Shown here: positions 1 through 64,000 of the stretch, in pieces | Position numbering within the stretch: the first letter of the stretch is position 1 | Layout: every line of letters starts with the position of its first letter | NCBI RefSeq assembly: GCF_017833255.1 | Contig: NZ_JAFIBU010000001.1 | Span: 124,001-188,000 of the forward strand | Reading direction: 5' to 3' | DNA: 64,000 bases | Origin: Paenibacillus sp. PvR098 | GTDB taxonomy: Bacteria > Bacillota > Bacilli > Paenibacillales > NBRC-103111 | Made by a program: the position numbers and the translations under genes | The notes under the pieces: generated by a model | Database searches by the model: none | Told to the model about the DNA's origin: nothing | Seen by the model: only the letters and a program-made list of their open reading frames with translations

Positions 1-947
1 ATCAGGATGATTTTCTGCGTTTGCTTACGCATGTAGGCTCGACCCAATCGCTTGTGGTCAACATTGTGGATCTGTTTGATTTCGAGGGCAGCATGATTTC
101 CGGGCTCCCACGGTTTGTGGGAAACAATCCGATTGTGCTCGTTGTGAACAAAATCGACCTTTTGCCTAAGGTGACGAACTATAACCGGATCTTAAACTGG
201 GTTCAGCGCCAAGCGAAGGAAGCAGGTCTGAAGGTAGCAGAGGTCGTGCTGTGCTCCGCAAAGAAAAACATGGGCTTCGAACGGGTGATCGAAGCGCTTG
301 ATGAACACCGCCGCGGCCGTGATATTTATGTCGTTGGCGCAACCAATGTCGGCAAGTCGACGCTGATCAACCGGCTGATCCGGGATTACAGTGATCTGGA
401 CGCGGAGCTGACTACGTCGCAGTATCCCGGAACGACACTTGATCTTGTCCGCATTCCGCTAGAGGACGGCGCATCTATTATCGATACGCCAGGCATCGTA
501 TACCATCACCGGCTGACGGAGCTTGTCAGTAAGAAGGATTTGATGAAGCTGATGCCGGACAAGCCGGTCAAACCGCTTGTATTCCAACTGAACGAACGGC
601 AAACGATCTTCTTCGGCGGGTTTACACGGTTTGATTTTGTACAGGGCGAACGGCAGTCCTTTACTTTCTATATGTCTAATGCGCTCCAGGCTCACCGGAC
701 TAAGCTGGAACGGGCGGACGAGCTGTATGAGGAGCACAAGGGAGAGCTGCTGTCGCCACCAACGCGGGAGGAGCTGGACAAGCTGCCGAAGCTGGCAAAG
801 CATCCGGTCAGAATTCCGAAGGGCTCGAATTTGGACGTGTCCATCTCAGGAATCGGGTGGGTGAAAGTGAACGGAACCACAGGAGCGGACCTTGTCATTC
901 ACGTTCCTAAGGGCGTGAAGGTAGCCGTACGAGAGTCACTTATTTAA
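1..947 (+). CDS. yqeH: Ribosome biogenesis GTPase YqeH (5'-truncated)
   Basis: The gene runs in from upstream; the reading frame is open from base 3, so the N-terminus, including the zinc-finger part usual in this family, lies outside the window. The GTPase motifs come in circularly permuted order: NKID (G4) and SAKK (G5) precede the P-loop GATNVGKST (G1) and DTPG (G3), which is the hallmark of the YqeH/YjeQ/YlqF class. YqeH is known to act in 30S subunit assembly. The C-terminal third (after about codon 180 of the visible part) is the non-GTPase domain typical of YqeH. It is followed closely by aroE, as in Bacillus subtilis, so it is probably the middle of the yqeG-yqeM operon. Identity is secure from motif order plus synteny. 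Confidence 0.96.
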   Translation, partial: QDDFLRLLTHVGSTQSLVVNIVDLFDFEGSMISGLPRFVGNNPIVLVVNKIDLLPKVTNYNRILNWVQRQAKEAGLKVAEVVLCSAKKNMGFERVIEALDEHRRGRDIYVVGATNVGKSTLINRLIRDYSDLDAELTTSQYPGTTLDLVRIPLEDGASIIDTPGIVYHHRLTELVSKKDLMKLMPDKPVKPLVFQLNERQTIFFGGFTRFDFVQGERQSFTFYMSNALQAHRTKLERADELYEEHKGELLSPPTREELDKLPKLAKHPVRIPKGSNLDVSISGIGWVKVNGTTGADLVIHVPKGVKVAVRESLI

Positions 948-1002
948 CCATTTGCCGAAGGAAAGGCGATGCATGGGCAAGCAATGGGAGGAACGGGAAA
1001 CA

Positions 1003-1872
1003 ATGGGGAAGCATAAGCTGGACAGTCATACGATTCTGTATGGTGTATTCGGAGATCCGATTCGTCATTCGAAGTCTCCGATCATGTTGAATAAGGCTTT
1101 TGAAGAAACGGGGATCAATGCCGCCTACGGAGCGTTCCATATCTTGCCGGGCACGCTGAAGGATGCCATCGCCGGAATTCGGGCGCTGCAATTTCGCGGA
1201 GTCAACGTGACGATCCCGCACAAAGTGGAAGTCATGTCATATTTGGACGAAATCGATGAAGCCGCGCACGTTATCGGCGCAGTCAACACGATTGTGAACG
1301 AAGGCGGCAAGCTGGTCGGTTACAACACCGACGGTATCGGTTATATACGTTCGCTCAAAGAAGAGACGGGCATCAATCTAAAAGGACGCAAGGTGCTGAT
1401 GATCGGTGCGGGCGGCGCCGCTCGCGGCGTCGGCTATGCATTGGTCAAGGAAGGCGCTGAGCATGTCTACATTGCAAACCGGACGAAAGAGAAAGCTCTC
1501 CAGTTGGCCGGTTCTATGAGTGAATTCGGAAGCGTATCCGGTCACGGTTTGGACGAAGTAAGTAAGCTAGCCGGTGAGGCGGCTCTCGTCGTGAACAATA
1601 CACTGCTCGGTATGCACCCGAATGTGGACGAGGTACCCATGGACGTGGAGCTGATCAAGCCCGGTACGGTGGTCAGCGATTTGGTGTATAATCCGATCCT
1701 TACCCGTTTTTTGAGAGAAGCCCGGGATCTTCGGGAAGCAACCGTTCACAGCGGCTTGGGCATGTTTATATATCAAGGCGCCTATGCGTTCGAATATTGG
1801 ACCGGCCTCCCAGCTCCGGTTGCAGCCATGCGGAAAGTGGTTGAACAATCTTTTGAAGAGCATGCGAAATAG
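1003..1872 (+). CDS. aroE: Shikimate dehydrogenase (NADP+)
   Basis: Reduces 3-dehydroshikimate to shikimate in the chorismate pathway. The substrate-binding HSKSP near the N-terminus, the catalytic lysine in IPHK, the NTDG motif and the Rossmann loop GAGGAARG are all present, and the protein has the usual length (289 residues from this start). The start is uncertain: ATG 1003 has GGGAGG about 11 bases upstream and puts the conserved LYGVFGDPI close to the N-terminus; ATG 973 (ten residues longer) also has a purine-rich GAAGGAAAGG at good spacing. It lies 55 bases after yqeH with no terminator between, as in the B. subtilis yqe operon. Confidence 0.96.
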   Translation: MGKHKLDSHTILYGVFGDPIRHSKSPIMLNKAFEETGINAAYGAFHILPGTLKDAIAGIRALQFRGVNVTIPHKVEVMSYLDEIDEAAHVIGAVNTIVNEGGKLVGYNTDGIGYIRSLKEETGINLKGRKVLMIGAGGAARGVGYALVKEGAEHVYIANRTKEKALQLAGSMSEFGSVSGHGLDEVSKLAGEAALVVNNTLLGMHPNVDEVPMDVELIKPGTVVSDLVYNPILTRFLREARDLREATVHSGLGMFIYQGAYAFEYWTGLPAPVAAMRKVVEQSFEEHAK

Positions 1873-1918
1873 AGTTAAGATTAGATCTCATCAATAGAAT
1901 AGAGGTAGAAGATAGAGC

Positions 1919-2212
1919 ATGTTAACAGGCAAACAAAAGAGGCATTTGCGTTCGATGGCGCACCATTTGAATCCGATTTTTCAAGTCGGCAAAGGCGGAG
2001 TGAACGATCATTTGGTCCGTCACATTAGTGAGGCATTGGAGGTTCGGGAATTGATCAAGATTTCCGTCCTCAACAACTGTCTGGAGGATCCCAAAGAGGT
2101 GGCTGTGGAGCTCGCTGACGGGTCGGGTGCAGAGCTTGTGCAGGTCATTGGTAAAACCATAGTGCTTTATAAAGAGTCCAAAGAACATAAAACGATCGAG
2201 CTTCCGGTATAA
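1919..2212 (+). CDS. yhbY: YhbY/CRS1-type RNA-binding protein (YqeI)
   Basis: A 97-residue single-domain CRM (CRS1-YhbY) protein. The family signature is visible at the N-terminus: LTGKQKRHLRSMAHHLNPI followed by the GKGG loop at about residues 24-27, then the LIKISVLNN strand. Members bind RNA and associate with pre-50S ribosomal particles in bacteria. It stands between aroE and nadD, the same place as yqeI in B. subtilis, so it likely shares their mRNA. ATG 1919 is preceded by GAGGTAG at suitable distance. Function beyond ribosome association is inferred from the family. Confidence 0.95.
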   Translation: MLTGKQKRHLRSMAHHLNPIFQVGKGGVNDHLVRHISEALEVRELIKISVLNNCLEDPKEVAVELADGSGAELVQVIGKTIVLYKESKEHKTIELPV

Positions 2213-2257
2213 TTATCGAGTGGAGCTGGGATTCTTGTTGCAAAGAGGGGGAGCCGG

Positions 2258-2845
2258 ATGAAAATCGGCTTGATGGGAGGAACTTTCGATCCCGTTCATA
2301 TCGGCCATTTGATTGCAGCCCAGAGTGTTTGTGAGGAGCTGGGGCTGAATGAGGTTTGGTTTATGCCAACGTCCGTGCCGCCGCATAAGGAGCAGGCGCC
2401 CGGCGCTTCTCCGGAGCAGCGCTGGAAGATGGTATGCCTCGCCGCGGAAGGCCATCCGAGTTTTAAGCCGTCGGATATCGAGCTGCGCAAAGGCGGCGTA
2501 TCCTACAGCATTGAGACGGTGACTATGCTCCGGTCGCAGTATCCTGACTATGAATTTTTTTACATCATCGGTGCCGACATGGTGCAGTACTTGCCCAAAT
2601 GGCACAAGATCAACGAGCTGATCCGTCTTGTGACCTTCGTAGGACTTCATCGCCCGGGGTATGAAACCGAGATTGAAGGGTTGCCTGCCCCTATTCGGCA
2701 GGCCGTTCGCTCGGTCCGTATGCCTCAAATCGAACTATCTTCGACCTGGATCAGGCAGCGGCGGGCCGCAGGGCAATCCGTGCGTTATATGGTGCCCGAC
2801 CGGGTAAATGATTATATCGAGGTGAACCGGCTTTATGAAGCGTGA
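2258..2845 (+). CDS. nadD: Nicotinate-nucleotide adenylyltransferase
   Basis: Transfers AMP from ATP to nicotinate mononucleotide to give deamido-NAD, a step of NAD synthesis. The N-terminal nucleotidyltransferase motif GGTFDPVHIGH (HxGH) is at about residues 7-17 and the second motif SSTWIRQR (SxTxxR) near residue 160; length 195 matches the family. The ATG at 2258 is preceded by AGAGGGGGAG. Its 3' end overlaps yqeK by 11 bases, which indicates translational coupling, the same pair as yqeJ-yqeK in B. subtilis. Confidence 0.97.
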   Translation: MKIGLMGGTFDPVHIGHLIAAQSVCEELGLNEVWFMPTSVPPHKEQAPGASPEQRWKMVCLAAEGHPSFKPSDIELRKGGVSYSIETVTMLRSQYPDYEFFYIIGADMVQYLPKWHKINELIRLVTFVGLHRPGYETEIEGLPAPIRQAVRSVRMPQIELSSTWIRQRRAAGQSVRYMVPDRVNDYIEVNRLYEA

Positions 2846-3419
2846 AGACATGATCGAATCAGTCCGGTCGCAAATGCCGGAGAAGCGCTGGAACCATACG
2901 CTTGGCGTGATGGAGACAGCGGTGAAACTGGCCGAACGATTCGGAGCTGATCCGGTTAAAGCCGATTTGGCGGCTTTGCTCCACGATGTGTGCAAATATT
3001 GGCGGGTTGACGAGCAAGCGCGCATTATTCGAGAGAATGGGTTGCCCCTTGATCTGTTGGAGTATGACAAAGAGCTGTGGCATGCTCACGCCGGAGCGTG
3101 GGTGGCTGGTGAACGCTACGGTGTGCAGGACGAAGAGGTGCTGGATGCGATTCGTTATCATACCTCGGGGCGCGCGCGGATGACACTGCTGGACAAGGTA
3201 GTTTGTCTTGCCGATTATATGGAGCCGGGACGCGATTTTCCAGGCGTGCATAATATTCGCGAAATCGCCGAATATAGTTTAGAGAAGGCATTGCTTGCTG
3301 GTTTTGACGGAACGATACGATTCTTGCTGGACAAGGGAAAACGGATATATCCGATGACGCTGGCCGCTCGCAACGCTTTGATCGAAGAGCTGGGGCAGCA
3401 GGACGGTGCCAGCGTCTAG
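2835..3419 (+). CDS. yqeK: HD-domain hydrolase YqeK (predicted diadenosine tetraphosphatase)
   Basis: A 194-residue HD-superfamily phosphohydrolase. Metal ligands expected of the fold are seen: HTLGV near residue 21, LLHDVCK near residues 49-55, the HAHAGA segment near residue 83-88 and a later YHTSGR. B. subtilis YqeK-type proteins have been described as symmetric Ap4A hydrolases; that activity is inferred here. The ATG overlaps the end of nadD. YqeK regularly sits between nadD and rsfS in Bacillota, and does so here. Confidence 0.93.
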   Translation: MKREDMIESVRSQMPEKRWNHTLGVMETAVKLAERFGADPVKADLAALLHDVCKYWRVDEQARIIRENGLPLDLLEYDKELWHAHAGAWVAGERYGVQDEEVLDAIRYHTSGRARMTLLDKVVCLADYMEPGRDFPGVHNIREIAEYSLEKALLAGFDGTIRFLLDKGKRIYPMTLAARNALIEELGQQDGASV

Positions 3420-3449
3420 CACATTTTTATACTATTGGGAGGAAACCAG

Positions 3450-3797
3450 ATGACGGTACAACCTGAAGAGCTTATGGCACTAGTGACCGAAGCAGCCGAA
3501 GACAAAAAAGCGATGAACATCATCACTTTGAATCTGCGCGGAATATCGCTGATCGCGGATTATTTTGTGATTTGCCACGGTAATTCTGAGACGCAGGTGC
3601 AGTCGATTGCTACGGAAATCCGCAAGAATGCGGAGGAAAAAGGGGTTCGGGTTCGCGGTTTGGAAGGGATGGACACGGCGCGCTGGGTACTTGTCGATCT
3701 TGGCGATGTGGTCGTCCATGTATTCCATCGCGACGATCGGGAGTATTATAACATCGAACGTCTTTGGTCCGACGCGAAAGTGGTCGAACGGGTATGA
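3450..3797 (+). CDS. rsfS: Ribosomal silencing factor RsfS
   Basis: RsfS (YbeB/YqeL, Iojap family) binds ribosomal protein uL14 and blocks joining of the subunits in starvation. The 115-residue protein has the family core ISLIADYFVICHGNS, the RGLEGMDTARWVLVDLGDVVVHVF stretch (in two parts) and YYNIERLW near the C-terminus. ATG 3450 was chosen because GGGAGGAA sits directly upstream (3437-3444) at good spacing; the frame is open further upstream but has no site there. It follows yqeK by 30 bases and its stop overlaps the ATG of the next gene (ATGA). Confidence 0.97.
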   Translation: MTVQPEELMALVTEAAEDKKAMNIITLNLRGISLIADYFVICHGNSETQVQSIATEIRKNAEEKGVRVRGLEGMDTARWVLVDLGDVVVHVFHRDDREYYNIERLWSDAKVVERV

Positions 3798-4693
3798 GAC
3801 TTGATGCCGGTACGATCAGGCGCTTGGAAGTGGCAAGGGAAGTGTCGCCGAACGGCTATTTTTTGACCGACGGGACACAGGACGTTCTTCTGCATTACAG
3901 CGAAACGGTTGGGGAAGTGAAACTAGGGGACAACGTAGAGGTATTCTTGTTTCATGACACTCAAGACCGGCTGGCTGCAACGATGCGAAAGCCGCTGATT
4001 CGGCTTGGTGAGGTGGCACTGCTTGAGGTCGTGGATCTTCATCCGCGTTTTGGATGTTTCCTTGAGATGGGTCTGGGTCGGCATTTGCTGCTGCCGTTCA
4101 AGGAGCTTCCTGAGCTCAAGGAGCTTCGTCCTGAAGTCGGGGACAAGGTGTTTGTCGTGCTGGCCCACGACCGTCAAGGCCGCCTTGTCGCCAAGGTAGC
4201 GGGAGAAGAGCAGCTCAAAAAGCTGTGCTTCGATGCGCCGGCCGCTTGGCGCGGCACTACGGTAGAAGCAAGGGTGTACAAGCCCCTGCAGATGGGTACG
4301 TTCATCGTCTGTGACGGAGGTGTGGTTGGTTTCGGAGTCATCGGCTTCATTCATTCCTCCGAGCGGACCCGTCTGCTGCGGCTCGGCGAGCAGGTTAAGG
4401 TTCGCATTACCTTTGTGCGTGAAGACGGTAATGTCAACTGCTCAATGCGCGAACGCAAGGAAGTAGGACGGGATGAGGATGCGGAGAAGCTTCTGGCATT
4501 CCTACAGCAGCGTCCAAACCAGGCAATGCCTTATTCGGACGAAACACCCGCCGATCTGATCAGCCAGCGATTTGGGATGAGTAAGTCCGCATTCAAGCGC
4601 GCCATTGGAAAGCTGATGAAAGAAGGCATAGTTTATCAGGAAGGCAGCTGGACTTACCTGAAGCAGGATGAGATAAAGCCGGTAACCGAGTGA
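3794..4693 (+). CDS. cvfB: S1-like RNA-binding protein, CvfB/YitL family
   Basis: A 299-residue protein beginning MRLDAGTIRRLEV with repeated S1/OB-fold segments (about residues 1-60, 65-130, 145-215) and a winged-helix C-terminus (DLISQRFGMSKSAFKRAIGKLMKEG). This is the CvfB (conserved virulence factor B) arrangement, known in Staphylococcus as an RNA-binding regulator. Start ATG 3794 overlaps the rsfS stop by four bases, so it is translationally coupled. In B. subtilis the homologue yitL is elsewhere, while Paenibacillus-type genomes commonly carry it here (from memory). Cellular role is not established from sequence. Confidence 0.88.
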   Translation: MRLDAGTIRRLEVAREVSPNGYFLTDGTQDVLLHYSETVGEVKLGDNVEVFLFHDTQDRLAATMRKPLIRLGEVALLEVVDLHPRFGCFLEMGLGRHLLLPFKELPELKELRPEVGDKVFVVLAHDRQGRLVAKVAGEEQLKKLCFDAPAAWRGTTVEARVYKPLQMGTFIVCDGGVVGFGVIGFIHSSERTRLLRLGEQVKVRITFVREDGNVNCSMRERKEVGRDEDAEKLLAFLQQRPNQAMPYSDETPADLISQRFGMSKSAFKRAIGKLMKEGIVYQEGSWTYLKQDEIKPVTE

Positions 4694-4720
4694 AGGATTG
4701 CTCCGGTACCGGCTTTCTTC
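4675..4720 (+). terminator. Candidate intrinsic terminator after cvfB
   Basis: A 10-bp perfect inverted repeat, AAAGCCGGTA (4675-4684) and TACCGGCTTT (4707-4716), encloses the cvfB stop codon; it is followed by CTTCTT rather than a clean U-run, so termination may be partial and the next methyltransferase gene may still be read. Confidence 0.55.
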
Positions 4721-4770
4721 TTGCGGTAGTGGGTTATCATGATGCGCTGAGTTAGGGGAGGTTGGTACTC

Positions 4771-5565
4771 GTGGCTTACGAGCGGTTCTCGTATATTTAT
4801 GACCGTCTGATGGAAGATATGCCCTATGAGGAATGGATGCGATTTGCCCAGCAGTGCTGGGACAAGTACGGTAATCCCCGTACCATCGTCGACCTTGGCT
4901 GCGGCACTGGAGCTTTGGCGGTACCGCTTGCGCAGCTAGGCTATGAAGTGATCGGCATCGACCTATCAGACGATATGCTGGCCGTAGCTCAGCAAAAGGC
5001 AGACAACGCGCTGCGGCGTTCTGCCTTCCCTGCTGGAGGCAGGCTGATGCTGCTTCAGCAGGATTTGCGCGATTGGGAGCTTGGCCGACCCGTGGATGCT
5101 GTCATATCGTTTTGTGACTGTTTCAACTATTTGCTGGAGGAAGAGGATGTCGTGCAGGCCATCCGTCAAGCCTATGAGGGCTTGAAGCCCGGGGGCGTGT
5201 TTCTGTTCGACGTGCATACGCCCTACCAGCTTCAATCTTATGCCGAGTCACAGCCTTTTACTTTGAATGAAGAGGATATTGCGTATATTTGGACTTGCGA
5301 TTATGACCCGGGACGCTGTGAGATCGAGCATGCGTTAACGCTTTTCGTCAGGGAAGGGGAGCTGCTGGAAACCGGATCGGACGACGCGGTGACCGAACGC
5401 TATCATCGGGTGGAGGAGCTGCATTTGCAGCGCGCCTATCCTCTGGATTGGCTCCAGGATAAGCTGCGTGAAGCCGGGTTCCGGGAAACGGCATGCTATG
5501 CTGATTTTCTGTGGAAAGCACCGGCGGAAGACACGCAGCGGGCATTTTTCGTAGCGGTAAAATAG
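4771..5565 (+). CDS. yqeM: Class I SAM-dependent methyltransferase (YqeM)
   Basis: A 264-residue methyltransferase with the SAM-binding motif VDLGCGTGALA (about residues 38-48), the acidic motif II (IGIDLSDDML) and a motif-IV-like ISFCDCFNYL. It occupies the place of yqeM in B. subtilis, after the rsfS region; the substrate is unknown. The GTG at 4771 was preferred to the TTG at 4762 because GGGGAGG (4755-4761) would touch the TTG but is nine bases before the GTG. It ends in a strong terminator. Confidence 0.9.
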   Translation: MAYERFSYIYDRLMEDMPYEEWMRFAQQCWDKYGNPRTIVDLGCGTGALAVPLAQLGYEVIGIDLSDDMLAVAQQKADNALRRSAFPAGGRLMLLQQDLRDWELGRPVDAVISFCDCFNYLLEEEDVVQAIRQAYEGLKPGGVFLFDVHTPYQLQSYAESQPFTLNEEDIAYIWTCDYDPGRCEIEHALTLFVREGELLETGSDDAVTERYHRVEELHLQRAYPLDWLQDKLREAGFRETACYADFLWKAPAEDTQRAFFVAVK

Positions 5566-5567
5566 GT

Positions 5568-5608
5568 AAACCCGCCTTATGGCTGCTCAAGCCAAAGGCG
5601 GGTTTTTC
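5568..5608. terminator. Intrinsic terminator after yqeM
   Basis: AAACCCGCCTT (5568-5578) pairs with AAGGCGGGTTT (5595-5605), with a further inner TGGCT/AGCCA pairing, and is followed by TTTTT on the plus strand. It closes the yqeM unit. On the minus strand it could also stop transcription of the small ORF at 5627-5719. Confidence 0.9.
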
Positions 5609-5626
5609 TCTATCCATAAAAGCGGC

Positions 5627-5719
5627 TTATTCTATCAAGTTCAATATTAGTTGCACAACGCTCAATATCATTCCCCAGAGCGGAAGTGACAAAATCAAGC
5701 CGTTTAATAAGCCCCGCAT
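5627..5719 (-). CDS. Candidate hydrophobic micro-peptide, 30 residues
   Basis: An ATG at 5719 (minus strand) is preceded eight bases upstream by a perfect GGAGGT (5728-5733). The 30-codon frame begins MRGLLNGLILSLPLWG and continues hydrophobic to LILNLIE, so nearly the whole product would be one membrane-spanning helix. It faces the yqeM terminator, which could act in both directions. No homologue is recognised. It could be a real small membrane peptide or chance; the strong ribosome site and the even hydrophobic composition favour a gene. No clear sigma-A promoter was found on its strand. Confidence 0.42.
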   Translation of the reverse strand: MRGLLNGLILSLPLWGMILSVVQLILNLIE

Positions 5720-5834
5720 CGGTGACGACCTCCAAGAGACGCTTTTTTAACAGTATGTCCAAAACAGCCTCTGGACATCCCTGCTGATAAATAATGCTGG
5801 TTCTTGAAGGCTGTCTTCTTCATTCGCCGCCCGC

Positions 5835-5864
5835 TTGACATAGAGGAATCGTTTTACATATAAT
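5835..5864 (+). promoter_or_regulatory. Sigma-A promoter of leuS
   Basis: TTGACA (5835-5840), an 18-base spacer and TATAAT (5859-5864) form a consensus housekeeping promoter. Transcription would start near 5871, giving a 5' leader of about 310 bases that holds the T-box. Confidence 0.88.
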
Positions 5865-5870
5865 GAAATT

Positions 5871-6160
5871 TAATTGGAAGATTGCAAGGCTGTGAGAGAA
5901 AGCAGTACCTGTACGCCATATTTCAGAGAGCCGGTGGTTGGTGCAAATCGGTTGTGGCCGCAGCGAACTCGTTCTGGAGCCAGAAGGTGAAGGATCTTCG
6001 GAAGAAGGATTGACTCCGAGACCTAGCCGGATCGTATTCCCCGCGTTAAGGGGCTTGAGTGGACAGGGGCAAAGCATGCCGGCTGTCAACTAGGGTGGTA
6101 CCACGGGAAGCGTAGCTCTCGTCCCTAGCTAAGGCTAGAGGCGAGGGCTTTTTTGTTTTT
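5871..6160 (+). promoter_or_regulatory. T-box leader RNA controlling leuS
   Basis: The leader has the expected T-box parts: the AGTA-type stem I bulge (near 5906), the distal loop AGAGAGCCGGTGGTTGG (near 5924-5943), a specifier region GAACTC with CTC (Leu) at 5968-5970, the T-box AGGGTGGTACCACGGG at 6092-6107 and a terminator hairpin at 6114-6154. The TGGT bulge is complementary to an ACCA acceptor end, which fits tRNA-Leu. Uncharged tRNA-Leu would stabilise the antiterminator and allow leuS transcription. The specifier position is my assignment by alignment with typical leaders; a folding model would confirm it. Confidence 0.9.
6114..6156 (+). terminator. T-box-dependent terminator hairpin
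   Basis: GCTCTCGTCCCTAGC (6115-6129) pairs with GCTAGAGGCGAGGGC (6134-6148) with two G-U pairs and one mismatch, around a TAAG loop, followed by six Ts. It is the default-off structure of the leuS leader. Confidence 0.88.
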
Positions 6161-6184
6161 TATTCGAAGGAGGCATAATGTAAC

Positions 6185-8635
6185 ATGGCACAGGAAGTCA
6201 AAGAACAGCAAGGATATAACCCGCTGGCGCTTGAACCGAAATGGCAGCGCTACTGGGAGGAGAACAAGACGTTCAAAGTATTGGACGATGATAGCAAGCC
6301 CAAATTTTATGCGCTCGATATGTTTCCGTATCCTTCCGGTGCGGGACTTCATGTAGGCCACCCTGAGGGGTATACGGCTACCGATATCGTGTCACGTTAC
6401 AAAAGAATGCGCGGCTACAACGTGCTTCATCCGATGGGATGGGACGCTTTCGGCCTTCCGGCGGAGCAGCACGCGCTTGATACGGGCGAGCATCCGCGTG
6501 AGATTACGATCAAGAATATCAACAACTTCCGCAGACAAATCAAATCGCTGGGTTTCTCGTACGATTGGGATCGCGAATTCAGCACAACCGACCCGGATTA
6601 TTACAAATGGACGCAGTGGATTTTTATCCAGCTGTATAAAAAAGGTCTCGCTTACGTTGATGAGGTGCCTGTTAACTGGTGTCCTGCGCTGGGAACGGTT
6701 CTCGCGAATGAAGAGGTGATTGACGGCAAGAGCGAGCGCGGAGGCCATCCCGTTATCCGTAAGCCGATGCGCCAATGGGTGCTGAGAATTACCGAGTATG
6801 CGGAGCGCTTGCTGGAGGATCTGGAGGAGCTAGATTGGTCCGAGAGTATCAAGGATATGCAGCGCAACTGGATCGGTAAATCCAAAGGGGCTGAAGTGAC
6901 ATTCGCCATCGATGGACATGAGGGAGACGGCTTGAAAGTGTTTACCACTCGCGCGGATACGCTTTTTGGAGCTACGTACTGCGTTTTGGCGCCGGAGCAT
7001 GAGCTAGTGGAACGCATTGCCACAGCCGAGCAAGCTGCTGCAGTGAAGGATTATCAAGAACGTGCCGCCCGCAAGAGCGACTTGGAGCGTACGGACTTGG
7101 CGAAGGAGAAGACTGGGGTATTTACGGGCGCTTATGCCGTAAATCCGGTCAATGGCGGCAAAGTGCCGATCTGGATCGCCGATTATGTATTGGCAGGTTA
7201 CGGAACGGGAGCCATTATGGCGGTACCCGGGCATGACCAAAGGGACTGGGAGTTCGCCAAACAGTATGATCTTCCGATTATTGAAGTGGTGCAGGGCGGA
7301 GATCTTTCAATAGAGGCTTATCCTGGCGACGGAGCGCATGTGAACTCCGGCTTCCTGGACGGGCTCAGCAACGAACAGGCCATCGGAGCCATGATTCAGT
7401 GGCTTGAGGAAACCGGCAAAGGGCAGGGCAAAGTGACCTATCGCCTGCGTGACTGGTTGTTCAGCCGCCAGCGTTATTGGGGCGAGCCTATTCCGATTCT
7501 TCATCTGGAAGACGGTACGATGAAGACCGTTCCTGAGGATCAGCTGCCGCTGCTGCTTCCGGAAGTCGACGAAATCAAGCCATCCGGCACAGGTGAATCG
7601 CCGCTTGCGAACGTGACGGACTGGGTCAACACCATTGATCCGGAGACAGGTATGAAAGCCCGTCGCGAGACGAACACGATGCCGCAATGGGCCGGAAGCT
7701 GCTGGTACTATCTGCGTTTTATAGATCCTAAGAACGATCAGGAAATTTGCTCCCCAGAGCTGCAGCGCAAGTGGCTGCCGGTCGACTTGTACATCGGGGG
7801 GGCGGAGCATGCGGTTCTCCATCTGCTGTACGCGCGCTTCTGGCATAAGGTCCTGTACGATCTCGGTGTCGTGAATACGAAAGAACCATTCTACAAGCTG
7901 GTCAATCAAGGGATGATCCTTGGCGAGAATAATGAAAAAATGAGCAAATCCCGCGGAAACGTCATTAATCCGGATGTCATTGTGAATGAATTCGGGGCCG
8001 ATACGCTGCGCTTATACGAAATGTTCATGGGCCCGCTCGAGGCAACGAAGCCATGGAACGCCAATGGCGTGGAAGGTACCTACCGCTTCTTGAGCCGAGT
8101 TTGGAGATTGTTCACCCAAGAGGACGGTCAACTAAGCGCGAAAATTAGCAGCGAGGAAGAAACGGGCAGCGAGGCGTTCAAGCGGACTTGGCACCGTACG
8201 ATCAAGAAGGTAACCGAAGATTTAGAGGCACTGCGCTTTAACACAGCGATCAGCCAATTGATGATCTTCATGAATGAGGCTTACAAGACGGATCGTCTGC
8301 CGAAAGCGGCTATGGAGCAATTCGTGCAGATGCTCTCTCCGCTGGCGCCGCATCTTGCGGAAGAGCTGTGGGAGAAGCTGGGTCATAACAACACGGTCAC
8401 TTATGAGGCATGGCCAACCTATGATGAGGCTTGGACTGTCGATAACGAGGTAGAGATCGTTATTCAGGTGAACGGACGCATCGCTGAGCGAGCAACGGTA
8501 GCCGCCGACGCGGACGAAGCTTCGATGCAGGAGCTGGCTATGAATTTGGATAAAGTGAAGGAAGCGATGGCCGGCAAATCGGTCCGGAAAGTCATCGTTG
8601 TTAAAGGCAAGCTGGTCAATATCGTGGTAGGCTAA
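6185..8635 (+). CDS. leuS: Leucyl-tRNA synthetase
   Basis: An 816-residue class Ia aminoacyl-tRNA synthetase. The HIGH-type signature appears as HVGHPEG near residue 58, the KMSKS loop as KMSKSRGN near residue 585, and the editing (CP1) domain between them with [13 protein letters not shown] and the [12 protein letters not shown] motif. The [12 protein letters not shown]-like segment is seen as [19 protein letters not shown] is 11 bases before ATG 6185. An ATG-TAA pair (6178-6183) sits between the ribosome site and the real start. It is controlled by the T-box leader and is convergent with comER. Confidence 0.98.
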
Positions 8636-8654
8636 GCTAAGCAATAGAAGCACT

Positions 8655-8697
8655 CAAAAAAACAACCGCACCCGAATGACTATCGGGTACGGCGGTT
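8655..8697 (-). terminator. Terminator for comER (minus strand)
   Basis: Read on the minus strand, a stem (AACCGCCGTACCCGA with TCGGGTGCGGTT, 8664-8697, one bulge) is followed by TGTTTTTTT (8655-8663). The stem may also slow leuS transcription from the other side. Confidence 0.85.
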
Positions 8698-8730
8698 CAT
8701 ATGGAAAAGACGTGAAAGCATCGCGCTCTG

Positions 8731-9564
8731 TTAATCGACCTTGGTCCCGAGAAAGCGGGCTTCCACCTTTTCCAAATCCTCTTCATATTTGGCATGAGTT
8801 GTGCGGATCAAGTCGTAAAAGACGCTGCACAGCTCTTTTTCCATTATACGGAGCCCTTCGGCTGTAATCCCACCGGGCACGGCCACTCGCTGCTGCAGCA
8901 TATCAGGAGTGAATCCGCCTGCGGTCAGCAGCTTGCCTGTACCAAGCGTCATTTCACTGGCGAGCCGGGTCGCCTCCTCTTCGGAAATGCCTGTGGCCGA
9001 GACGGACGCATCAATATACTTTTGCACGAAGAAGGCGAGGAATGCGGGTCCGCAGCTCGACAGGTCGGAGGAAATCCGGGTATACTCCTCGGAAATGCGA
9101 ATTGGAGCGCTCACATAGGACAGCAGGTTTTCGAGCCGTTCTTGATCCTCGGGCAGCATCCGATCTCCATAAATACAAAGCGTTGCTCCGCTCAGTACAT
9201 AATTTGTGATGCTCGGAATCACTTTGGCGATTTTGCAGGGAAGCTGGGCTTCAAGATGCCGGATCAGTACCGGGCTGGTGATCGAAACGATCGTTTGGTC
9301 AGGCGTCGTCGAGGCTTGAATCTGATCAATGACGTCCTTGAATTCCAAGGGTTTGACGCATATAAACAGCAGTTCAACTTGAGCTGCAACTTCCTTATTG
9401 GAACGGGCCACCTGTAAGCCCGGATAGCTCGCCGCCAAACGCTCCGCTTTGTCGATGGTCCGATTGGTCACCACGATGTTCTCCGGGTTCAAGGCACCGG
9501 AGCGGATGAACGTTTCGATAAGCATACTGCCCATGCTGCCTGTTCCGATGAAACCTATGCGCAT
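8731..9564 (-). CDS. comER: Pyrroline-5-carboxylate reductase-like protein ComER
   Basis: A 277-residue protein of the ProC fold: dinucleotide-binding IGFIGTGSMG at residues 3-12, the ICVKPLEF segment near residue 67 and the C-terminal VAVPGGITAEGL that corresponds to the ProC signature. Being divergent from comEA, exactly like comER of B. subtilis, it is named ComER rather than the housekeeping ProC. Its role is unclear; in Bacillus it is reported to affect sporulation or biofilm entry rather than transformation. ATG 9564 is preceded by AGGAGGG; the frame is open for 12 more codons upstream but lacks a site. It could still have P5C reductase activity. Confidence 0.88.
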   Translation of the reverse strand: MRIGFIGTGSMGSMLIETFIRSGALNPENIVVTNRTIDKAERLAASYPGLQVARSNKEVAAQVELLFICVKPLEFKDVIDQIQASTTPDQTIVSITSPVLIRHLEAQLPCKIAKVIPSITNYVLSGATLCIYGDRMLPEDQERLENLLSYVSAPIRISEEYTRISSDLSSCGPAFLAFFVQKYIDASVSATGISEEEATRLASEMTLGTGKLLTAGGFTPDMLQQRVAVPGGITAEGLRIMEKELCSVFYDLIRTTHAKYEEDLEKVEARFLGTKVD

Positions 9565-9688
9565 GATGATCCCTCCTGAATTGAATGCAGCTTTCTTCAT
9601 TTATATCGGGTAGAAAATAAAATTATGCATGAGATGGGCAATAAAAAAGAGAGGTGGTTGAGATCAGGTTAAGGAGAGGGGGTGTAAT

Positions 9689-10192
9689 ATGATGCGAATC
9701 GCTTTCATTGCGCTTGCTGTCGGTCTGTCGGCCGGGCTGTTGATGATATATCCTAAGCTAACGGAGCCTCCTGTCTCAAGCTTCATAAGCGCCGATGATG
9801 AAATGCGCAGGCTGCTGCAGGATCAAGCGGAGCAAAGGGTGCCGTCTCCGGCAGCTCCGAACGCCGGGCAAGGGGGAAAGCAGACGGAGACGATGCCTGC
9901 GGAAACCAAACCTGCGGAAACCAAGCCGTCCTCATCGCAAGGAGATCCGGTTTCGACTACGACAAAAGACGGCAAAGCGGACGCCTCTTTTGGCAAGCTG
10001 AATTTGAATACGGCTACGGCGGAGCAGTTGGATGAGCTGCCTGGTATCGGCCCGAGCAGAGCACAGGCAATTTTGGAGCTTCGAAAGAGGCTCGGCGGCA
10101 AATTTCGTTCTTCCGACCAGTTGTTGGAGGTCAAAGGAATCGGCGGGAAGACCTTGGAGAAGATCAAGCCTCACGTCACAGTAGAGCCTTAA
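9689..10192 (+). CDS. comEA: ComEA-type DNA-binding competence protein
   Basis: A 167-residue membrane-anchored DNA receptor for transformation. Residues about 3-20 form an N-terminal membrane anchor; residues about 45-103 are a low-complexity linker with a short repeat (PAETK twice); residues about 105-167 are the helix-hairpin-helix DNA-binding domain (LNLNTATAEQLDELPGIG, then LLEVKGIGGKTLEKI). The SLBB domain found between anchor and HhH in B. subtilis ComEA is not seen. AAGGAGAGGGGG precedes tandem ATGs at 9689 and 9692. It is the first gene of the comE operon, 100 bases before metY. Confidence 0.93.
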   Translation: MMRIAFIALAVGLSAGLLMIYPKLTEPPVSSFISADDEMRRLLQDQAEQRVPSPAAPNAGQGGKQTETMPAETKPAETKPSSSQGDPVSTTTKDGKADASFGKLNLNTATAEQLDELPGIGPSRAQAILELRKRLGGKFRSSDQLLEVKGIGGKTLEKIKPHVTVEP

Positions 10193-10211
10193 TCAGGCGT
10201 TTTTTCGATAA

Positions 10212-11585
<1,374 letters not shown>

Positions 11586-11600
11586 GGGAGCGACCTTAGC

Positions 11601-12113
11601 ATGATAGCCCGTAAAGATTGGGACACGTACTTTATGGACATCGCCTATATGGCATCCACCCGTTCCCAGTGCAACCGCAGACATGTTGGAGCTGTGCTGG
11701 TGCAGGGGAAAAAGCTTTTGGGCACCGCGTATAATGGAGCCCCCATGGGCGTCCCGGATTGCTCAGAGGCTGGCTGCATGCTGGTGGAAGAAATCGAACT
11801 GGTGGCTTCTGAAGGCAAAGAGCAGGTAGTCAAAAAACAGCGCTGTATTCGAACCATTCACGCGGAGCAAAATTTGCTTCTGTTCACCGACCGTGAGGAC
11901 CGTGAGGGCTCGGTCGTGTATGTAACCGACCAGCCGTGCTGGACTTGCGCCAATATGCTGGCGAATAGCGGTATCGTTGAGATTGTGTTCCACCGTGCTT
12001 ATCCGAAGGATCACGAGAAAGTAAGCGCCTTGACGGCGCAAAAAGCCCTATCATTCCGCCGGTTGGAGAAATATGAACCCCCGGCAGGAACGGTCTCGGA
12101 AGTGACGAATTAA
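11601..12113 (+). CDS. comEB: dCMP deaminase ComEB
   Basis: A 170-residue zinc deoxycytidylate deaminase. The zinc ligands and catalytic glutamate are present in HAEQN (near residue 85-89) and PCWTCANM (near residue 111-118). It turns dCMP into dUMP for thymidylate synthesis; in B. subtilis the same gene sits in the comE operon and is not essential for DNA uptake. AAGGGAG precedes ATG 11601. A perfect 12-bp hairpin follows before comEC. Confidence 0.95.
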   Translation: MIARKDWDTYFMDIAYMASTRSQCNRRHVGAVLVQGKKLLGTAYNGAPMGVPDCSEAGCMLVEEIELVASEGKEQVVKKQRCIRTIHAEQNLLLFTDREDREGSVVYVTDQPCWTCANMLANSGIVEIVFHRAYPKDHEKVSALTAQKALSFRRLEKYEPPAGTVSEVTN

Positions 12114-12125
12114 ATCGCTTGGAGG

Positions 12126-12175
12126 AAGAACCTCTTTTCGGACATGGTTAGCCATGTACTCGGAAAGAGGTTCTT
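12126..12175 (+). terminator. Strong hairpin between comEB and comEC
   Basis: AAGAACCTCTTT (12126-12137) and AAAGAGGTTCTT (12164-12175) are perfectly complementary; an inner ACATGG/CCATGT stem extends it. Only ACTGTCTAG follows, not a U-run, so it may be an mRNA processing or partial termination site. Its right arm lies 10 bases before the comEC start. Confidence 0.6.
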
Positions 12176-12184
12176 TACTGTCTA

Positions 12185-14773
12185 GTGGCAAACAGAAGGG
12201 AGCTGACCGGTATAGGAAAGTCGAGGAGACCCGTCGTCACACTAGCCGTATGCTGGGCGCTAGGGTACGCCGCAGCTTTTGTTTACCCGATGCCGTGGGT
12301 GAACCTGTTTCTTACCTTCGGGGCAGGAATTCTATGTATTCTTGTTTTCATGCTGAAGCCTCCCGGATCAGCCTGGCTTGCAGGTATGCTGATTGCGATA
12401 GCTGCGGCCGGATGGTACGGCGAGTATGATACCTCCAACCGCAGCTTTATCCGGCTTGAGGCGGAGGAGGCAAGCGGGGTAGCCTTCCAAGGCAGAATCA
12501 TGACGCCGGTTGAGGTGGACGGCGACCGAGTCTCTTTTCAGGCGGAGGCGGAGCATGTGTCCATCACGGAGGGGCTTCAGCCGTACCATGGAGGTCAAGG
12601 CGAGCTTGTGCAATTTTCGATCCGTCTATTAAAGCAGGAGGAGCAGAAGAAGGCAGCGGATTGGCAAAGAGGAGACCGGATAGAGCTCAAGGGAACGTTA
12701 CTTCGGCCGGGAGAGGCACGTAACTTCGGGGGTTTTGACTATCGAAATTATTTAAGATTTCAGCATATTCATTGGCAGATGACGGCCAAAGGACTGGATG
12801 GCGTTGTCGTGAGTGCCCCGGCCTCAGGAGAGTGGGGAGGCTGGCTCGTCCTTCGCTGGAACGACCGGTTTCGTGAAATGTTGGCGGCAAAGGTAGAGCA
12901 GCTGTTTCCTGAAGATCAGAGCGGCTTTATGAAAGGCATGCTGATCGGACTCGCGGATGAGATCGATCCGGAACGGTTCGATCAATTCTCAAGGCTTGGG
13001 CTTACGCATATCATTGCCATTTCGGGACTTAACGTCGCAATTTTCCTCGCGTGCTTGATTTGGATCATGCGCCGACTCGGCTTCACGCGAGAAACGTATT
13101 TGCTTACGGCCATGGTTCTGATGCCGGTCTATATTGCCGTGACTGGGGCTGCTCCCTCCATTGTGAGAGCGGGAATCATGGCCATGATCGGCTTATATGC
13201 GGCCTATCGGAACCGTCTGAAGGACGGGCTGCACATCGCGCTGATCGCCGGTGTCGGTATGTTGATGTGGGATCCATACTATCTAGTGAACGTCAGCTTT
13301 CAGCTGTCATTTCTTGTAACGCTAGGGATCATCCTTGGCGTTCCGGCCATGAACAGGCTGCTTCCTTTGAAGCGGCCTAGGCTGCGCGATGCGGTGTCCA
13401 TTACTCTCGTAGCGCAATTCATCTCGTTTCCGCTTAGCATTTATTATTTCAGTCAATTTTCCCTGCTCTCATTTGCCGCTAATTTTATGCTCGTTCCGGT
13501 ATTCAGTATGATCGTGATGCCCGTGGGGACGGCGGCGATGCTGCTCGCTTTTCTATCTGCCTTTGTCGCCGCGCCGTTTGCAAGGATCGTTGAGCAGGTA
13601 AATACGATCTTGTTCTTTATTGTGGAATGGAGCAGCCGCTCGGACCTGTTTCAAACCATTTGGCCGAGCCCGGAACCTGTGTGGATTTTGATGTACTACG
13701 GGATGCTGGCGCTTCTTGTTCTGCTGATGGGGGAGCAGCATCTGCCGGAAGGAGGCGGTGAGCCTGAACCCATGCTGTATACCAAGACAGAACAGAGAGA
13801 CAAAATGCAATCTCGATGGTGGAATCGATATGTACTGCTTCCGGCCGTCATTGTGGGCTTTGCCGCGGTTTTGTGGACTGGCTACGATCCTCAGCGAGGA
13901 AAGGCGGAGGGCAGAGTGCATTTTATCGATGTGGGTCAAGGGGACAGCATTTTGGTTCAATCACCGGGCAACGGAGGATACCTGCTCATAGACGGCGGTG
14001 GGACCTTAACGTTCCGCAAACCGGGAGAAGAGTGGAAGCAGCGGCAGGATCCCTATGAAGTCGGCCGGAAGCTGCTCGTGCCGCTGCTCAAAAAACGCGG
14101 CGTCCAGACCATCGATGAGCTGATTCTAACCCATCAGGATGTCGACCATTTTGGAGGATTACAGGCGGTCATTGAACAAATTCCCGTGAAGCGGCTGATT
14201 TTTAACGGGACGCTGAAGCCTGTTCCAGGAGTGGAGAAACTGTTCCAAACCGCGTTGGACCGCGGTACACAGCTTATCGATGCGCGTGCGGGAGACAGGC
14301 TGGAGGTAGGCCCGCACATGGTACTGCATTTTCTGTACCCTTTGCAGGAGGCTGCGGGCTCGGGTCTGCGATTGGAGAAGGACCAGAATCCGAGCTCCGT
14401 CGTATTTCTCATGGAGATGTCCGGGACGCGTTGGTTGTTTGCGGGGGACATTGGCCAGGCATCGGAGCGAGAGCTGGTGGAGCGATGGTCGACGGTGGAG
14501 GCAGGCACAACGGAGCTGGGAGCACCGATTGATGTGATGAAAGTGGCGCATCACGGTAGCAAATCTTCTACCTCGGAGTTTTGGCTGAGGGCATGGCAGC
14601 CCAAGCATGCTGTCATTTCCGCAGGAGTCAAGAATATCTATGGTCATCCTCATCCTTCGGTGCTGGATCGCCTGGCCGCGTATCAGGTCAGTGTTTACCG
14701 CACAGACCGTCATGGGGAGGTCCAAATGACCGTCCGCGAGGGCAAAATATATATGCGCACGAAGCTTGAATGA
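12185..14773 (+). CDS. comEC: DNA internalisation protein ComEC/Rec2
   Basis: An 862-residue polytopic membrane protein that forms the channel for single-stranded DNA during transformation. N-terminal membrane helices (about residues 20-85) and an extracytoplasmic OB-like region come first; then the Competence domain with GLTHIIAISGLNVAIF and many helices (about 250-520); then a C-terminal metallo-beta-lactamase-like domain with IDVGQGDSILVQ, THQDVDHFGG, FAGDIG and KVAHHGSKSS (about 580-850). The start is GTG 12185, the only plausible initiation codon before the first helix; its ribosome site is poor because the AGAGG nearest to it lies inside the upstream hairpin. Confidence 0.95.
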   Translation: MANRRELTGIGKSRRPVVTLAVCWALGYAAAFVYPMPWVNLFLTFGAGILCILVFMLKPPGSAWLAGMLIAIAAAGWYGEYDTSNRSFIRLEAEEASGVAFQGRIMTPVEVDGDRVSFQAEAEHVSITEGLQPYHGGQGELVQFSIRLLKQEEQKKAADWQRGDRIELKGTLLRPGEARNFGGFDYRNYLRFQHIHWQMTAKGLDGVVVSAPASGEWGGWLVLRWNDRFREMLAAKVEQLFPEDQSGFMKGMLIGLADEIDPERFDQFSRLGLTHIIAISGLNVAIFLACLIWIMRRLGFTRETYLLTAMVLMPVYIAVTGAAPSIVRAGIMAMIGLYAAYRNRLKDGLHIALIAGVGMLMWDPYYLVNVSFQLSFLVTLGIILGVPAMNRLLPLKRPRLRDAVSITLVAQFISFPLSIYYFSQFSLLSFAANFMLVPVFSMIVMPVGTAAMLLAFLSAFVAAPFARIVEQVNTILFFIVEWSSRSDLFQTIWPSPEPVWILMYYGMLALLVLLMGEQHLPEGGGEPEPMLYTKTEQRDKMQSRWWNRYVLLPAVIVGFAAVLWTGYDPQRGKAEGRVHFIDVGQGDSILVQSPGNGGYLLIDGGGTLTFRKPGEEWKQRQDPYEVGRKLLVPLLKKRGVQTIDELILTHQDVDHFGGLQAVIEQIPVKRLIFNGTLKPVPGVEKLFQTALDRGTQLIDARAGDRLEVGPHMVLHFLYPLQEAAGSGLRLEKDQNPSSVVFLMEMSGTRWLFAGDIGQASERELVERWSTVEAGTTELGAPIDVMKVAHHGSKSSTSEFWLRAWQPKHAVISAGVKNIYGHPHPSVLDRLAAYQVSVYRTDRHGEVQMTVREGKIYMRTKLE

Positions 14774-14780
14774 CTGAGAT

Positions 14781-14824
14781 GCTCAGCTCTGCATGGAGTT
14801 CATGGACAGAGTGAGCCTTTGCTT
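14781..14824 (+). terminator. Candidate terminator after comEC
   Basis: GCTCA and CTCTG (14781-14791) pair with CAGAG and TGAGC (14807-14816) with one unpaired G, followed by CTTTGCTT. Likely the end of the comE operon. Confidence 0.6.
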
Positions 14825-14925
14825 GAATTATGGATTCGACCGGATAGCCGGAGACCAACGTTTTTAATGTTGAGTTTCCCGCTGTCTTTTTTTTGTGAAA
14901 AATGGTATGGAAAGAGGAGAGGTCT

Positions 14926-15135
14926 ATGAGTACAGAAGCAAAACAAATGCATTTGGGAGCATTTATTTATTATGTTGGTCATCATATTGCTGCATGGAGG
15001 CATCCGGATGCAAAATCATCGGGAATCATGGACCTGAATTTTTATAGGGAGGTTGCTCAAACAGCGGAAAGAGGAAGGTTCGATATGATTTTTCTCGCTG
15101 ATAATATCGTAGACCCGCTATCCTGTGATCCGTAA
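14926..15135 (+). pseudogene. N-terminal remnant of an NtaA/SnaA/DszA-type flavin monooxygenase
   Basis: The 69-codon frame reads like the first part of a bacterial luciferase-like (LLM) monooxygenase of about 450 residues: MHLGAFIYYVGHHIAAW, then MDLNFYREVAQTAERGRFD and MIFLADN. After the LADN motif the similarity stops and the frame ends at TAA 15135. GGAGAGG precedes ATG 14926. No continuation is visible in any frame before the EamA gene at 15266, so most of the gene has been deleted. Intact members are often found in sulfur-scavenging clusters, but nothing of that kind remains here. Confidence 0.8.
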
Positions 15136-15175
15136 GAATTCTCGTTGGATGAAGAAAGCGGAAAGGCAACGGGGC

Positions 15176-15204
15176 TTGAATAAAAGGTCTGTTTTTGCTA
15201 TGAT
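15176..15204 (+). promoter_or_regulatory. Sigma-A promoter of the EamA gene
   Basis: TTGAAT (15176-15181), 17-base spacer, TATGAT (15199-15204), upstream of the transporter gene with a leader of about 55 bases. Confidence 0.6.
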
Positions 15205-15265
15205 CTTCATCTGTGCGGCGTGACCGCGGGTGGGTGAGGGATTATACGAAACAGAGGAATAGGAA

Positions 15266-16174
15266 TTGCAATTTTCTGAGCGTTTCAAAGCCAGTGTGTT
15301 GGTGTTGATCGGAGCCGCATCGTTCGGCATTTTGTCCACCTTCGTCAAATTGGCGTACGACAAAGGATTTACACCGGCCGAGGTGACGGGCAGCCAAGTG
15401 ATTTTCGGTTTTGCCGTGATGTGGATGATTAGCTTGCCGTTATGGCACAAAATAAAACAGATGTCGAAACGATCCATGCTCAAGCTGATCGGGAGCGGGG
15501 CTTTTACCGGGCTTACCGGCGTTTTCTATTATTACTCGCTGCAGACGCTGGATGCTTCGTTCGCCGTCCTGCTGCTTTTTCAATTTACTTGGATGGGGCT
15601 TCTGATGGATTGGCTTCTGCACGGCAAAGTGCCCGGGCGATATCAGCTTGCGGGAGTCGCAGTTATCCTCGCGGGTACGGTGCTCGCTTCCGGCTTATGG
15701 ATGGGCACCACGAAGTCCATGACTGTGTCCGGAGTAGGACTCGGATTGCTTGCCGCGGCAAGCTATACGCTGTTCATTTACTTCAGCGGCAAGGTGGCTG
15801 TCGAGGTGCCTGCGCTGTTAAGAAGCTCATGGATGGTTACCGGAGCGACAATTACGGTATCATTTATCTATCCGCCCGAGTTTCTGTGGAATGGCTCGCT
15901 TGCCGATGGTTTGTGGCTGTGGGGAGGAATCTTAGCTTTATTCGGCATGATTCTGCCTCCCTATCTATTTGCTAAAGGGGCGCCGTACCTGGACACCGGT
16001 ATGGCAGCCATACTAGGAGCCGTAGAACTTCCCGTCGTTGTTCTGGTTTCGGGTTTGCTGCTTGGAGAGAGTTCAGGGTGGGTGCAGTGGCTCGGCATCG
16101 GTCTGATCTTCGCCGGCATCGTGGTGTCTGAACGTAGAAGCGCTGCGAAAGGGATAAAACCCGGGGCGAACTAG
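15266..16174 (+). CDS. EamA-family (DMT superfamily) transporter
   Basis: A 302-residue integral membrane protein with about ten hydrophobic helices in two tandem EamA domains (residues about 7-140 and 155-290), typical of the drug/metabolite transporter superfamily; the second repeat has the usual GAVELPVVVLVSGLLLGE segment. Substrate is unknown; relatives export amino acids or metabolites. The TTG at 15266 follows AGAGGAATAGGAA; no better start lies nearby. The gene is monocistronic between its own promoter and a bidirectional terminator. Confidence 0.9.
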   Translation: MQFSERFKASVLVLIGAASFGILSTFVKLAYDKGFTPAEVTGSQVIFGFAVMWMISLPLWHKIKQMSKRSMLKLIGSGAFTGLTGVFYYYSLQTLDASFAVLLLFQFTWMGLLMDWLLHGKVPGRYQLAGVAVILAGTVLASGLWMGTTKSMTVSGVGLGLLAAASYTLFIYFSGKVAVEVPALLRSSWMVTGATITVSFIYPPEFLWNGSLADGLWLWGGILALFGMILPPYLFAKGAPYLDTGMAAILGAVELPVVVLVSGLLLGESSGWVQWLGIGLIFAGIVVSERRSAAKGIKPGAN

Positions 16175-16185
16175 TCATAGCGATG

Positions 16186-16219
16186 AAAAACCGCTCTTCT
16201 TAGTAGAGGAGCGGTTTTT
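16186..16219. terminator. Bidirectional terminator between EamA gene and LysR gene
   Basis: AAAAACCGCTCTTCT (16186-16200) and AGAGGAGCGGTTTTT (16205-16219) pair with a single mismatch; A-run and T-run on both sides make it usable for both convergent genes. Confidence 0.88.
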
Positions 16220-16277
16220 CCTGTTATTTTGCACAAAGTATTTTGTTTGCGGCGCTTTATGAGCCCATTTAAATCTG

Positions 16278-17150
16278 TCAACGGACGAACTTGGCGCTGA
16301 TTTCGTCCGTGAACGCAGTGTATGCCCGCGACACGTAAGCGTCTTTGCGCCGGATAAGCACGGTCCATACATAGCCGTGCTTATCCGGGATCGGGTGGCA
16401 GCGGATGAAGTTCTTCTCCGCTTTGCGCTGAACGATGGAGCGGGGAAGCAAAGAGACGCCCAAGCCGGCGGCCACGCAGCCGAGAATCGTTTCGAGCGTG
16501 CCGAATTCTAATATTTTAACGGGCATGACGCCTTCCTCATGGAGCCACTGCTCCATTTTGGCACGGTAGGAGCAGCCTGCGCGAAATGCCAACACTGTAC
16601 GTGTGTTCAGCTCCTTGGCGGAAGAGAGCGGAGGGTGCGTGGATTGGGTAACGACCATGAGCTCTTCCTCGATGAACGATTCCTGTAGAAGATCCGGGTG
16701 TTCCACAGGTCCGGCGACAAAAGCGCCGTCGAGTTCATAGTCAAGCACCGCCTGAACAAGCTGTTCGGTCGGGCCGGTCACTAACGACAGGTTCACTTCC
16801 GGGTATGAACGATGGTAGGCGGCCAGAAGCTCGGGAAGACGCACCGCAGCCGTCGTTTCCATAGAACCGATTGACAAAGAGCCTGTCGGAGTGGTCCCGT
16901 CGGTTACGGCCTTGCGGGCCTCCTCCACCAAGCGCAGCACTTGCCCGGCGTACTCCAGCAGCGTTTTTCCAGCGGAAGTCAAGGTGATGCCTCGGTTATG
17001 GCGGTAAAATAACGGCGTTCCCAGATCGTTCTCGAGCTGCCGGATTTTGGTTGTGATATTGGATTGCGCATAGCCGAGCTGCTGAGCCGCTTTAGAAATG
17101 GTGCCGGCAAATGCCGCGGTTTGAAAAGCTTTGAGCATGTCGATATCCAA
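16278..17150 (-). CDS. LysR-family transcriptional regulator
   Basis: A 290-residue LysR-type regulator. The N-terminal winged helix is clear (MLKAFQTAAFAGTISKAAQ, then NITTKIRQLENDLGTPLFYR, residues about 5-55), followed by the effector domain (about 90-290) with GVSLLPRS near residue 237. The start is TTG 17150, which has AGGAGGG eight bases upstream; ATG 17138 would be too far. It is divergent from the MFS gene at 17289, so it probably controls that gene and itself. A 7-bp inverted repeat lies just upstream of its ribosome site. Confidence 0.93.
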   Translation of the reverse strand: MDIDMLKAFQTAAFAGTISKAAQQLGYAQSNITTKIRQLENDLGTPLFYRHNRGITLTSAGKTLLEYAGQVLRLVEEARKAVTDGTTPTGSLSIGSMETTAAVRLPELLAAYHRSYPEVNLSLVTGPTEQLVQAVLDYELDGAFVAGPVEHPDLLQESFIEEELMVVTQSTHPPLSSAKELNTRTVLAFRAGCSYRAKMEQWLHEEGVMPVKILEFGTLETILGCVAAGLGVSLLPRSIVQRKAEKNFIRCHPIPDKHGYVWTVLIRRKDAYVSRAYTAFTDEISAKFVR

Positions 17151-17169
17151 GCGGTGCTCCCTCCTTTTT

Positions 17170-17187
17170 CTGTTATCTCAATAACAG
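17170..17187. promoter_or_regulatory. Palindrome in the LysR/MFS divergent promoter region
   Basis: CTGTTAT (17170-17176), CTCA, ATAACAG (17181-17187) is a perfect 7-4-7 inverted repeat between the divergent genes. It is a candidate binding site for the LysR-type regulator, inferred from position. Confidence 0.5.
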
Positions 17188-17211
17188 ATACTACATATCA
17201 ATATTACATAT

Positions 17212-17240
17212 TTTACATGATACCAAGTAAGCATTACTAT
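17212..17240 (+). promoter_or_regulatory. Candidate sigma-A promoter of the MFS gene
   Basis: TTTACA (17212-17217), 17-base spacer, TACTAT (17235-17240), about 50 bases before the MFS start. Confidence 0.5.
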
Positions 17241-17288
17241 AGACAATAGCAAGCTGTTAAATCATGGTGAACAGGGGAGGGGCGAAGC

Positions 17289-18482
17289 ATGAACGCATTG
17301 GCACAACGACCGGTATTTCTTTTGATCAGCGGTGTGCTGGCCCTTTTTATTGCGATGGGCGTCGGTCGCTTCGCCTATACTCCGATTCTTCCGTATATGT
17401 TGGAGCGGCAGTATTTCGGAGATGCCGGAGCGGGAGCGCTTGCGTCGGCGAACTATGCGGGGTATTTGGCAGGCGCCGTTATGGCAGCGTGGTTCTCCGG
17501 CAGCGGACGAAGACTCGTATGGCTCAAGCTTGCCCTTGTCGTCAGCGTGCTGACAACCGCGATGATGGGGTTGACGACGCACTACCCGCTATGGTTGACC
17601 CTCCGATTTGTTTCGGGACTTGCCGGCGCAGCGGTATTCGTGTATGCTTCCGGTGTAGTATTGGACGGCCTTGCAGGACTGCGGGGATTTGGCAGTGCTT
17701 CCGGTCTGTTCTACGGCGGAGTCGGTGCCGGGATCGCCGCTTCGGGACTTGTTGTACCGCTGCTCGAGGCATCCTTCGGCTGGCAGGGGACATGGCTGGG
17801 GCTGGCGCTGATTTGCGCCGGCCTGTTAAGCGCAGCCTGGCTGGGCCTGAAGGAGTATGGAGAGCGAAGCCCGGTACAGCTTGCATTCAAGCCATCTGGG
17901 AATGATCTACCCCGTTTGGACCTGCGGATGCTTCGCCTGCAGCTGGTCTATGGTTTGGAAGGCCTCGGGTATATTGTGACGGGAACCTTCTTGGTTGCGT
18001 ATGCGGAAAGCGTGCCCGCTATGAAGGAACTTTCTTCATGGAGCTGGGTGCTGGTGGGAGCTGCCGCTGTTCCTTCCTGCTGGATGTGGTCCAAGCTTCA
18101 GGGGTTCTGGGGACATGAGCGGACGCTATGCTTCTCCATGCTGCTGCAAGCTATCGGAATTTTGCTGCCCGTGGTTTTTCCCACTGTCGCAGGATTAACG
18201 GCAGGCGCAATTCTTTTTGGAGCTACGTTCATGGGAATCACGGCATTGGCGGTTTCGCTGGCGAGGCGTCTGGCTGTTCGTGATGCCGGAAGAAGTGTGG
18301 GCTTAGTCACCGCCATTTATGGCGCCGGCCAAATGGCCGGTCCGACGGCCGCGGGTCTGCTTGCCACCCTGACCGGGAGCTATCGGTGGTCGCTTACCGG
18401 GGCGGCCACCATCGTATTAATCGGTGCTTGCATTATCATCATCCCCATTCACGCGAAAGGACGATCGACATGCCCTATGTAA
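17289..18482 (+). CDS. MFS transporter, YbfB/YjiJ family
   Basis: A 397-residue major facilitator with about twelve hydrophobic helices. The N-terminal motif MGVGRFAYTPILPYM is characteristic of the YbfB/YjiJ group, and the GRRLVWLKLALV loop fits the MFS loop 2-3. The substrate of this group is not known. GGGGAGGGG precedes ATG 17289. Its last 13 bases overlap the tautomerase gene, so the two are co-translated. Divergent LysR regulator next door suggests an inducible efflux or uptake unit for an aromatic or enol-type compound (inference from the tautomerase partner). Confidence 0.9.
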   Translation: MNALAQRPVFLLISGVLALFIAMGVGRFAYTPILPYMLERQYFGDAGAGALASANYAGYLAGAVMAAWFSGSGRRLVWLKLALVVSVLTTAMMGLTTHYPLWLTLRFVSGLAGAAVFVYASGVVLDGLAGLRGFGSASGLFYGGVGAGIAASGLVVPLLEASFGWQGTWLGLALICAGLLSAAWLGLKEYGERSPVQLAFKPSGNDLPRLDLRMLRLQLVYGLEGLGYIVTGTFLVAYAESVPAMKELSSWSWVLVGAAAVPSCWMWSKLQGFWGHERTLCFSMLLQAIGILLPVVFPTVAGLTAGAILFGATFMGITALAVSLARRLAVRDAGRSVGLVTAIYGAGQMAGPTAAGLLATLTGSYRWSLTGAATIVLIGACIIIIPIHAKGRSTCPM

Positions 18483-18673
18483 ACATTAAAATTACGAAAG
18501 AAAACGTAACGCCGGAGAAGAAAGCTGAATTAATTCAAGGTGTAACCCAGCTATTAGTGGATGTATTGGGCAAAAATCCGCAAACGACCGTTGTCGTCAT
18601 TGATGAGGTGGACACAGACAACTGGGGTATTGGCGGCGAGTCTGTCACCGTGCGCAGAAAGCAAGGAAAATAA
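18470..18673 (+). CDS. 4-oxalocrotonate tautomerase-family enzyme
   Basis: A 67-residue tautomerase that after Met removal begins with Pro, the catalytic base of this superfamily (MPYVNIKITKENVTPEKKAE). The downstream TTVVVIDEVDTDNWGIGGES segment fits the family, which keto-enol isomerises 2-hydroxymuconate-like substrates. ATG 18470 is preceded by AAAGGA and overlaps the MFS gene by 13 bases. The frame is open upstream but that extension is the shadow of the MFS gene. Substrate unknown. Confidence 0.92.
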   Translation: MPYVNIKITKENVTPEKKAELIQGVTQLLVDVLGKNPQTTVVVIDEVDTDNWGIGGESVTVRRKQGK

Positions 18674-18677
18674 ACCC

Positions 18678-18722
18678 AAAAGATTTCGGCCCGTATCCGC
18701 GGTGCTGAAATCTTTTTTTTTG
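18678..18722 (+). terminator. Intrinsic terminator after the tautomerase gene
   Basis: AAAGATTTCGGC (18679-18690) pairs with GCTGAAATCTTT (18704-18715), one G-U pair, then a run of Ts to 18721. Confidence 0.9.
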
Positions 18723-18733
18723 TTTTTACGAGC

Positions 18734-18758
18734 GAAACAAAACAGTTGTGCGAACGTA
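18734..18758 (+). promoter_or_regulatory. ECF-type promoter before the sigma factor gene
   Basis: GAAAC (18734-18738), exactly 16 bases, CGTA (18755-18758). This is the arrangement of Bacillus ECF promoters such as SigW (TGAAAC-N16-CGTA), and it lies about 145 bases before an ECF sigma gene, so autoregulation is likely. Confidence 0.65.
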
Positions 18759-18903
18759 TATTAAACAGCAAAAATGGAAACCGAAAGGCGTTTTTCCTTC
18801 TATATACCTGGCAGGCAAAATTTGATATTCTTATAGAGTTCAAGATGCTGCAACATTTTTGCAGTCCGGGACGTTTATAAGGTTGCAAGAGAGGGGGATC
18901 CCA

Positions 18904-19461
18904 GTGGTAGCGCCAGAATTATTAAAGGCTGCCCAATCGGGCGATCGCGACGCTCTAATTACCCTACTGCGAGAAATTGAGAATCACGTTTACCGCACCG
19001 CTTATTACATTCTGGGCAATGAGCAGGATGCGATGGACGCCGCACAGGAAGCGTTAATCCGAATTTATACTAAAATCAACTCCTACGAAGAAAAGGCTCA
19101 GTTTAAAACTTGGGTGCAGCGCATCGTAACGAATCTTTGTATCGATAAATTTCGTCGGACAAAGCCAACGGTTTCGATTGAGCAGCACGACCTGAGCTTT
19201 ACCGACCATAAAACGGTGGAAGACGAAGTGATGTCTTCGTATATCGCCAAAGACATCCGAGAGGCGATCGACAAGCTACCCGAACACCATCGTTCAGTGG
19301 TTGTACTGAGGTATTTGGAGGACTTCTCCTATAATGAAATAGCGGAATCGTTGGATTTGCCTATCAATACGGTGAAGTCTTACCTGTACAGGGCGAGGCA
19401 GCAATTGCAAACGATTCTAGGGGAGTATAAAAAGTCGGGCAGCGATGCGGTTCGGGGTTGA
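18904..19461 (+). CDS. ECF-subfamily RNA polymerase sigma factor
   Basis: A 185-residue sigma-70 factor with only regions 2 and 4. Region 2 includes YYILGNEQDAMDAAQEA (core binding, -10 contact, about residues 39-55) and TWVQRIVTNLCIDKFRR; region 4 includes LPEHHRSVVVLRYLEDFSY and the HTH NEIAESLDLPINTVKSYLYR (about 130-175). The GTG at 18904 follows AGAGGGGG at good distance; the longer open frame has no site. It forms a two-gene unit with the zf-HC2 anti-sigma gene 51 bases downstream. I cannot say which Bacillus ECF factor is the orthologue. Confidence 0.93.
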   Translation: MVAPELLKAAQSGDRDALITLLREIENHVYRTAYYILGNEQDAMDAAQEALIRIYTKINSYEEKAQFKTWVQRIVTNLCIDKFRRTKPTVSIEQHDLSFTDHKTVEDEVMSSYIAKDIREAIDKLPEHHRSVVVLRYLEDFSYNEIAESLDLPINTVKSYLYRARQQLQTILGEYKKSGSDAVRG

Positions 19462-19512
19462 GCGACGCATGAGAAGGGATATACGAACACCAAAGAAAGG
19501 TAGTGTACGGGG

Positions 19513-20775
19513 ATGATGTGTCAAGAGGTGATCGAGCTGATGCAGAGATACCTTGATCGGGATCTCGATGAAACGGAATACGGCCGGATGCTTGGGCATC
19601 TGCAGCAGTGTCCGGATTGCACCAAGCTGTTCGAGCGTCTTGTGAATTTGTCGCACGAGCTCGAGAGCTTGCCGAAGGTAACGCCTCCCTTCAGCTTGGT
19701 TGACGCTATTATGCCAAAGCTGGAGCAGCTTGAAGCAGGAGGACAGCTTTCGGGCACGGCATGGTCTTCACAGACGGGAGAGGAAGGAGCGGCACGCGAG
19801 ACGGAGCAGCGAGGGGCGATGTCTCCTGCAGAACAGCCTAAGCTTGGAAGTAAGCGCAAAAATGTCAAGGAATGGTTCTCGTTCCCGGTGTTCGGGGGCG
19901 TTGTGGCTGCCGGTCTTGTGTTCGGATTCTTCCTGTTCCAGCAGCAGTCTGGACCGGACGCGGGCAGTATATGGCTTGGGCTGAACCAGCAAAAAGCCAG
20001 TGAAAACGCCGCTCAAGATTCGAGCAGTCAAGCGGCTGACAATCAGGCCGACACGATGTCGATTCAAGAGGAATCAGCGTCTCCGGCCTCTCAAGATCAT
20101 CTGATGGACCAAAAGGGTGCACCGGCGGGCGGTGAAGCCCCAAAGGAAGCTGCTGCGGGGGACGGGCAAGACGAGCAGCGCCAAACACCGGCTGAGAGTC
20201 AGGTGCCCAGAGCGCCAGCGCCCAAAGCGGCGAAGCCTTCAGCTTCGCAGGATCAGCCTGGTGCGGCAGCAAGGTCGGAAGAACCGACGGTTTCACGGAC
20301 AGAAACGCCAGAGCCTGAAGTGCCAAGCGGAATGGTGCCGCCTGCGGCAGAAGCTCCGGCTCCATCCGAAGAGCCGTCATATGGCGCAGCCTCAATTATG
20401 GATCCCCCTGCGAACGGCGGTGGCGGAGTTCCCAAGGAGGTTCCATCGGAGGTCGCTGCTCCAGACCATATGCGCAACAAGTCAGGCGGCCATATGGGAA
20501 TTATGGGGATGCCGGAGGCGGAGGAGCCGCCGATGCACCAATTAGCGTCTCCTGACGGAAAATATACCGCGTATTTTGAGAATGCTCATGTGACGGTGCG
20601 CAACAAGGAAGGCCAAGAGGCTTATACCTCCAAATATTCGTGGGAGGATGCCGACCGGGTGGACCTTGTGGAATGGTCTACAGACAACAAGCTGACCTAC
20701 CGGGTGAAGATGCATGAGCAATCCAGAACATTCGTCATATCGGTTGCGGAGCTAACCGAGATAGAAACGAAGTAA
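19513..20775 (+). CDS. Membrane-bound anti-sigma factor with zf-HC2 domain
   Basis: A 420-residue cognate anti-sigma factor. Residues about 1-45 hold the zinc-binding anti-sigma domain (HLQQCPDC gives the Hx3Cx2C motif); residues about 119-140 are a single membrane helix (FPVFGGVVAAGLVFGFFLF); residues about 150-330 are a disordered linker rich in Ala, Pro, Glu and Gln; the last 90 residues form a folded extracellular domain (LASPDGKYTAYFENAHVTVR) that resembles a beta-propeller-like blade and may sense the signal. ATGs at 19513 and 19516 are both possible. The long linker is unusual and low-complexity. Signal unknown. Confidence 0.85.
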   Translation: MMCQEVIELMQRYLDRDLDETEYGRMLGHLQQCPDCTKLFERLVNLSHELESLPKVTPPFSLVDAIMPKLEQLEAGGQLSGTAWSSQTGEEGAARETEQRGAMSPAEQPKLGSKRKNVKEWFSFPVFGGVVAAGLVFGFFLFQQQSGPDAGSIWLGLNQQKASENAAQDSSSQAADNQADTMSIQEESASPASQDHLMDQKGAPAGGEAPKEAAAGDGQDEQRQTPAESQVPRAPAPKAAKPSASQDQPGAAARSEEPTVSRTETPEPEVPSGMVPPAAEAPAPSEEPSYGAASIMDPPANGGGGVPKEVPSEVAAPDHMRNKSGGHMGIMGMPEAEEPPMHQLASPDGKYTAYFENAHVTVRNKEGQEAYTSKYSWEDADRVDLVEWSTDNKLTYRVKMHEQSRTFVISVAELTEIETK

Positions 20776-21095
20776 AACAAAACCGGAGCAGCGTCTTTCG
20801 GTATTTCAGGGGGAGATCATAATTATTTATTAGCTTTGCACACTTCACAGGGGCTCAGCGTATATTAGGGTATCCAGCATTTAAGTACTATCGATTCACG
20901 TCGTATGACCACCGGCCGCTTTATGGTTTCTAGAGCCTATCGGCGGTGTTTATATAGATGGGTTTCGGACAGAGGGATTAGGTCAAACCTTACCGGTTTT
21001 GACGTAATCCCTTTGTTGTTGATATCATATAGCGTATCGGAAGGATATGCGGACGAAGTAGGAACGCTTAGAACGGGGAAGGTGGCTTTCGGGCG
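20776..21095 (+). other. Intergenic region before holA
   Basis: The 320 bases carry no supportable gene. They hold a long hairpin (20973-21011) listed separately. TTGCAC and TATATT 19 bases apart (20836-20866) could be a weak promoter, spacing suboptimal. Confidence 0.5.
20973..21016 (+). terminator. Long hairpin upstream of holA
   Basis: AGGGATTAGGTCAAACC (20973-20989) pairs with GGTTTTGACGTAATCCCT (20994-21011) with one mismatch and one bulge, followed by TTGTTGTTG. It may end the anti-sigma transcript or act as an attenuator 80 bases before holA. Confidence 0.6.
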
Positions 21096-22115
21096 ATGGA
21101 TTATAAAACAGCTGTCAAACAAATAGACAAGAAACAATATGCACCGGTTTATGTTTGCTACGGCACGGAGAGCTATTTGATCCGAGAGTTGATTAACCGC
21201 TTGACGGACAAGCTGGCGCTGCCGGAGCATAAAGCGTTTGCCGTAACCCGTTACGATATGACGGAGACACCGGTGGAAGCCGTTATTGAGGAGGCTGAGA
21301 CACTTCCTTTTATGGTCCCCAGCAAGCTGGTTGTGGCTTCGAACGCGCTTTTTTTGACAGGGGCCAAAGATAGCGGCAAGGTCGAGCACAGGCTGGACCG
21401 GCTGACGGATTACATGAAGACGCCGGTCGATTTTAGCATCATTGTCTTTACTGTGGATGCGGATAAGCTGGATGAACGCAAAAAAATCGTCAAAGCGCTG
21501 AAGGATGCGAACGCTCTGATTCCTTGTACCATGCTCTCGGCGGACGAATTGACGCATTGGGTGAATCAGGAAGCGGACAAAGCAGGGATCGGCTTTGCCC
21601 CCGGCGCAGCGGAGAAGCTCATACTATACACGGGAACGGGCCTGCAGGCTTTGGCCAAAGAGGTGGAGAAATGCGCTCTTTATATCGGACGGGGTGGAAC
21701 CATCACCTCCGCGGATCTCGAGCAGCTTGTGACGAGAAGCATCGAACAAAACATTTTTCAACTCATCGAGCATATTGTACAAGTGGAACTAGAGCAAGCG
21801 TTCACCTTGCTCAGTGAGCTCTTGCGGCGCAAGGAAGAGCCGATCAAGATCGTCATGCTGATCGCACGGCAGTTCCGGATCATGTTACAAGTGAAGGATC
21901 TGATGCTGCAGGGTTATTCCCAGCAGCAGATTGCCGGCCAAATTGGCCTGCATCCGTACGGGGTCAAAATCGCGGCAGGTCAAGCGGGGAAGTTCGAACT
22001 GAAACGACTTGCCCATATTTTGCAGCAGCTTGGGGATCTGGACTACCGGATGAAAACCGGTAAAATCGATAAGGTGTTGGGGCTGGAGATGTTTTTGCTG
22101 AAGCTGGCTTCTTAA
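21096..22115 (+). CDS. holA: DNA polymerase III delta subunit
   Basis: A 339-residue clamp-loader delta subunit (YqeN in B. subtilis). The start MDYKTAVKQIDKKQYAPVY and the following VCYGTESYLIRE fit the HolA N-terminal domain; the C-terminal collar domain is represented by GLHPYGVKIAAGQAGKF and the closing DYRMKTGKIDKVLGLEMFLL. The delta subunit opens the beta clamp. It is the standard neighbour of divergent/convergent rpsT after comEC in Bacillus; here an accessory segment of about 6 kb separates it from comEC. GGAAGGTGG is about 11 bases before ATG 21096. Confidence 0.95.
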   Translation: MDYKTAVKQIDKKQYAPVYVCYGTESYLIRELINRLTDKLALPEHKAFAVTRYDMTETPVEAVIEEAETLPFMVPSKLVVASNALFLTGAKDSGKVEHRLDRLTDYMKTPVDFSIIVFTVDADKLDERKKIVKALKDANALIPCTMLSADELTHWVNQEADKAGIGFAPGAAEKLILYTGTGLQALAKEVEKCALYIGRGGTITSADLEQLVTRSIEQNIFQLIEHIVQVELEQAFTLLSELLRRKEEPIKIVMLIARQFRIMLQVKDLMLQGYSQQQIAGQIGLHPYGVKIAAGQAGKFELKRLAHILQQLGDLDYRMKTGKIDKVLGLEMFLLKLAS

Positions 22116-22117
22116 TC

Positions 22118-22149
22118 TCGCGGGATTCGGAGGAATCCTGCGAATTTTT
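22118..22149 (+). terminator. Terminator after holA
   Basis: TCGCGGGATTC (22118-22128) pairs with GAATCCTGCGA (22133-22143, one G-U) and is followed by ATTTTTC. Confidence 0.8.
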
Positions 22150-22161
22150 CATGGCAAAATT

Positions 22162-22200
22162 AAAAAGACCATGTATCCTTTACGGATACATGGTCTTTTT
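22162..22200. terminator. Terminator for rpsT (usable in both directions)
   Basis: AAAAAGACCATGTATCC (22162-22178) pairs perfectly with GGATACATGGTCTTTTT (22184-22200). The T-run on the minus strand ends rpsT. Confidence 0.92.
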
Positions 22201-22215
22201 TCGTCGCTCTTGATC

Positions 22216-22488
22216 TTAAGCCTGCGCGGAAAGAGCATTAAGCTTTTTCGCTAAGCGGGACTTTTTGCGGGCAGCGGCATTTTTATGGATCAATCCTTTG
22301 GTCGCTGCTTTGTCCAGCTTCTGGCTGGCAGCGATCAGGGCAGCTTTAGCTGTTTCCACGTTGCTGCTTGCTGCAGCTGTTTCGAAAGATTTTACAGCAG
22401 TGCGAAGCGCGGATTTATGAGAGGCATTGCGCAGACGGCGCTTTTCGCTCACTTTCACACGTTTAATCGCGGATTTAATGTTTGGCAT
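22216..22488 (-). CDS. rpsT: 30S ribosomal protein S20
   Basis: A 90-residue primary 16S rRNA-binding protein, basic throughout: [18 protein letters not shown] at the N-terminus, [13 protein letters not shown] in the middle and [19 protein letters not shown] near the end. ATG 22488 has GGAGGTGA directly upstream; three extra codons in frame upstream are not needed. Transcribed alone and opposite to holA and gpr, as in B. subtilis. Confidence 0.98.
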
Positions 22489-22556
22489 GACGTTCACCTC
22501 CTACTACAACTTGCAAAAAACAAATGTAAAAATCATCATCGTAGACAACTCTTGAT

Positions 22557-22585
22557 ATTCTAACATGAGGCATTTCAAAATGCAA
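22557..22585 (-). promoter_or_regulatory. Sigma-A promoter of rpsT
   Basis: On the minus strand TTGCAT (22580-22585), 17 bases, TAGAAT (22557-22562), about 70 bases before the rpsT start. Confidence 0.65.
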
Positions 22586-22617
22586 TAGAAACGCAGGAGA
22601 GCGTCTGTAAAACTTTT

Positions 22618-22647
22618 GCATAACGTATACAGCTTTTTCACACTATA
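22618..22647 (+). promoter_or_regulatory. Candidate sigma-G/sigma-F promoter of gpr
   Basis: GCATA (22618-22622), 18 bases, CACTATA (22641-22647), close to the forespore consensus (GHATR, N17-18, CATnHTA; one mismatch). gpr is known to be forespore-expressed in Bacillus. Confidence 0.55.
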
Positions 22648-22680
22648 TACCATGAGTACAATAGGAAAGGGGACGAGTTC

Positions 22681-23679
22681 ATGGATCTGGACTTAAGCGC
22701 ATATTCCGTCCGGACAGACCTGGCGCTGGAAGCACGTGAAATGGCTTCTTCCGCAGGTTCGTCCATACCGGGCGTACATACGTCGAATTTTGAGCAGGAA
22801 GGCATCCTTGTCAGTATGATCGATATTACCTCACGAGAAGGATCACAGGCTCTCGGGAAGCTGCCGGGTCATTATATTACGATTGAAGTCCCGGCGCTTC
22901 GCCAAAAAGACAGCGACCTTCAGGACAGGGTTGCCACCGTATTGGCTCAGGAATTCGAGAAGTTTATGAAAAAGCTTAACATTGCCCCAAACGCCAAAGT
23001 GCTCATTATCGGGCTTGGCAATTGGAATGTGACGCCCGACGCTTTGGGGCCGATGGTTGTCGAGAACGTGATGGTGACCAGACATTATTTTGAACTGATG
23101 CCCGATCAGGTAAGCCCCGGTTATCGTCCCGTCAGTGCGGTAGCGCCTGGGGTTCTGGGGACGACGGGGATCGAGACGAGCGAGATTGTGCAGGGAATCG
23201 TCGACCGGTCGAAGCCCGACCTGGTTATTGCCATTGATGCTCTAGCCTCACGCTCGCTCGAACGGGTGAATACGACGATTCAAATTGCCGACACGGGAAT
23301 TCATCCGGGCTCGGGGATCGGAAATAAACGCAAGGGGCTGACGCTTGATACGTTAGGGGTTCCGTGTATCGCTATCGGCGTGCCTACCGTCGTTTACGCC
23401 TCTACGATCGTGAACAATGCATTTGATATGATGCATCATCATTTCCGCCAGCAAACTGCCAATACCGGGCAAATCCTTGGGCTGCTGGACAACATGCAGG
23501 AGCAGGAGCGGCTGCAGCTCGTCAAGGAAGTGCTTAATCCGCTCGGACACGATTTGCTAGTCACGCCCAAAGAGATCGACCAATTCATCGAAGACATTGC
23601 GAACATCATCGCCAGCGGCCTGAACGCAGCTTTACACGAAGCGGTAGATGTGGACAATGTGGCGGCATATACGCATTAA
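22681..23679 (+). CDS. gpr: Germination protease GPR
   Basis: A 332-residue spore endopeptidase that degrades small acid-soluble proteins at germination. The N-terminal SVRTDLALEA is the propeptide-type sequence that mimics the SASP cleavage site; the core has VLIIGLGNWNVTPDALGP (about residues 104-121) and AIDALASRSLERVNTTIQ with the ADTGIHPGSGIGNKR segment (about 190-225). It acts in the forespore after autoprocessing. AGGAAAGGGGACG lies before ATG 22681. It is followed by spoIIP, the conserved Bacillus order. Confidence 0.97.
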   Translation: MDLDLSAYSVRTDLALEAREMASSAGSSIPGVHTSNFEQEGILVSMIDITSREGSQALGKLPGHYITIEVPALRQKDSDLQDRVATVLAQEFEKFMKKLNIAPNAKVLIIGLGNWNVTPDALGPMVVENVMVTRHYFELMPDQVSPGYRPVSAVAPGVLGTTGIETSEIVQGIVDRSKPDLVIAIDALASRSLERVNTTIQIADTGIHPGSGIGNKRKGLTLDTLGVPCIAIGVPTVVYASTIVNNAFDMMHHHFRQQTANTGQILGLLDNMQEQERLQLVKEVLNPLGHDLLVTPKEIDQFIEDIANIIASGLNAALHEAVDVDNVAAYTH

Positions 23680-23689
23680 CCCAGGGTGT

Positions 23690-23733
23690 AAAGTGTCTGA
23701 TTGGCTTGTCAAAGCCGGTCAGACACTTTTTTT
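23690..23733 (+). terminator. Terminator after gpr
   Basis: AAAGTGTCTGA (23690-23700) pairs perfectly with TCAGACACTTT (23719-23729), then TTTT. Confidence 0.93.
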
Positions 23734-23913
23734 GAGTTGAACGGATGTCCATATGCCTCTTCTTCTATTTCGGTCTATTAATTTTTTGGTTCTATCGATT
23801 TGCTCATCCTCATAGAGTTGTATAGTAGTCAGTCGAGGAGTCGAATGTGCTGGCGGATGTAGAATGGACGCTTAGCACATACAGAACCGGAAGCAGTAGA
23901 AGGAGGAATGGCA

Positions 23914-25164
23914 ATGAAATGGCCGGCGGTTACAGTGAGCTTGAGCAAGCTTCGAAAAGCGAAAGATTCCATTGGAGTGTATGCCCGGACCTATATGATT
24001 CTAATGACGGGATGCCTGTTGTTTTTTATAGCGCTGGGGCTGCTCGGATATGTGCATTCCCAGATGCAGAATGCGGAGCCGTCTTCTTCTATGAAGGGAC
24101 TGGCCGCCTCGGTATCGAGCCAGTTTTTTACGGATATGATGGGAATGGAGATTCCCCATCTGCCGTCGGACGGAAAGACGCACACGTTCTCTCAATCGAA
24201 TGTATCGAGCTTTTTGTTCTCGCTTGTGACCGATCTGAATCCCCACGATCCGAAGTCGTTGATCGCCCGTGAGGTTCCGGGCTTGGGCCAGAATCGAGCT
24301 GTTTTGCTGAGCAGAGGCGGGGGAACGGTGGATTCGCCGGTGGATTACGGGCCGAAGTCTGGGGTGTTCGAAAGGGAGGATTTGGGAGAGGCAGGCTCCA
24401 TTACGGCGAATCCGGGAGCCGCGGCAGCAGGCCCGGTTCAAGGCCCCGAATATCCGCTGCCGACAGCGCAGCCCCCGAGGACTGCAGGCAAAAATGTCGC
24501 CTTCATCTATCAATCGCACAATCAGGAGTCTTATTTGCCGGAGCTTCCTGGAGTGAAGGATCCGGACAAGGCGTATGATCCTAAGAAAAATGTGACGCTC
24601 GTAGGTCGCAGGCTAGCGGAAAAGCTGGAGAAGGAAGGGATAGGGGCCGTGCACTCCGACAAAAACTATCCGGCGATCGAGCAAAGCTTCAATTACTATT
24701 ATTCTTATAGATATTCTCTCAAAACGCTGCAAGAAGCCTCGACCGGACATCCTGACTTGAAATACTATTTTGATCTTCATCGGGATTCTCAGCGGCGTGA
24801 CAAAACGACGGCCACCATTAATGGACAAACGTATGCGCAGGTTTACTTTATCATCGGCGGGAAAAATCCGAAATGGAATCAAAACTACGAGTTCGCCGAA
24901 CAGATCGATAAGGTGCTCGAAGAAAAATATCCCGGTATCTCCAAAGGCATTCACGCCAAGTCCGGAGAAGGCAACGGAGTGTACAACCAGAACTTTTCCC
25001 CGAACAACGTTCTGATTGAAATCGGCGGGGTCGACAATACGCTGGAGGAGTGCTATCGCACCGCGGATGCGCTTGCTGCGGCAATCTCTCAAGTCATCCT
25101 GAATGCGGAGAAGGTGGATGCAGCACCGACTCCGACTCCGGCAGAGGAGAAAAAGCAAAGCTAA
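23914..25164 (+). CDS. spoIIP: Stage II sporulation protein P
   Basis: A 416-residue sporulation cell-wall hydrolase (amidase/endopeptidase) that with SpoIID and SpoIIM thins septal peptidoglycan for engulfment. One N-terminal membrane helix (about residues 29-50, MILMTGCLLFFIALGLLGY) anchors it; residues about 55-180 are a variable linker; the catalytic domain (about 185-395) has SHNQESY and YYFDLHRDS, the conserved His/Glu-containing motifs, and a late VLIEIGGVDNTLEE. AAGGAGG (23900-23906) is one base from ATG 23908 but seven from ATG 23914, so 23914 is taken. Preceded by gpr and followed by the yqxA-like gene. Confidence 0.95.
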   Translation: MKWPAVTVSLSKLRKAKDSIGVYARTYMILMTGCLLFFIALGLLGYVHSQMQNAEPSSSMKGLAASVSSQFFTDMMGMEIPHLPSDGKTHTFSQSNVSSFLFSLVTDLNPHDPKSLIAREVPGLGQNRAVLLSRGGGTVDSPVDYGPKSGVFEREDLGEAGSITANPGAAAAGPVQGPEYPLPTAQPPRTAGKNVAFIYQSHNQESYLPELPGVKDPDKAYDPKKNVTLVGRRLAEKLEKEGIGAVHSDKNYPAIEQSFNYYYSYRYSLKTLQEASTGHPDLKYYFDLHRDSQRRDKTTATINGQTYAQVYFIIGGKNPKWNQNYEFAEQIDKVLEEKYPGISKGIHAKSGEGNGVYNQNFSPNNVLIEIGGVDNTLEECYRTADALAAAISQVILNAEKVDAAPTPTPAEEKKQS

Positions 25165-25215
25165 GCAAACGATCAGGGGTTTCACCTTATTTGATGGAAA
25201 GGGAGAGGAAAGCGC

Positions 25216-25590
25216 GTGAGAGGAAACGCATTCGTGAAGTATAGCTCCTTGGGGCTTGCCATGGCGTTCTGCATATTTTTCGGCGTGTCGCTTGCTACGC
25301 AGGGGACCGAACGGATCCACGGACCGCTAGTGAAAGCGCAGGCGGACCCGGCGTCTGCGTCACGCGCTTACAGCGCTGCACCGGCGGTTGGCAAGCCGGC
25401 CGCGGCAAGCGGCGCAGGGCCTGCGGTCAAGTTGGCCCCGGCGGTGAAACCGGAAGCAGCGCCGTCCGCAGAGCCGACGTCCGACACGGGGATCAACCGC
25501 ATGGGCAACAAGGCAGGGGAACTGCTGCAGATTGCGGCTCATCACGGCATACGCGCTTTCGTCTCTCTAATTGAAGCTTTGTTGAAATGA
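25216..25590 (+). CDS. Small exported or membrane-anchored protein at the yqxA position
   Basis: A 124-residue protein with a hydrophobic N-terminus (about residues 9-28, SSLGLAMAFCIFFGVSLA) that is a signal peptide or anchor, an Ala/Pro-rich middle (about 40-90) and a short amphipathic C-terminus. It lies between spoIIP and lepA, where B. subtilis has yqxA (DUF3679), and the N-terminus resembles that family; I cannot confirm homology along the whole length. GGGAGAGG precedes GTG 25216. Function unknown; a sporulation link is inferred only from position. Confidence 0.72.
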   Translation: MRGNAFVKYSSLGLAMAFCIFFGVSLATQGTERIHGPLVKAQADPASASRAYSAAPAVGKPAAASGAGPAVKLAPAVKPEAAPSAEPTSDTGINRMGNKAGELLQIAAHHGIRAFVSLIEALLK

Positions 25591-25604
25591 CAATCCGCCC
25601 TCCA

Positions 25605-25633
25605 TTGAAGCATTCCTTCACAACTGCTATAAT
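25605..25633 (+). promoter_or_regulatory. Sigma-A promoter of lepA
   Basis: TTGAAG (25605-25610), 17 bases, TATAAT (25628-25633), about 44 bases before the lepA start. Confidence 0.75.
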
Positions 25634-25676
25634 GAGAAGTATTGTAAATTTGCAGGTTAGTGAGGTTTAGCTGCCG

Positions 25677-27488
25677 ATGGATATCCGAGCCAGACAGAAG
25701 AAAATCAGAAATTTTAGCATTATCGCCCATATCGACCATGGAAAATCGACGCTGGCTGACCGTATTCTCGAGTTCACCGGCGCGCTGTCGTCGCGTGAAA
25801 TGCAGGAACAGGTACTTGACCAGATGGATTTGGAACGGGAGCGGGGGATCACAATCAAGCTGCAGGCCGTAAGGCTCAGCTACCGTGCCGATGACGGCGA
25901 AGAATATATATTGAACCTGATTGACACCCCGGGGCACGTCGACTTTACGTATGAGGTGTCGCGCAGCCTTGCGGCTTGTGAAGGCGCGCTGCTCGTCGTC
26001 GATGCAGCACAGGGTATTGAAGCGCAGACGCTGGCTAACGTATATCTGGCATTGGACAATAATTTGGAGATTTTGCCGGTTATTAACAAGATTGATTTAC
26101 CAAGTGCGGACCCCGAGAGGGTAAAGCAGGAGGTCGAAGACGTCATTGGACTCGATGCCAGCGAAGCGGTGCTCGCATCGGCGAAGGCCGGTATAGGGAT
26201 TAAAGAAATTCTCGAGCAGGTGGTCCAAAAGGTGCCGGCTCCGACGGGAGATCCGGATCAGCCGCTGAAGGCGCTCATTTTCGACTCACACTACGATCCG
26301 TACAAAGGGATTATCGTTTACGTCCGGGTTATTGACGGGTCCATCCGTTCGGGCTCCAAAATCAAGTTTATGGCGACGGAAAAAACGTTCGAAGTCATCG
26401 AGGTAGGGGCGTTCAAACCGCGGATGGGGACAGTCGAATCGCTGGAAGTCGGCGATGTTGGCTTCATCGTTGCAGGGATTAAGAACGTCGGCGACACCCG
26501 TGTCGGGGATACGGTCACGGATGCTAAGAACCCGACGCCGGAACCGCTCCCGGGTTACCGCAAAATCAACCCGATGGTATTCTGCGGTCTGTACCCGATT
26601 GAAACGAACGACTACAACGATCTGCGCGAAGCGCTCGAGAAGCTGCAGCTCAACGATGCCTCGCTCAGCTTCGAGCCTGAGACGTCGACAGCACTCGGAT
26701 TCGGTTTCCGCTGCGGCTTCCTGGGGCTTCTCCACATGGAGATCATTCAGGAGCGGATCGAGCGGGAATTTGACATCCCTCTCATTACGACGGCGCCAAG
26801 CGTGGTGTTCCGCGTAACACAGACGGACGGCACTGTGCTGAACATTGAGAATCCTTCGCTGTTCCCTGAAATCGGGAAAATCGATTTTGTTGAAGAGCCG
26901 TTCGTTAAAGCTTCGGTCATCGTCCCTAATGACTATGTCGGGGCCATCATGGAGCTTTGCCAATTCAAGCGCGGCGAATATATCAATATGGAGTATCTTG
27001 ATACGACGCGGGTCACGTTGACCTACGACATGCCGCTGTCGGAGATTGTTTACGACTTCTTTGATCAATTAAAATCAAGTACCAAGGGTTATGCGTCCTT
27101 TGACTATGAGCTTTCGGGCTATAAGCGTTCCAACCTGGTCAAAATGGACATCATGCTCAACGGAGAGCAGGTTGACGCCTTTTCCTTCATCGTCCACCGC
27201 GACCGCGCCTACAACCGCGGACGTATCATTTGCGAGAAGCTCAGGGAAATCATTCCCCGCCAAATGTTCGAGGTGCCTATTCAGGCGACGATCGGACAGA
27301 AGGTCATCGCCCGCGAAACGGTCAAAGCCATGCGGAAAAACGTTCTTGCTAAATGCTACGGAGGCGACATTTCCCGTAAACGGAAGCTGCTGGAGAAGCA
27401 GAAGGAAGGGAAAAAGCGCATGAAACAGGTCGGCAGTGTAGAGGTGCCGCAGGAAGCATTCATGGCGGTCCTGAAGATCGACGATTAG
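25677..27488 (+). CDS. lepA: Elongation factor 4 (LepA)
   Basis: A 603-residue translational GTPase. G motifs: AHIDHGKST (G1, about residues 17-25), RGIT (G2), DTPGHVDF (G3), [10 protein letters not shown] (G4) and SAKAGIGI (G5). The specific LepA C-terminal domain is seen with [20 protein letters not shown] and the ending [20 protein letters not shown]. LepA back-translocates or remodels ribosomes under stress and helps 30S assembly. Own promoter upstream; hemW follows after a terminator-like hairpin. Confidence 0.98.
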
Positions 27489-27514
27489 ATCATTTTAATT
27501 TATGTAACAGGCAG

Positions 27515-27562
27515 GCAGGTGCGGGTAGAGGCTATTGCGGCTTCAAGCAGGCACCTGCTTTT
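27515..27562 (+). terminator. Hairpin between lepA and hemW
   Basis: GCAGGTGC (27515-27522) pairs with GCACCTGC (27551-27558), followed by TTTTGCC. The 28-base loop makes it a moderate terminator. Confidence 0.6.
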
Positions 27563-27587
27563 GCCTTTCGAGGGATGGTGATTCAAA

Positions 27588-28760
27588 ATGCTGCAGCACA
27601 AACAAACGCCCAAAGCGGTGTACCTTCATATCCCATTTTGCACGAACAAATGCCATTACTGCGACTTTAATTCGTATATATTGAAGGGCCAGCCGGTCAT
27701 GGACTACTTGGATGCTCTGGAGCGGGAGATGGAGCAAACGGTGAAGGCCGTGCCCCCGGGAGAGATCGAAACGATATTTGTTGGCGGAGGAACGCCAACC
27801 GTGCTTACTCCGGAGCAGATGGAGAGCTTTTTGCATCGGGTGCGGACTTACTTTCCAAATTGGTCGCCGCAGGTGGAGTTTACGATGGAAGCGAACCCCG
27901 GCACGACCGATCGGGATAAGCTCCAAGCGATGAAAGAAGGCGGGATCAACCGGATCAGCTTCGGCGTGCAGTCGTTCAACAACGAACTATTGGAACGCAT
28001 CGGCCGGATTCACAACACGGATGACGTTTATCGAAGTCTGGAGAACGCGCGGGCGATTGGATTTTCCAATATGTCCATCGATCTGATGTTCGGTTTGCCG
28101 AAGCAGACGCGCTCAATAATGGAAGATACGCTTCGAGAGGCTTTGGAACTGGATTTGCCCCATTATTCGATTTACAGCCTGAAGGTGGAAGAAAATACGT
28201 TGTTTCACTCCTTGTATGAACGGGGCGAGCTTCCACTGCCTGCAGAAGATGAGGAAGTCTCTATGTTTTCGCTTATTATGGAGCGGTTGAAGGCTGCGGG
28301 CTACGGTCAATATGAAATCAGCAATTTCGCCAAGCCAGGACATGAGAGTCGTCATAACTCGATGTATTGGCGCAATCAAAGCTATTACGGCCTTGGGGCT
28401 GGAGCCCACGGTTATGTCCATGGACACCGTCACATTAATATCAAAGGGGTACAGCCGTATATCGATGCGACCCGAAAAGGACGTCCGCTGCTGGAAACCA
28501 GTAGGGTAAGCGAAGAGGAAGCGATGGAAGATTTCATGATGGTCGGGCTTCGGCTGCTTCGAGGCGTTAGGAAGGCTGATTTTACCGAACAATTCGGTAG
28601 TAGGCTTGAGGATGTGTTCGGCCAAGTACTGGATAAGCTTTGTGGACAAGGACTGCTCGAAGCCTCACCGGAAGGCTATAGGCTGTCCACACGCGGAATA
28701 TGGCTCGGCAATGAAGTGTTCGGCGAATTTTTGGGAGCGGTCGGGATAAAAAAAGGTTGA
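27588..28760 (+). CDS. hemW: Radical SAM heme chaperone HemW
   Basis: A 390-residue protein formerly called HemN-like. The radical SAM cluster motif CTNKCHYC (CxxxCxxC) is at about residues 21-28 after YLHIPFC, followed by the FVGGGTPTVL and EANPGT motifs and SFGVQSFNNELLERIGR. The extra N-terminal cysteine of true HemN is not seen and HemW proteins lack coproporphyrinogen oxidase activity; they insert heme. It follows lepA as in B. subtilis (yqeR/hemN position) and precedes the heat-shock operon. Confidence 0.95.
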   Translation: MLQHKQTPKAVYLHIPFCTNKCHYCDFNSYILKGQPVMDYLDALEREMEQTVKAVPPGEIETIFVGGGTPTVLTPEQMESFLHRVRTYFPNWSPQVEFTMEANPGTTDRDKLQAMKEGGINRISFGVQSFNNELLERIGRIHNTDDVYRSLENARAIGFSNMSIDLMFGLPKQTRSIMEDTLREALELDLPHYSIYSLKVEENTLFHSLYERGELPLPAEDEEVSMFSLIMERLKAAGYGQYEISNFAKPGHESRHNSMYWRNQSYYGLGAGAHGYVHGHRHINIKGVQPYIDATRKGRPLLETSRVSEEEAMEDFMMVGLRLLRGVRKADFTEQFGSRLEDVFGQVLDKLCGQGLLEASPEGYRLSTRGIWLGNEVFGEFLGAVGIKKG

Positions 28761-28786
28761 ATATTTTATACGTTTTGTTGTATATT
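28757..28786 (+). promoter_or_regulatory. Candidate sigma-A promoter of the GNAT gene
   Basis: TTGAAT (28757-28762, overlapping the hemW stop), 18 bases, TATATT (28781-28786). Confidence 0.5.
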
Positions 28787-28837
28787 TATTCATATTATCT
28801 CATAGCAATTTTTTACTAGACGAATGGTGGGATCCCG

Positions 28838-29311
28838 ATGAAAATGACCGTGACCTGCAGAAAAGCGACGGAACAAGATATAGATACGCTATACGTAATT
28901 ATTCAAGGCTATGCCGAACAAGGAATTATGCTTCCACGCTCTAAGGAGATGCTCGCCTCGCAGATCGATACGTTCGTCGTGGCAGAGATCGACGGGGATT
29001 TAGTCGGCTGCGGTTCTCTGACAAGGCTTGGACAAGACCTGGTGGAAATCCGTTCCCTCGGTGTGACGAGCGGTTATAAGGGACAGGGGATCGGCAAAGC
29101 GCTTGTCGACTTTCTGGTCCGAGAAGCGAAAGAGCAGGGCATTCCGAAGGTCATGGCGCTGACATACGAAGTGGCATTCTTTCAAAAAAACGGGTTTGCC
29201 GTTGTGGATAAGGAGATCTTTCCCGAGAAGGTATGGAAGGACTGCATCCATTGCAAAAAGCAGCACTGTTGCGACGAAATCGCCGTTCTGAAACGGTTAG
29301 AGACGACTTGA
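28838..29311 (+). CDS. GNAT N-acetyltransferase, ArgA-like
   Basis: A 157-residue GCN5-related acetyltransferase. The acetyl-CoA motif A is SLGVTSGYKGQGIGKALV (about residues 71-88) and motif B is AFFQKNGF near residue 110. The C-terminus VWKDCIHCKKQHCCDEIAV matches the cysteine-rich tail of short ArgA-type N-acetylglutamate synthases, so arginine synthesis is a plausible role (inference). GGTGGGA precedes ATG 28838; a second in-frame ATG lies at 28844. A hairpin terminator follows at the stop codon. Confidence 0.85.
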   Translation: MKMTVTCRKATEQDIDTLYVIIQGYAEQGIMLPRSKEMLASQIDTFVVAEIDGDLVGCGSLTRLGQDLVEIRSLGVTSGYKGQGIGKALVDFLVREAKEQGIPKVMALTYEVAFFQKNGFAVVDKEIFPEKVWKDCIHCKKQHCCDEIAVLKRLETT

Positions 29312-29337
29312 CACAGACCCTTTGGGTCTGTTATTTT
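29308..29337 (+). promoter_or_regulatory. Candidate promoter of the hrcA operon
   Basis: A perfect TTGACA (29308-29313) with TATTTT (29332-29337) at 18-base spacing lies just before CIRCE. The spacer is itself the terminator hairpin of the upstream gene. The -10 is weak, so the assignment is tentative. Confidence 0.45.
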
Positions 29338-29338
29338 T
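29313..29338 (+). terminator. Terminator after the GNAT gene
   Basis: ACAGACCC (29313-29320), TTT, GGGTCTGT (29324-29331), then TATTTTT: a compact perfect hairpin with a T-run, directly after the stop codon. Confidence 0.85.
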
Positions 29339-29346
29339 GTATTAGC

Positions 29347-29373
29347 TTAGCACTCTATAGGATGGAGTGCTAA
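29347..29373 (+). promoter_or_regulatory. CIRCE operator (HrcA binding site)
   Basis: TTAGCACTC (29347-29355), nine bases, GAGTGCTAA (29365-29373): an exact match to the CIRCE consensus, 18 bases before hrcA. HrcA should repress the whole operon through it at normal temperature. Confidence 0.98.
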
Positions 29374-29391
29374 TGAAAAGGTGGGATGAAT

Positions 29392-30426
29392 GTGCTAACC
29401 GAACGTCAACGTCATATTTTGAGCGCCATCGTAGATGATTATATTCGTTCAGCAGAGCCGGTCGGCTCCCGCAGCATATCCAAGCGCGGCAATGTGGGAT
29501 TCAGCCCTGCCACCATCCGCAATGAAATGTCCGACCTGGAGGATTTGGGCTTCCTGGAGCAGCCGCATACGTCGGCCGGGAGGATTCCTTCTCATAAGGG
29601 TTACCGATATTATGTCGATCATTTAATGACTTATAACAATCTCGCGCATCATGAAGTAGATGTGCTAAAGCGATTTTTTGCCGATAGAATGCAGGAGATG
29701 GAACGGGCCATTCAGCACGCTGCGATGATTTTGTCTCAGCTGACCAATTATACGTCTATTGTGCTCGGCCCGGAGATGACCGGCACGACACTGAAGCATC
29801 TGCAGATTGTCCCTCTGACGGAACGGACGGCCGTTGCCATCATTGTAACGAATACCGGCCAGGTAGAAAATAAGACGGTCACGATTCCGGAAGGCATTCC
29901 GATGGGCGAGATCGAGAAGTTCGTCAACCTTCTGAATGCGCGGCTGAAGAACGTGCCGCTGCTTCATTTTAAATCCAAGCTGTACACGGAAATCGCGTCG
30001 GAAATGAGCAGCTTTATTTCCGGTTATGAGGAGCTTCTGATCATGCTCGACACCGTGATGAGCGGCGGAGAAGAAGAACGCGTATTTTTAGGCGGTACGA
30101 CGAACATGCTCAGTCAACCGGAATTCAAAGATGTAGACAAGGTGAAGAGTATTCTCGATCTGCTTGCTGAAACACCGAAACTGGTCCAGTTATTTGCCGG
30201 AACGGCGGACGCAGGCGGAGGAATCCAGGTACGGATCGGAAGCGAGAATAAACTCGAAGCCGTCAATGACTGCAGCTTGATTACCGCTTCGTATTCTATA
30301 GACGGTCAACTGTTGGGCACGATCGGCATACTAGGTCCAACACGGATGGACTATGCTAAAGTGATGAAGCTGCTGGATCATTTGTCCAAGGATTTGACGG
30401 GGCATATGGAGCGCTGGTATAAATGA
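29392..30426 (+). CDS. hrcA: Heat-inducible transcription repressor HrcA
   Basis: A 344-residue repressor. The N-terminal winged helix has the family signature RQRHILSAIVDDYI and SAEPVGSRSISKRG, then FSPATIRNEMSDLEDLGFLE and HTSAGRIPSHKGYRYYVD; the C-terminal GAF-like domain ends with GILGPTRMDYAKVM. The GTG at 29392 (MLTERQ..., as in other HrcA proteins) has AAAGGTGGG seven bases upstream; the ATG at 29386 would nearly touch that site. Its stop overlaps the chaperonin ATG by four bases. Confidence 0.97.
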   Translation: MLTERQRHILSAIVDDYIRSAEPVGSRSISKRGNVGFSPATIRNEMSDLEDLGFLEQPHTSAGRIPSHKGYRYYVDHLMTYNNLAHHEVDVLKRFFADRMQEMERAIQHAAMILSQLTNYTSIVLGPEMTGTTLKHLQIVPLTERTAVAIIVTNTGQVENKTVTIPEGIPMGEIEKFVNLLNARLKNVPLLHFKSKLYTEIASEMSSFISGYEELLIMLDTVMSGGEEERVFLGGTTNMLSQPEFKDVDKVKSILDLLAETPKLVQLFAGTADAGGGIQVRIGSENKLEAVNDCSLITASYSIDGQLLGTIGILGPTRMDYAKVMKLLDHLSKDLTGHMERWYK

Positions 30427-31964
30427 ACCAGTTGAACAACGGAAGTCAGGATGGCGAGGAAGCCTATACAACGCTGAGAAACAACGCCAATGCTATCCGC
30501 GCGATCTGCTCGGCGGTGGAGGGGACGCTTGGGCCCAAAGGGCTTGACACAATGTTGGTAGGCGCTCATGGCGAAGTCATCATTACCAACGACGGCGTCA
30601 CCATTCTGGAGAAGATGGACGTTACCCATCCCGCGGCAAGGCTGCTGATCCAAGTGGCTCGTTCCCAACAGGCGCAGGTGGGCGACGGTACTACGACCGC
30701 CACAGTGCTTGCGGGAGCGCTTGTAGCTGAAGGCGTTGCGCAGGTCGTGCGCGGCGTACCGGTATCCAAGGTCGTGCGCGGGGTGCAGGAGGGCATTGCT
30801 TTCGCTTTGCGTTCGCTGGCTCACCATTCGCGCCCCATCAACGGGCTCGACGATCCCTTGCTGTATCGCATTGCCTTCATCGCGGGGCGTGAGCATGCGG
30901 ATTTGGCTGGACTCGTGATCGAAGGCGCGAAGCGGCTAGGGCTGCAGAAACTGCGGGAGGAGCATTTCCGCTTTTCAGATGTAGTCTTATCCCACGGCAA
31001 GGCGACGGGTGAAGTTTGGCCCGGCCTGCTTATTCAGAAACGGCCGGCCAATGCTCAGCTTGAGTTTCCGCCAGATACGGCTCAGATCCTGCTGCTCCAG
31101 GATGCGTTCGAGCCGGAAGCCATTGATGAAGAGGCTTTGACGACGGATGCCGGGTTCCACAAGCAAATGCAGCTTCGGGAGCAGTTCCGGGAGCTTCTCG
31201 GGAAGCTTGTCGAGCTGCGTGTTGGCTTTATTGCCTCGGAGCGGGGGATCGATCCGGAAGCGGAGCAGTTTTGCACCGATCACGGGATCATGGTGCTGCA
31301 GCGCCTGTCTCGGGTGGAGCTTCGCCGCATCGCCGAATATACTGGCGCCCGGCCGCTTCGTCGCAGCGGGCTGCGCAAGCCTGTCCATGAATTGGCGGGG
31401 TATCTCGGTTATGCCGGGCACGTGGCTTACGACGAACGGCTCGAGATTGTTCGTATGGGCGAGGGCAAAGGCCGAGCGCAAGTATCGATCGTCGTCGGCG
31501 CCAGCACGAGCGAGATAGTCGGCGAAAGGCTTCGCATCGCCCGAGACGCGGCTTCCAGCGTACAGGCCGGGCTGCGCGGCGGGTATTTACCCGGCGGTGG
31601 GGCTGCCGAGATGGCGGTTGCGCATGAGCTCGAACGGTATCGTGAGACGGTTCAGGGCATGGAAGGCTTCGGCATCGCAGCCGTTGTGCAGGCGCTGCGC
31701 AAGCCGCTTTCGCAAATCGTCGTGAATGCGGGCTATAATCCGCTCGAGAAGGTGGAGGAAGCCAAAGCTGCGCAGATTGCTTCGGGCAGCGACAGTCTCG
31801 GTATTGACTGTGACTCTGGAATGGTAAAGGATATGCTGGAGCAGGGAGTGATCGATCCGGCCGAGGTGAAGCTGTATGCTCTTCAAGCGGCAGGAGAGGT
31901 AGCGTCCGCTGTATTGCGCATTCACACCGTCATTAAAATGCGGGATTCGCGTTCCGAGGAGTGA
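30423..31964 (+). CDS. Archaeal-type (group II/III) chaperonin in the dnaK operon
   Basis: A 513-residue TCP-1/cpn60 protein that resembles thermosome/CCT, not GroEL. Equatorial motifs: GPKG (37-40), NDGVTIL (56-62), MDVTHPAAR (65-73), GDGTTTATVLAGAL (87-100). The intermediate hinge GGGAAE is at 391-396 and the ATPase aspartate of the RIARDA segment at about 375. The C-terminal third reads NAGYNPLEKVEEAKAAQ, then VKDMLEQGVIDP and AVLRIHTVIKM, all thermosome-like, and there is no GGM tail. The helical protrusion of group II apical domains appears short or missing (about 215-345). Group III chaperonins of this kind are known in some Bacillota, inside the hsp70 operon. It overlaps hrcA by four bases (ATGA), so it is co-translated with the repressor and under CIRCE control. 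Confidence 0.93.
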   Translation: MNQLNNGSQDGEEAYTTLRNNANAIRAICSAVEGTLGPKGLDTMLVGAHGEVIITNDGVTILEKMDVTHPAARLLIQVARSQQAQVGDGTTTATVLAGALVAEGVAQVVRGVPVSKVVRGVQEGIAFALRSLAHHSRPINGLDDPLLYRIAFIAGREHADLAGLVIEGAKRLGLQKLREEHFRFSDVVLSHGKATGEVWPGLLIQKRPANAQLEFPPDTAQILLLQDAFEPEAIDEEALTTDAGFHKQMQLREQFRELLGKLVELRVGFIASERGIDPEAEQFCTDHGIMVLQRLSRVELRRIAEYTGARPLRRSGLRKPVHELAGYLGYAGHVAYDERLEIVRMGEGKGRAQVSIVVGASTSEIVGERLRIARDAASSVQAGLRGGYLPGGGAAEMAVAHELERYRETVQGMEGFGIAAVVQALRKPLSQIVVNAGYNPLEKVEEAKAAQIASGSDSLGIDCDSGMVKDMLEQGVIDPAEVKLYALQAAGEVASAVLRIHTVIKMRDSRSEE

Positions 31965-31978
31965 ACGCCGAATTAAGG

Positions 31979-32008
31979 TTGTGTTCACCGATACGGAATG
32001 GTTACAAT
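31979..32008 (+). promoter_or_regulatory. Candidate internal promoter before grpE
   Basis: TTGTGT (31979-31984), 18 bases, TACAAT (32003-32008); a TATAAT also lies at 32010-32015. It would allow grpE-dnaK-dnaJ expression independent of CIRCE. No second CIRCE was found here. Confidence 0.45.
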
Positions 32009-32100
32009 ATATAATAGAAATAAAGGGTCGCATCCCCTACATTGCGCGCTTATGCAGCGATAGAGGATGGTCCCTGATTCGGTTAAGGAGGTGACAGACA

Positions 32101-32724
32101 TTGAACACGGAACAACAACAAGCGGACGGACGCCAGAAGGCAGGCGAACAGCCGGAGCAAGAGGCGAACGCTACATATGAAGCCGCAGCTAATAACGAAG
32201 CGAATGCTGCCGAGGCCGGAGACGGTAACGAGCAGGAGCAGGCAGCGACTGCTTCCGAATCCCAAGATGCTGTCAGTCAGGAGCTTGAGGAGCTTAGGAA
32301 GCAAGTGGAAGAAAATCAAGAGCGTTTCTTAAGAACTCAAGCCGATTTTGATAATTATAGACGGCGCACAATGAAGGAAAAGGAAGAATTCGCGAAGTAC
32401 GCTTCCTTGAAACTCATAGAGCAGCTGCTCCCGGTAGTGGATAATTTCGAACGGGCGCTCACCGCAAGCAAAGACAACAAAGATTACGACGCTCTGGCTA
32501 AGGGCATTGATATGATTTTCCGTCAATTGGACGGAGTGCTGACCAGTGAAGGCTTGAAGCCTATGGAAACGGTGGGCACGCCTTTTAATCCGGAATACCA
32601 TCAGGCGATCATGCAGGTGGATTCGGAGGAGCACGAGGAAGGCATTGTGGTGGAAGAGGTTCAGAAGGGCTACATCCTCAAGGATAAGGTACTTCGCCCT
32701 GCCATGGTCAAAGTGAGTTCATAA
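32101..32724 (+). CDS. grpE: Nucleotide exchange factor GrpE
   Basis: A 207-residue GrpE: an acidic, Glu/Ala/Gln-rich disordered N-terminus (about 1-60), a long coiled coil (ELEELRKQVEENQERFLRTQ, then DFDNYRRRTMKEKEEF), and the beta domain with GTPFNPEYHQAIMQV and VVEEVQKGYILKDKVLRPAMV. It releases ADP from DnaK. The TTG at 32101 is six bases after AAGGAGGTGA, a perfect ribosome site, so TTG is taken as the start. Confidence 0.97.
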   Translation: MNTEQQQADGRQKAGEQPEQEANATYEAAANNEANAAEAGDGNEQEQAATASESQDAVSQELEELRKQVEENQERFLRTQADFDNYRRRTMKEKEEFAKYASLKLIEQLLPVVDNFERALTASKDNKDYDALAKGIDMIFRQLDGVLTSEGLKPMETVGTPFNPEYHQAIMQVDSEEHEEGIVVEEVQKGYILKDKVLRPAMVKVSS

Positions 32725-32776
32725 ATCATAACATCATTGAACACGAAATAAACGAATTTAAGGGAGGCTAATCCTC

Positions 32777-34615
32777 ATGAGTAAAGTAATTGGTATTGAC
32801 CTTGGGACAACAAACTCTTGCGTTGCCGTTATGGAAGGCGGCGAAGCGGTTGTTATCCCTAATGCGGAAGGAAACCGTACAACCCCTTCGGTTATTGGCT
32901 TTAAGAAGGATGGAGAGCGTGTCGTAGGCGAAACGGCAAAGCGACAAGCGATCACAAACCCTGACCGCACGATCATGTCCATCAAGCGTCACATGGGTAC
33001 GAATCATAAAGAGAAAATCGACGATAAAGAATATTCGCCGCAAGAAATTTCCGCTATGATTCTTCAGAAGCTGAAAGCTGATGCGGAAGCATACCTCGGT
33101 CAAACTGTAACACAAGCTGTTATTACGGTTCCGGCCTATTTCAACGACAGCCAACGTCAAGCGACGAAGGATGCCGGTAAAATCGCGGGCCTTGAAGTGC
33201 TTCGGATTGTGAACGAACCGACTGCGGCTGCTCTGGCTTATGGTCTGGAAAAGTCCGAGGATCAAACAATTCTCGTGTATGACCTTGGCGGCGGTACGTT
33301 CGACGTATCCATTCTGGAGCTTGGCGATGGCTTCTTCGAAGTTAAAGCTACCAGTGGGGATAACCGTCTGGGCGGCGACGATTTTGACCAAGTTATTATT
33401 GATTACCTCGTTTCCGAGTTCAAAAAAGAGCACAGTATCGACCTGAGTAAAGATAAAGCCGCGGTTCAACGTTTGAAGGATGCGGCCGAAAAAGCGAAGA
33501 AAGAGCTCTCCGGCGTATTAACGACAACCATTTCCCTGCCGTTTATTACGGTAGTGGATGGCGTACCGCAGCACTTGGAGGTCAACCTGACCCGTGCCAA
33601 ATTCGAGGAGATTTCCGCTCCTTTGGTGGAAAGAACGATGAGTCCAACTCGCCAAGCTTTGAGCGATTCCGGACTTTCGGCCAATCAAATCGATAAAGTG
33701 GTGCTTGTCGGAGGTTCTTCCCGGATTCCTGCTGTACAGGAAGCTGTTAAACGCTTGATTGGTAAAGAGCCGCACAAAGGCGTGAATCCGGATGAAGTCG
33801 TTGCCCTGGGTGCTGCTGTTCAGGCGGGTGTATTGACTGGGGATGTTAAAGACGTTGTCCTGCTCGACGTAACGCCTCTTTCCCTCGGTATTGAAACCGC
33901 AGGCGGTGTGTTCACGAAGATGATCGAGCGCAACACGACGATTCCGACGACGAAATCGCAAGTGTTTACAACCTACGGCGACAACCAGCCAAGCGTAGAA
34001 ATTCACGTGCTTCAGGGTGAGCGTGCGATGGCTGCAGACAATAAATCATTGGGCCGCTTCATCTTGGGAGACATTCCACCGGCGCCACGCGGGATTCCGC
34101 AAATCGAAGTTACCTTTGACATCGACGCGAACGGAATCGTCAACGTGTCTGCTCTCGATAAAGGCACAGGCAAAAGCCAAAAAATCACGATTACTTCCTC
34201 CAGCGGTTTGTCCGACGATGAAGTAGAGCGCATGATGAAGGACGCTGAGGCTCACGCTGAAGAGGACCGTAAGCGTAAAGAGCTTGTGGAAGTCCGCAAC
34301 CAAGCGGATCAGCTCGTTTATTCCGTTGACAAGACGATCAAGGATTTGGGCGACAAGGTCGATCAGGCCGAAATAGATAAAGCCAATGATGCAAAAGAAA
34401 AATTGAAAAAAGCTCTCGAAGGCGATAACTTCGAGGAGATCAAAGCAGCCAGCGATGAGCTTACGGAAATCGTTCAGCAGCTGTCCGTGAAGCTGTATGA
34501 GCAAGCGTCTCAAGATGCTCAGGCTTCCGGTGGTGCAGAGGAAGCGCCGGGCGCTTCCAAAGGTAAAGATAACGTAGTAGATGCCGACTATGAAGTAGTC
34601 GACGACAAGAAGTAA
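32777..34615 (+). CDS. dnaK: Molecular chaperone DnaK (Hsp70)
   Basis: A 612-residue Hsp70 of Gram-positive length. N-terminal ATPase: [13 protein letters not shown] (about 5-17), [17 protein letters not shown] (near residue 170) and [13 protein letters not shown] (near residue 310); linker [16 protein letters not shown]; substrate domain and helical lid; ending [14 protein letters not shown], typical of Bacillota DnaK. AAGGGAGG precedes ATG 32777. It lies 52 bases after grpE. Confidence 0.99.
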
Positions 34616-34636
34616 TAACCCGTTAGACACGCAGGG

Positions 34637-34665
34637 AGTCAAAGTCGGCACGACCGGCTTTGACT
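34637..34665 (+). terminator. Hairpin between dnaK and dnaJ
   Basis: AGTCAAAG (34637-34644) plus CGG pairs with CCGG plus CTTTGACT (34654-34665). TTCCGTTTG follows, not a full U-run, so it may be a partial terminator that lowers dnaJ relative to dnaK. Confidence 0.55.
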
Positions 34666-34698
34666 TTCCGTTTGTCGCCCGGGAATGGGAGTGGAACG

Positions 34699-35814
34699 AT
34701 GAGCAAACGCGATTACTATGAAGTGCTCGGGGTTGGTAAGGAAGCTTCTCCGGAAGACCTTAAAAAAGCTTACCGCAAGCTGGCGCGTCAATATCACCCG
34801 GACGTCAATAAGGAAGCCGACGCTGAATCCAAGTTTAAGGAAGCGAAGGAAGCTTACGATGTTTTGAGCGACGATCAAAAGAAAGCGCAGTACGACCGCT
34901 TCGGCCACGTAGATCCGAACCAGGGTATGGGTGGCGGCGGTGGTCAGGATTTCGGCGGCTTCGGCGATATCTTCGACATGTTCTTCGGGGGAGGCGGCCA
35001 GCGCCGTAATCCGAACGCGCCACAGCGGGGGAACGATCTTCAGTACACATTGACGATCGAGTTTAAAGAAGCGGTGTTCGGCAAAAAAATCGATATTCAT
35101 ATTCCGCGGACAGAGACGTGCGAGACGTGCGAAGGGAGCGGGGCGAAGTCGGGTACCAAGCCGCAAACGTGCGGCGTCTGCCATGGCTCCGGCCAGCAGG
35201 AGGTCGTGCAGAACACGGCTTTCGGCCGCATTGTGAACCGCCGCGTCTGCTCGGCCTGCCAAGGCCAGGGCAAAATTATCAAGGACAAGTGCAGTACCTG
35301 CCACGGCTCGGGGAAGGTCAAAAAACAGCGGACAATCAATTTGAACATCCCGGCCGGAGTGGACGATGGAGCTCAGCTCCGTGTAACCGGCGAAGGCGAA
35401 TCCGGAACGCGCGGAGGTCCTTCAGGAGATCTGTATGTCGTTATTCGGGTGAAGCCTCATGATTTTTTCGAGCGCGAGGGAGACGACATCTACTGTGAAG
35501 TGCCGTTGACTTTTGCACAGGCGGCGCTTGGAGACGAGATTGAAATTCCAACCTTGACAGAGAAGGTGAAGCTGAAAATCCCTGCAGGCACCCAAACGGA
35601 TACGTATTTCCGTCTGAAGGGCAAAGGGGTTCCACGCCTTCGCGGGTACGGACAAGGAGATCAGCATGTTAAGGTCGTTGTCGTTACACCGACGAATTTG
35701 AACGATGAACAGAAGGAACTGCTGCGCGAATTTTCAAAGGTTGTTGGAGAGAATACAAATGAGCAGCAGCAATCGATATTTGAACGAATGAAAAAGGCAT
35801 TTTTAGGTGACTAA
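34699..35814 (+). CDS. dnaJ: Chaperone protein DnaJ (Hsp40)
   Basis: A 371-residue type I J-protein: J-domain with YHPDVNK (HPD at about residues 33-35), Gly/Phe-rich segment (about 75-105), four zinc motifs [24 protein letters not shown] and CSTCHGSG (about 142-210), and the C-terminal substrate domain. It stimulates DnaK ATPase. ATG 34699 ([12 protein letters not shown]) has GGGAGTGG upstream; the longer open frame is not used. A strong terminator follows and closes the operon. Confidence 0.98.
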
Positions 35815-35817
35815 AGG

Positions 35818-35863
35818 ACACGGCAGGCTTTCCGCTGGAGCGGATTGCCTGCCGTGTTTTTTG
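35818..35863 (+). terminator. Terminator of the hrcA-dnaJ operon
   Basis: ACACGGCAGGC (35818-35828) pairs perfectly with GCCTGCCGTGT (35847-35857), then a T-run to 35862. Confidence 0.95.
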
Positions 35864-35941
35864 TATATTTAGGAGTTCGGAAGTTGAAACTAATTTCATT
35901 GTGTCAAGCGATCACCTACTATTGGACAGGAGGTATTACAC

Positions 35942-36091
35942 ATGAATGCAAAGAACAATGCACAAAATGAACTGCCCATAGCCAAAAACGAGGACGTTGA
36001 ATTCTCAAGCGAGCTGGCAGATGCCGAAGACATGGAGGCCAACCGCCGCGCCGAAGCAGCCGACAGCCGTCAGGAAAAGGATCGAGGGTAG
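35942..36091 (+). CDS. YfhD-family small protein
   Basis: A 49-residue hydrophilic protein too short for most gene calls. AGGAGGT sits just before ATG 35942. The second half, DVEFSSELADAEDMEANRRA, is the core of the YfhD family of small Bacillus proteins (some sporulation-controlled), whose function is unknown. It is followed four bases later by the next ORF, so the two form a small operon. Confidence 0.8.
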   Translation: MNAKNNAQNELPIAKNEDVEFSSELADAEDMEANRRAEAADSRQEKDRG

Positions 36092-36095
36092 CGCG

Positions 36096-36467
36096 ATGTC
36101 CGAGAGAAGCATACTTGCCTATTTTCACTCGCCGGAGGAAGCGGAAGGGGTCGCTTCTAAGCTGAAAGCGCTGCGTGCCATTGACGTATCCGTTGACCGA
36201 TTCGGCAAATATCCCGGGGATGGTGTCGATCACATCATGAACCCGATCACTAGCGATTTTCCGGGACTGGGGTACTTGACGCAAAGCGCCGACTTCAATA
36301 GCCGCGATGCGGCTGTGCTGGCCGCTGCGGACGTAGACGCCAGCGGCATGGCGGGCGGAGCCGAATCAGGCCCGACCGGCAGGGATATCGTACTCGCCGC
36401 AGTAGTGGATGAGAGCGTATATGAACAGGCTCTCCGCGTCATACACGATGGCGGGGGCACACCGTAG
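36096..36467 (+). CDS. Hypothetical protein, 123 residues
   Basis: Start ATG 36096 is preceded by GAGGGTAG that overlaps the YfhD stop. The N-terminus SILAYFHSPEEAEGVASKLK looks like a small alpha/beta (ferredoxin-like) domain as in general-stress YflT-type proteins, then DVSVDRFGKYPGDGVDHIM; the C-terminus repeats a beta-alpha pattern (IVLAAVVDESVYEQALRVI). No confident family name. It shares a short operon with the YfhD gene and ends in a terminator. Stress or spore role is only inferred from the partner. Confidence 0.75.
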   Translation: MSERSILAYFHSPEEAEGVASKLKALRAIDVSVDRFGKYPGDGVDHIMNPITSDFPGLGYLTQSADFNSRDAAVLAAADVDASGMAGGAESGPTGRDIVLAAVVDESVYEQALRVIHDGGGTP

Positions 36468-36479
36468 GCTGAATTAGAG

Positions 36480-36510
36480 AGTCGGCGTCCGAACAGGACA
36501 CCGGCTTTTT
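36480..36510 (+). terminator. Terminator after the 123-residue hypothetical gene
   Basis: AGTCGGCGTCC (36480-36490) pairs with GGACACCGGCT (36496-36506) with one mismatch, then TTTTT. Confidence 0.85.
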
Positions 36511-36601
36511 ATAATGATAGAATGGTTCTTCATCGAAAGGACTTCGAATTAAACTTTTTTATTTTTTAAAATAACGGCTGAGGCTCTTTTCTACATAAAG
36601 T

Positions 36602-36630
36602 TTTACCCGTATCAGGAATTGTTGTACAAT
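36602..36630 (+). promoter_or_regulatory. Candidate sigma-A promoter of prmA
   Basis: TTTACC (36602-36607), 17 bases, TACAAT (36625-36630), 44 bases before the prmA ATG. Confidence 0.6.
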
Positions 36631-36673
36631 AGGCGTAATGTGCTTTTTTACCGAATGGAGGCTGGATAAGTTA

Positions 36674-37651
36674 ATGCGATGGCATGAAGTGACGGTTCAC
36701 ACAACCGAAGAAGCGATCGAAATGATCTCGAATTTTATACATGAGCTGGGAGCCGGCGGAGTATCAATTGAGGAGTCGGGCACGCTGAACAAGCAGAGGG
36801 ATACCTCATTTGGACAGTTGTACGAGCATCCGCTGAACAATATTCCCGAAGGACGCGCCGTCATTAAGGGGTATTTTTCCGAAGGTACGGATATGGAGGT
36901 CATTCTGCGGGAGCTGAAGCTTTCCGTGGAGCTGCTGAGCGGATACGATATCGATACCGGCGAACCAACGTATGAGCTGAAGGACGTAGATGACGAAGAC
37001 TGGGCTGATGCCTGGAAGCAGTACTTTAAGCCGCTTCGCATCACTGACCGGTTGACGATCAAGCCGACCTGGGAGGATTACATACCCGGACCGGACGAGC
37101 TGATCTTAGAGCTTGATCCAGGCATGGCGTTCGGTACGGGAACGCATGCTACAACCGCGCTTTGTCTAAAGACGCTCGAAGGCGTCATTGAAGGCGGAGA
37201 AGACGTGATTGATGTCGGAACAGGCTCCGGCGTGCTGGCGATTGCCGCGGCCAAGCTGGGAGCAGGTCACGTGCTCGCGCTGGATCTCGATCCTGTCGCC
37301 GTCTACAGCGCAACGGAGAATGTCAGGTTGAATGGGTTGGACCAGCAAATTACTGTGAAGCTGAGCGATTTGCTTCAGGTGATCAATGAGAGCCGCTCCA
37401 ATAGTGCAGAAGGTCCGCTTGGGGTGAAGCTGCCTGTACAGGTGGTTGTTGCTAACATTCTGGCGGAAATTATTTTGATGTTCGTTGACGATGTGTATGA
37501 AGTGCTGGAATCGGGTGGAAGCTACATCGTATCCGGCATAATTAAAGCGAAGCAGGAGTCGGTGGAGGAGGCTTTGACGGCCGCCGGTTTTGTCATGACG
37601 GAGCGTCATGAGGATCAGGATTGGGTCGTGCTCATCGCAAGAAAGCCGTAG
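36674..37651 (+). CDS. prmA: Ribosomal protein L11 methyltransferase
   Basis: A 325-residue enzyme that trimethylates L11. The N-terminal L11-recognition domain starts MRWHEVTVHTTEEA; the methyltransferase domain has LDPGMAFGTGTHATT (about residues 146-160) and VIDVGTGSGVLAIAAAKLGA (about 178-197) with NPDPVA-type acidic motif seen as LDLDPVAV. ATG 36674 has GGAGG 12 bases upstream; twelve extra codons in frame upstream lack a better site. The order dnaJ-prmA-rsmE-mtaB follows B. subtilis (yqeT-yqeU-yqeV) with a few insertions. Confidence 0.96.
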   Translation: MRWHEVTVHTTEEAIEMISNFIHELGAGGVSIEESGTLNKQRDTSFGQLYEHPLNNIPEGRAVIKGYFSEGTDMEVILRELKLSVELLSGYDIDTGEPTYELKDVDDEDWADAWKQYFKPLRITDRLTIKPTWEDYIPGPDELILELDPGMAFGTGTHATTALCLKTLEGVIEGGEDVIDVGTGSGVLAIAAAKLGAGHVLALDLDPVAVYSATENVRLNGLDQQITVKLSDLLQVINESRSNSAEGPLGVKLPVQVVVANILAEIILMFVDDVYEVLESGGSYIVSGIIKAKQESVEEALTAAGFVMTERHEDQDWVVLIARKP

Positions 37652-37661
37652 GTGAGCGAGA

Positions 37662-38339
37662 GTGGACTGGAATTCGTTCTTAGCTTTCAATGTCGAGCAG
37701 ATGCCCTTCGTTTTCCTGGTGCTGCTGATCGCTTTTTCCGTACATGAGTTCTCTCATGCCTATTTTGCCGACAGATTCGGAGATTCGACCCCACGTTCGA
37801 TGGGGCGCTTAACGCTCAATCCGCGCGTGCATTTGGATTGGCTCGGTATGATCTTCTTTCTTATCATAGGGATTGGCTGGGCCAAACCCGTGCTCGTGAA
37901 CCGCAGTAACTTTAAATACCCGAGAAGAATGGGCATTATCGTATCCTTTGCGGGGCCGTTCAGCAACCTGGTGCTTGGATTTATCAGCTTGATCATTCTG
38001 TACGCTGTGCACCAGTTCAATCTGCTGGCCGGAATGTCATCCGGCATCAGCATGGCGATCAATCTTTTTTTGACGCTGATGGTGACACAGAACGTCTTTT
38101 TGTTCATACTGAACCTCATTCCTTTCCCGCCGCTCGATGGCTACCGCATTATAGAAGATCTGCTGCCGCGCAGCATTTTGATGAAAGTGAAGCCGTATGA
38201 GCAGTGGCTGTTTTTCGCGATCCTGCTGATGTTCTTCATTGAGCCGATTCGCAGGGTGACGCTGGGGCCGATCTTCGCGCTGCAAACTCCGATTCTCGAA
38301 TTCTTTCGGTCGGTGGTCAGCCTGATATTCGGAAGCTAG
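37662..38339 (+). CDS. Site-2 protease family (M50) membrane metalloprotease
   Basis: A 225-residue polytopic membrane protein with the zinc motif HEFSH (about residues 27-31) in the first helix region and a second conserved motif PFPPLDGYRI (NxxPxxPLDG type, about residues 147-156). Five or six helices. It is one of the short M50B proteases like YwhC in B. subtilis; substrate unknown. GTG 37662 follows AGGTGAG 10 bases after prmA, so it is likely co-transcribed with prmA. Confidence 0.9.
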   Translation: MDWNSFLAFNVEQMPFVFLVLLIAFSVHEFSHAYFADRFGDSTPRSMGRLTLNPRVHLDWLGMIFFLIIGIGWAKPVLVNRSNFKYPRRMGIIVSFAGPFSNLVLGFISLIILYAVHQFNLLAGMSSGISMAINLFLTLMVTQNVFLFILNLIPFPPLDGYRIIEDLLPRSILMKVKPYEQWLFFAILLMFFIEPIRRVTLGPIFALQTPILEFFRSVVSLIFGS

Positions 38340-38486
38340 CTTGTTGATAAGAGCCTATATGGTAACGTGGTGCCTTTTTGCTAACTATACTGGTTTTTGG
38401 AGCAAAAAAAGTGTATGATGAAGGATGACCGTTTCTACTTTATGTATAAGCGGTCAGACTTATTTTGGCGGAAGTGACGGATAAAC

Positions 38487-39257
38487 ATGCAAAGATATTT
38501 CATTCAGCCGGATCAGTTCACGGACGAGACGGTAAACATAACCGGTGACGACGCCCACCATTTGACACGTGTGATGCGGTCGAAGCCGGGTGATACATGT
38601 ATAGTGAGCGACGGAATAGACCGCGAAGCTTTAGTGCGGCTGAGGGTAGTGGAGCCTCAGCAGGTCGTTGCCGACGTAATCGAAAGGCTTCCCATGGATA
38701 ATGAGCCTGCCGTCGATGTTTGGGTGGCGCAAAGCTTGCCGAAAAGCGACAAGATGGAGCTCGTGATTCAGAAGGGAACGGAGATCGGGGCGGCTGGGTT
38801 TATTCCCTTCGTGTCTGAGCGAACCGTTGTACAATTGGACAGCAAGAAGGAAGGAAAGCGGCTCGAGCGTTGGCAAAAGATCGCCAAGGAAGCCGCAGAG
38901 CAGGCTCATCGCAATCGCGTGCCGGCAGTGGAATCAGTGTTATCCTGGAAGGAATTGCTGCGTCTTGCAGAAGAAGCGGATGCGGCCTGGATATGCTATG
39001 AAAAGCAAAGCGTTCAGGAGCTTCGAGGTCAGATCCGGCAGGCCGTTTCGTCACGCCAGGATGTGAGCCGCCGCCTGAAGCTGCTGCTCATGATCGGACC
39101 CGAAGGCGGGTTCAGCGAGCGGGAAGCGGAGGAGGCGGAAGCGGCAGGCTGCCGCGCCGTCAGCCTGGGCAAACGCATACTTCGAACGGAGACGGCCGCG
39201 ATGGTCGGACTCACGTGTATTTTATACGAAACCGGAGAGATGGGAGGAGAAGAGTAA
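38487..39257 (+). CDS. rsmE: 16S rRNA m3U1498 methyltransferase RsmE
   Basis: A 256-residue SPOUT methyltransferase. N-terminal PUA-like part with DDAHHLTRVMRSKPGD (about residues 20-35); C-terminal knot with LLMIGPEGGFSEREAEEA (about 197-214) and LGKRILRTETA (about 230-240), which form the SAM site. B. subtilis yqeU is the equivalent. GGAAGTGA precedes ATG 38487; one base separates its stop from mtaB, so they are coupled. Confidence 0.97.
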   Translation: MQRYFIQPDQFTDETVNITGDDAHHLTRVMRSKPGDTCIVSDGIDREALVRLRVVEPQQVVADVIERLPMDNEPAVDVWVAQSLPKSDKMELVIQKGTEIGAAGFIPFVSERTVVQLDSKKEGKRLERWQKIAKEAAEQAHRNRVPAVESVLSWKELLRLAEEADAAWICYEKQSVQELRGQIRQAVSSRQDVSRRLKLLLMIGPEGGFSEREAEEAEAAGCRAVSLGKRILRTETAAMVGLTCILYETGEMGGEE

Positions 39258-39258
39258 C

Positions 39259-40665
39259 ATGGCGACAGTCGCTTTTCACACACTGGGCTGTAAAGTCAAC
39301 TTTTATGATACGGAAGCGATCTGGCAGCTGTTTAAGCAGGATGGATACGAGCAGGTTGATTTTGAATCGACCGCTGACGTATATGTCATCAACAGTTGTA
39401 CGGTTACGAATACAGGAGATAAAAAAAGCCGTCAAATGATCCGGCGTGCGATCCGCAGAAATCCGGAGGCGATCGTAGCGGTAACGGGCTGCTATGCACA
39501 AACATCTCCTGCCGAAATTTTGGCGATTCCAGGAGTCGATCTGGTGATCGGGACGCAGGACCGGGACAAAATTATGCCTTACGTGAAACAGCTGGAGCAG
39601 GAACGCCAGCCGATTAATGCCGTGCGCAACATCATGAAAACCCGTACGTTCGAGGAGCTCGACGTGCCGGATTTTGCCGATCGCACACGCGCTTTTCTCA
39701 AAATTCAAGAGGGCTGCAATAATTTCTGCACCTTCTGTATCATTCCATGGTCGCGCGGTCTAATGCGCAGCCGCGAGCCTCAAAGCGTGCTTCATCAAGC
39801 CCGTATGCTGGTCGATGCCGGATATCAGGAGATCGTGCTAACGGGTATTCACACGGGTGGTTACGGTGAGGATATGGAGGATTATAGCCTGGCCAAGCTG
39901 CTTTGGGATTTGGACAAGGTAGAAGGCCTGAAGCGCATTCGCATCAGCTCCATCGAAGCAAGCCAAATCACTGACGAGGTGCTGGAAGTATTGCAAAAGT
40001 CGGACAAAATGTGCCGTCACCTGCATATTCCGCTGCAAGCCGGAGATAACGACGTACTGGGGCGGATGCGCAGAAAATATACGACGGAACAGTTTGCGCA
40101 AAAAATCGAGCACATTCACCGCATTATGCCGGGGGTTGCAATCACGACGGACGTAATTGTAGGCTTCCCGGGGGAAACGGAAGAGATGTTCCGCAACGGA
40201 TACCGTTTCATGCAAGAAATGAAATTCTCGGAAATGCACGTATTTCCGTACTCCAAACGGACCGGTACGCCGGCAGCCCGGATGGAGGATCAAGTCGACG
40301 AAGAAATCAAAAACAAACGAGTGCATGAGCTCATTGATTTGTCGGAGCACATGCAGTTGGATTATGCCAAGCAATTTGTGGGCAGCGTGCTGGAGGTCAT
40401 CCCTGAGCGCGACTACAAGGGACAGCCGGGCAGCGGCCTGATCATGGGCTATTCGGACAATTATATTCAAGTCGTGTTCGAGGGCAGCGAGGAGTGGATC
40501 GGTCAGGTATGCCGGGTTAAGATTACCGAAGCCGGAGTCAACGAATGCCGCGGCCAAATCGTCCGCGCGCCGGAGACGGTTGCCGTAAGCTCGTCCTCAA
40601 GAAAGCCGTCTGGAGCGAACGCTGCTGAAACCATCCCTGGACAAGCAGCCAAGGCTATCGTATAG
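39259..40665 (+). CDS. mtaB: tRNA t6A37 methylthiotransferase MtaB
   Basis: A 468-residue radical SAM methylthiotransferase (YqeV) that makes ms2t6A37. N-terminal MTTase domain cysteines lie in LGCKVNFYDTEA, INSCTVTNTGD and VTGCYAQ (about residues 11, 47, 81); the radical SAM motif CNNFCTFC is at about residues 154-161; a C-terminal TRAM domain follows (about 375-440). The last 35 residues are a low-complexity tail not typical of the family. It is the last gene of the rsmE-mtaB pair. Confidence 0.96.
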   Translation: MATVAFHTLGCKVNFYDTEAIWQLFKQDGYEQVDFESTADVYVINSCTVTNTGDKKSRQMIRRAIRRNPEAIVAVTGCYAQTSPAEILAIPGVDLVIGTQDRDKIMPYVKQLEQERQPINAVRNIMKTRTFEELDVPDFADRTRAFLKIQEGCNNFCTFCIIPWSRGLMRSREPQSVLHQARMLVDAGYQEIVLTGIHTGGYGEDMEDYSLAKLLWDLDKVEGLKRIRISSIEASQITDEVLEVLQKSDKMCRHLHIPLQAGDNDVLGRMRRKYTTEQFAQKIEHIHRIMPGVAITTDVIVGFPGETEEMFRNGYRFMQEMKFSEMHVFPYSKRTGTPAARMEDQVDEEIKNKRVHELIDLSEHMQLDYAKQFVGSVLEVIPERDYKGQPGSGLIMGYSDNYIQVVFEGSEEWIGQVCRVKITEAGVNECRGQIVRAPETVAVSSSSRKPSGANAAETIPGQAAKAIV

Positions 40666-40748
40666 GATAAAAAGGAGAGGATTTCGTCGGGAGCGCAAGT
40701 TTCCGATGAAGTCCTTTCCATTTCTAGCTATGAGAAAGGGTGAGGTCG

Positions 40749-41177
40749 ATGAAGGAAATTTCGGCCGGAGGCGTCGTGTTCCGCAAGCTCGGGGATGACT
40801 TGCAGGTGCAAATGATTCAGGACCGGTACGGTAAAATAACGCTGCCTAAAGGGAAGATGGAGCCCGGCGAGACGATCGAACAAACCGCCCTCCGCGAAAT
40901 TGCTGAGGAAACGGGGATCATCGGCACGATTGTGCAGCCGCTGGAGAAAATTACGTATCAATTTACGTTGTCCGGCGTAGGCTTAGTGGATAAAGAGGTA
41001 CACTATTATTTGGTAGAGGCAACGGGTGGATCGCTGCAGGCCCAAGTAGAGGAAATTCGCGGTGTAGAGTGGCTCGATCCGATTACTGCTTGGCAGCAGC
41101 AGACACAGTCTGGGTATGGAAATAACGATTCGGTTCTAAAAAAAGCGCTGGAAGCGCTGGGATATGAGGTGAGGTAA
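40749..41177 (+). CDS. Nudix hydrolase
   Basis: A 142-residue protein with the Nudix box spanning about residues 37-59: GKMEPGETIEQTALREIAEE and T, matching Gx5Ex7REUxEExGU. The opening KEISAGGVVFRK is the usual first strand. Substrate unknown; related proteins act on nucleoside diphosphates or Ap4A. ATG 40749 is chosen over GTG 40740 because GGGTGAGG lies directly before it. It abuts deoC. Confidence 0.93.
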   Translation: MKEISAGGVVFRKLGDDLQVQMIQDRYGKITLPKGKMEPGETIEQTALREIAEETGIIGTIVQPLEKITYQFTLSGVGLVDKEVHYYLVEATGGSLQAQVEEIRGVEWLDPITAWQQQTQSGYGNNDSVLKKALEALGYEVR

Positions 41178-41861
41178 ATGACCGGATTTGATGTGAAAGC
41201 ATTGCCTTCCTACATTGACCATACGCTGCTTAAAGCGGATGCAGACCATGATGCGATTCTCAAGCTCTGTGAAGAGGCGAAGCAGTACGGGTTTTACAGC
41301 GTATGCGTGAACGGTGTTTGGGTTCCGCTTTGCCGTGAGCTTCTGCAGGATTCCGTCGTGAAGATCAGCGTCGTATGCGGATTTCCGCTAGGAGCCAGCG
41401 ACACTAAGGTAAAAGCCTTTGAAGCGGCTAAAGCGGTTGAACAAGGAGCTAATGAAATCGACATGGTGCTTCAAATCGGGAAGCTGATACAAGGCGATCA
41501 TGACGCGGTCCGTGACGATATCCGTGCAGTGGTAAAAGCTGTAGAGGGACAAGCGATTGTCAAGGTCATTTTCGAAACGGGCGTTTTGACGGATGAGCAA
41601 AAAACAGCCGCCTGCCGCCTATCCGAGGAAGCGGGAGCCCAATATGTAAAAACGTCAACCGGCTTTGGGAAAGGCGGAGCGACGCTTGAGGATGTGGCAC
41701 TCATGCGCCGGAGCGTATCCTCTTCGATCGGAGTAAAAGCGTCCGGAGGCGTTCGTGACCTGGAAACCGCAATGAAAATGATCGAAGCAGGTGCGACCAG
41801 ACTCGGGACGAGCTCAGGTGTTGCATTGATGACAGGGCTTGCGGGCTCTTCGTCTTATTAA
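41178..41861 (+). CDS. deoC: Deoxyribose-phosphate aldolase
   Basis: A 227-residue class I aldolase that splits deoxyribose-5-phosphate into acetaldehyde and glyceraldehyde-3-phosphate. IDHTLLKADA is the N-terminal motif, KVIFETGVLTDEQK carries the Asp/Lys network and the Schiff-base lysine lies in AQYVKTSTGFGKGGAT. Its ATG follows the Nudix gene with no gap (GAGGTGAGG upstream), suggesting joint nucleoside clean-up or salvage. Confidence 0.97.
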   Translation: MTGFDVKALPSYIDHTLLKADADHDAILKLCEEAKQYGFYSVCVNGVWVPLCRELLQDSVVKISVVCGFPLGASDTKVKAFEAAKAVEQGANEIDMVLQIGKLIQGDHDAVRDDIRAVVKAVEGQAIVKVIFETGVLTDEQKTAACRLSEEAGAQYVKTSTGFGKGGATLEDVALMRRSVSSSIGVKASGGVRDLETAMKMIEAGATRLGTSSGVALMTGLAGSSSY

Positions 41862-41880
41862 TTTGTTGGAGGCTTGAGCT

Positions 41881-43251
41881 ATGGCAGTCGTTTATTTACA
41901 GAAAAAAAGAAAGAAGCGTCTTGAGGAAGGCCACCCTTGGGTATTCCGTTCGGAAATCGAACGGGTGGAGGGGGAAGCCGTTCCTGGCCGGCTTGCTTCC
42001 ATACATACGCATACCGGCCAGTTTGTTGCGGCCGGCTACTACAATCCGGCTTCGCAGATTGCGGTCCGGGTTGTTTCTTATGAGCCGTTGGAGGAAATAA
42101 ACCAGGATTTCTTTATTCGGCGGTTACGGGAGTGTAAAGAGCACCGCGAGCGGTTCCTTCCAGATGCCCGAAGCTATCGCTTGGTCTATGGAGAAGCGGA
42201 TTTGTTGCCGGGCCTGATCGTTGATAAATTTGAGGATGTGCTGGTTGTTCAGATACTGACGCTGGGCATGGAAGAAGCCAAAGAAGCCATGATCGCCGCT
42301 TTGATCGAAGTGATGCAGCCGGCAGGTATTTATGAACGCAGCGATGTGTCGGTACGGGAGCTGGAGGGTCTCACACAGCGCAAGGGGCTGCTTTATGGCG
42401 AATGCCCGCGGCATGTAACCATACGCGAGAACGGACTGCTGCTTGAGGTCGATATCGAACAAGGCCAGAAGACAGGCTATTTCTTCGACCAACGGGAGAA
42501 CCGGGCGGCTTTGGCCCCACTTATGAAGGGCTGGGGCAAGCGAAGCGGTATTGAGCTTAGAGAGCAATTGTTGGACGACGGAACGGTGAAGCGGATTCCC
42601 GTGAACAAAAGCGGAACCGAGGTGACGTTTCCTTATTGGGACGGCGCTACGGTGCTGGAGTGCTTCTCGCATACCGGCAGCTTTACGCTGAACGCTTGCG
42701 CTTACGGGGCAAAGAAAGTGACCTGCCTGGATATATCGGAGCATGCGGTGGATACCGCCAAGCGGAACGTGGAGCTCAACGGATTCGAGGAACGGGTGGA
42801 GTTCGTGGTTGCCGATGCGTTCGATTATTTGCGCGAGCAGTCCCGCGGTCTTGACATTCGGCAGGAACGTGCGCAAGCGGATCGGCGGAAGGTGGATACC
42901 TCCGTCCCTCTTGTGAGTAAAGGAAGGACGTGGGATGTTGTCATTCTGGATCCTCCGGCCTTTGCCAAATCGCGAAGCGCCGTGGAAGGAGCCTGCAGAG
43001 GCTACAAAGACATCAACCTGCACGGAATGAAGCTGGTGAATGAGGGCGGCTATTTGGTAACAGCCAGCTGCTCGTACCACATGAAGCCGGAGCTGTTTCT
43101 GGAGACGATTCATGCTGCGGCGGTGGATGCGGGCAAGACGCTTCGTTTGATTGAATTCCGCAATGCCGGGAAGGATCATCCGCGAATTTTGGGCGTCGAC
43201 GAAGGCAATTATTTAAAATTTGCTATTTTTGAAGTGCGGAGCAAGCGATAA
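41881..43251 (+). CDS. Class I SAM-dependent rRNA methyltransferase, RlmI/YwbD type
   Basis: A 456-residue protein: N-terminal PUA domain (VVYLQKKRKKRLEEGHPWVF, about 1-75), then RlmI-type methyltransferase with QKTGYFFDQRENRAAL, VLECFSHTGSFTLNA, LDISEHAVDTAKRNVELN and the catalytic VVILDPPAFAKS. In E. coli RlmI makes m5C1962 in 23S rRNA; whether this one has the same target is not shown. It is about 60 residues longer than usual because of two insertions, near residues 217-250 (charged) and 320-345 (Arg-rich). GGAGG precedes ATG 41881. Confidence 0.9.
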   Translation: MAVVYLQKKRKKRLEEGHPWVFRSEIERVEGEAVPGRLASIHTHTGQFVAAGYYNPASQIAVRVVSYEPLEEINQDFFIRRLRECKEHRERFLPDARSYRLVYGEADLLPGLIVDKFEDVLVVQILTLGMEEAKEAMIAALIEVMQPAGIYERSDVSVRELEGLTQRKGLLYGECPRHVTIRENGLLLEVDIEQGQKTGYFFDQRENRAALAPLMKGWGKRSGIELREQLLDDGTVKRIPVNKSGTEVTFPYWDGATVLECFSHTGSFTLNACAYGAKKVTCLDISEHAVDTAKRNVELNGFEERVEFVVADAFDYLREQSRGLDIRQERAQADRRKVDTSVPLVSKGRTWDVVILDPPAFAKSRSAVEGACRGYKDINLHGMKLVNEGGYLVTASCSYHMKPELFLETIHAAAVDAGKTLRLIEFRNAGKDHPRILGVDEGNYLKFAIFEVRSKR

Positions 43252-43304
43252 CCGAGTACATGTTTTACAGTGTTAAGATGCCGTTCAATGAGGAGAGGTG
43301 TCGG

Positions 43305-43889
43305 ATGATGGGAAGCATGCGTTTGGAGGAAGCGATTCAGGGCCGACGGAGTGTCGGACGGGTGAAGCAGGATCCGATCTCCAGGGAGCAAATCGAAGAG
43401 GTGCTGGAGGCGGGGAACTGGGCCCCAAGTCATCATGGAACTGAGCCGTGGCGTTTCTTTGTCATGACGGGCAAAGGGCGGCAGGTGCTGGCTGATGCCT
43501 ATGCTGATATAGTGTCGGATAAAGCTCCGCAGCTCACGAAGGAGGATTTGGAGGGATTGCGGGCGAAGCAAGCCGCCAAGGCGTTCCGCGCACCGGTCGT
43601 GATCGCTGTCGTTGTTTCGCCAACGGATGCTAAGGGTGTTATTCAAATCGAAGAATTTGCTGCAGTGCATGCCGCCGTGCAAAATATGCTCTTGACGGTA
43701 CATGCTCTGGGCCTTGGAGCGATCTGGCGCTCCGGCGAACCGATGTACCACGCGCGGATGAAGCAAGCCTTCAAGCTGACCGATAAGGAAGAAATGGTCG
43801 GACTGCTGTACATGGGGATTCCGGATATGCCACAGCCGGAAGGCAAGCGGAGACCTGCAGCGGACAAAACGGTGTGGATGACGGATTGA
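43305..43889 (+). CDS. Nitroreductase-family flavoprotein
   Basis: A 194-residue NfsA/NfsB-fold protein. The FMN-binding N-terminus is RLEEAIQGRRSVGRVKQDPI, then NWAPSHHGTEPWRFFVM (about 35-52), and a C-terminal GLLYMGIPDMPQPEGKR. It resembles YdjA/YfkO-type reductases that act on nitro compounds or related electron acceptors; substrate unknown. ATG 43305 (GAGGAGAGG upstream) is chosen over longer open starts. A terminator follows. Confidence 0.88.
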   Translation: MMGSMRLEEAIQGRRSVGRVKQDPISREQIEEVLEAGNWAPSHHGTEPWRFFVMTGKGRQVLADAYADIVSDKAPQLTKEDLEGLRAKQAAKAFRAPVVIAVVVSPTDAKGVIQIEEFAAVHAAVQNMLLTVHALGLGAIWRSGEPMYHARMKQAFKLTDKEEMVGLLYMGIPDMPQPEGKRRPAADKTVWMTD

Positions 43890-43938
43890 CGGACAGTACT
43901 CTGTATTCAATACAATAGAAGTGACCAGTAAACAGAAG

Positions 43939-43969
43939 GGCGATATCCTGTGGGGGTATCGTCTTTTTT
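43939..43969 (+). terminator. Terminator after the nitroreductase gene
   Basis: GGCGATA (43939-43945) pairs with TATCGTC (43957-43963, one G-U) followed by TTTTTT. Confidence 0.7.
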
Positions 43970-43992
43970 GGTGCAGTTAGCTCATTTTTACG

Positions 43993-44031
43993 CAAAAAAA
44001 ACCTGCTCATTCCATATTGGGAACGAACAGG
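43993..44031 (-). terminator. Minus-strand terminator downstream of the twin peptide genes
   Basis: On the minus strand CCTGTTCGTTCC pairs with GGAATGAGCAGG (44002-44031, one mismatch) and is followed by TTTTTTTT (43994-44001). It would end a transcript that covers the two peptide genes. Confidence 0.88.
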
Positions 44032-44107
44032 GTGTCAAACTACATAACCTAAATCCACCATATCACCTCATTCATTAGATCATAAAAATGGGGGCTGGAG
44101 TATCTTC

Positions 44108-44206
44108 TTAATCGTTGTCTGATAATCCATGCTTATCTAATAATTTATAAGTTTCATGTCTTACCTCTACGATATAATCAATAAAAGAAGTGATAAATTT
44201 AATCAT
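44108..44206 (-). CDS. Micro-peptide B of tandem pair, 32 residues
   Basis: Minus strand. ATG at 44206 follows AAGGAGGTAATTCAA, a near-perfect site. The peptide begins MIKFITSFIDYIVEV (amphipathic or membrane-active helix) and ends HGLSDND. It shares 24 of 32 positions with copy A; the differences are mostly conservative (I/F, V/A, R/K). No known family recognised; it could be a signalling peptide, a toxin-like peptide or a regulator of a membrane protein. The pair shares one promoter and one terminator. Too short for standard ORF calling. Confidence 0.72.
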   Translation of the reverse strand: MIKFITSFIDYIVEVRHETYKLLDKHGLSDND

Positions 44207-44240
44207 TTGAATTACCTCCTTCTATATCATTGTGAACTTC

Positions 44241-44339
44241 TTAATCGTGGTCTGATAACCCATGCTGGTCTAATAATCGGTAGGTTTCGGTTTTTACTTC
44301 TGCGAAATAGTCGATAAAAGAAGTGAAAAATTTAATCAT
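44241..44339 (-). CDS. Micro-peptide A of tandem pair, 32 residues
   Basis: Minus strand, promoter-proximal copy. ATG 44339 follows AAGGAGGTCATTTCAA. It begins MIKFFTSFIDYFAEV and ends HGLSDHD. The frame is open 30 codons further upstream to 44429, but the strong ribosome site and identity with copy B at exactly this Met define the start. A promoter lies 34 bases upstream. Function unknown; see copy B. Two Phe-rich helices with a charged C-terminal tail suggest membrane contact. Confidence 0.72.
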   Translation of the reverse strand: MIKFFTSFIDYFAEVKTETYRLLDQHGLSDHD

Positions 44340-44372
44340 TTGAAATGACCTCCTTGTAAATATTGTATCTTT

Positions 44373-44401
44373 ATTATCTTGTATGCAACACCATTTGACA
44401 A
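44373..44401 (-). promoter_or_regulatory. Sigma-A promoter of the twin peptide genes
   Basis: Minus strand: TTGTCA (44396-44401), 17 bases, GATAAT (44373-44378). Transcription would start about 10-25 bases before the first ribosome site. Confidence 0.72.
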
Positions 44402-44566
44402 AGCTGATATACCTCCATGAAAGCGACAATCATTGGCAATGAAAACCAATGAAAACGTAAGTCATAGTCCATAATCTTATGATTTCGAGGTTTTACGCTG
44501 TTTTTCTCCTCTTTAGGAACATGTAGCTGGAATTTGGCATGCAGGTTCAATAGTTGTTCACATTTA

Positions 44567-44578
44567 GAACGTTTGTTC
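44567..44578 (+). promoter_or_regulatory. LexA (DinR)-like box at the addB promoter
   Basis: GAACGTTTGTTC (44567-44578) fits the Gram-positive SOS box core GAAC-N4-GTTC and lies over the -35 region of the addB promoter, where repressor binding would block polymerase. Confidence 0.65.
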
Positions 44579-44600
44579 CTGTTTTGAAAAATGTTATAAT
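44572..44600 (+). promoter_or_regulatory. Candidate promoter of the addBA-sbcDC operon
   Basis: TATAAT (44595-44600) with TTTGTT (44572-44577) 17 bases upstream. The leader to addB is about 80 bases. Confidence 0.65.
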
Positions 44601-44687
44601 GACCAAAACCTACCTTTTCCCATCAAGTGCGGATTTTTGGTAGAATAATAGAGTTAATGTAAATGATACGGAACGGAGGAAGCGATC

Positions 44688-47600
44688 ATGGCTTTTCGTT
44701 TTGTGCTTGGCCGTGCCGGGAGCGGGAAAACGACATTTTGTCTAAATGAAATCAAACAAAGGCTCATGGAGAAGCCGGAGGGGAGACCGCTGATATGGCT
44801 TGTGCCGGAGCAGGCGACGTTTCAGGCGGAGTATGCGCTTGTATCCGCACCTGAGCTTGGGGGAACGCTTCGGGCGCAGGTTCTTAGTTTTCGCCGGTTG
44901 GCCTGGCGGGTGATGCAAGAGGTCGGGGGCACGGCTCGTCTTCCGATTGATGAAACGGGGAAAAAGTTGCTGCTTCACCGCGTTATACATAGAAACAAGG
45001 ATCGGCTGCGCCGATTTCAAGCTTCTGCGGATCAAATGGGGTTTCTGGACAATTTGAATCAACTGTTCAGCGAATTCAAGCGCTACTGTGTAACGTCTGA
45101 AGGCCTCAGCCGGTTTTATTCGGAGCGTTTCGGCTCCCTCAGTGCTTCAGGCGGTTCATTGGAGGATAAGCTGCACGATCTGCAGTTGATCTATGGCGAT
45201 TTTGAAATGGAGCTGTCAAAGCTTTACTTGGACGGAGAAGATTATTTGACCTTGCTTGCCAAGCAGCTTGGCGAATCGGATTATGTACATGATGCCGAGT
45301 GCTGGGTAGACGGGTTTCACGGGTTTACGCCGCAGGAATTCGCGGTACTGGAGCAGCTTGCGCAGAGGGCAAGGAATGTGACGCTAACGCTATGTCTCGA
45401 TCGGCCTTACTTGAATGGGGAAGGTCTTTATGAGCTAGATTTATTCCATCCCACGGCACGCACCATGCTGGAGCTTCAGGAGCGGCTGCGGCAGCAAGCG
45501 GTCGATGTAGCGGAGCATATTGTGCTTTCAGACTCCCCTCCTGCACGGTTTGGGGACAATCCGATGCTCGCTTATCTGGAAGCGCATTGGGGAGATCGGG
45601 TCAAGAAGCCATTCACCGACAAAGGGGAGGTTAACGGAGGTTCGTCCGTCCGGATCTCCGCAGCGGTAAGCCGAAGGGCCGAGGTGGAGGGATTAGCCCG
45701 GGATATCGTGAAGCTTGTGCGTGATGGAGGGCTGCGTTGGCGCGATATTTCCGTCTCCGTCCGAAGCGTGGAAGCTTACGGTGATCTGCTGGCCGGAACG
45801 TTCCGTGATTACGGCATCCCCCATTTCTTCGACCAGAAGCGTTCGGTGATGCATCATCCGGTGGTGGAGCTGATTCGCTCGGCACTCGAGACAGTGCTCA
45901 ATTATTGGAAATATGATGCCGTTTTTCGATGCGTCAAAACAGGCTTGTTCCTGCCGTTTGCTGAGGAAAGGGACCCTCAGGGAGGGAAGCTGCGGATCGA
46001 CCGTCTCGCAATGGATCAGTTGGAAAACTATGTATTGGCCTTCGGCATTCAAGGCTCCAAATGGACAGATCCGAAGGATTGGACCTACTCCAATAGAACG
46101 AACCTGGAGCAGGATGAAGCGGAAGCACGAGCTGCTGACGAGGCTTTTTTGACTAAAATCAATGCCTGTCGCAGGGCGGTAGCCGAGCCGCTTATGGAGC
46201 TGCAAAACAAGCTGCGTGAGAAAACAACGGTACAAGACCGCGTACGAGCGGTATACGAACTGCTTATCAGGCTTCAAGTGCCTGAACGGCTGGAAGCGTG
46301 GAGTCAGGCGTCACTGCGGTGCGGTGAACCGGAAAAAGCCAGGGAGCACGCACAGGTATGGGAGCGGATCATGGATGTGTTCGATCAGCTTGCCGAGCTG
46401 ATGGGGGAGCAGTCCACATCACTGGACTTATTCGCGGAGTTGATCCAAACAGGGTTTGAGAGCATCAAGCTCGGTCTTGTTCCTCCGACATTGGATCAGG
46501 TGTTGATCGGGTCGATGGACCGAACCCGTTCCGGACGGGTGAAGCACATGTTTGTACTCGGGGTGAATGAAGGCGTCATGCCCGCCAAAATTACTGAAAG
46601 CGGCGTGCTGACGGAAGCGGAACGGGAGAGGCTCGGTTCGGCGGGTCTTCAGACTGCTGAAGGAAGCCGAAGACGGCTGCTTGATGAGTCGTTCTTGATC
46701 TACTGCGCGTTCTGCACTCCGTCAGACGGATTATGGCTCAGCTATCCTTTGGCCGATGAAGAAGGGAAATCGCTGCTTCCTTCCGATGTGATCCGGCAAA
46801 TCAAGCGGTTGTTTCCGCACACTCGGGAGCGGCTCTTGTTTAATGATCCGGCTTCGGATGCATCCTCCGGCGAGCAGCTCGAATATGTGGCGCATTCGGA
46901 CAAAGCGCTATCGCTGCTGGTTGTGCAATTAAAGCAGTGGATGCAGGGTTCCCCCATGAGCGGGGTATGGTGGTCCGTATACAATTGGTTTGCCCGGCAG
47001 CCGGAATTCGGCTGGAAGCTTTCCCGAATGATTCAATCGCTGCTGTATACGAATAAGGCACCGGCTTTAAGCGATCCGACCAGCAGGCAGCTGTACGGAG
47101 AACATATCGAAACCAGCGTGTCGCGGATGGAACGGTTTGTCGCTTGTCCATTCTCCCAATTCGCTTCTCATGGGCTGCGGCTGAAGGAACGCCGCATTTT
47201 CCGGTTGGAGGCACCCGACGTAGGGCAGTTGTTTCATGCGGCCTTGAGCAAGTTTGCGGAGCAAGTGGAGATGGAGGGAGTGGATTGGGGGGCGCTCACT
47301 GCCAGGGAGAGCGAAGAGCGCGCCGCGCTGGTGGTCGATGCGCTTGCGCCTAAGCTGCAGGGCGAAATTCTTCTCAGCTCCAAAAGGTATTTGTATATTG
47401 CCCGCAAGCTGAAGCAGGTGATTAGCCGGGCCGCCTTGATGCTGGGAGAGCATGCCAAGCGTGGGCAATTCCGCCCGATCGGACTCGAGATCGGCTTCGG
47501 AAACGGGCAGCCGATTCCGCCGCTGATTTACGAGCTGAATAACGGAGTTCGTATGGAGCTTCGCGGAAGGATCGACCGGATCGATCGCGCGGATACCGAG

Positions 47601-48401
47601 CAGGGAACGCTGCTGAGGGTGATCGATTATAAATCAAGCGCCAAAATGCTGAACATGGCCGAAGTGTATTACGGGCTTTCCCTGCAAATGCTTACCTATT
47701 TGGATGTGATCCTGACGCACGCGCCGATATGGCTGGGCAAAGAAGCGGAGCCCGCCGGAGTCCTTTATTTTCATGTACACAATCCGATATTGAATGCCAA
47801 AAACGGACTGACTGTCGAACAGATCGATAAGGAGCTGAAGAAACGCTTCAAAATGAAAGGGCTGCTTAAAGCTGATCCGGAGGTGATCGGGCTCATGGAT
47901 AGCAGTCTGATCGGGGCAAGCGGGCATTCCGAGCTGCTGCCGGCAGCGCTCAAAACGGACGGCAGCTTCTATAAAACTTCTTCTGTTGCATCGGAAGCGC
48001 AGTGGAATACGGTTAGAGGCTATGTTAGACGAACCATACGCGAGATCGGCACGTCCATGACGGATGGGCGCATCGATATTGAACCCTATCGAATGGGGCA
48101 GTCAATCGCCTGCACCAACTGCTCCTACAGGTCGGTATGCCAGTTCGACACGCAGCTGGAAGGCAACGATTATAAGGTGCTGCCTCCGATAGGCAAAGAT
48201 TTGGTGTGGGAGCTGATGGAGAAACAGGCTGAACCGAAACGGCGCGGGTCTGTTTCAGGTTTTAGGCCGGCGGCGTCCCGAATCCTGCCGCTTGCCGCAC
48301 TGGAGATCGCAGCTTCAACGGAAGACGAATCGGACGCTCTCACAGAAGACGAGTTGAATTCCACGTCCGGCCGTAAAGAAAACGATGGAGGAGAGACCTG
48401 A
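44688..48401 (+). CDS. addB: ATP-dependent deoxyribonuclease subunit AddB
   Basis: A 1237-residue subunit of the AddAB (RexAB) helicase-nuclease that processes double-strand breaks up to a Chi-like site for RecA. Walker A GRAGSGKTTF is at residues 8-17. The C-terminal nuclease has VIDYKSSAKML, and the iron-sulfur cluster cysteines are in FVACPFSQFASHG (about residue 820) and ACTNCSYRSVCQFD (about residue 1145). Length and layout match AddB. Start ATG 44688 with CGGAGGAAG upstream. The stop overlaps addA by one base. An Asp/Glu-rich tail of about 60 residues follows the nuclease domain. Confidence 0.97.
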   Translation: MAFRFVLGRAGSGKTTFCLNEIKQRLMEKPEGRPLIWLVPEQATFQAEYALVSAPELGGTLRAQVLSFRRLAWRVMQEVGGTARLPIDETGKKLLLHRVIHRNKDRLRRFQASADQMGFLDNLNQLFSEFKRYCVTSEGLSRFYSERFGSLSASGGSLEDKLHDLQLIYGDFEMELSKLYLDGEDYLTLLAKQLGESDYVHDAECWVDGFHGFTPQEFAVLEQLAQRARNVTLTLCLDRPYLNGEGLYELDLFHPTARTMLELQERLRQQAVDVAEHIVLSDSPPARFGDNPMLAYLEAHWGDRVKKPFTDKGEVNGGSSVRISAAVSRRAEVEGLARDIVKLVRDGGLRWRDISVSVRSVEAYGDLLAGTFRDYGIPHFFDQKRSVMHHPVVELIRSALETVLNYWKYDAVFRCVKTGLFLPFAEERDPQGGKLRIDRLAMDQLENYVLAFGIQGSKWTDPKDWTYSNRTNLEQDEAEARAADEAFLTKINACRRAVAEPLMELQNKLREKTTVQDRVRAVYELLIRLQVPERLEAWSQASLRCGEPEKAREHAQVWERIMDVFDQLAELMGEQSTSLDLFAELIQTGFESIKLGLVPPTLDQVLIGSMDRTRSGRVKHMFVLGVNEGVMPAKITESGVLTEAERERLGSAGLQTAEGSRRRLLDESFLIYCAFCTPSDGLWLSYPLADEEGKSLLPSDVIRQIKRLFPHTRERLLFNDPASDASSGEQLEYVAHSDKALSLLVVQLKQWMQGSPMSGVWWSVYNWFARQPEFGWKLSRMIQSLLYTNKAPALSDPTSRQLYGEHIETSVSRMERFVACPFSQFASHGLRLKERRIFRLEAPDVGQLFHAALSKFAEQVEMEGVDWGALTARESEERAALVVDALAPKLQGEILLSSKRYLYIARKLKQVISRAALMLGEHAKRGQFRPIGLEIGFGNGQPIPPLIYELNNGVRMELRGRIDRIDRADTEQGTLLRVIDYKSSAKMLNMAEVYYGLSLQMLTYLDVILTHAPIWLGKEAEPAGVLYFHVHNPILNAKNGLTVEQIDKELKKRFKMKGLLKADPEVIGLMDSSLIGASGHSELLPAALKTDGSFYKTSSVASEAQWNTVRGYVRRTIREIGTSMTDGRIDIEPYRMGQSIACTNCSYRSVCQFDTQLEGNDYKVLPPIGKDLVWELMEKQAEPKRRGSVSGFRPAASRILPLAALEIAASTEDESDALTEDELNSTSGRKENDGGET

Positions 48402-51400
48402 TGACTGTAACGTTTCCAAAGCCTGAGGGCAGCACTTGGACGGATGACCAATGGAACGCGATCTCCGTTCACGGGCATTCCATCCTGGTGGCCGCCGCCG
48501 CCGGTTCCGGCAAAACGGCCGTACTCGTAGAGCGGATTATCCGGCGCATTTCCGATGAAAAAGATCCGATCGATGTGGATCGGCTGCTTGTGGCTACATT
48601 CACCAAAGCAGCGGCTGCGGAGATGCGTCACCGGATCAGCGAAGCTCTGGAAAAAGCGCTCACGGCCAATCCCGATTCCGATCACCTTCGGCGTCAATTG
48701 GCCCTTATACCCAGAGCATCGATTACGACGCTGCATTCGTTTTGCATGGAAGTTATTCAAAAGCATTATCAGCTAATCGGCTTGGATCCGGGGTTTCGCA
48801 TTGCGAACGAAACAGAAAGCGCGCTGCTGCGTCAAGATTTGCTTGAGGAGCTTCTTGAAGAGCGATATGGAGATGCTGCCGAAGAAGATCCTTTCTGGCG
48901 GTTGGCGGATGCATTCAGCGGTGATAAAAGCGACGATGCGCTTTTTCAGTTGGTGCAGCGGCTGTACGACGATTCCCGCAGCCACCCTTGGCCGCAGCAT
49001 TGGCTTGAAGAAAGTGTACGAAAATTCGAGGATTGTTCGGCACTAGCGGAGAATCCGTGGATGCCCAGCTTGCGGGCGTATATCCGGCTGGAACTGCAGG
49101 GGTTGTCCGCTTTACTTCAAGATGCCTTACGTACAGCCCAGGAACCCGCCGGACCCGAACCGTATTTGGGAAATTTGAATGACGATATGAGTATCATTGA
49201 ATCGCTGCTTGAAGCCGCAAATGGATCATCCTGGGAGCGCCTTTATCAAGCGCTTCAGGGGGCAAGCTTCGGGAAGCTGAAGCCCTGCAAAGGAGATCAG
49301 TACGACAAAGAGCTGCAGGAGCAGGTGAAAGAGCTTCGTAATGAGGCCAAAGAGAGGCTGGGAGACCTGAAGGAGGAGCTGTTTGGGCGAACGCCGGAAC
49401 AGTATGATGAGGAGCTGAGAACGATGGCTCCGCTCATGAGGACTCTTGCAGATTTGGTGATCGAGTTTGCTGATCGGTACCGGAAGGCCAAGCTGGCCAA
49501 AGGTCTCGTCGATTTCGCCGATCTGGAGCATTACTGCCTGCGCATCCTAAGCTCGGAACAATCCTCTCCGGGAGCCCCGGTGCCTTCTCAAGCGGCTTTG
49601 GAATATCGGGAGCAGTTCGTCGAAGCCTTGCTTGACGAATATCAGGATACGAACCGCGTGCAGGAGGCGATTGTCGAGCTGATATCGCGGGAGGCTCCCG
49701 GTAACCGGTTTATGGTCGGCGATGTGAAGCAAAGCATATATCGGTTTCGTTTGGCGGAGCCGAGTTTGTTTCAGGAAAAATATAAAAGCTTTAAGCTGGA
49801 CGGAACGGATCCGGGCAGACGCATTGATTTGGCCCGTAACTTCCGCAGCCGACGCCAAGTGGTGGACGGTACGAATTATATTTTCCGCCAGCTGATGAAT
49901 GAGACCGTGGGTGAAATCGCCTATGATGAAAGAGCGGAGCTCGTATATGGCGCGGGATATCCGGAAGCGGAGAAAGGGAGCTTCGAGCTGGCCTCCGAGC
50001 TTGTTCTCATTGATAGGACGCCCTATGACGAGAGCGCGCCGGGCCAGAAGCCGGAAGGCGAAAGGGTAACGGAGACGGACAACGTATCGGAGACAGACAG
50101 CGCTTCTGAGGATGAGGCAGAAAACGTGCGTGAGCTAGAGGCGGCGCAGTTGGAAGCCCGGTATATTGCACAGCAGATTTGCCGCATGATGGGGATGGAT
50201 GGCGGCGAACGGTTTCAGGTGTTCGATAAATCCGTGAAAGGACTGCGGCCGGCAGATTTCCGGGATTTTGTCATTCTGCTTCGCGCCACTCAGCAGTGGG
50301 CTCCTGTGCTGATCGAGGAGCTCCGGCAGCAGGGCATCCCGGCCTATGCGGAGCTGAATACCGGTTATTTTACGGCAACGGAGATTCAAGTCGTTTTGTC
50401 GCTGCTCAAGATCGTCGATAATCCGTATCAGGATATTCCTCTGGCCTCGGTGCTTCGCTCGCCAATCGTGGGGATGGATAACGAGGAGCTGGCTCATGTA
50501 CGGATATGCAGCCGTCACGGTGCTTTTTTCGATGCGGTGAGAGCGTACGCCCGAAAAGATGAAGCGGAGACGGAGGGAGGGGACGATTTACCGGGTCAAG
50601 GCGGCTTGAAACCATCTTGCGATGACGAAGGCGCGTTTGTCCGGAAGTCCGAGATTCAACACAAATTAAGGTCTTTCCTTGAACAGTTAAAGCACTGGAG
50701 ATTGATGGCGCAGCAGGGATCGCTGGCAGACCTGATCTGGGACATCTATCGGAAAACAGGCTATTTTGATTTTGTGGGCGGACTGCCGGGCGGACAGCAG
50801 CGTCAAGCGAACCTGCGTGCGCTGTACGATCGGTCACGCCAATACGAGGCGACATCCTTTAGGGGCTTGTTCCGTTTTTTGCGGTTTGTTGAACGCATGC
50901 AGAAAAGCGGAGGCGATCTGGGCACCGCCAGAGCGTTGGGAGAGCAAGAAGATGTCGTAAGGATCATGACGATCCACAAAAGCAAAGGCTTGGAGTTCCC
51001 GGTCGTATTCGTTGCCGGAATGGCAAAGCAATTTAATCGCCGGGATTTGACGGACAGCTTCCTGCTGCACAAGGAGCTCGGCTTCGGTCCGAAGCTGACC
51101 GACCCGAAGACTCGCGTTAGCTATCCGACGCTGCCGTGGCTCGCCATCAAGCGCAAAATCCAAATGGAGATGCTTGCCGAGGAAATGCGTGTGCTGTATG
51201 TGGCGCTCACCCGCGCGAGGGAGAAGCTGATCCTGGTTGCTTCGGTCAAAGGGCTTGAAAAACAGCTTAAGGCTTGGAGCCGGTTTGTTCTGCATGACCG
51301 CCTGGAGCTTCCGGATGATGCGCTGGCCAAAGCCAAGTGCTATCTGGATTGGATCGGCCCCGCGATGATACGTCACCCGGACGGAGCACCGCTTCGAGAT

Positions 51401-52369
51401 GGAGCGGGCATCCTAGAACCGGATCATTCGATTTTGAAGGATGAATCTTCCGAGTGGAGAGTGCGTCTCATCATGCCGGAGCTGTTCGCCGGTATGGCGC
51501 AGGCAGCCGCTGGGATGAGTCCTGCCGACTCACGGTGGCAGTCCGTGGTTCGCTTGGAGCCGGTGGACGATACCGAGCAGTGGGAGCATGAAGTGTGGAG
51601 GCGGTTGTCATGGGACTATACCCAAAAGGATGCCACGCTTCTCTTGTCCAAAACATCGGTAACGGAGCTCAAGCGGCTGTCCGAGCATCATAAGCTGCTT
51701 GAACTGTTGTCGGATGAGCCTGCAGCGACCCTATGGCCAGGCACGGAGCCAGAACAGGCGTCCAGTCAAAAGGAAGGTTCTGGAACCGGTCAGACGGCAT
51801 TCCGGCGAATGATTGTCCGAAGACCTCGTTTCATGGAGCAGAGGGAGCTGAATGCGGCAGAGCGAGGCACGGTGTTTCACTCCGTCATGCAGCATATTCC
51901 GCTGGATCGTCAGCCGTCGGAGGAGGACGTTCGGGAAACGCTTGCCGGCATGGTGTCGCGGGAGCTGCTGACCGTAGAGCAGCAGTCTCTGGTGGACCCG
52001 GCGGTGATTGTATCGTTCTTCCGCAGCGAGCTTGGACAGCGGCTGCTTCAAGCCAAACGGGTGCACCGGGAGGTGCCGTTCAGCTTCGGACTGCCAGCGC
52101 AGGATGTGTATGGCGCTGAGCAGGGGGGCATGTCGGAGGAAACAGTCATGCTGCAAGGGGTGATCGACTGCTTGATTGACGAGGAAGATGGTCTTGTTCT
52201 GCTCGATTACAAGACGGATCGCTTGAAGGGGGCTTCGCCTCACCGTGTGGCAGAGACGTACCGGATGCAGCTTGACTTATATGCAAGGGCCGTGGAGACA
52301 GTTTGGAAAAGACCGGTCATTGGAAAATACATCTTTTTATTTGACGGAGCTCATGTGGTGCAGCTATGA
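48401..52369 (+). CDS. addA: ATP-dependent helicase/nuclease subunit AddA
   Basis: A 1322-residue UvrD-like helicase with C-terminal nuclease. Walker A AAAGSGKTAVLVERI (about residues 31-45), the DEYQDTN Walker B motif (about 412-418), GDVKQSIYRFR, the TIHKSKGLEFPVVFV motif V region and VALTRAREKL motif VI are all seen. The RecB-family nuclease domain has GTVFHSVMQHI, LQGVIDCLI and VLLDYKTDR near the C-terminus. It overlaps addB by one base, as in other Bacillota, so the subunits are made together. Confidence 0.98.
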   Translation: MTVTFPKPEGSTWTDDQWNAISVHGHSILVAAAAGSGKTAVLVERIIRRISDEKDPIDVDRLLVATFTKAAAAEMRHRISEALEKALTANPDSDHLRRQLALIPRASITTLHSFCMEVIQKHYQLIGLDPGFRIANETESALLRQDLLEELLEERYGDAAEEDPFWRLADAFSGDKSDDALFQLVQRLYDDSRSHPWPQHWLEESVRKFEDCSALAENPWMPSLRAYIRLELQGLSALLQDALRTAQEPAGPEPYLGNLNDDMSIIESLLEAANGSSWERLYQALQGASFGKLKPCKGDQYDKELQEQVKELRNEAKERLGDLKEELFGRTPEQYDEELRTMAPLMRTLADLVIEFADRYRKAKLAKGLVDFADLEHYCLRILSSEQSSPGAPVPSQAALEYREQFVEALLDEYQDTNRVQEAIVELISREAPGNRFMVGDVKQSIYRFRLAEPSLFQEKYKSFKLDGTDPGRRIDLARNFRSRRQVVDGTNYIFRQLMNETVGEIAYDERAELVYGAGYPEAEKGSFELASELVLIDRTPYDESAPGQKPEGERVTETDNVSETDSASEDEAENVRELEAAQLEARYIAQQICRMMGMDGGERFQVFDKSVKGLRPADFRDFVILLRATQQWAPVLIEELRQQGIPAYAELNTGYFTATEIQVVLSLLKIVDNPYQDIPLASVLRSPIVGMDNEELAHVRICSRHGAFFDAVRAYARKDEAETEGGDDLPGQGGLKPSCDDEGAFVRKSEIQHKLRSFLEQLKHWRLMAQQGSLADLIWDIYRKTGYFDFVGGLPGGQQRQANLRALYDRSRQYEATSFRGLFRFLRFVERMQKSGGDLGTARALGEQEDVVRIMTIHKSKGLEFPVVFVAGMAKQFNRRDLTDSFLLHKELGFGPKLTDPKTRVSYPTLPWLAIKRKIQMEMLAEEMRVLYVALTRAREKLILVASVKGLEKQLKAWSRFVLHDRLELPDDALAKAKCYLDWIGPAMIRHPDGAPLRDGAGILEPDHSILKDESSEWRVRLIMPELFAGMAQAAAGMSPADSRWQSVVRLEPVDDTEQWEHEVWRRLSWDYTQKDATLLLSKTSVTELKRLSEHHKLLELLSDEPAATLWPGTEPEQASSQKEGSGTGQTAFRRMIVRRPRFMEQRELNAAERGTVFHSVMQHIPLDRQPSEEDVRETLAGMVSRELLTVEQQSLVDPAVIVSFFRSELGQRLLQAKRVHREVPFSFGLPAQDVYGAEQGGMSEETVMLQGVIDCLIDEEDGLVLLDYKTDRLKGASPHRVAETYRMQLDLYARAVETVWKRPVIGKYIFLFDGAHVVQL

Positions 52370-52381
52370 AGGAGGATGGGC

Positions 52382-53554
52382 ATGCGGATATTGCATACGG
52401 CGGATTGGCATTTCGGCAAGACGTTAGAGGGAAGAAGCCGGCTGCCGGAGCAGGAAGCTTTTATCGATGAGCTGGCGGCGATAGTAAAGGATCAGCAGAT
52501 TGATTTAGTGCTGCTTGCAGGGGATATCTATGATTCGGTCAATCCGCCTGCCGCTGCCGAGCAGCTGTTTTACGATGCATTGGCCAGACTCTCCGATCAG
52601 GGGAGTCGGCCGGTGTATGTCATCTCAGGGAACCACGATCATCCCGACCGGCTGGCAGCGGCCGCTCCGCTTGCGTTGGACTTGGGCGTGACGTTAGTCG
52701 GCCTTCCGGAGGCGAGGGTGCATCATGCGGCTGTCAAGCGAACGGGGGAAACCGCGGTCTTGTTTGCGCTCCCTTATCCGTCTGAATCACGCCTTCGCGA
52801 GCTGTTGTCCGAGGAGGCGGAGGAAGGGCTGCTGCGTTTCGCGTACTCGGAGCGCGTGAAGCATATCGTGCAGGAGCAGGCGAAGCATTACCGGAAAGAC
52901 ACGGTCAATTTACTGATGAGCCATCTGTACGTTCTGGGCGGCAAAGAAACCGACTCCGAACGGCCGATCCAGGTAGGCGGCGCCTACACGGTCGATACGG
53001 AAGCGTTGACGGCTGGGGCGCAGTACGTAGCGCTCGGCCATCTGCACCGTCCGCAGTACATCCGCTCGGAGACGATGATGCGTTACAGCGGCTCGCCGCT
53101 GGCGTACAGCTTCTCTGAAGCGGGACAAGCCAAATCGGTGACCGTGCTTGATATAAAGCCGGGTTCGGTCCCGCTGGTGGAGGAGATATATCTATCCTGC
53201 GGCCGCCCTTTGGTGGAATGGAAGGCCAAAGGGGGACTCTCTGAAGTTCACCGTTGGTTAGATGAGGGGAAAGACGCGAACGCCTGGATCGATCTGGAAG
53301 TACATCTTCAAGAGACGATGTCCCTTGAACAAATTCATCAGCTTCGTCTGGCACGCGAGGGGTTTATTCACATCCGTCCGGTTTATCCGGAGCTTCAGCA
53401 AGAGGCAATGGAGGCCGTTTCCGCATCAAAGCTGCCCATGGACGAGCTGTTCCGGCGGTTTTACGAGCGGCAAACCGGCGGCGCGCAGCCTGAGCCGGAG
53501 CTGGTTCGTTTGTTTATGGAGCTGTTGGCTTTGGAAGAGGACGAGGCAGTGTAA
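52382..53554 (+). CDS. sbcD: Exonuclease subunit SbcD
   Basis: A 390-residue Mre11-type nuclease. The metallophosphoesterase motifs are HTADWHFGK (about 5-13), AGDIYD (about 46-51), SGNHDHPDR (about 80-88), SHLYVLGG and ALGHLHRPQ. With SbcC it cuts hairpins and blocked ends. AAGGAGG abuts ATG 52376 but is six bases before ATG 52382, so the latter is taken (MRILHTADW). It follows addA by 12 bases in the same operon. Confidence 0.97.
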   Translation: MRILHTADWHFGKTLEGRSRLPEQEAFIDELAAIVKDQQIDLVLLAGDIYDSVNPPAAAEQLFYDALARLSDQGSRPVYVISGNHDHPDRLAAAAPLALDLGVTLVGLPEARVHHAAVKRTGETAVLFALPYPSESRLRELLSEEAEEGLLRFAYSERVKHIVQEQAKHYRKDTVNLLMSHLYVLGGKETDSERPIQVGGAYTVDTEALTAGAQYVALGHLHRPQYIRSETMMRYSGSPLAYSFSEAGQAKSVTVLDIKPGSVPLVEEIYLSCGRPLVEWKAKGGLSEVHRWLDEGKDANAWIDLEVHLQETMSLEQIHQLRLAREGFIHIRPVYPELQQEAMEAVSASKLPMDELFRRFYERQTGGAQPEPELVRLFMELLALEEDEAV

Positions 53555-53631
53555 ATATAGATCGTTGAGCGAGCATCGGTTGTTCAAGTGCAGCAGGGTT
53601 CGTTAGATTTGAACAAAAAGGAGGCTTCGGC

Positions 53632-56600
53632 ATGCGGCCGATTCAATTGCAAATCGCCGGACTTCAGAGCTATCGGGAAGCGCAGGAGATTGATTTCACC
53701 GCGCTTACGGGCGCAGGGGTATTCGGCATTTTCGGACCGACGGGCAGCGGCAAATCGACTCTGCTTGATGCGATTACGCTGGCGCTTTTCGGTAAGGTGG
53801 AGCGCGCTCCCGGCGGTACGCAGGCCATTATGAATCAGGCGGAGCAGACGCTGTCCGTCTCGTTCACCTTCGAGCTGGGCTCCGCTAACGGTGCCATGCG
53901 TTACCGGGTAGACCGTCAATTTAAGCGGAACGGGGAAGTTTCTGTGCTGGGCAGCCTGTGTCGTTTGATCCAATACCGGGATGGCGAATCCCTTGTGCTG
54001 GCCGATAAAGCGGGAGAAGTCAACCAGCATATACAAGAGATCCTGGGCTTGTCGATGGCGGATTTTACCCGTGCGGTTGTGCTGCCGCAGGGGAAGTTTG
54101 CTGAGTTCCTGACGCTCGCCGGCAAGGACCGGCGGGCGATGCTGCAGCGCTTGTTTCATCTGGAGCCATACGGAGACAGGCTCAGCGGCAAGACTTCTGG
54201 GCGTCATAAGGAGACGGACGCGGCGATCAAGGAGCTCCAGGCGGAGCAGCAGGGCTTAGGCGACGCCTCGGAGTTGGCGCTGGCGCAAGCGGAGACGCGG
54301 CTTAGTGAAGCGCGCTCGGCGGCTGGCGTGCTGCGTGAGCGCCTGGCCGCCTGCGAGCTGCGCGCCGCCGAGCTGCGCACCGTGCGCGAGCTTCAGCGCG
54401 AGCGCGCCACAGTCGCTGCGCGTCAGGCAGCGCAGGCCGCGCAGGCGCCGCACGTGGCGGCGCTCGCCGGACGCCTAGCGCGTGCGGCGCAGGCCGAGCG
54501 GCTGCGTCCGCTGGTGCGCCGGCTCGCCGCCGCCGAGGTGCAGCTCGCGCAGCAGCGCTCGGCCGCAGCCGCTGCGGCGCAGGCGCTAGGCGACGCGCAG
54601 GGCGCGCTGGCGCAGGCGCAGGCAGCGCAGGCCGCTGCGCGCGAGGCGCTGGCCGCGCAGGAGGCGCCGCTGGCTGCGCGCCTCGAGCAGCTGCGCCAGG
54701 CGGCGGCGCTCGCGGCCGAGCTCGCGCAAAGCCGCGAGCGGCTCGCCGCGCTGGCCGCCGAGGCCGAGCTGCGCCAGGCGGAGCTCGCGGGCCTGCGTGC
54801 GGAGCAAGCGCGCGAGACCGAGCTGCGCGAGAAGGCGCTGCAGCGGCAGGCGCAGCTCAAGGATGAGTTGAAGCTTGTCGAGGTGTCCAGCGCATACAGA
54901 GAGCGGCTGCAGGAGGCGCTGCAGGAGAAGCGTGAGCTCGACCGGCTTGCGAAACAGAACGGGGAACAGCACGCAGAGCTGGCAAGCCGGCAAATCGAGC
55001 TGGAGCAGCTGAGGAAATCGCTGGAAACGCTCGGGCAAACGGAGCGTGAATGGGCGGGGAGAGGAGCTGCCTGGTTCGAACGGCTGTCTTCTTTACATAC
55101 GGCATGCCATCAAACGGAACAAAAGCTTTCAGCGATGCAGGGTAAAATCCCCGAACAAATCGTCAGGCTGAAGAGCATGCAAAAGCAGGCCGAACTAACG
55201 GCGATGGCGGAAGTGCTGGCGATTCATTTGCATGAGGGTGAGGCTTGTCTGGTGTGCGGCTCCTCGGTTCATCCGAAGCCCGTTTTGGAGCGTGGGGGAT
55301 TATCCACCGCGGAGAGCCGCGATAACATTCAGGATGAGGCTGTAGCTCAGCTGGAGCGGCAGCAGGACGAAGCCCGGGGGCGGCAGCTTGACCTGCGCCA
55401 ACAGCTGCACGCTCTGCAATCCATGGAGCAGCAATGGCGTCTGGCCTCTGATGACGAAGGGCGGCAGGGCGAGGGTGATATGCTGTTCGCTCAGAACGAA
55501 GCGGCTGCGGCACTCGCTGATTCGTTCACAGAAGGAACGCCAATTTCCACTGAGCAGCTTCGACTCGTGCTGGACATGTCAACGAAAGAACTGGAGCTTG
55601 GCCGCCAGGAAGCGCAGGAGCTTCAGCAAGCTCTTCAGACACTGCTGCAGGAGAAAAAGCAGCTGGTCAAGCAGAGACATGATCTGGGAGCAAGGGAGCA
55701 TACGGCCCGGAGCTTGTATGATTCGGGGTCGCATAAAGCGGCGGAGACGCTCCGTTCGCTCCAAACGCTTGGCACCGGGTGGTCCGACAGGTTTCCGGAC
55801 TTTAAGCCGGAGGACGTTGCCGGTTTAGCGGAGCGGTTGAAGCAGCAGGATCAGCAGGCGGATGAGCTCAAAGGCCGATTAGAAAAAAGCGTGGAATTTT
55901 TGTCGGCTAAGCACGCGCGTATCGAGCAGCTGCAGCAGGAGCTGGGTGACCAGGAGAAGCAAGAGATCCGGATTGCCGCAGAGCAGCGAGCATTGCAGCA
56001 GCAGGTAGACGTCCAGGCGGAGCGGCTTCATGCTTGGGTTGGCAGCGAAGACGCAGGACGCTTGGCCTCCGAAACGCAGGCCAAGCTGAATGCACTGCGT
56101 ACCGAGGAGCAACGGACGACAAAGCAGCTGGAAGCATCGCAATCCGGATATCAAGCGGCGGCTAGCAGCGAAGCGGCTGTCCGTCAGGCGGAGGAATCGG
56201 CGCGACTGGCTTTTGAAGAATCCGAACGTGAATGGGTTCAGCAATCATCTGAAGAAGGTTTTTCCACGGTCAAGGAAGTGACGGATGCCCTCATCTCCCC
56301 CGAGCAGCAGCGGCAGTGGAGCTCCGAGGTGGAAGAACACGGCAAGCTGGAGCACCAGCTGGCCTCACGCCTTGCGGAGCTCGATCTTGAGCTGGCGGGA
56401 AGGGCGGTCACGGATGAAGCGTGGACAGAGGTAGAGCGCGAGCTCAGTCAATGCAAGGCTGAAGATGAAGCTGCGCTGCAGACGACGGCCAAGGCGGAGA
56501 GGGATTGGGAGGATTTGCAGGCCAAGCACCAGCGCTGGCGCGAGCTGGAATCGAAGCAGGCGTCTTACCGCAGCGAACTGGCGCTGCTCGGTAAGCTGCA

Positions 56601-57087
56601 GAGCGTGCTTCGCGGCAACGCATTCGTCGAATATCTGGCCGAGGAGCAGCTTATGCATGTCAGCCGCTCGGCTTCCGATCGATTAGGACAGTTAACCCGG
56701 CAAAAATACGCAATCGAGGTGGATTCCGGGGGCGGCTTTGTTATTCGTGACGATGCGAACGGAGGGGTGCGCAGACCTGTGACTACGCTCTCAGGTGGCG
56801 AAACGTTCTTGACTTCGTTATCGCTTGCGCTGGCCCTTTCGACACAAATTCAGCTCAAGGGCGAGCATCCGCTTGAATTTTTCTTCCTTGACGAAGGCTT
56901 CGGCACCCTGGATCAGGAGCTGTTGGATACGGTAATCACAGCGCTCGAAAAGCTGCATACGGACAAGCTGACGGTTGGTGTCATCAGCCATGTGCCTGAG
57001 CTAAGGGCTCGTCTTCCACGACGGCTTATAGTATATCCCCCAGAGCCGGGTGGCCAAGGCAGCCGAATTTCATTGGAGACCATGTGA
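53632..57087 (+). CDS. sbcC: Exonuclease subunit SbcC
   Basis: A 1151-residue Rad50-type SMC ATPase: Walker A GPTGSGKSTLLD (about residues 36-47), first coiled-coil arm (about 190-530), the zinc hook CLVC (about 538-541), second arm (about 555-1000), ABC signature LSGGETFLT (about 1054) and Walker B FFLDEGFGTLD (about 1083). The arm encoded by 54240-54880 is extremely Ala/Arg/Gln/Leu-rich and much higher in GC than its surroundings. AAAAAGGAGG precedes ATG 53632. It is the last gene of the addBA-sbcDC unit. Confidence 0.97.
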   Translation: MRPIQLQIAGLQSYREAQEIDFTALTGAGVFGIFGPTGSGKSTLLDAITLALFGKVERAPGGTQAIMNQAEQTLSVSFTFELGSANGAMRYRVDRQFKRNGEVSVLGSLCRLIQYRDGESLVLADKAGEVNQHIQEILGLSMADFTRAVVLPQGKFAEFLTLAGKDRRAMLQRLFHLEPYGDRLSGKTSGRHKETDAAIKELQAEQQGLGDASELALAQAETRLSEARSAAGVLRERLAACELRAAELRTVRELQRERATVAARQAAQAAQAPHVAALAGRLARAAQAERLRPLVRRLAAAEVQLAQQRSAAAAAAQALGDAQGALAQAQAAQAAAREALAAQEAPLAARLEQLRQAAALAAELAQSRERLAALAAEAELRQAELAGLRAEQARETELREKALQRQAQLKDELKLVEVSSAYRERLQEALQEKRELDRLAKQNGEQHAELASRQIELEQLRKSLETLGQTEREWAGRGAAWFERLSSLHTACHQTEQKLSAMQGKIPEQIVRLKSMQKQAELTAMAEVLAIHLHEGEACLVCGSSVHPKPVLERGGLSTAESRDNIQDEAVAQLERQQDEARGRQLDLRQQLHALQSMEQQWRLASDDEGRQGEGDMLFAQNEAAAALADSFTEGTPISTEQLRLVLDMSTKELELGRQEAQELQQALQTLLQEKKQLVKQRHDLGAREHTARSLYDSGSHKAAETLRSLQTLGTGWSDRFPDFKPEDVAGLAERLKQQDQQADELKGRLEKSVEFLSAKHARIEQLQQELGDQEKQEIRIAAEQRALQQQVDVQAERLHAWVGSEDAGRLASETQAKLNALRTEEQRTTKQLEASQSGYQAAASSEAAVRQAEESARLAFEESEREWVQQSSEEGFSTVKEVTDALISPEQQRQWSSEVEEHGKLEHQLASRLAELDLELAGRAVTDEAWTEVERELSQCKAEDEAALQTTAKAERDWEDLQAKHQRWRELESKQASYRSELALLGKLQSVLRGNAFVEYLAEEQLMHVSRSASDRLGQLTRQKYAIEVDSGGGFVIRDDANGGVRRPVTTLSGGETFLTSLSLALALSTQIQLKGEHPLEFFFLDEGFGTLDQELLDTVITALEKLHTDKLTVGVISHVPELRARLPRRLIVYPPEPGGQGSRISLETM

Positions 57088-57190
57088 ATGCCTTACGCTT
57101 TACCAGCGCCAAGATGGCAGACATAAGAGTGCTCTTCCAGGCATACCTGTTGTATAATATAAGGACACGCATCATCAAGGAGGTACCACA

Positions 57191-59371
57191 ATGTCGCTAC
57201 ATCACTGGAAGTCGGATCGTCCGGATCGCATCCGTTGGAACGTTTTTTTTGTCCGGTCGTTGACGACTTCGACAAGCATCCGAAGGCTCAAACGCCTGCT
57301 GGCTGTGACGCTTTGCGCCGGGCTGCTTTTTTCACAGGCTGATCCGATATACGCAGACGCGATATGGGACCGTTGGAAAGCGGCCGATGCTGCCACGGCC
57401 AAAGGGAAGCCGGCGGACGCGGTGCCCCATTGGGAGTTTTTGGTTAATCATTATGCGTCTATCGGGGATTGGCAGAATGCAGCGCTCTTTTGCGGCAGAC
57501 TCAATCAATATTTCGACCAAATCGGGGATTACGATAAGGCGATTCGTTACTACGTGCTGGAGAACGAGTACTGGCTCAAAGACGGCAAGGACTGGGGAGC
57601 TGTCGATTTACAGCGCGCGGAGCAAATTCGTACTACCGTGGAGGCCTATATCAGTACTTCGGATACAGAGGAGTTAAAACGGCTGGCCGCTCCACCGGAT
57701 GGAAAGCTTGCGAAATTCGAGCCGGAATACGGGACGTATATCGGCATGTATTCGGAGCTAGATCCGAAAATGCTCAATTACTACACCCGATCTGAGCAAA
57801 TTTACGGAAAAAAACACGCCCTTTACTTAGCCTACACCCAAGTAGGCAAGCCTTTTCCGAAGCAGTACGTTGAAAGGGCTAAGCAGGCGGGAGCTGCACT
57901 GCAGATCGCATGGGAGCCGATGGATGGACTTGATGCCGTTAAGGAAGAGACGGTACGACAATGGGCTCGTGAAGCCAAGGCGGCGGGGATTCCGATATTT
58001 TTGCGTTATGCCAGCGAGATGAACGGCAATTGGGTCGTATGGCACGGTGATCCTCAGAAATATATTCAAAATTTCCGCATGGTGCACGACATTATGGAAC
58101 AGGAAGCGCCGAATGTGGCTATGGTATGGAGTCCGGGAGAAGTGCCGATGTACTCGATCCCCCCTTACTATCCAGGAGATGCTTATGTCGACTGGGTTGG
58201 CGTTAGTCTATACAGCGAGCCGTATGAGAACGGAGATCCGAAGCAGGGGAATATGCAGGCGACAAGCCCGGTGGAACGGCTTGATTATTTGTACAGGACT
58301 TATGCCGACCGGAAGCCTCTGATGATCAGTGAAACCGCCGTATCCCATTATGCGAATATTCCGAAGGAATCGTTCACCGACTATGGGCTGCTTAACCTGC
58401 AGCGGTTGTATGAAGTCATGCCTTACAAGTACCCGCGTCTGAAGTCCATCACCTATTTCAATGTCAATCTGGAAATGAGAGAATCTAAAAACAACTATTT
58501 GCTCAGGGACAACGAAGCGATGATGAAGCTATACAGCCGTATGATCGCACCGCCGTTCTATTTGACCAAAGTCCAGCAGGGAGCAAAGCCTTCGGATCAT
58601 GTCGGCCATGTTCCGTTGACTGCCCGTGCGGCTATTGCCAAAAGCGCTAAAATTACGCCTTTCGTCAAAATTCCGGATATCTATATCGGGAAGCTTGAAT
58701 ATTACTTAAACGGCAAATTGCTCGAGACACAGACCGCCCCGCCATTCGGCATTGAGCTCAAGGCGGGCGCCGTTCCGGAAGGTTCTGTGTTAGAGATTGT
58801 TGTTTACAATAAGGACGGCCGGAGGACAGGGGCGCAATCGTTCCCATTGTCGTCGAGTGTTTCCGTTGAAGTGGACGGCAAGGATGTGAAGTTCGAACAG
58901 CGGCCGGTCATCCGGGAAGGAAATACGTTGACACCGGTGCGGGCGATTTTTGAATCGCTGGGTGCTAAGGTCGAGTGGAATGCCGATACTCGAACGGCAA
59001 CCGCGCGTAAGGGAAATACGGTAGTATCCATACAAATCGGCAGCAAGTTCGCGAGTCGAAACGGAGAAACGATATCTCTTGAAATGCCCGCCCAATTAGT
59101 AAACGGGTATACGATGGTTCCGGCACGTTTTGTGGGAGAAGCGTTTGGCGGTGCCGTCAGCTGGGAAGGCACAACGCGAACGGTAGAAATCCGCAGTGAG
59201 GGCAAGGCTTCTGCTGCTAAGGTTAGCACAGCGGCAGTGCAGCGAGATTTGCTTATCCCCGAGAACCCGACTCAAGCTGAACAGAACATGGGAGCTGCGG
59301 CCTCAACTGTATTCGGATGGATTAAGCAGCAAATCGCTAAGGCAATCAAGCTGTTTAATCATGTGGCGTAA
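57191..59371 (+). CDS. Secreted GH26-like glycoside hydrolase with C-terminal stalk domain
   Basis: A 726-residue exported protein. Residues about 33-56 form a signal peptide with a long basic N-region. Residues about 58-150 have TPR-like helix pairs (HWEFLVNHYASIGDWQNAAL and QIGDYDKAIRYYVLENEYW). Residues about 175-430 look like the GH26 mannanase barrel: catalytic acid Glu276 in RYASEMNGNW and nucleophile Glu381 in MISETAVSH. A beta-rich segment (about 470-550) is followed by a copper-amine-oxidase-N-like stalk domain (about 560-675; TPVRAIFESLGAKVEW and MVPARFVGEAFGG), common in Paenibacillus surface proteins. AAGGAGGT precedes ATG 57191. Substrate unknown; mannan is only a guess from the family. 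Confidence 0.83.
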   Translation: MSLHHWKSDRPDRIRWNVFFVRSLTTSTSIRRLKRLLAVTLCAGLLFSQADPIYADAIWDRWKAADAATAKGKPADAVPHWEFLVNHYASIGDWQNAALFCGRLNQYFDQIGDYDKAIRYYVLENEYWLKDGKDWGAVDLQRAEQIRTTVEAYISTSDTEELKRLAAPPDGKLAKFEPEYGTYIGMYSELDPKMLNYYTRSEQIYGKKHALYLAYTQVGKPFPKQYVERAKQAGAALQIAWEPMDGLDAVKEETVRQWAREAKAAGIPIFLRYASEMNGNWVVWHGDPQKYIQNFRMVHDIMEQEAPNVAMVWSPGEVPMYSIPPYYPGDAYVDWVGVSLYSEPYENGDPKQGNMQATSPVERLDYLYRTYADRKPLMISETAVSHYANIPKESFTDYGLLNLQRLYEVMPYKYPRLKSITYFNVNLEMRESKNNYLLRDNEAMMKLYSRMIAPPFYLTKVQQGAKPSDHVGHVPLTARAAIAKSAKITPFVKIPDIYIGKLEYYLNGKLLETQTAPPFGIELKAGAVPEGSVLEIVVYNKDGRRTGAQSFPLSSSVSVEVDGKDVKFEQRPVIREGNTLTPVRAIFESLGAKVEWNADTRTATARKGNTVVSIQIGSKFASRNGETISLEMPAQLVNGYTMVPARFVGEAFGGAVSWEGTTRTVEIRSEGKASAAKVSTAAVQRDLLIPENPTQAEQNMGAAASTVFGWIKQQIAKAIKLFNHVA

Positions 59372-59383
59372 ATGAGCTGAATG

Positions 59384-59413
59384 AAAAAAAACTGGCCACT
59401 GGCCAGTTTTTTT
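59384..59413. terminator. Bidirectional terminator between convergent genes
   Basis: ACTGGCC (59391-59397), ACT, GGCCAGT (59401-59407), flanked by an A-run on the left and a T-run on the right, so it can serve both the hydrolase gene and the TetR-oxidoreductase gene. Confidence 0.92.
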
Positions 59414-59459
59414 GCTGTAGTTATTTGGATTACATGGTTCGTTCGATGGATGAATTGTC

Positions 59460-61385
59460 CTACGATCCAATATTCGTTGCCAGCTCGGGTTCTTCCAAAA
59501 TAGACTTGGCTGCCAGCATCGCGCTGGAGAAAGCACGTTCTGCTAGCTCCCCTTTGCCTTGGCATCCGTCTCCGCAGAAATAAAACGGCACATTCTCGAT
59601 GCGGTTCGGCAGCAAATGGTTCCCTGAGATATTTTTCACACTGGCCACCATCGCTTTTTTAGAAACGCGCTTGACTTCCGTTGCCTCGCGCCAGCCAGGA
59701 TAGTATTTGTCGAACAGAGCTTCCATTTGTTTTGTTTTATTGTCCAAGTAAGCTTTGCGTTCGGCTTCGTCAGCAAACTTATCGCTCAGGTAAGCGATCC
59801 CTTGAAGCAGCTGACCTCCATCGGGAACCAAGGTATGATCGGTAGCTGACACGTCGCTGATAAACAGCTTATTGTCCATATCGCTGATATAACTGAACGG
59901 CTTGGCGACGACCTGCTTCAAGCCCACATCGTATACCATGACCTCAGTAGCGGTATTGTCTTCGTACGGAGACAGAAACGGTTCCCATGGCGTAGTCTTC
60001 AGCAGCTTGCACACTTGCTGCACCGGCATGGCGAAGACGATGCGGTCGAAAGGCAGCTCTCTGTTTTTTGTTTGCAGCCAAAATTTGCGATCCGCATAAC
60101 GAATGCCGTCCACGCCTTCTTGTAGAGAGATTTCCCAACGGCGTGACAGTTCTATTTTTTGCTTCAACTGGTTCGTGATCACAGCCCAGCTGCCCAAAAC
60201 GTAATTAACCGGTTTTCCGGACAGGAACAGGTTATGGTAATACTCGCTAATGACCGCTCCGGAAACTTTTCTGGCTTCTTCAGGCGTGATAAAGAAATTC
60301 GAGCACACGAGATGCTCCCACAATTCCTTGACATCCTCGTCGGCGTCCGATTGTGCCAAATAATCCCCAAGTGTATCGTAGTTCCGCACATGGTGAATGT
60401 TGGCGATGATCGCCGTAATTTCCCCGACAAAACGAACCTTTTGCATCGGGTTCAAGAGCTCAGTCCTCATCAAATTGACAAAATCGAGCGGAGCAGGCGT
60501 CAGCTGCCCGTTCTTGGCATACATGACTCTGCGTTTATCGACCTGCTTGGAGCTGAAGGAAAGCCCCAGTTCTTTTTCCATCACGGACAACGAATGACGA
60601 TCGATGCCATAGATCGCATGAGCTCCGTAATTTAGCGTAAAACCGGCTTTTTCATAAGTAAACGCTCTGCCTCCAAGCTGCGGACTTCGCTCGAATAATA
60701 CTCCTTCCACGCCAGGATGCTCTGATAAATACGCGGCTGCGGTCAATCCCGCCAGGCCGCCTCCAATGACAGCCACCTTCATAACATGATCCCCTCTCTG
60801 ATCCGGTTTGAGTGGTATCGAATCCGTATCCTGAGATGCGCGGATTCCGGTCCAAACCGGGGCCAACTGCCTGTGCATAAGTTCATTCAAATCGTCCTCA
60901 TCCTGTAAACACCATAGCAGTAACGTTCCGAGATATGCGGATATCAGCATTCTCGCTTTGTTCGGATCCTGCAGCCATTGCAGAAGATGTTCATACAGAA
61001 TGCGATTTTGTTCCTCAAGCGCGGCTTTGAGCGCATCGTTGTGCATCGACAACGCAATCCAGCTTCGCATTAATTTGGGCGAATACCGCAGGCTCTCAGC
61101 CAAGCTGAGGAGTAGTCCGTTGATATGATTTTCCAAGGAGGGGGGGTGACTCTGCGGGCGGTTTGCCCACGTTCGTATGATGGAAATTTGTCTCCTTGGA
61201 ATTTCCAGTAGAATCTCGTCCTTGCTTTCAAAATAGTGATAAAACGTTCCTTTGGAAGTATTCGTTGCCTTAATAATATCGTCAACGGAGACTTTCTCAT
61301 ATCCGTGCTCGATAAATAGCTTTAAAGCAACTTCCATCATATATTCGCGTTTCTTACGGGTTGCGGCACGCATGAATTTGTTCAT
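59460..61385 (-). CDS. TetR-family regulator fused to NAD(P)/FAD-dependent oxidoreductase
   Basis: One uninterrupted frame of 641 codons encodes two normally separate proteins. Residues about 1-195 are a TetR/AcrR repressor (helix-turn-helix VSVDDIIKATNTSKGTFYHYFESKDE at about 32-57, broken here for length). Residues about 202-641 are a flavin amine-oxidase/phytoene-desaturase-like enzyme: MKVAVIGGGLAGLTAAAYL with the Rossmann GxGxxG, then ERSPQLGGRAFTYE, and a C-terminal FCGDGCQGKGELAERAFSS. At the junction (ATG 60782) an AGAGGGG ribosome site lies just upstream, so the enzyme may also be made alone. ATG 61385 is the start (GAGGTGGGG five bases before); the longer frame to 61418 is not needed. 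Confidence 0.82.
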   Translation of the reverse strand: MNKFMRAATRKKREYMMEVALKLFIEHGYEKVSVDDIIKATNTSKGTFYHYFESKDEILLEIPRRQISIIRTWANRPQSHPPSLENHINGLLLSLAESLRYSPKLMRSWIALSMHNDALKAALEEQNRILYEHLLQWLQDPNKARMLISAYLGTLLLWCLQDEDDLNELMHRQLAPVWTGIRASQDTDSIPLKPDQRGDHVMKVAVIGGGLAGLTAAAYLSEHPGVEGVLFERSPQLGGRAFTYEKAGFTLNYGAHAIYGIDRHSLSVMEKELGLSFSSKQVDKRRVMYAKNGQLTPAPLDFVNLMRTELLNPMQKVRFVGEITAIIANIHHVRNYDTLGDYLAQSDADEDVKELWEHLVCSNFFITPEEARKVSGAVISEYYHNLFLSGKPVNYVLGSWAVITNQLKQKIELSRRWEISLQEGVDGIRYADRKFWLQTKNRELPFDRIVFAMPVQQVCKLLKTTPWEPFLSPYEDNTATEVMVYDVGLKQVVAKPFSYISDMDNKLFISDVSATDHTLVPDGGQLLQGIAYLSDKFADEAERKAYLDNKTKQMEALFDKYYPGWREATEVKRVSKKAMVASVKNISGNHLLPNRIENVPFYFCGDGCQGKGELAERAFSSAMLAAKSILEEPELATNIGS

Positions 61386-61413
61386 GAAATCCCCACCTCG
61401 AAACTTACTGACA

Positions 61414-61445
61414 TTCATTATAAATGAAATTAGACTCCCAGTCTA
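61414..61445 (-). promoter_or_regulatory. Promoter and palindromic operators of the TetR-oxidoreductase gene
   Basis: Minus strand: TAGACT (61440-61445), 17 bases, TATAAT (61417-61422). A 6-3-6 palindrome TAGACT-CCC-AGTCTA (61431-61445) covers the -35 and a second, TTCATT-ATA-AATGAA (61414-61428), covers the -10. Both fit TetR operators, so self-repression is likely. Confidence 0.65.
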
Positions 61446-61949
61446 CATTGCGAGGCGGAATACGGAAATAAACTCCATTCATGTTTTGTATCATGCAAAA
61501 TATCATGTTGCACATAATAATAATACGAACATTACAAATTATAAAGTAATATATATACGTATTTAAAATCGATATTTTTGGGATATACAGCGTAGTTTCT
61601 TGAAAAATAATAAAAATACAAACAATGATTCATGTTGTCAATTGGAATTCCTTTTTTGTACTGTATATATTTTACTTATTGTAAGATTGATTTCTAACAA
61701 ACATGCGGAGGATACGTTGTACAAAATGGCTGACGGGGATTTCAGTGCAGGCTCCTTGGCGCATAAAACCTCAAAACCTTCTTATTTGTTATCTGCCATT
61801 GGGAGGAGGTAGTTTTGAAAAGGGAAGGAAAGCACTGGCCAATCATGGCCGCGAACGGTTTAAACAGGCGGTAGATTTGGTTGTTGAATGGGTGGAGCTA
61901 TAAGTTGAAATGGGACCAGAAAAGACTTGTTTAATAATGGTGTTTTCTA
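61446..61949. other. AT-rich intergenic region between TetR gene and hinT
   Basis: About 500 bases, mostly AT-rich. Two short frames with GGAGG sites (31 codons from TTG 61717-area and 19 codons from the TTG near 61815) look like relics or chance; no coding signal is convincing. No repeat or RNA gene was recognised. Confidence 0.4.
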
Positions 61950-61979
61950 TTGGATTTTTGATGTCCGATTCGTTATGAT
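61950..61979 (+). promoter_or_regulatory. Sigma-A promoter of hinT
   Basis: TTGGAT (61950-61955), 18 bases, TATGAT (61974-61979), 44 bases before the hinT start. Confidence 0.6.
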
Positions 61980-62022
61980 ATACAGGTAAGGTAACTTATG
62001 GGACGAAAAGAGGTGGACATCC

Positions 62023-62367
62023 ATGGACTGCATTTTTTGTAAAATCGTCGAGGGCGCTATTCCATCAAAAAAAGTATTCGAGAATGAACATGTCTTCGCT
62101 TTTCACGATATTCAGCCGGCCGCGCCTGTACATGTTTTGATCATTCCTAAGAAGCATATTCCTTCTATGAATAATGTGGAATCAGGGGACCTGCATTTAC
62201 TCGGCGAAATTCATGCCGCAGCTCAGCAAATTGCCAAGGAGCAGGGGGTATATGAAACGGGGTATCGGCTGATCAATAACTGCGGACCTGACAGTGGGCA
62301 AGTCGTTTTTCATATCCATTATCACCTGCTTGGCGGAGAAAAACTTGGGGCACTAAATGCAGGGTAA
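62023..62367 (+). CDS. hinT: HIT-family nucleotide hydrolase (HinT)
   Basis: A 114-residue histidine-triad protein. It starts MDCIFCKIVEGAIPSKKVFE, with the HINT-type CxxC, and has the HIT motif VVFHIHYHLLGGE (HxHxH, about residues 97-101). HinT proteins split purine phosphoramidates and aminoacyl-AMP. GAGGTGG precedes ATG 62023. It has its own promoter. Confidence 0.96.
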   Translation: MDCIFCKIVEGAIPSKKVFENEHVFAFHDIQPAAPVHVLIIPKKHIPSMNNVESGDLHLLGEIHAAAQQIAKEQGVYETGYRLINNCGPDSGQVVFHIHYHLLGGEKLGALNAG

Positions 62368-62408
62368 TAGGGGTTCAAACGAATTATTCATTGTTTGCTT
62401 TGAATAGG

Positions 62409-62438
62409 TTGACACCTTGTTTTGTTTTCGCCTATAAT
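62409..62438 (+). promoter_or_regulatory. Sigma-A promoter of rpsU-yqeY
   Basis: TTGACA (62409-62414), 18 bases, TATAAT (62433-62438): consensus hexamers, about 60 bases before rpsU. Confidence 0.9.
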
Positions 62439-62497
62439 GAAATTTGACGAATGTCTTTTGTTGTCTTGGACGGTCTGTTCGGAGGGAGGGAAAACTG

Positions 62498-62671
62498 GTG
62501 TCAGAAACTCGAGTTCGCAAGAACGAAACTATAGATGCTGCACTTCGCCGCTTTAAGCGCTCTATCGCTAAAGATGGCGTTTTGGCGGAGGTTAAAAAAC
62601 GCAAGCATTATGAGAAGCCAAGCGTTAAGCGTAAGAAGAAGTCAGAGGCTGCTCGTAAGAGAAAGTTCTAG
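62498..62671 (+). CDS. rpsU: 30S ribosomal protein S21
   Basis: A 57-residue basic protein: [20 protein letters not shown] at the start and [14 protein letters not shown] at the end, the classic bacterial S21. GTG 62498 is seven bases after GGAGGGAGGG; the longer frame from 62444 is not used. yqeY follows 12 bases later, as in B. subtilis. Confidence 0.98.
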
Positions 62672-62683
62672 GAGGCTTAATCG

Positions 62684-63127
62684 ATGAGCTTAAGCGAGAG
62701 ATTAAACGATGACATGAAGCTTGCGATGAAGGGACAAGAAAAGTTTAAACTCTCCGTAATCCGTATGGTTCGTGCAGCTATCAAGAATATCGAGATAGAT
62801 CAGCGTAAAACCTTAGATGACCAAGAAGTACTTGACGTCTTGAATCGCGAGATCAAACAGCGCAAAGATTCCCTCCAAGAATTTGAAAAGGCCGGTCGTG
62901 ATGATTTGGCTGAAAACCTGAAGGCAGAGATTGCTATTTTGATGGAGTACATGCCGCAACAGTTATCCGAAGAAGAAGTAAAAGCCATTGTACAGCAGAC
63001 CATCCAAGAAGTGGGAGCTTCTTCAAAAGCGGATATGGGAAAAGTCATGGGCGCATTGATGCCAAAGGTAAAAGGGCTCGCGGACGGCAAGCTTGTTAAT
63101 CAGTTTGTCCAACAGCTATTGTCTTAA
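62684..63127 (+). CDS. yqeY: GatB/YqeY domain-containing protein
   Basis: A 147-residue all-helical protein like the C-terminal tail of the amidotransferase subunit GatB. Seen are [19 protein letters not shown] at the start, the [14 protein letters not shown] segment (about 22-35) and the [15 protein letters not shown] motif (about 86-100), ending in [19 protein letters not shown]. Role unknown; perhaps tRNA-related. CTAGGAGG precedes ATG 62684. It shares a promoter with rpsU. Confidence 0.96.
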
Positions 63128-63135
63128 CAACAACG

Positions 63136-63163
63136 AAAAACACTCCAGTAACGGAGTGTTTTT
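63136..63163 (+). terminator. Terminator after yqeY
   Basis: AAAAACACTCC (63136-63146), six bases, GGAGTGTTTTT (63153-63163): a perfect stem with a T-rich tail. Confidence 0.95.
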
Positions 63164-63255
63164 CTTCTTTTCGGATTATTTTATGAATCAATTGCGCACT
63201 CCACGCGTATTACCGTTTATAGGCTTATACATCATGGAGAAAAGGAGGTAAAGCC

Positions 63256-64000
63256 ATGCGTGTTCAAACCGGTGGATGGAAGACGTATTTTTTGAAAAAA
63301 TGCATCATGTTTATGCTCGCGATGACTCTGATTCTGTCGGCCATACTAATCGGACTGCCGGACATGAAGACCGCACATGCGGAAACGAAGCCTCTCGCGG
63401 CGCCGGTTGTCGTCATTCCGGTGCACCAAACCGTTGAAACTGGCCTGTACAATTTTTTGGAACGGGCGTTTCGTGAAGCGGAAGAGATGAACGCGCTCCA
63501 TATTGTCTTGGACATTAACACGTTCGGCGGACGAGTGGATTCGGCGCAGGAGATCGGGCAACTGATCAAGAACAGCCCCATTCCAACTATCGCCTACGTA
63601 CGAGGGAAGGCGATTTCAGCCGGCAGCTATATCGCGTTAAACGCAGAGCAGATTGCGATGGAACCTGGCAGTTCTATTGGAGCGGCTGCGGTTGTCGATA
63701 TCACAGGAAATGAGATTGAGAATGTGAAGGTCATTTCTACCTGGTCTGGGCTCATGAAAGGCGCAGCCGAGATGCGAGGACGCAATTCGCAAATTGCCGA
63801 AGCGATGGTGGATAAAAACGTCGGTGTCACGATGCCCGAAATCGGAAGAACCGTGCCGAAGGGTGAAATCGTTACGTTAACGTCACAGGAAGCGTTGAAG
63901 GTCGGCTATGCGGAAACCGTTGCAGCGAGTCTGGAGGATGTCGTCAAGTTTGTCGGCGGAGAGAATCATCCGCTGATGATGATGGAGCTTAGCGTAGCCG
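63256..64000 (+). CDS. NfeD-family membrane protease (YqeZ-like), 3'-truncated
   Basis: The frame from ATG 63256 (AAAGGAGGT at 63241-63249) stays open to the end of the window, about 248 codons. A signal or anchor helix lies at about residues 15-35 (CIMFMLAMTLILSAILIG), then an MKTAHAE cleavage-like site. The ClpP-class serine protease domain follows: VVVIPVHQTVETG, LDINTFGGRVDSAQEIG and the catalytic Ser in ISAGSYIALNA (about residue 125). B. subtilis yqeZ stands right after yqeY, matching this order. The NfeD membrane and OB domains should lie beyond the window. Substrate unknown; often paired with flotillin-like YqfA. Confidence 0.93.
   Translation, partial: MRVQTGGWKTYFLKKCIMFMLAMTLILSAILIGLPDMKTAHAETKPLAAPVVVIPVHQTVETGLYNFLERAFREAEEMNALHIVLDINTFGGRVDSAQEIGQLIKNSPIPTIAYVRGKAISAGSYIALNAEQIAMEPGSSIGAAAVVDITGNEIENVKVISTWSGLMKGAAEMRGRNSQIAEAMVDKNVGVTMPEIGRTVPKGEIVTLTSQEALKVGYAETVAASLEDVVKFVGGENHPLMMMELSVA

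Follow-up and report, generated by a model that had tools for sequence, protein, structure and literature searches.

A chaperonin gene lying between hrcA and grpE raises the question of what a second chaperonin would do in a bacterium that also carries GroEL, and whether it acts together with DnaK or HrcA. Paenibacillus is, by the habits of the genus, a mesophile lineage of mostly ordinary soil bacteria, and its GroEL, like any other, needs GroES. We analyzed this gene, here called cpn, in the window (the whole stretch of 64,000 nucleotides of Paenibacillus sp. PvR098 DNA under study), in the rest of the genome and in relatives.

The chaperonin gene lies in a CIRCE-preceded dnaK operon

The features of the locus are collected in Table 1. 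The 513-residue reading frame contains every motif named in the original prediction, namely GPKG (residues 37–40), NDGVTIL (56–62), GDGTTT (87–92), GGGA (391–394), and MLEQGVIDP (471–479). The coordinates likewise confirm the placement of cpn between hrcA and grpE and its overlap with hrcA, the stop codon TGA of hrcA (30424–30426) and the ATG of cpn (30423–30425) being shared as ATGA. A CIRCE scan returned one match at three or fewer mismatches against a mean of 0.01 in shuffled sequence; as predicted, this single, exact operator lies ahead of hrcA-cpn-grpE-dnaK-dnaJ, with all genes in one direction. The layout suggests that the five genes form one CIRCE-controlled unit, which HrcA would regulate through this predicted binding site. 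The promoter-like site 5′ of the CIRCE is no better than chance because one was found where 2.7 were expected in shuffles; a terminator-like hairpin at 29313–29331, also no commoner than in shuffles, sits between its −35-like and −10-like boxes. A simple scan found no promoter between cpn and grpE, which is weak proof of absence. Further neighbors before hrcA were assigned by Pfam as HemN_C radical SAM and GNAT.

Table 1. Features of the hrcA-cpn-grpE-dnaK-dnaJ locus, in window positions
Feature	Position	Strand	Support
Promoter-like site TTGACA-18-TATTTT, 5′ of CIRCE	29308..29337	+	consensus match only
CIRCE operator (HrcA site), exact inverted repeat	29347..29373	+	0 mismatches
hrcA, heat-shock repressor	29386..30426	+	Pfam HrcA 3.6e-69
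cpn, Group III chaperonin (by sequence), 513 aa, ATG start	30423..31964	+	Pfam Cpn60_TCP1 7.9e-102
grpE, TTG start as listed	32101..32724	+	Pfam GrpE 4.6e-54
dnaK	32777..34615	+	Pfam HSP70 8.6e-254
dnaJ, likely ATG at 34699 (ORF listed from 34660)	34699..35814	+	Pfam DnaJ_C 2.4e-58

Such an arrangement had been anticipated to be not new in kind, and this was upheld by the literature: the available parts of two papers describe Group III chaperonin genes as HrcA-regulated (PMC5904260) and, a single exception aside, as members of the dnaK operon (PMC5635000). In the open-licence library searched, and judging in part by titles, we found no account of a Paenibacillus Group III chaperonin; Techtmann and Robb 2010 and the 195-species list of PMC5635000 may name the genus.

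GroEL and CIRCE elsewhere in the genome

The genome (4.7 Mb, one contig) contains two Cpn60_TCP1 matches, cpn itself and the groEL of a single groES-groEL pair (groES identified by Pfam Cpn10), so the GroEL system whose presence the original prediction had assumed for this lineage is there. The pair is preceded by a CIRCE with one mismatch. At two or fewer mismatches, the genome holds three CIRCE sites, before hrcA, groES, and the Hsp90 gene htpG. The site at htpG (Pfam HSP90) is an exact CIRCE directly 5′ of the gene (G000:C1:2477142-2477168, locus L159), and 18 further CIRCE-like sites were seen in other genomes of the genus, 10 of them before htpG, three before groES-groEL, and five before neither. 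The HrcA regulon of B. subtilis, as listed in the accessible text of PMC8957991, consists of the hrcA-dnaK and groE operons only. Two loci in other genomes (L219 in genome G009 and L231 in genome G016) are CIRCE-preceded groES-groEL pairs and are probably second GroEL copies, since they are only 73 to 82% like the GroEL of the window genome in the matched pieces.

The chaperonin belongs to Group III

Judged by its sequence, the cpn product is a Group III chaperonin. In a tree of 47 rows (28 of them Group III), the Group III rows, including the window protein and Ch-CPN from Carboxydothermus hydrogenoformans, form one clade with support of 96/99 apart from GroEL and the thermosomes, and Group II forms a separate branch (100/99). 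Placement of the window protein in Group I (GroEL) was rejected with a p-AU of 0.019, and placement in Group II with a p-AU of 0.005. A preliminary tree, set aside because GroEL was represented by one row only and two of its rows were ancestral reconstructions, did not recover Group III as a clade, the long-branch GroEL falling among Group III rows. Archaeal thermosome models of NCBIfam outscore the GroEL models, all of them under their cut-offs.

Group III has been defined by a missing nucleotide-sensing loop, six residues shorter than in Group II (PMC5635000, in the part available). The corresponding region measures 24 residues in 27 of the 28 Group III rows (23 in the remaining one) versus 29 to 30 in the seven Group II rows; the loop is absent from the window protein, which therefore lacks this Group II feature. 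The Group I features are missing as well: the protein falls outside the GroEL clade, is not a lid-free form, and has no GGM tail, the last as foreseen. The archaeal-like Group III type of the original prediction is thus borne out by the tree and by class-specific deletions. On careful alignment, the ATPase-site Arg and Asp are intact (R156 and D375, equivalent to Ch-CPN R155 and D373), and both residues occur in all 28 Group III rows and in 40 of 40 Paenibacillus rows.

The best natural relative in the PDB is Ch-CPN (PDB IDs: 5x9u and 5x9v; 416 bits for 5x9u), which is 42% identical to the window protein over about 490 residues and shares with it the deleted loop, the length of the lid, and the ATPase-site Arg and Asp; it differs in its thermophile source (PMC5635000, available text) and in a lid residue, Tyr246, where the window protein has Gln. 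The highest PDB sequence score, 579 bits, belongs to ACIII (PDB ID: 9rwq), a reconstructed ancestral Group III chaperonin and not a natural protein. Archaeal thermosomes (Group II) share the overall fold, the built-in lid, and the motifs, but their nucleotide-sensing loop region is longer by five to six residues and their lid by four. GroEL (Group I) is of the same superfamily, and the groEL of this genome is likewise CIRCE-preceded, whereas its kind has the GGM tail and no built-in lid segment.

Lid and predicted structure

The lid comprises approximately residues 225 to 265 of the window protein. The lid region is 41 residues long in all but one of the 28 Group III rows (40 in that one), both the window protein and Ch-CPN included among the 41-residue cases, versus 45 in all seven Group II rows. 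The AlphaFold2 model (pLDDT 85.2, with values below 50 at residues 1–10, 43–56, and 502–513) predicts lid helices at 236–240 and 242–264, and its top fold matches were 5x9v and 5x9u in one comparison and 9rwq and 5x9v in another. The original prediction had held that the apical part looks short and that a lid-less form or a separate lid was possible. The apical part is not unusually short, and the lid-less and separate-lid forms were rejected because the lid is as long as is usual for Group III and is predicted to be helical.

The lid-tip hydrophobic residues of Ch-CPN (L237, F243, Y246, and F253) are called strictly conserved in the part of PMC5635000 at hand. Three of these are kept in the window protein (L239, F245, and F255), and Tyr246 is replaced by Gln248. 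Across 40 Paenibacillus rows, F253 is fixed, L237 varies in two, F243 in four, and Y246 in 23, the last column holding Y in 17, Q in 13, H in five, F in four, and L in one. As Tyr246 is replaced or variable, the surface proposed to contact clients or partners would be conserved only in part.

Distribution and operon order in relatives

At a match threshold of E ≤ 1e-60, cpn was detected in 25 of 25 genus, 91 of 104 family, 83 of 198 order, and 53 of 299 class genomes; these taxon sets overlap, and the window's own genome is counted in all four. In all 75 loci read (72 genomes, the window's own included), hrcA lies directly before and grpE directly after cpn. The same order recurs at every one of the 80 named loci, which were the best of 427 matches (79 titled Paenibacillus and one Bacilli bacterium) and some of which are the same strains as genomes in the taxon sets, and all 80 have an exact CIRCE 38 to 521 bases 5′ of hrcA. 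At one locus, L019, the CIRCE is present farther out than the stretch first read. The closest named relative among the matches listed, from which the window's own genome records may be excluded, is Paenibacillus naphthalenovorans (92%). Carriers include P. glacialis, P. antarcticus, and P. psychroresistens, which by name only suggest cold-living species.

Thirteen family genomes have no cpn. Twelve of them keep hrcA-grpE-dnaK, with grpE starting approximately 34 to 177 bases 3′ of hrcA, the 13th locus being cut by a contig end, and an exact CIRCE is present in all 13. Absence is commoner outside the family: of 198 order genomes, a set that includes the family itself, 115 have no match. In general DnaK and HrcA can do without cpn, since the cpn-free relatives keep hrcA-grpE-dnaK without it and 246 of 299 class genomes are without a match.

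These loci bear on the idea that the chaperonin is a dedicated HrcA partner, translationally coupled to hrcA, which would fold HrcA and join a feedback loop of the GroEL type. Among the best 80 of 427 matches, 59 loci have ATGA at the end of hrcA, and its ATG shares the cpn reading frame in 56; the overlap is four bases in 39 of 74 loci, and feedback on HrcA in B. subtilis runs through GroEL-GroES (PMC8957991, accessible part). However, other loci keep the same order with gaps of up to 186 bases, GroEL is present as well in the genome, and the 13 cpn-free loci retain hrcA and the exact operator. Because of these cpn-free relatives, a feedback role is possible but unsupported, and we regard a dedicated partnership as quite unlikely.

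Absence, broken copies, and history

On a tree built from HrcA, GrpE, and DnaK stretches (52 rows), the absent rows correspond to five changes, of which strongly supported branches force at least three, and absent plus broken copies to seven; these counts do not separate gain from loss. Two loci carry apparently broken copies of cpn, one as two pieces in two frames (L058, genome G461) and one with the middle missing (L059, genome G027), each beside single, unbroken matches for hrcA, grpE, and dnaK. In genome G016 the frame is shifted in cpn and also in hrcA, perhaps a sequencing error. Three other candidate broken copies (G045, G369, and G277) were rejected, as they read through 508 to 511 residues without a stop.

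The patchy spread in the order and class would suit a recent transfer of cpn into the operon from an archaeal or distant bacterial donor. Against this, the position of cpn within the operon was identical at all loci read, and in 32 loci its distances track those of HrcA-GrpE-DnaK (Mantel r 0.911, with none of 2000 shuffles as high). The cpn and operon trees for these loci, with 12 strong splits each, show no conflict and share 15 of 29 splits. Since distances and splits agree, we lowered our estimate for a transfer, small to begin with, a little further and consider it extremely unlikely. The same agreement could also arise if the operon had been exchanged as one piece, a route still to be reckoned with. 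The simplest reading of these sequences would be an old presence of cpn followed by repeated loss.

The chaperonin gene is under purifying selection

We calculated dN/dS for 11 close pairs with our own Nei-Gojobori script, obtaining 0.011 to 0.121 for cpn, 0 to 0.066 for hrcA, 0.005 to 0.061 for dnaK, and 0.058 to 0.233 for grpE. Median identity to the window over the best 80 of 427 loci was 67.3% for cpn, 69.4% for hrcA, 67.5% for grpE, and 87.3% for dnaK, and between genome G017 and the window genome GroEL is 96% and cpn 72% identical. Based on the dN/dS values and identities, selection maintains cpn, though under looser constraint than GroEL and DnaK. Its faster change relative to dnaK, together with its lack in some relatives and apparent breakage in two others, might be taken to mean that cpn is a decaying relic without function. 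We find this very unlikely: dN/dS of cpn is low in all 11 pairs, none of eight ATPase and motif columns varies across the 40 Paenibacillus rows, and matches are full or near-full length in 24 of the 25 genus genomes, the 25th being the one in which hrcA is frame-shifted too.

Proposed role

The most likely role of the cpn product, as read from sequence, would be that of a second, dispensable folding chamber under HrcA control, which DnaK may supply with clients. By homology, it would be a double-ring, ATP-driven chamber with its own built-in lid and independent of GroES, in which, as in Ch-CPN, nucleotide binding would close an eight-fold ring through the lid. Through the one CIRCE, HrcA would repress cpn together with grpE, dnaK, and dnaJ; protein damage would leave HrcA less active (in B. 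subtilis via GroEL-GroES), the operon would be read, and the Hsp70 parts and the extra chamber would rise together. DnaK-DnaJ-GrpE would then probably pass clients to the chaperonin, a hand-over to Group III chaperonins that is put forward as a proposal in the available parts of PMC5635000 and PMC5220055. The chaperonin would supplement GroEL, not replace it, and would be dispensable over evolutionary time. We infer that the protein assembles into rings and hydrolyzes ATP, that HrcA controls the gene in this organism, and that DnaK hands clients over; the client range is inferred too. Taken as a whole, the explanation by a Group III chamber, HrcA-repressed with the Hsp70 genes and additional to GroEL, is in our judgment probably correct.

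Most Group III carriers come from extreme environments and the prototype from a thermophile (PMC5635000, in its accessible portion). We speculated that the Paenibacillus Group III chaperonin may be a general, temperature-independent Hsp70 partner, whose re-tuned lid, with Tyr246 replaced, would dock DnaK or take nascent HrcA, and which would be kept over much of the family, cold-named species too, and discarded repeatedly as other chaperones take its clients. In this full form the proposal has a small chance of being right.

What is new here is detail: the spread, the fixed order, the purifying selection, and the clean absence in relatives. The gene itself is mostly ordinary, both its type and its operon context being already known. 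It is common in Paenibacillus at a fixed operon place, and close relatives are cleanly without it; these natural pairs with and without the gene offer a possible test system of close relatives in which to ask what a GroES-free second chaperonin does beside GroEL, and whether it does so with DnaK.
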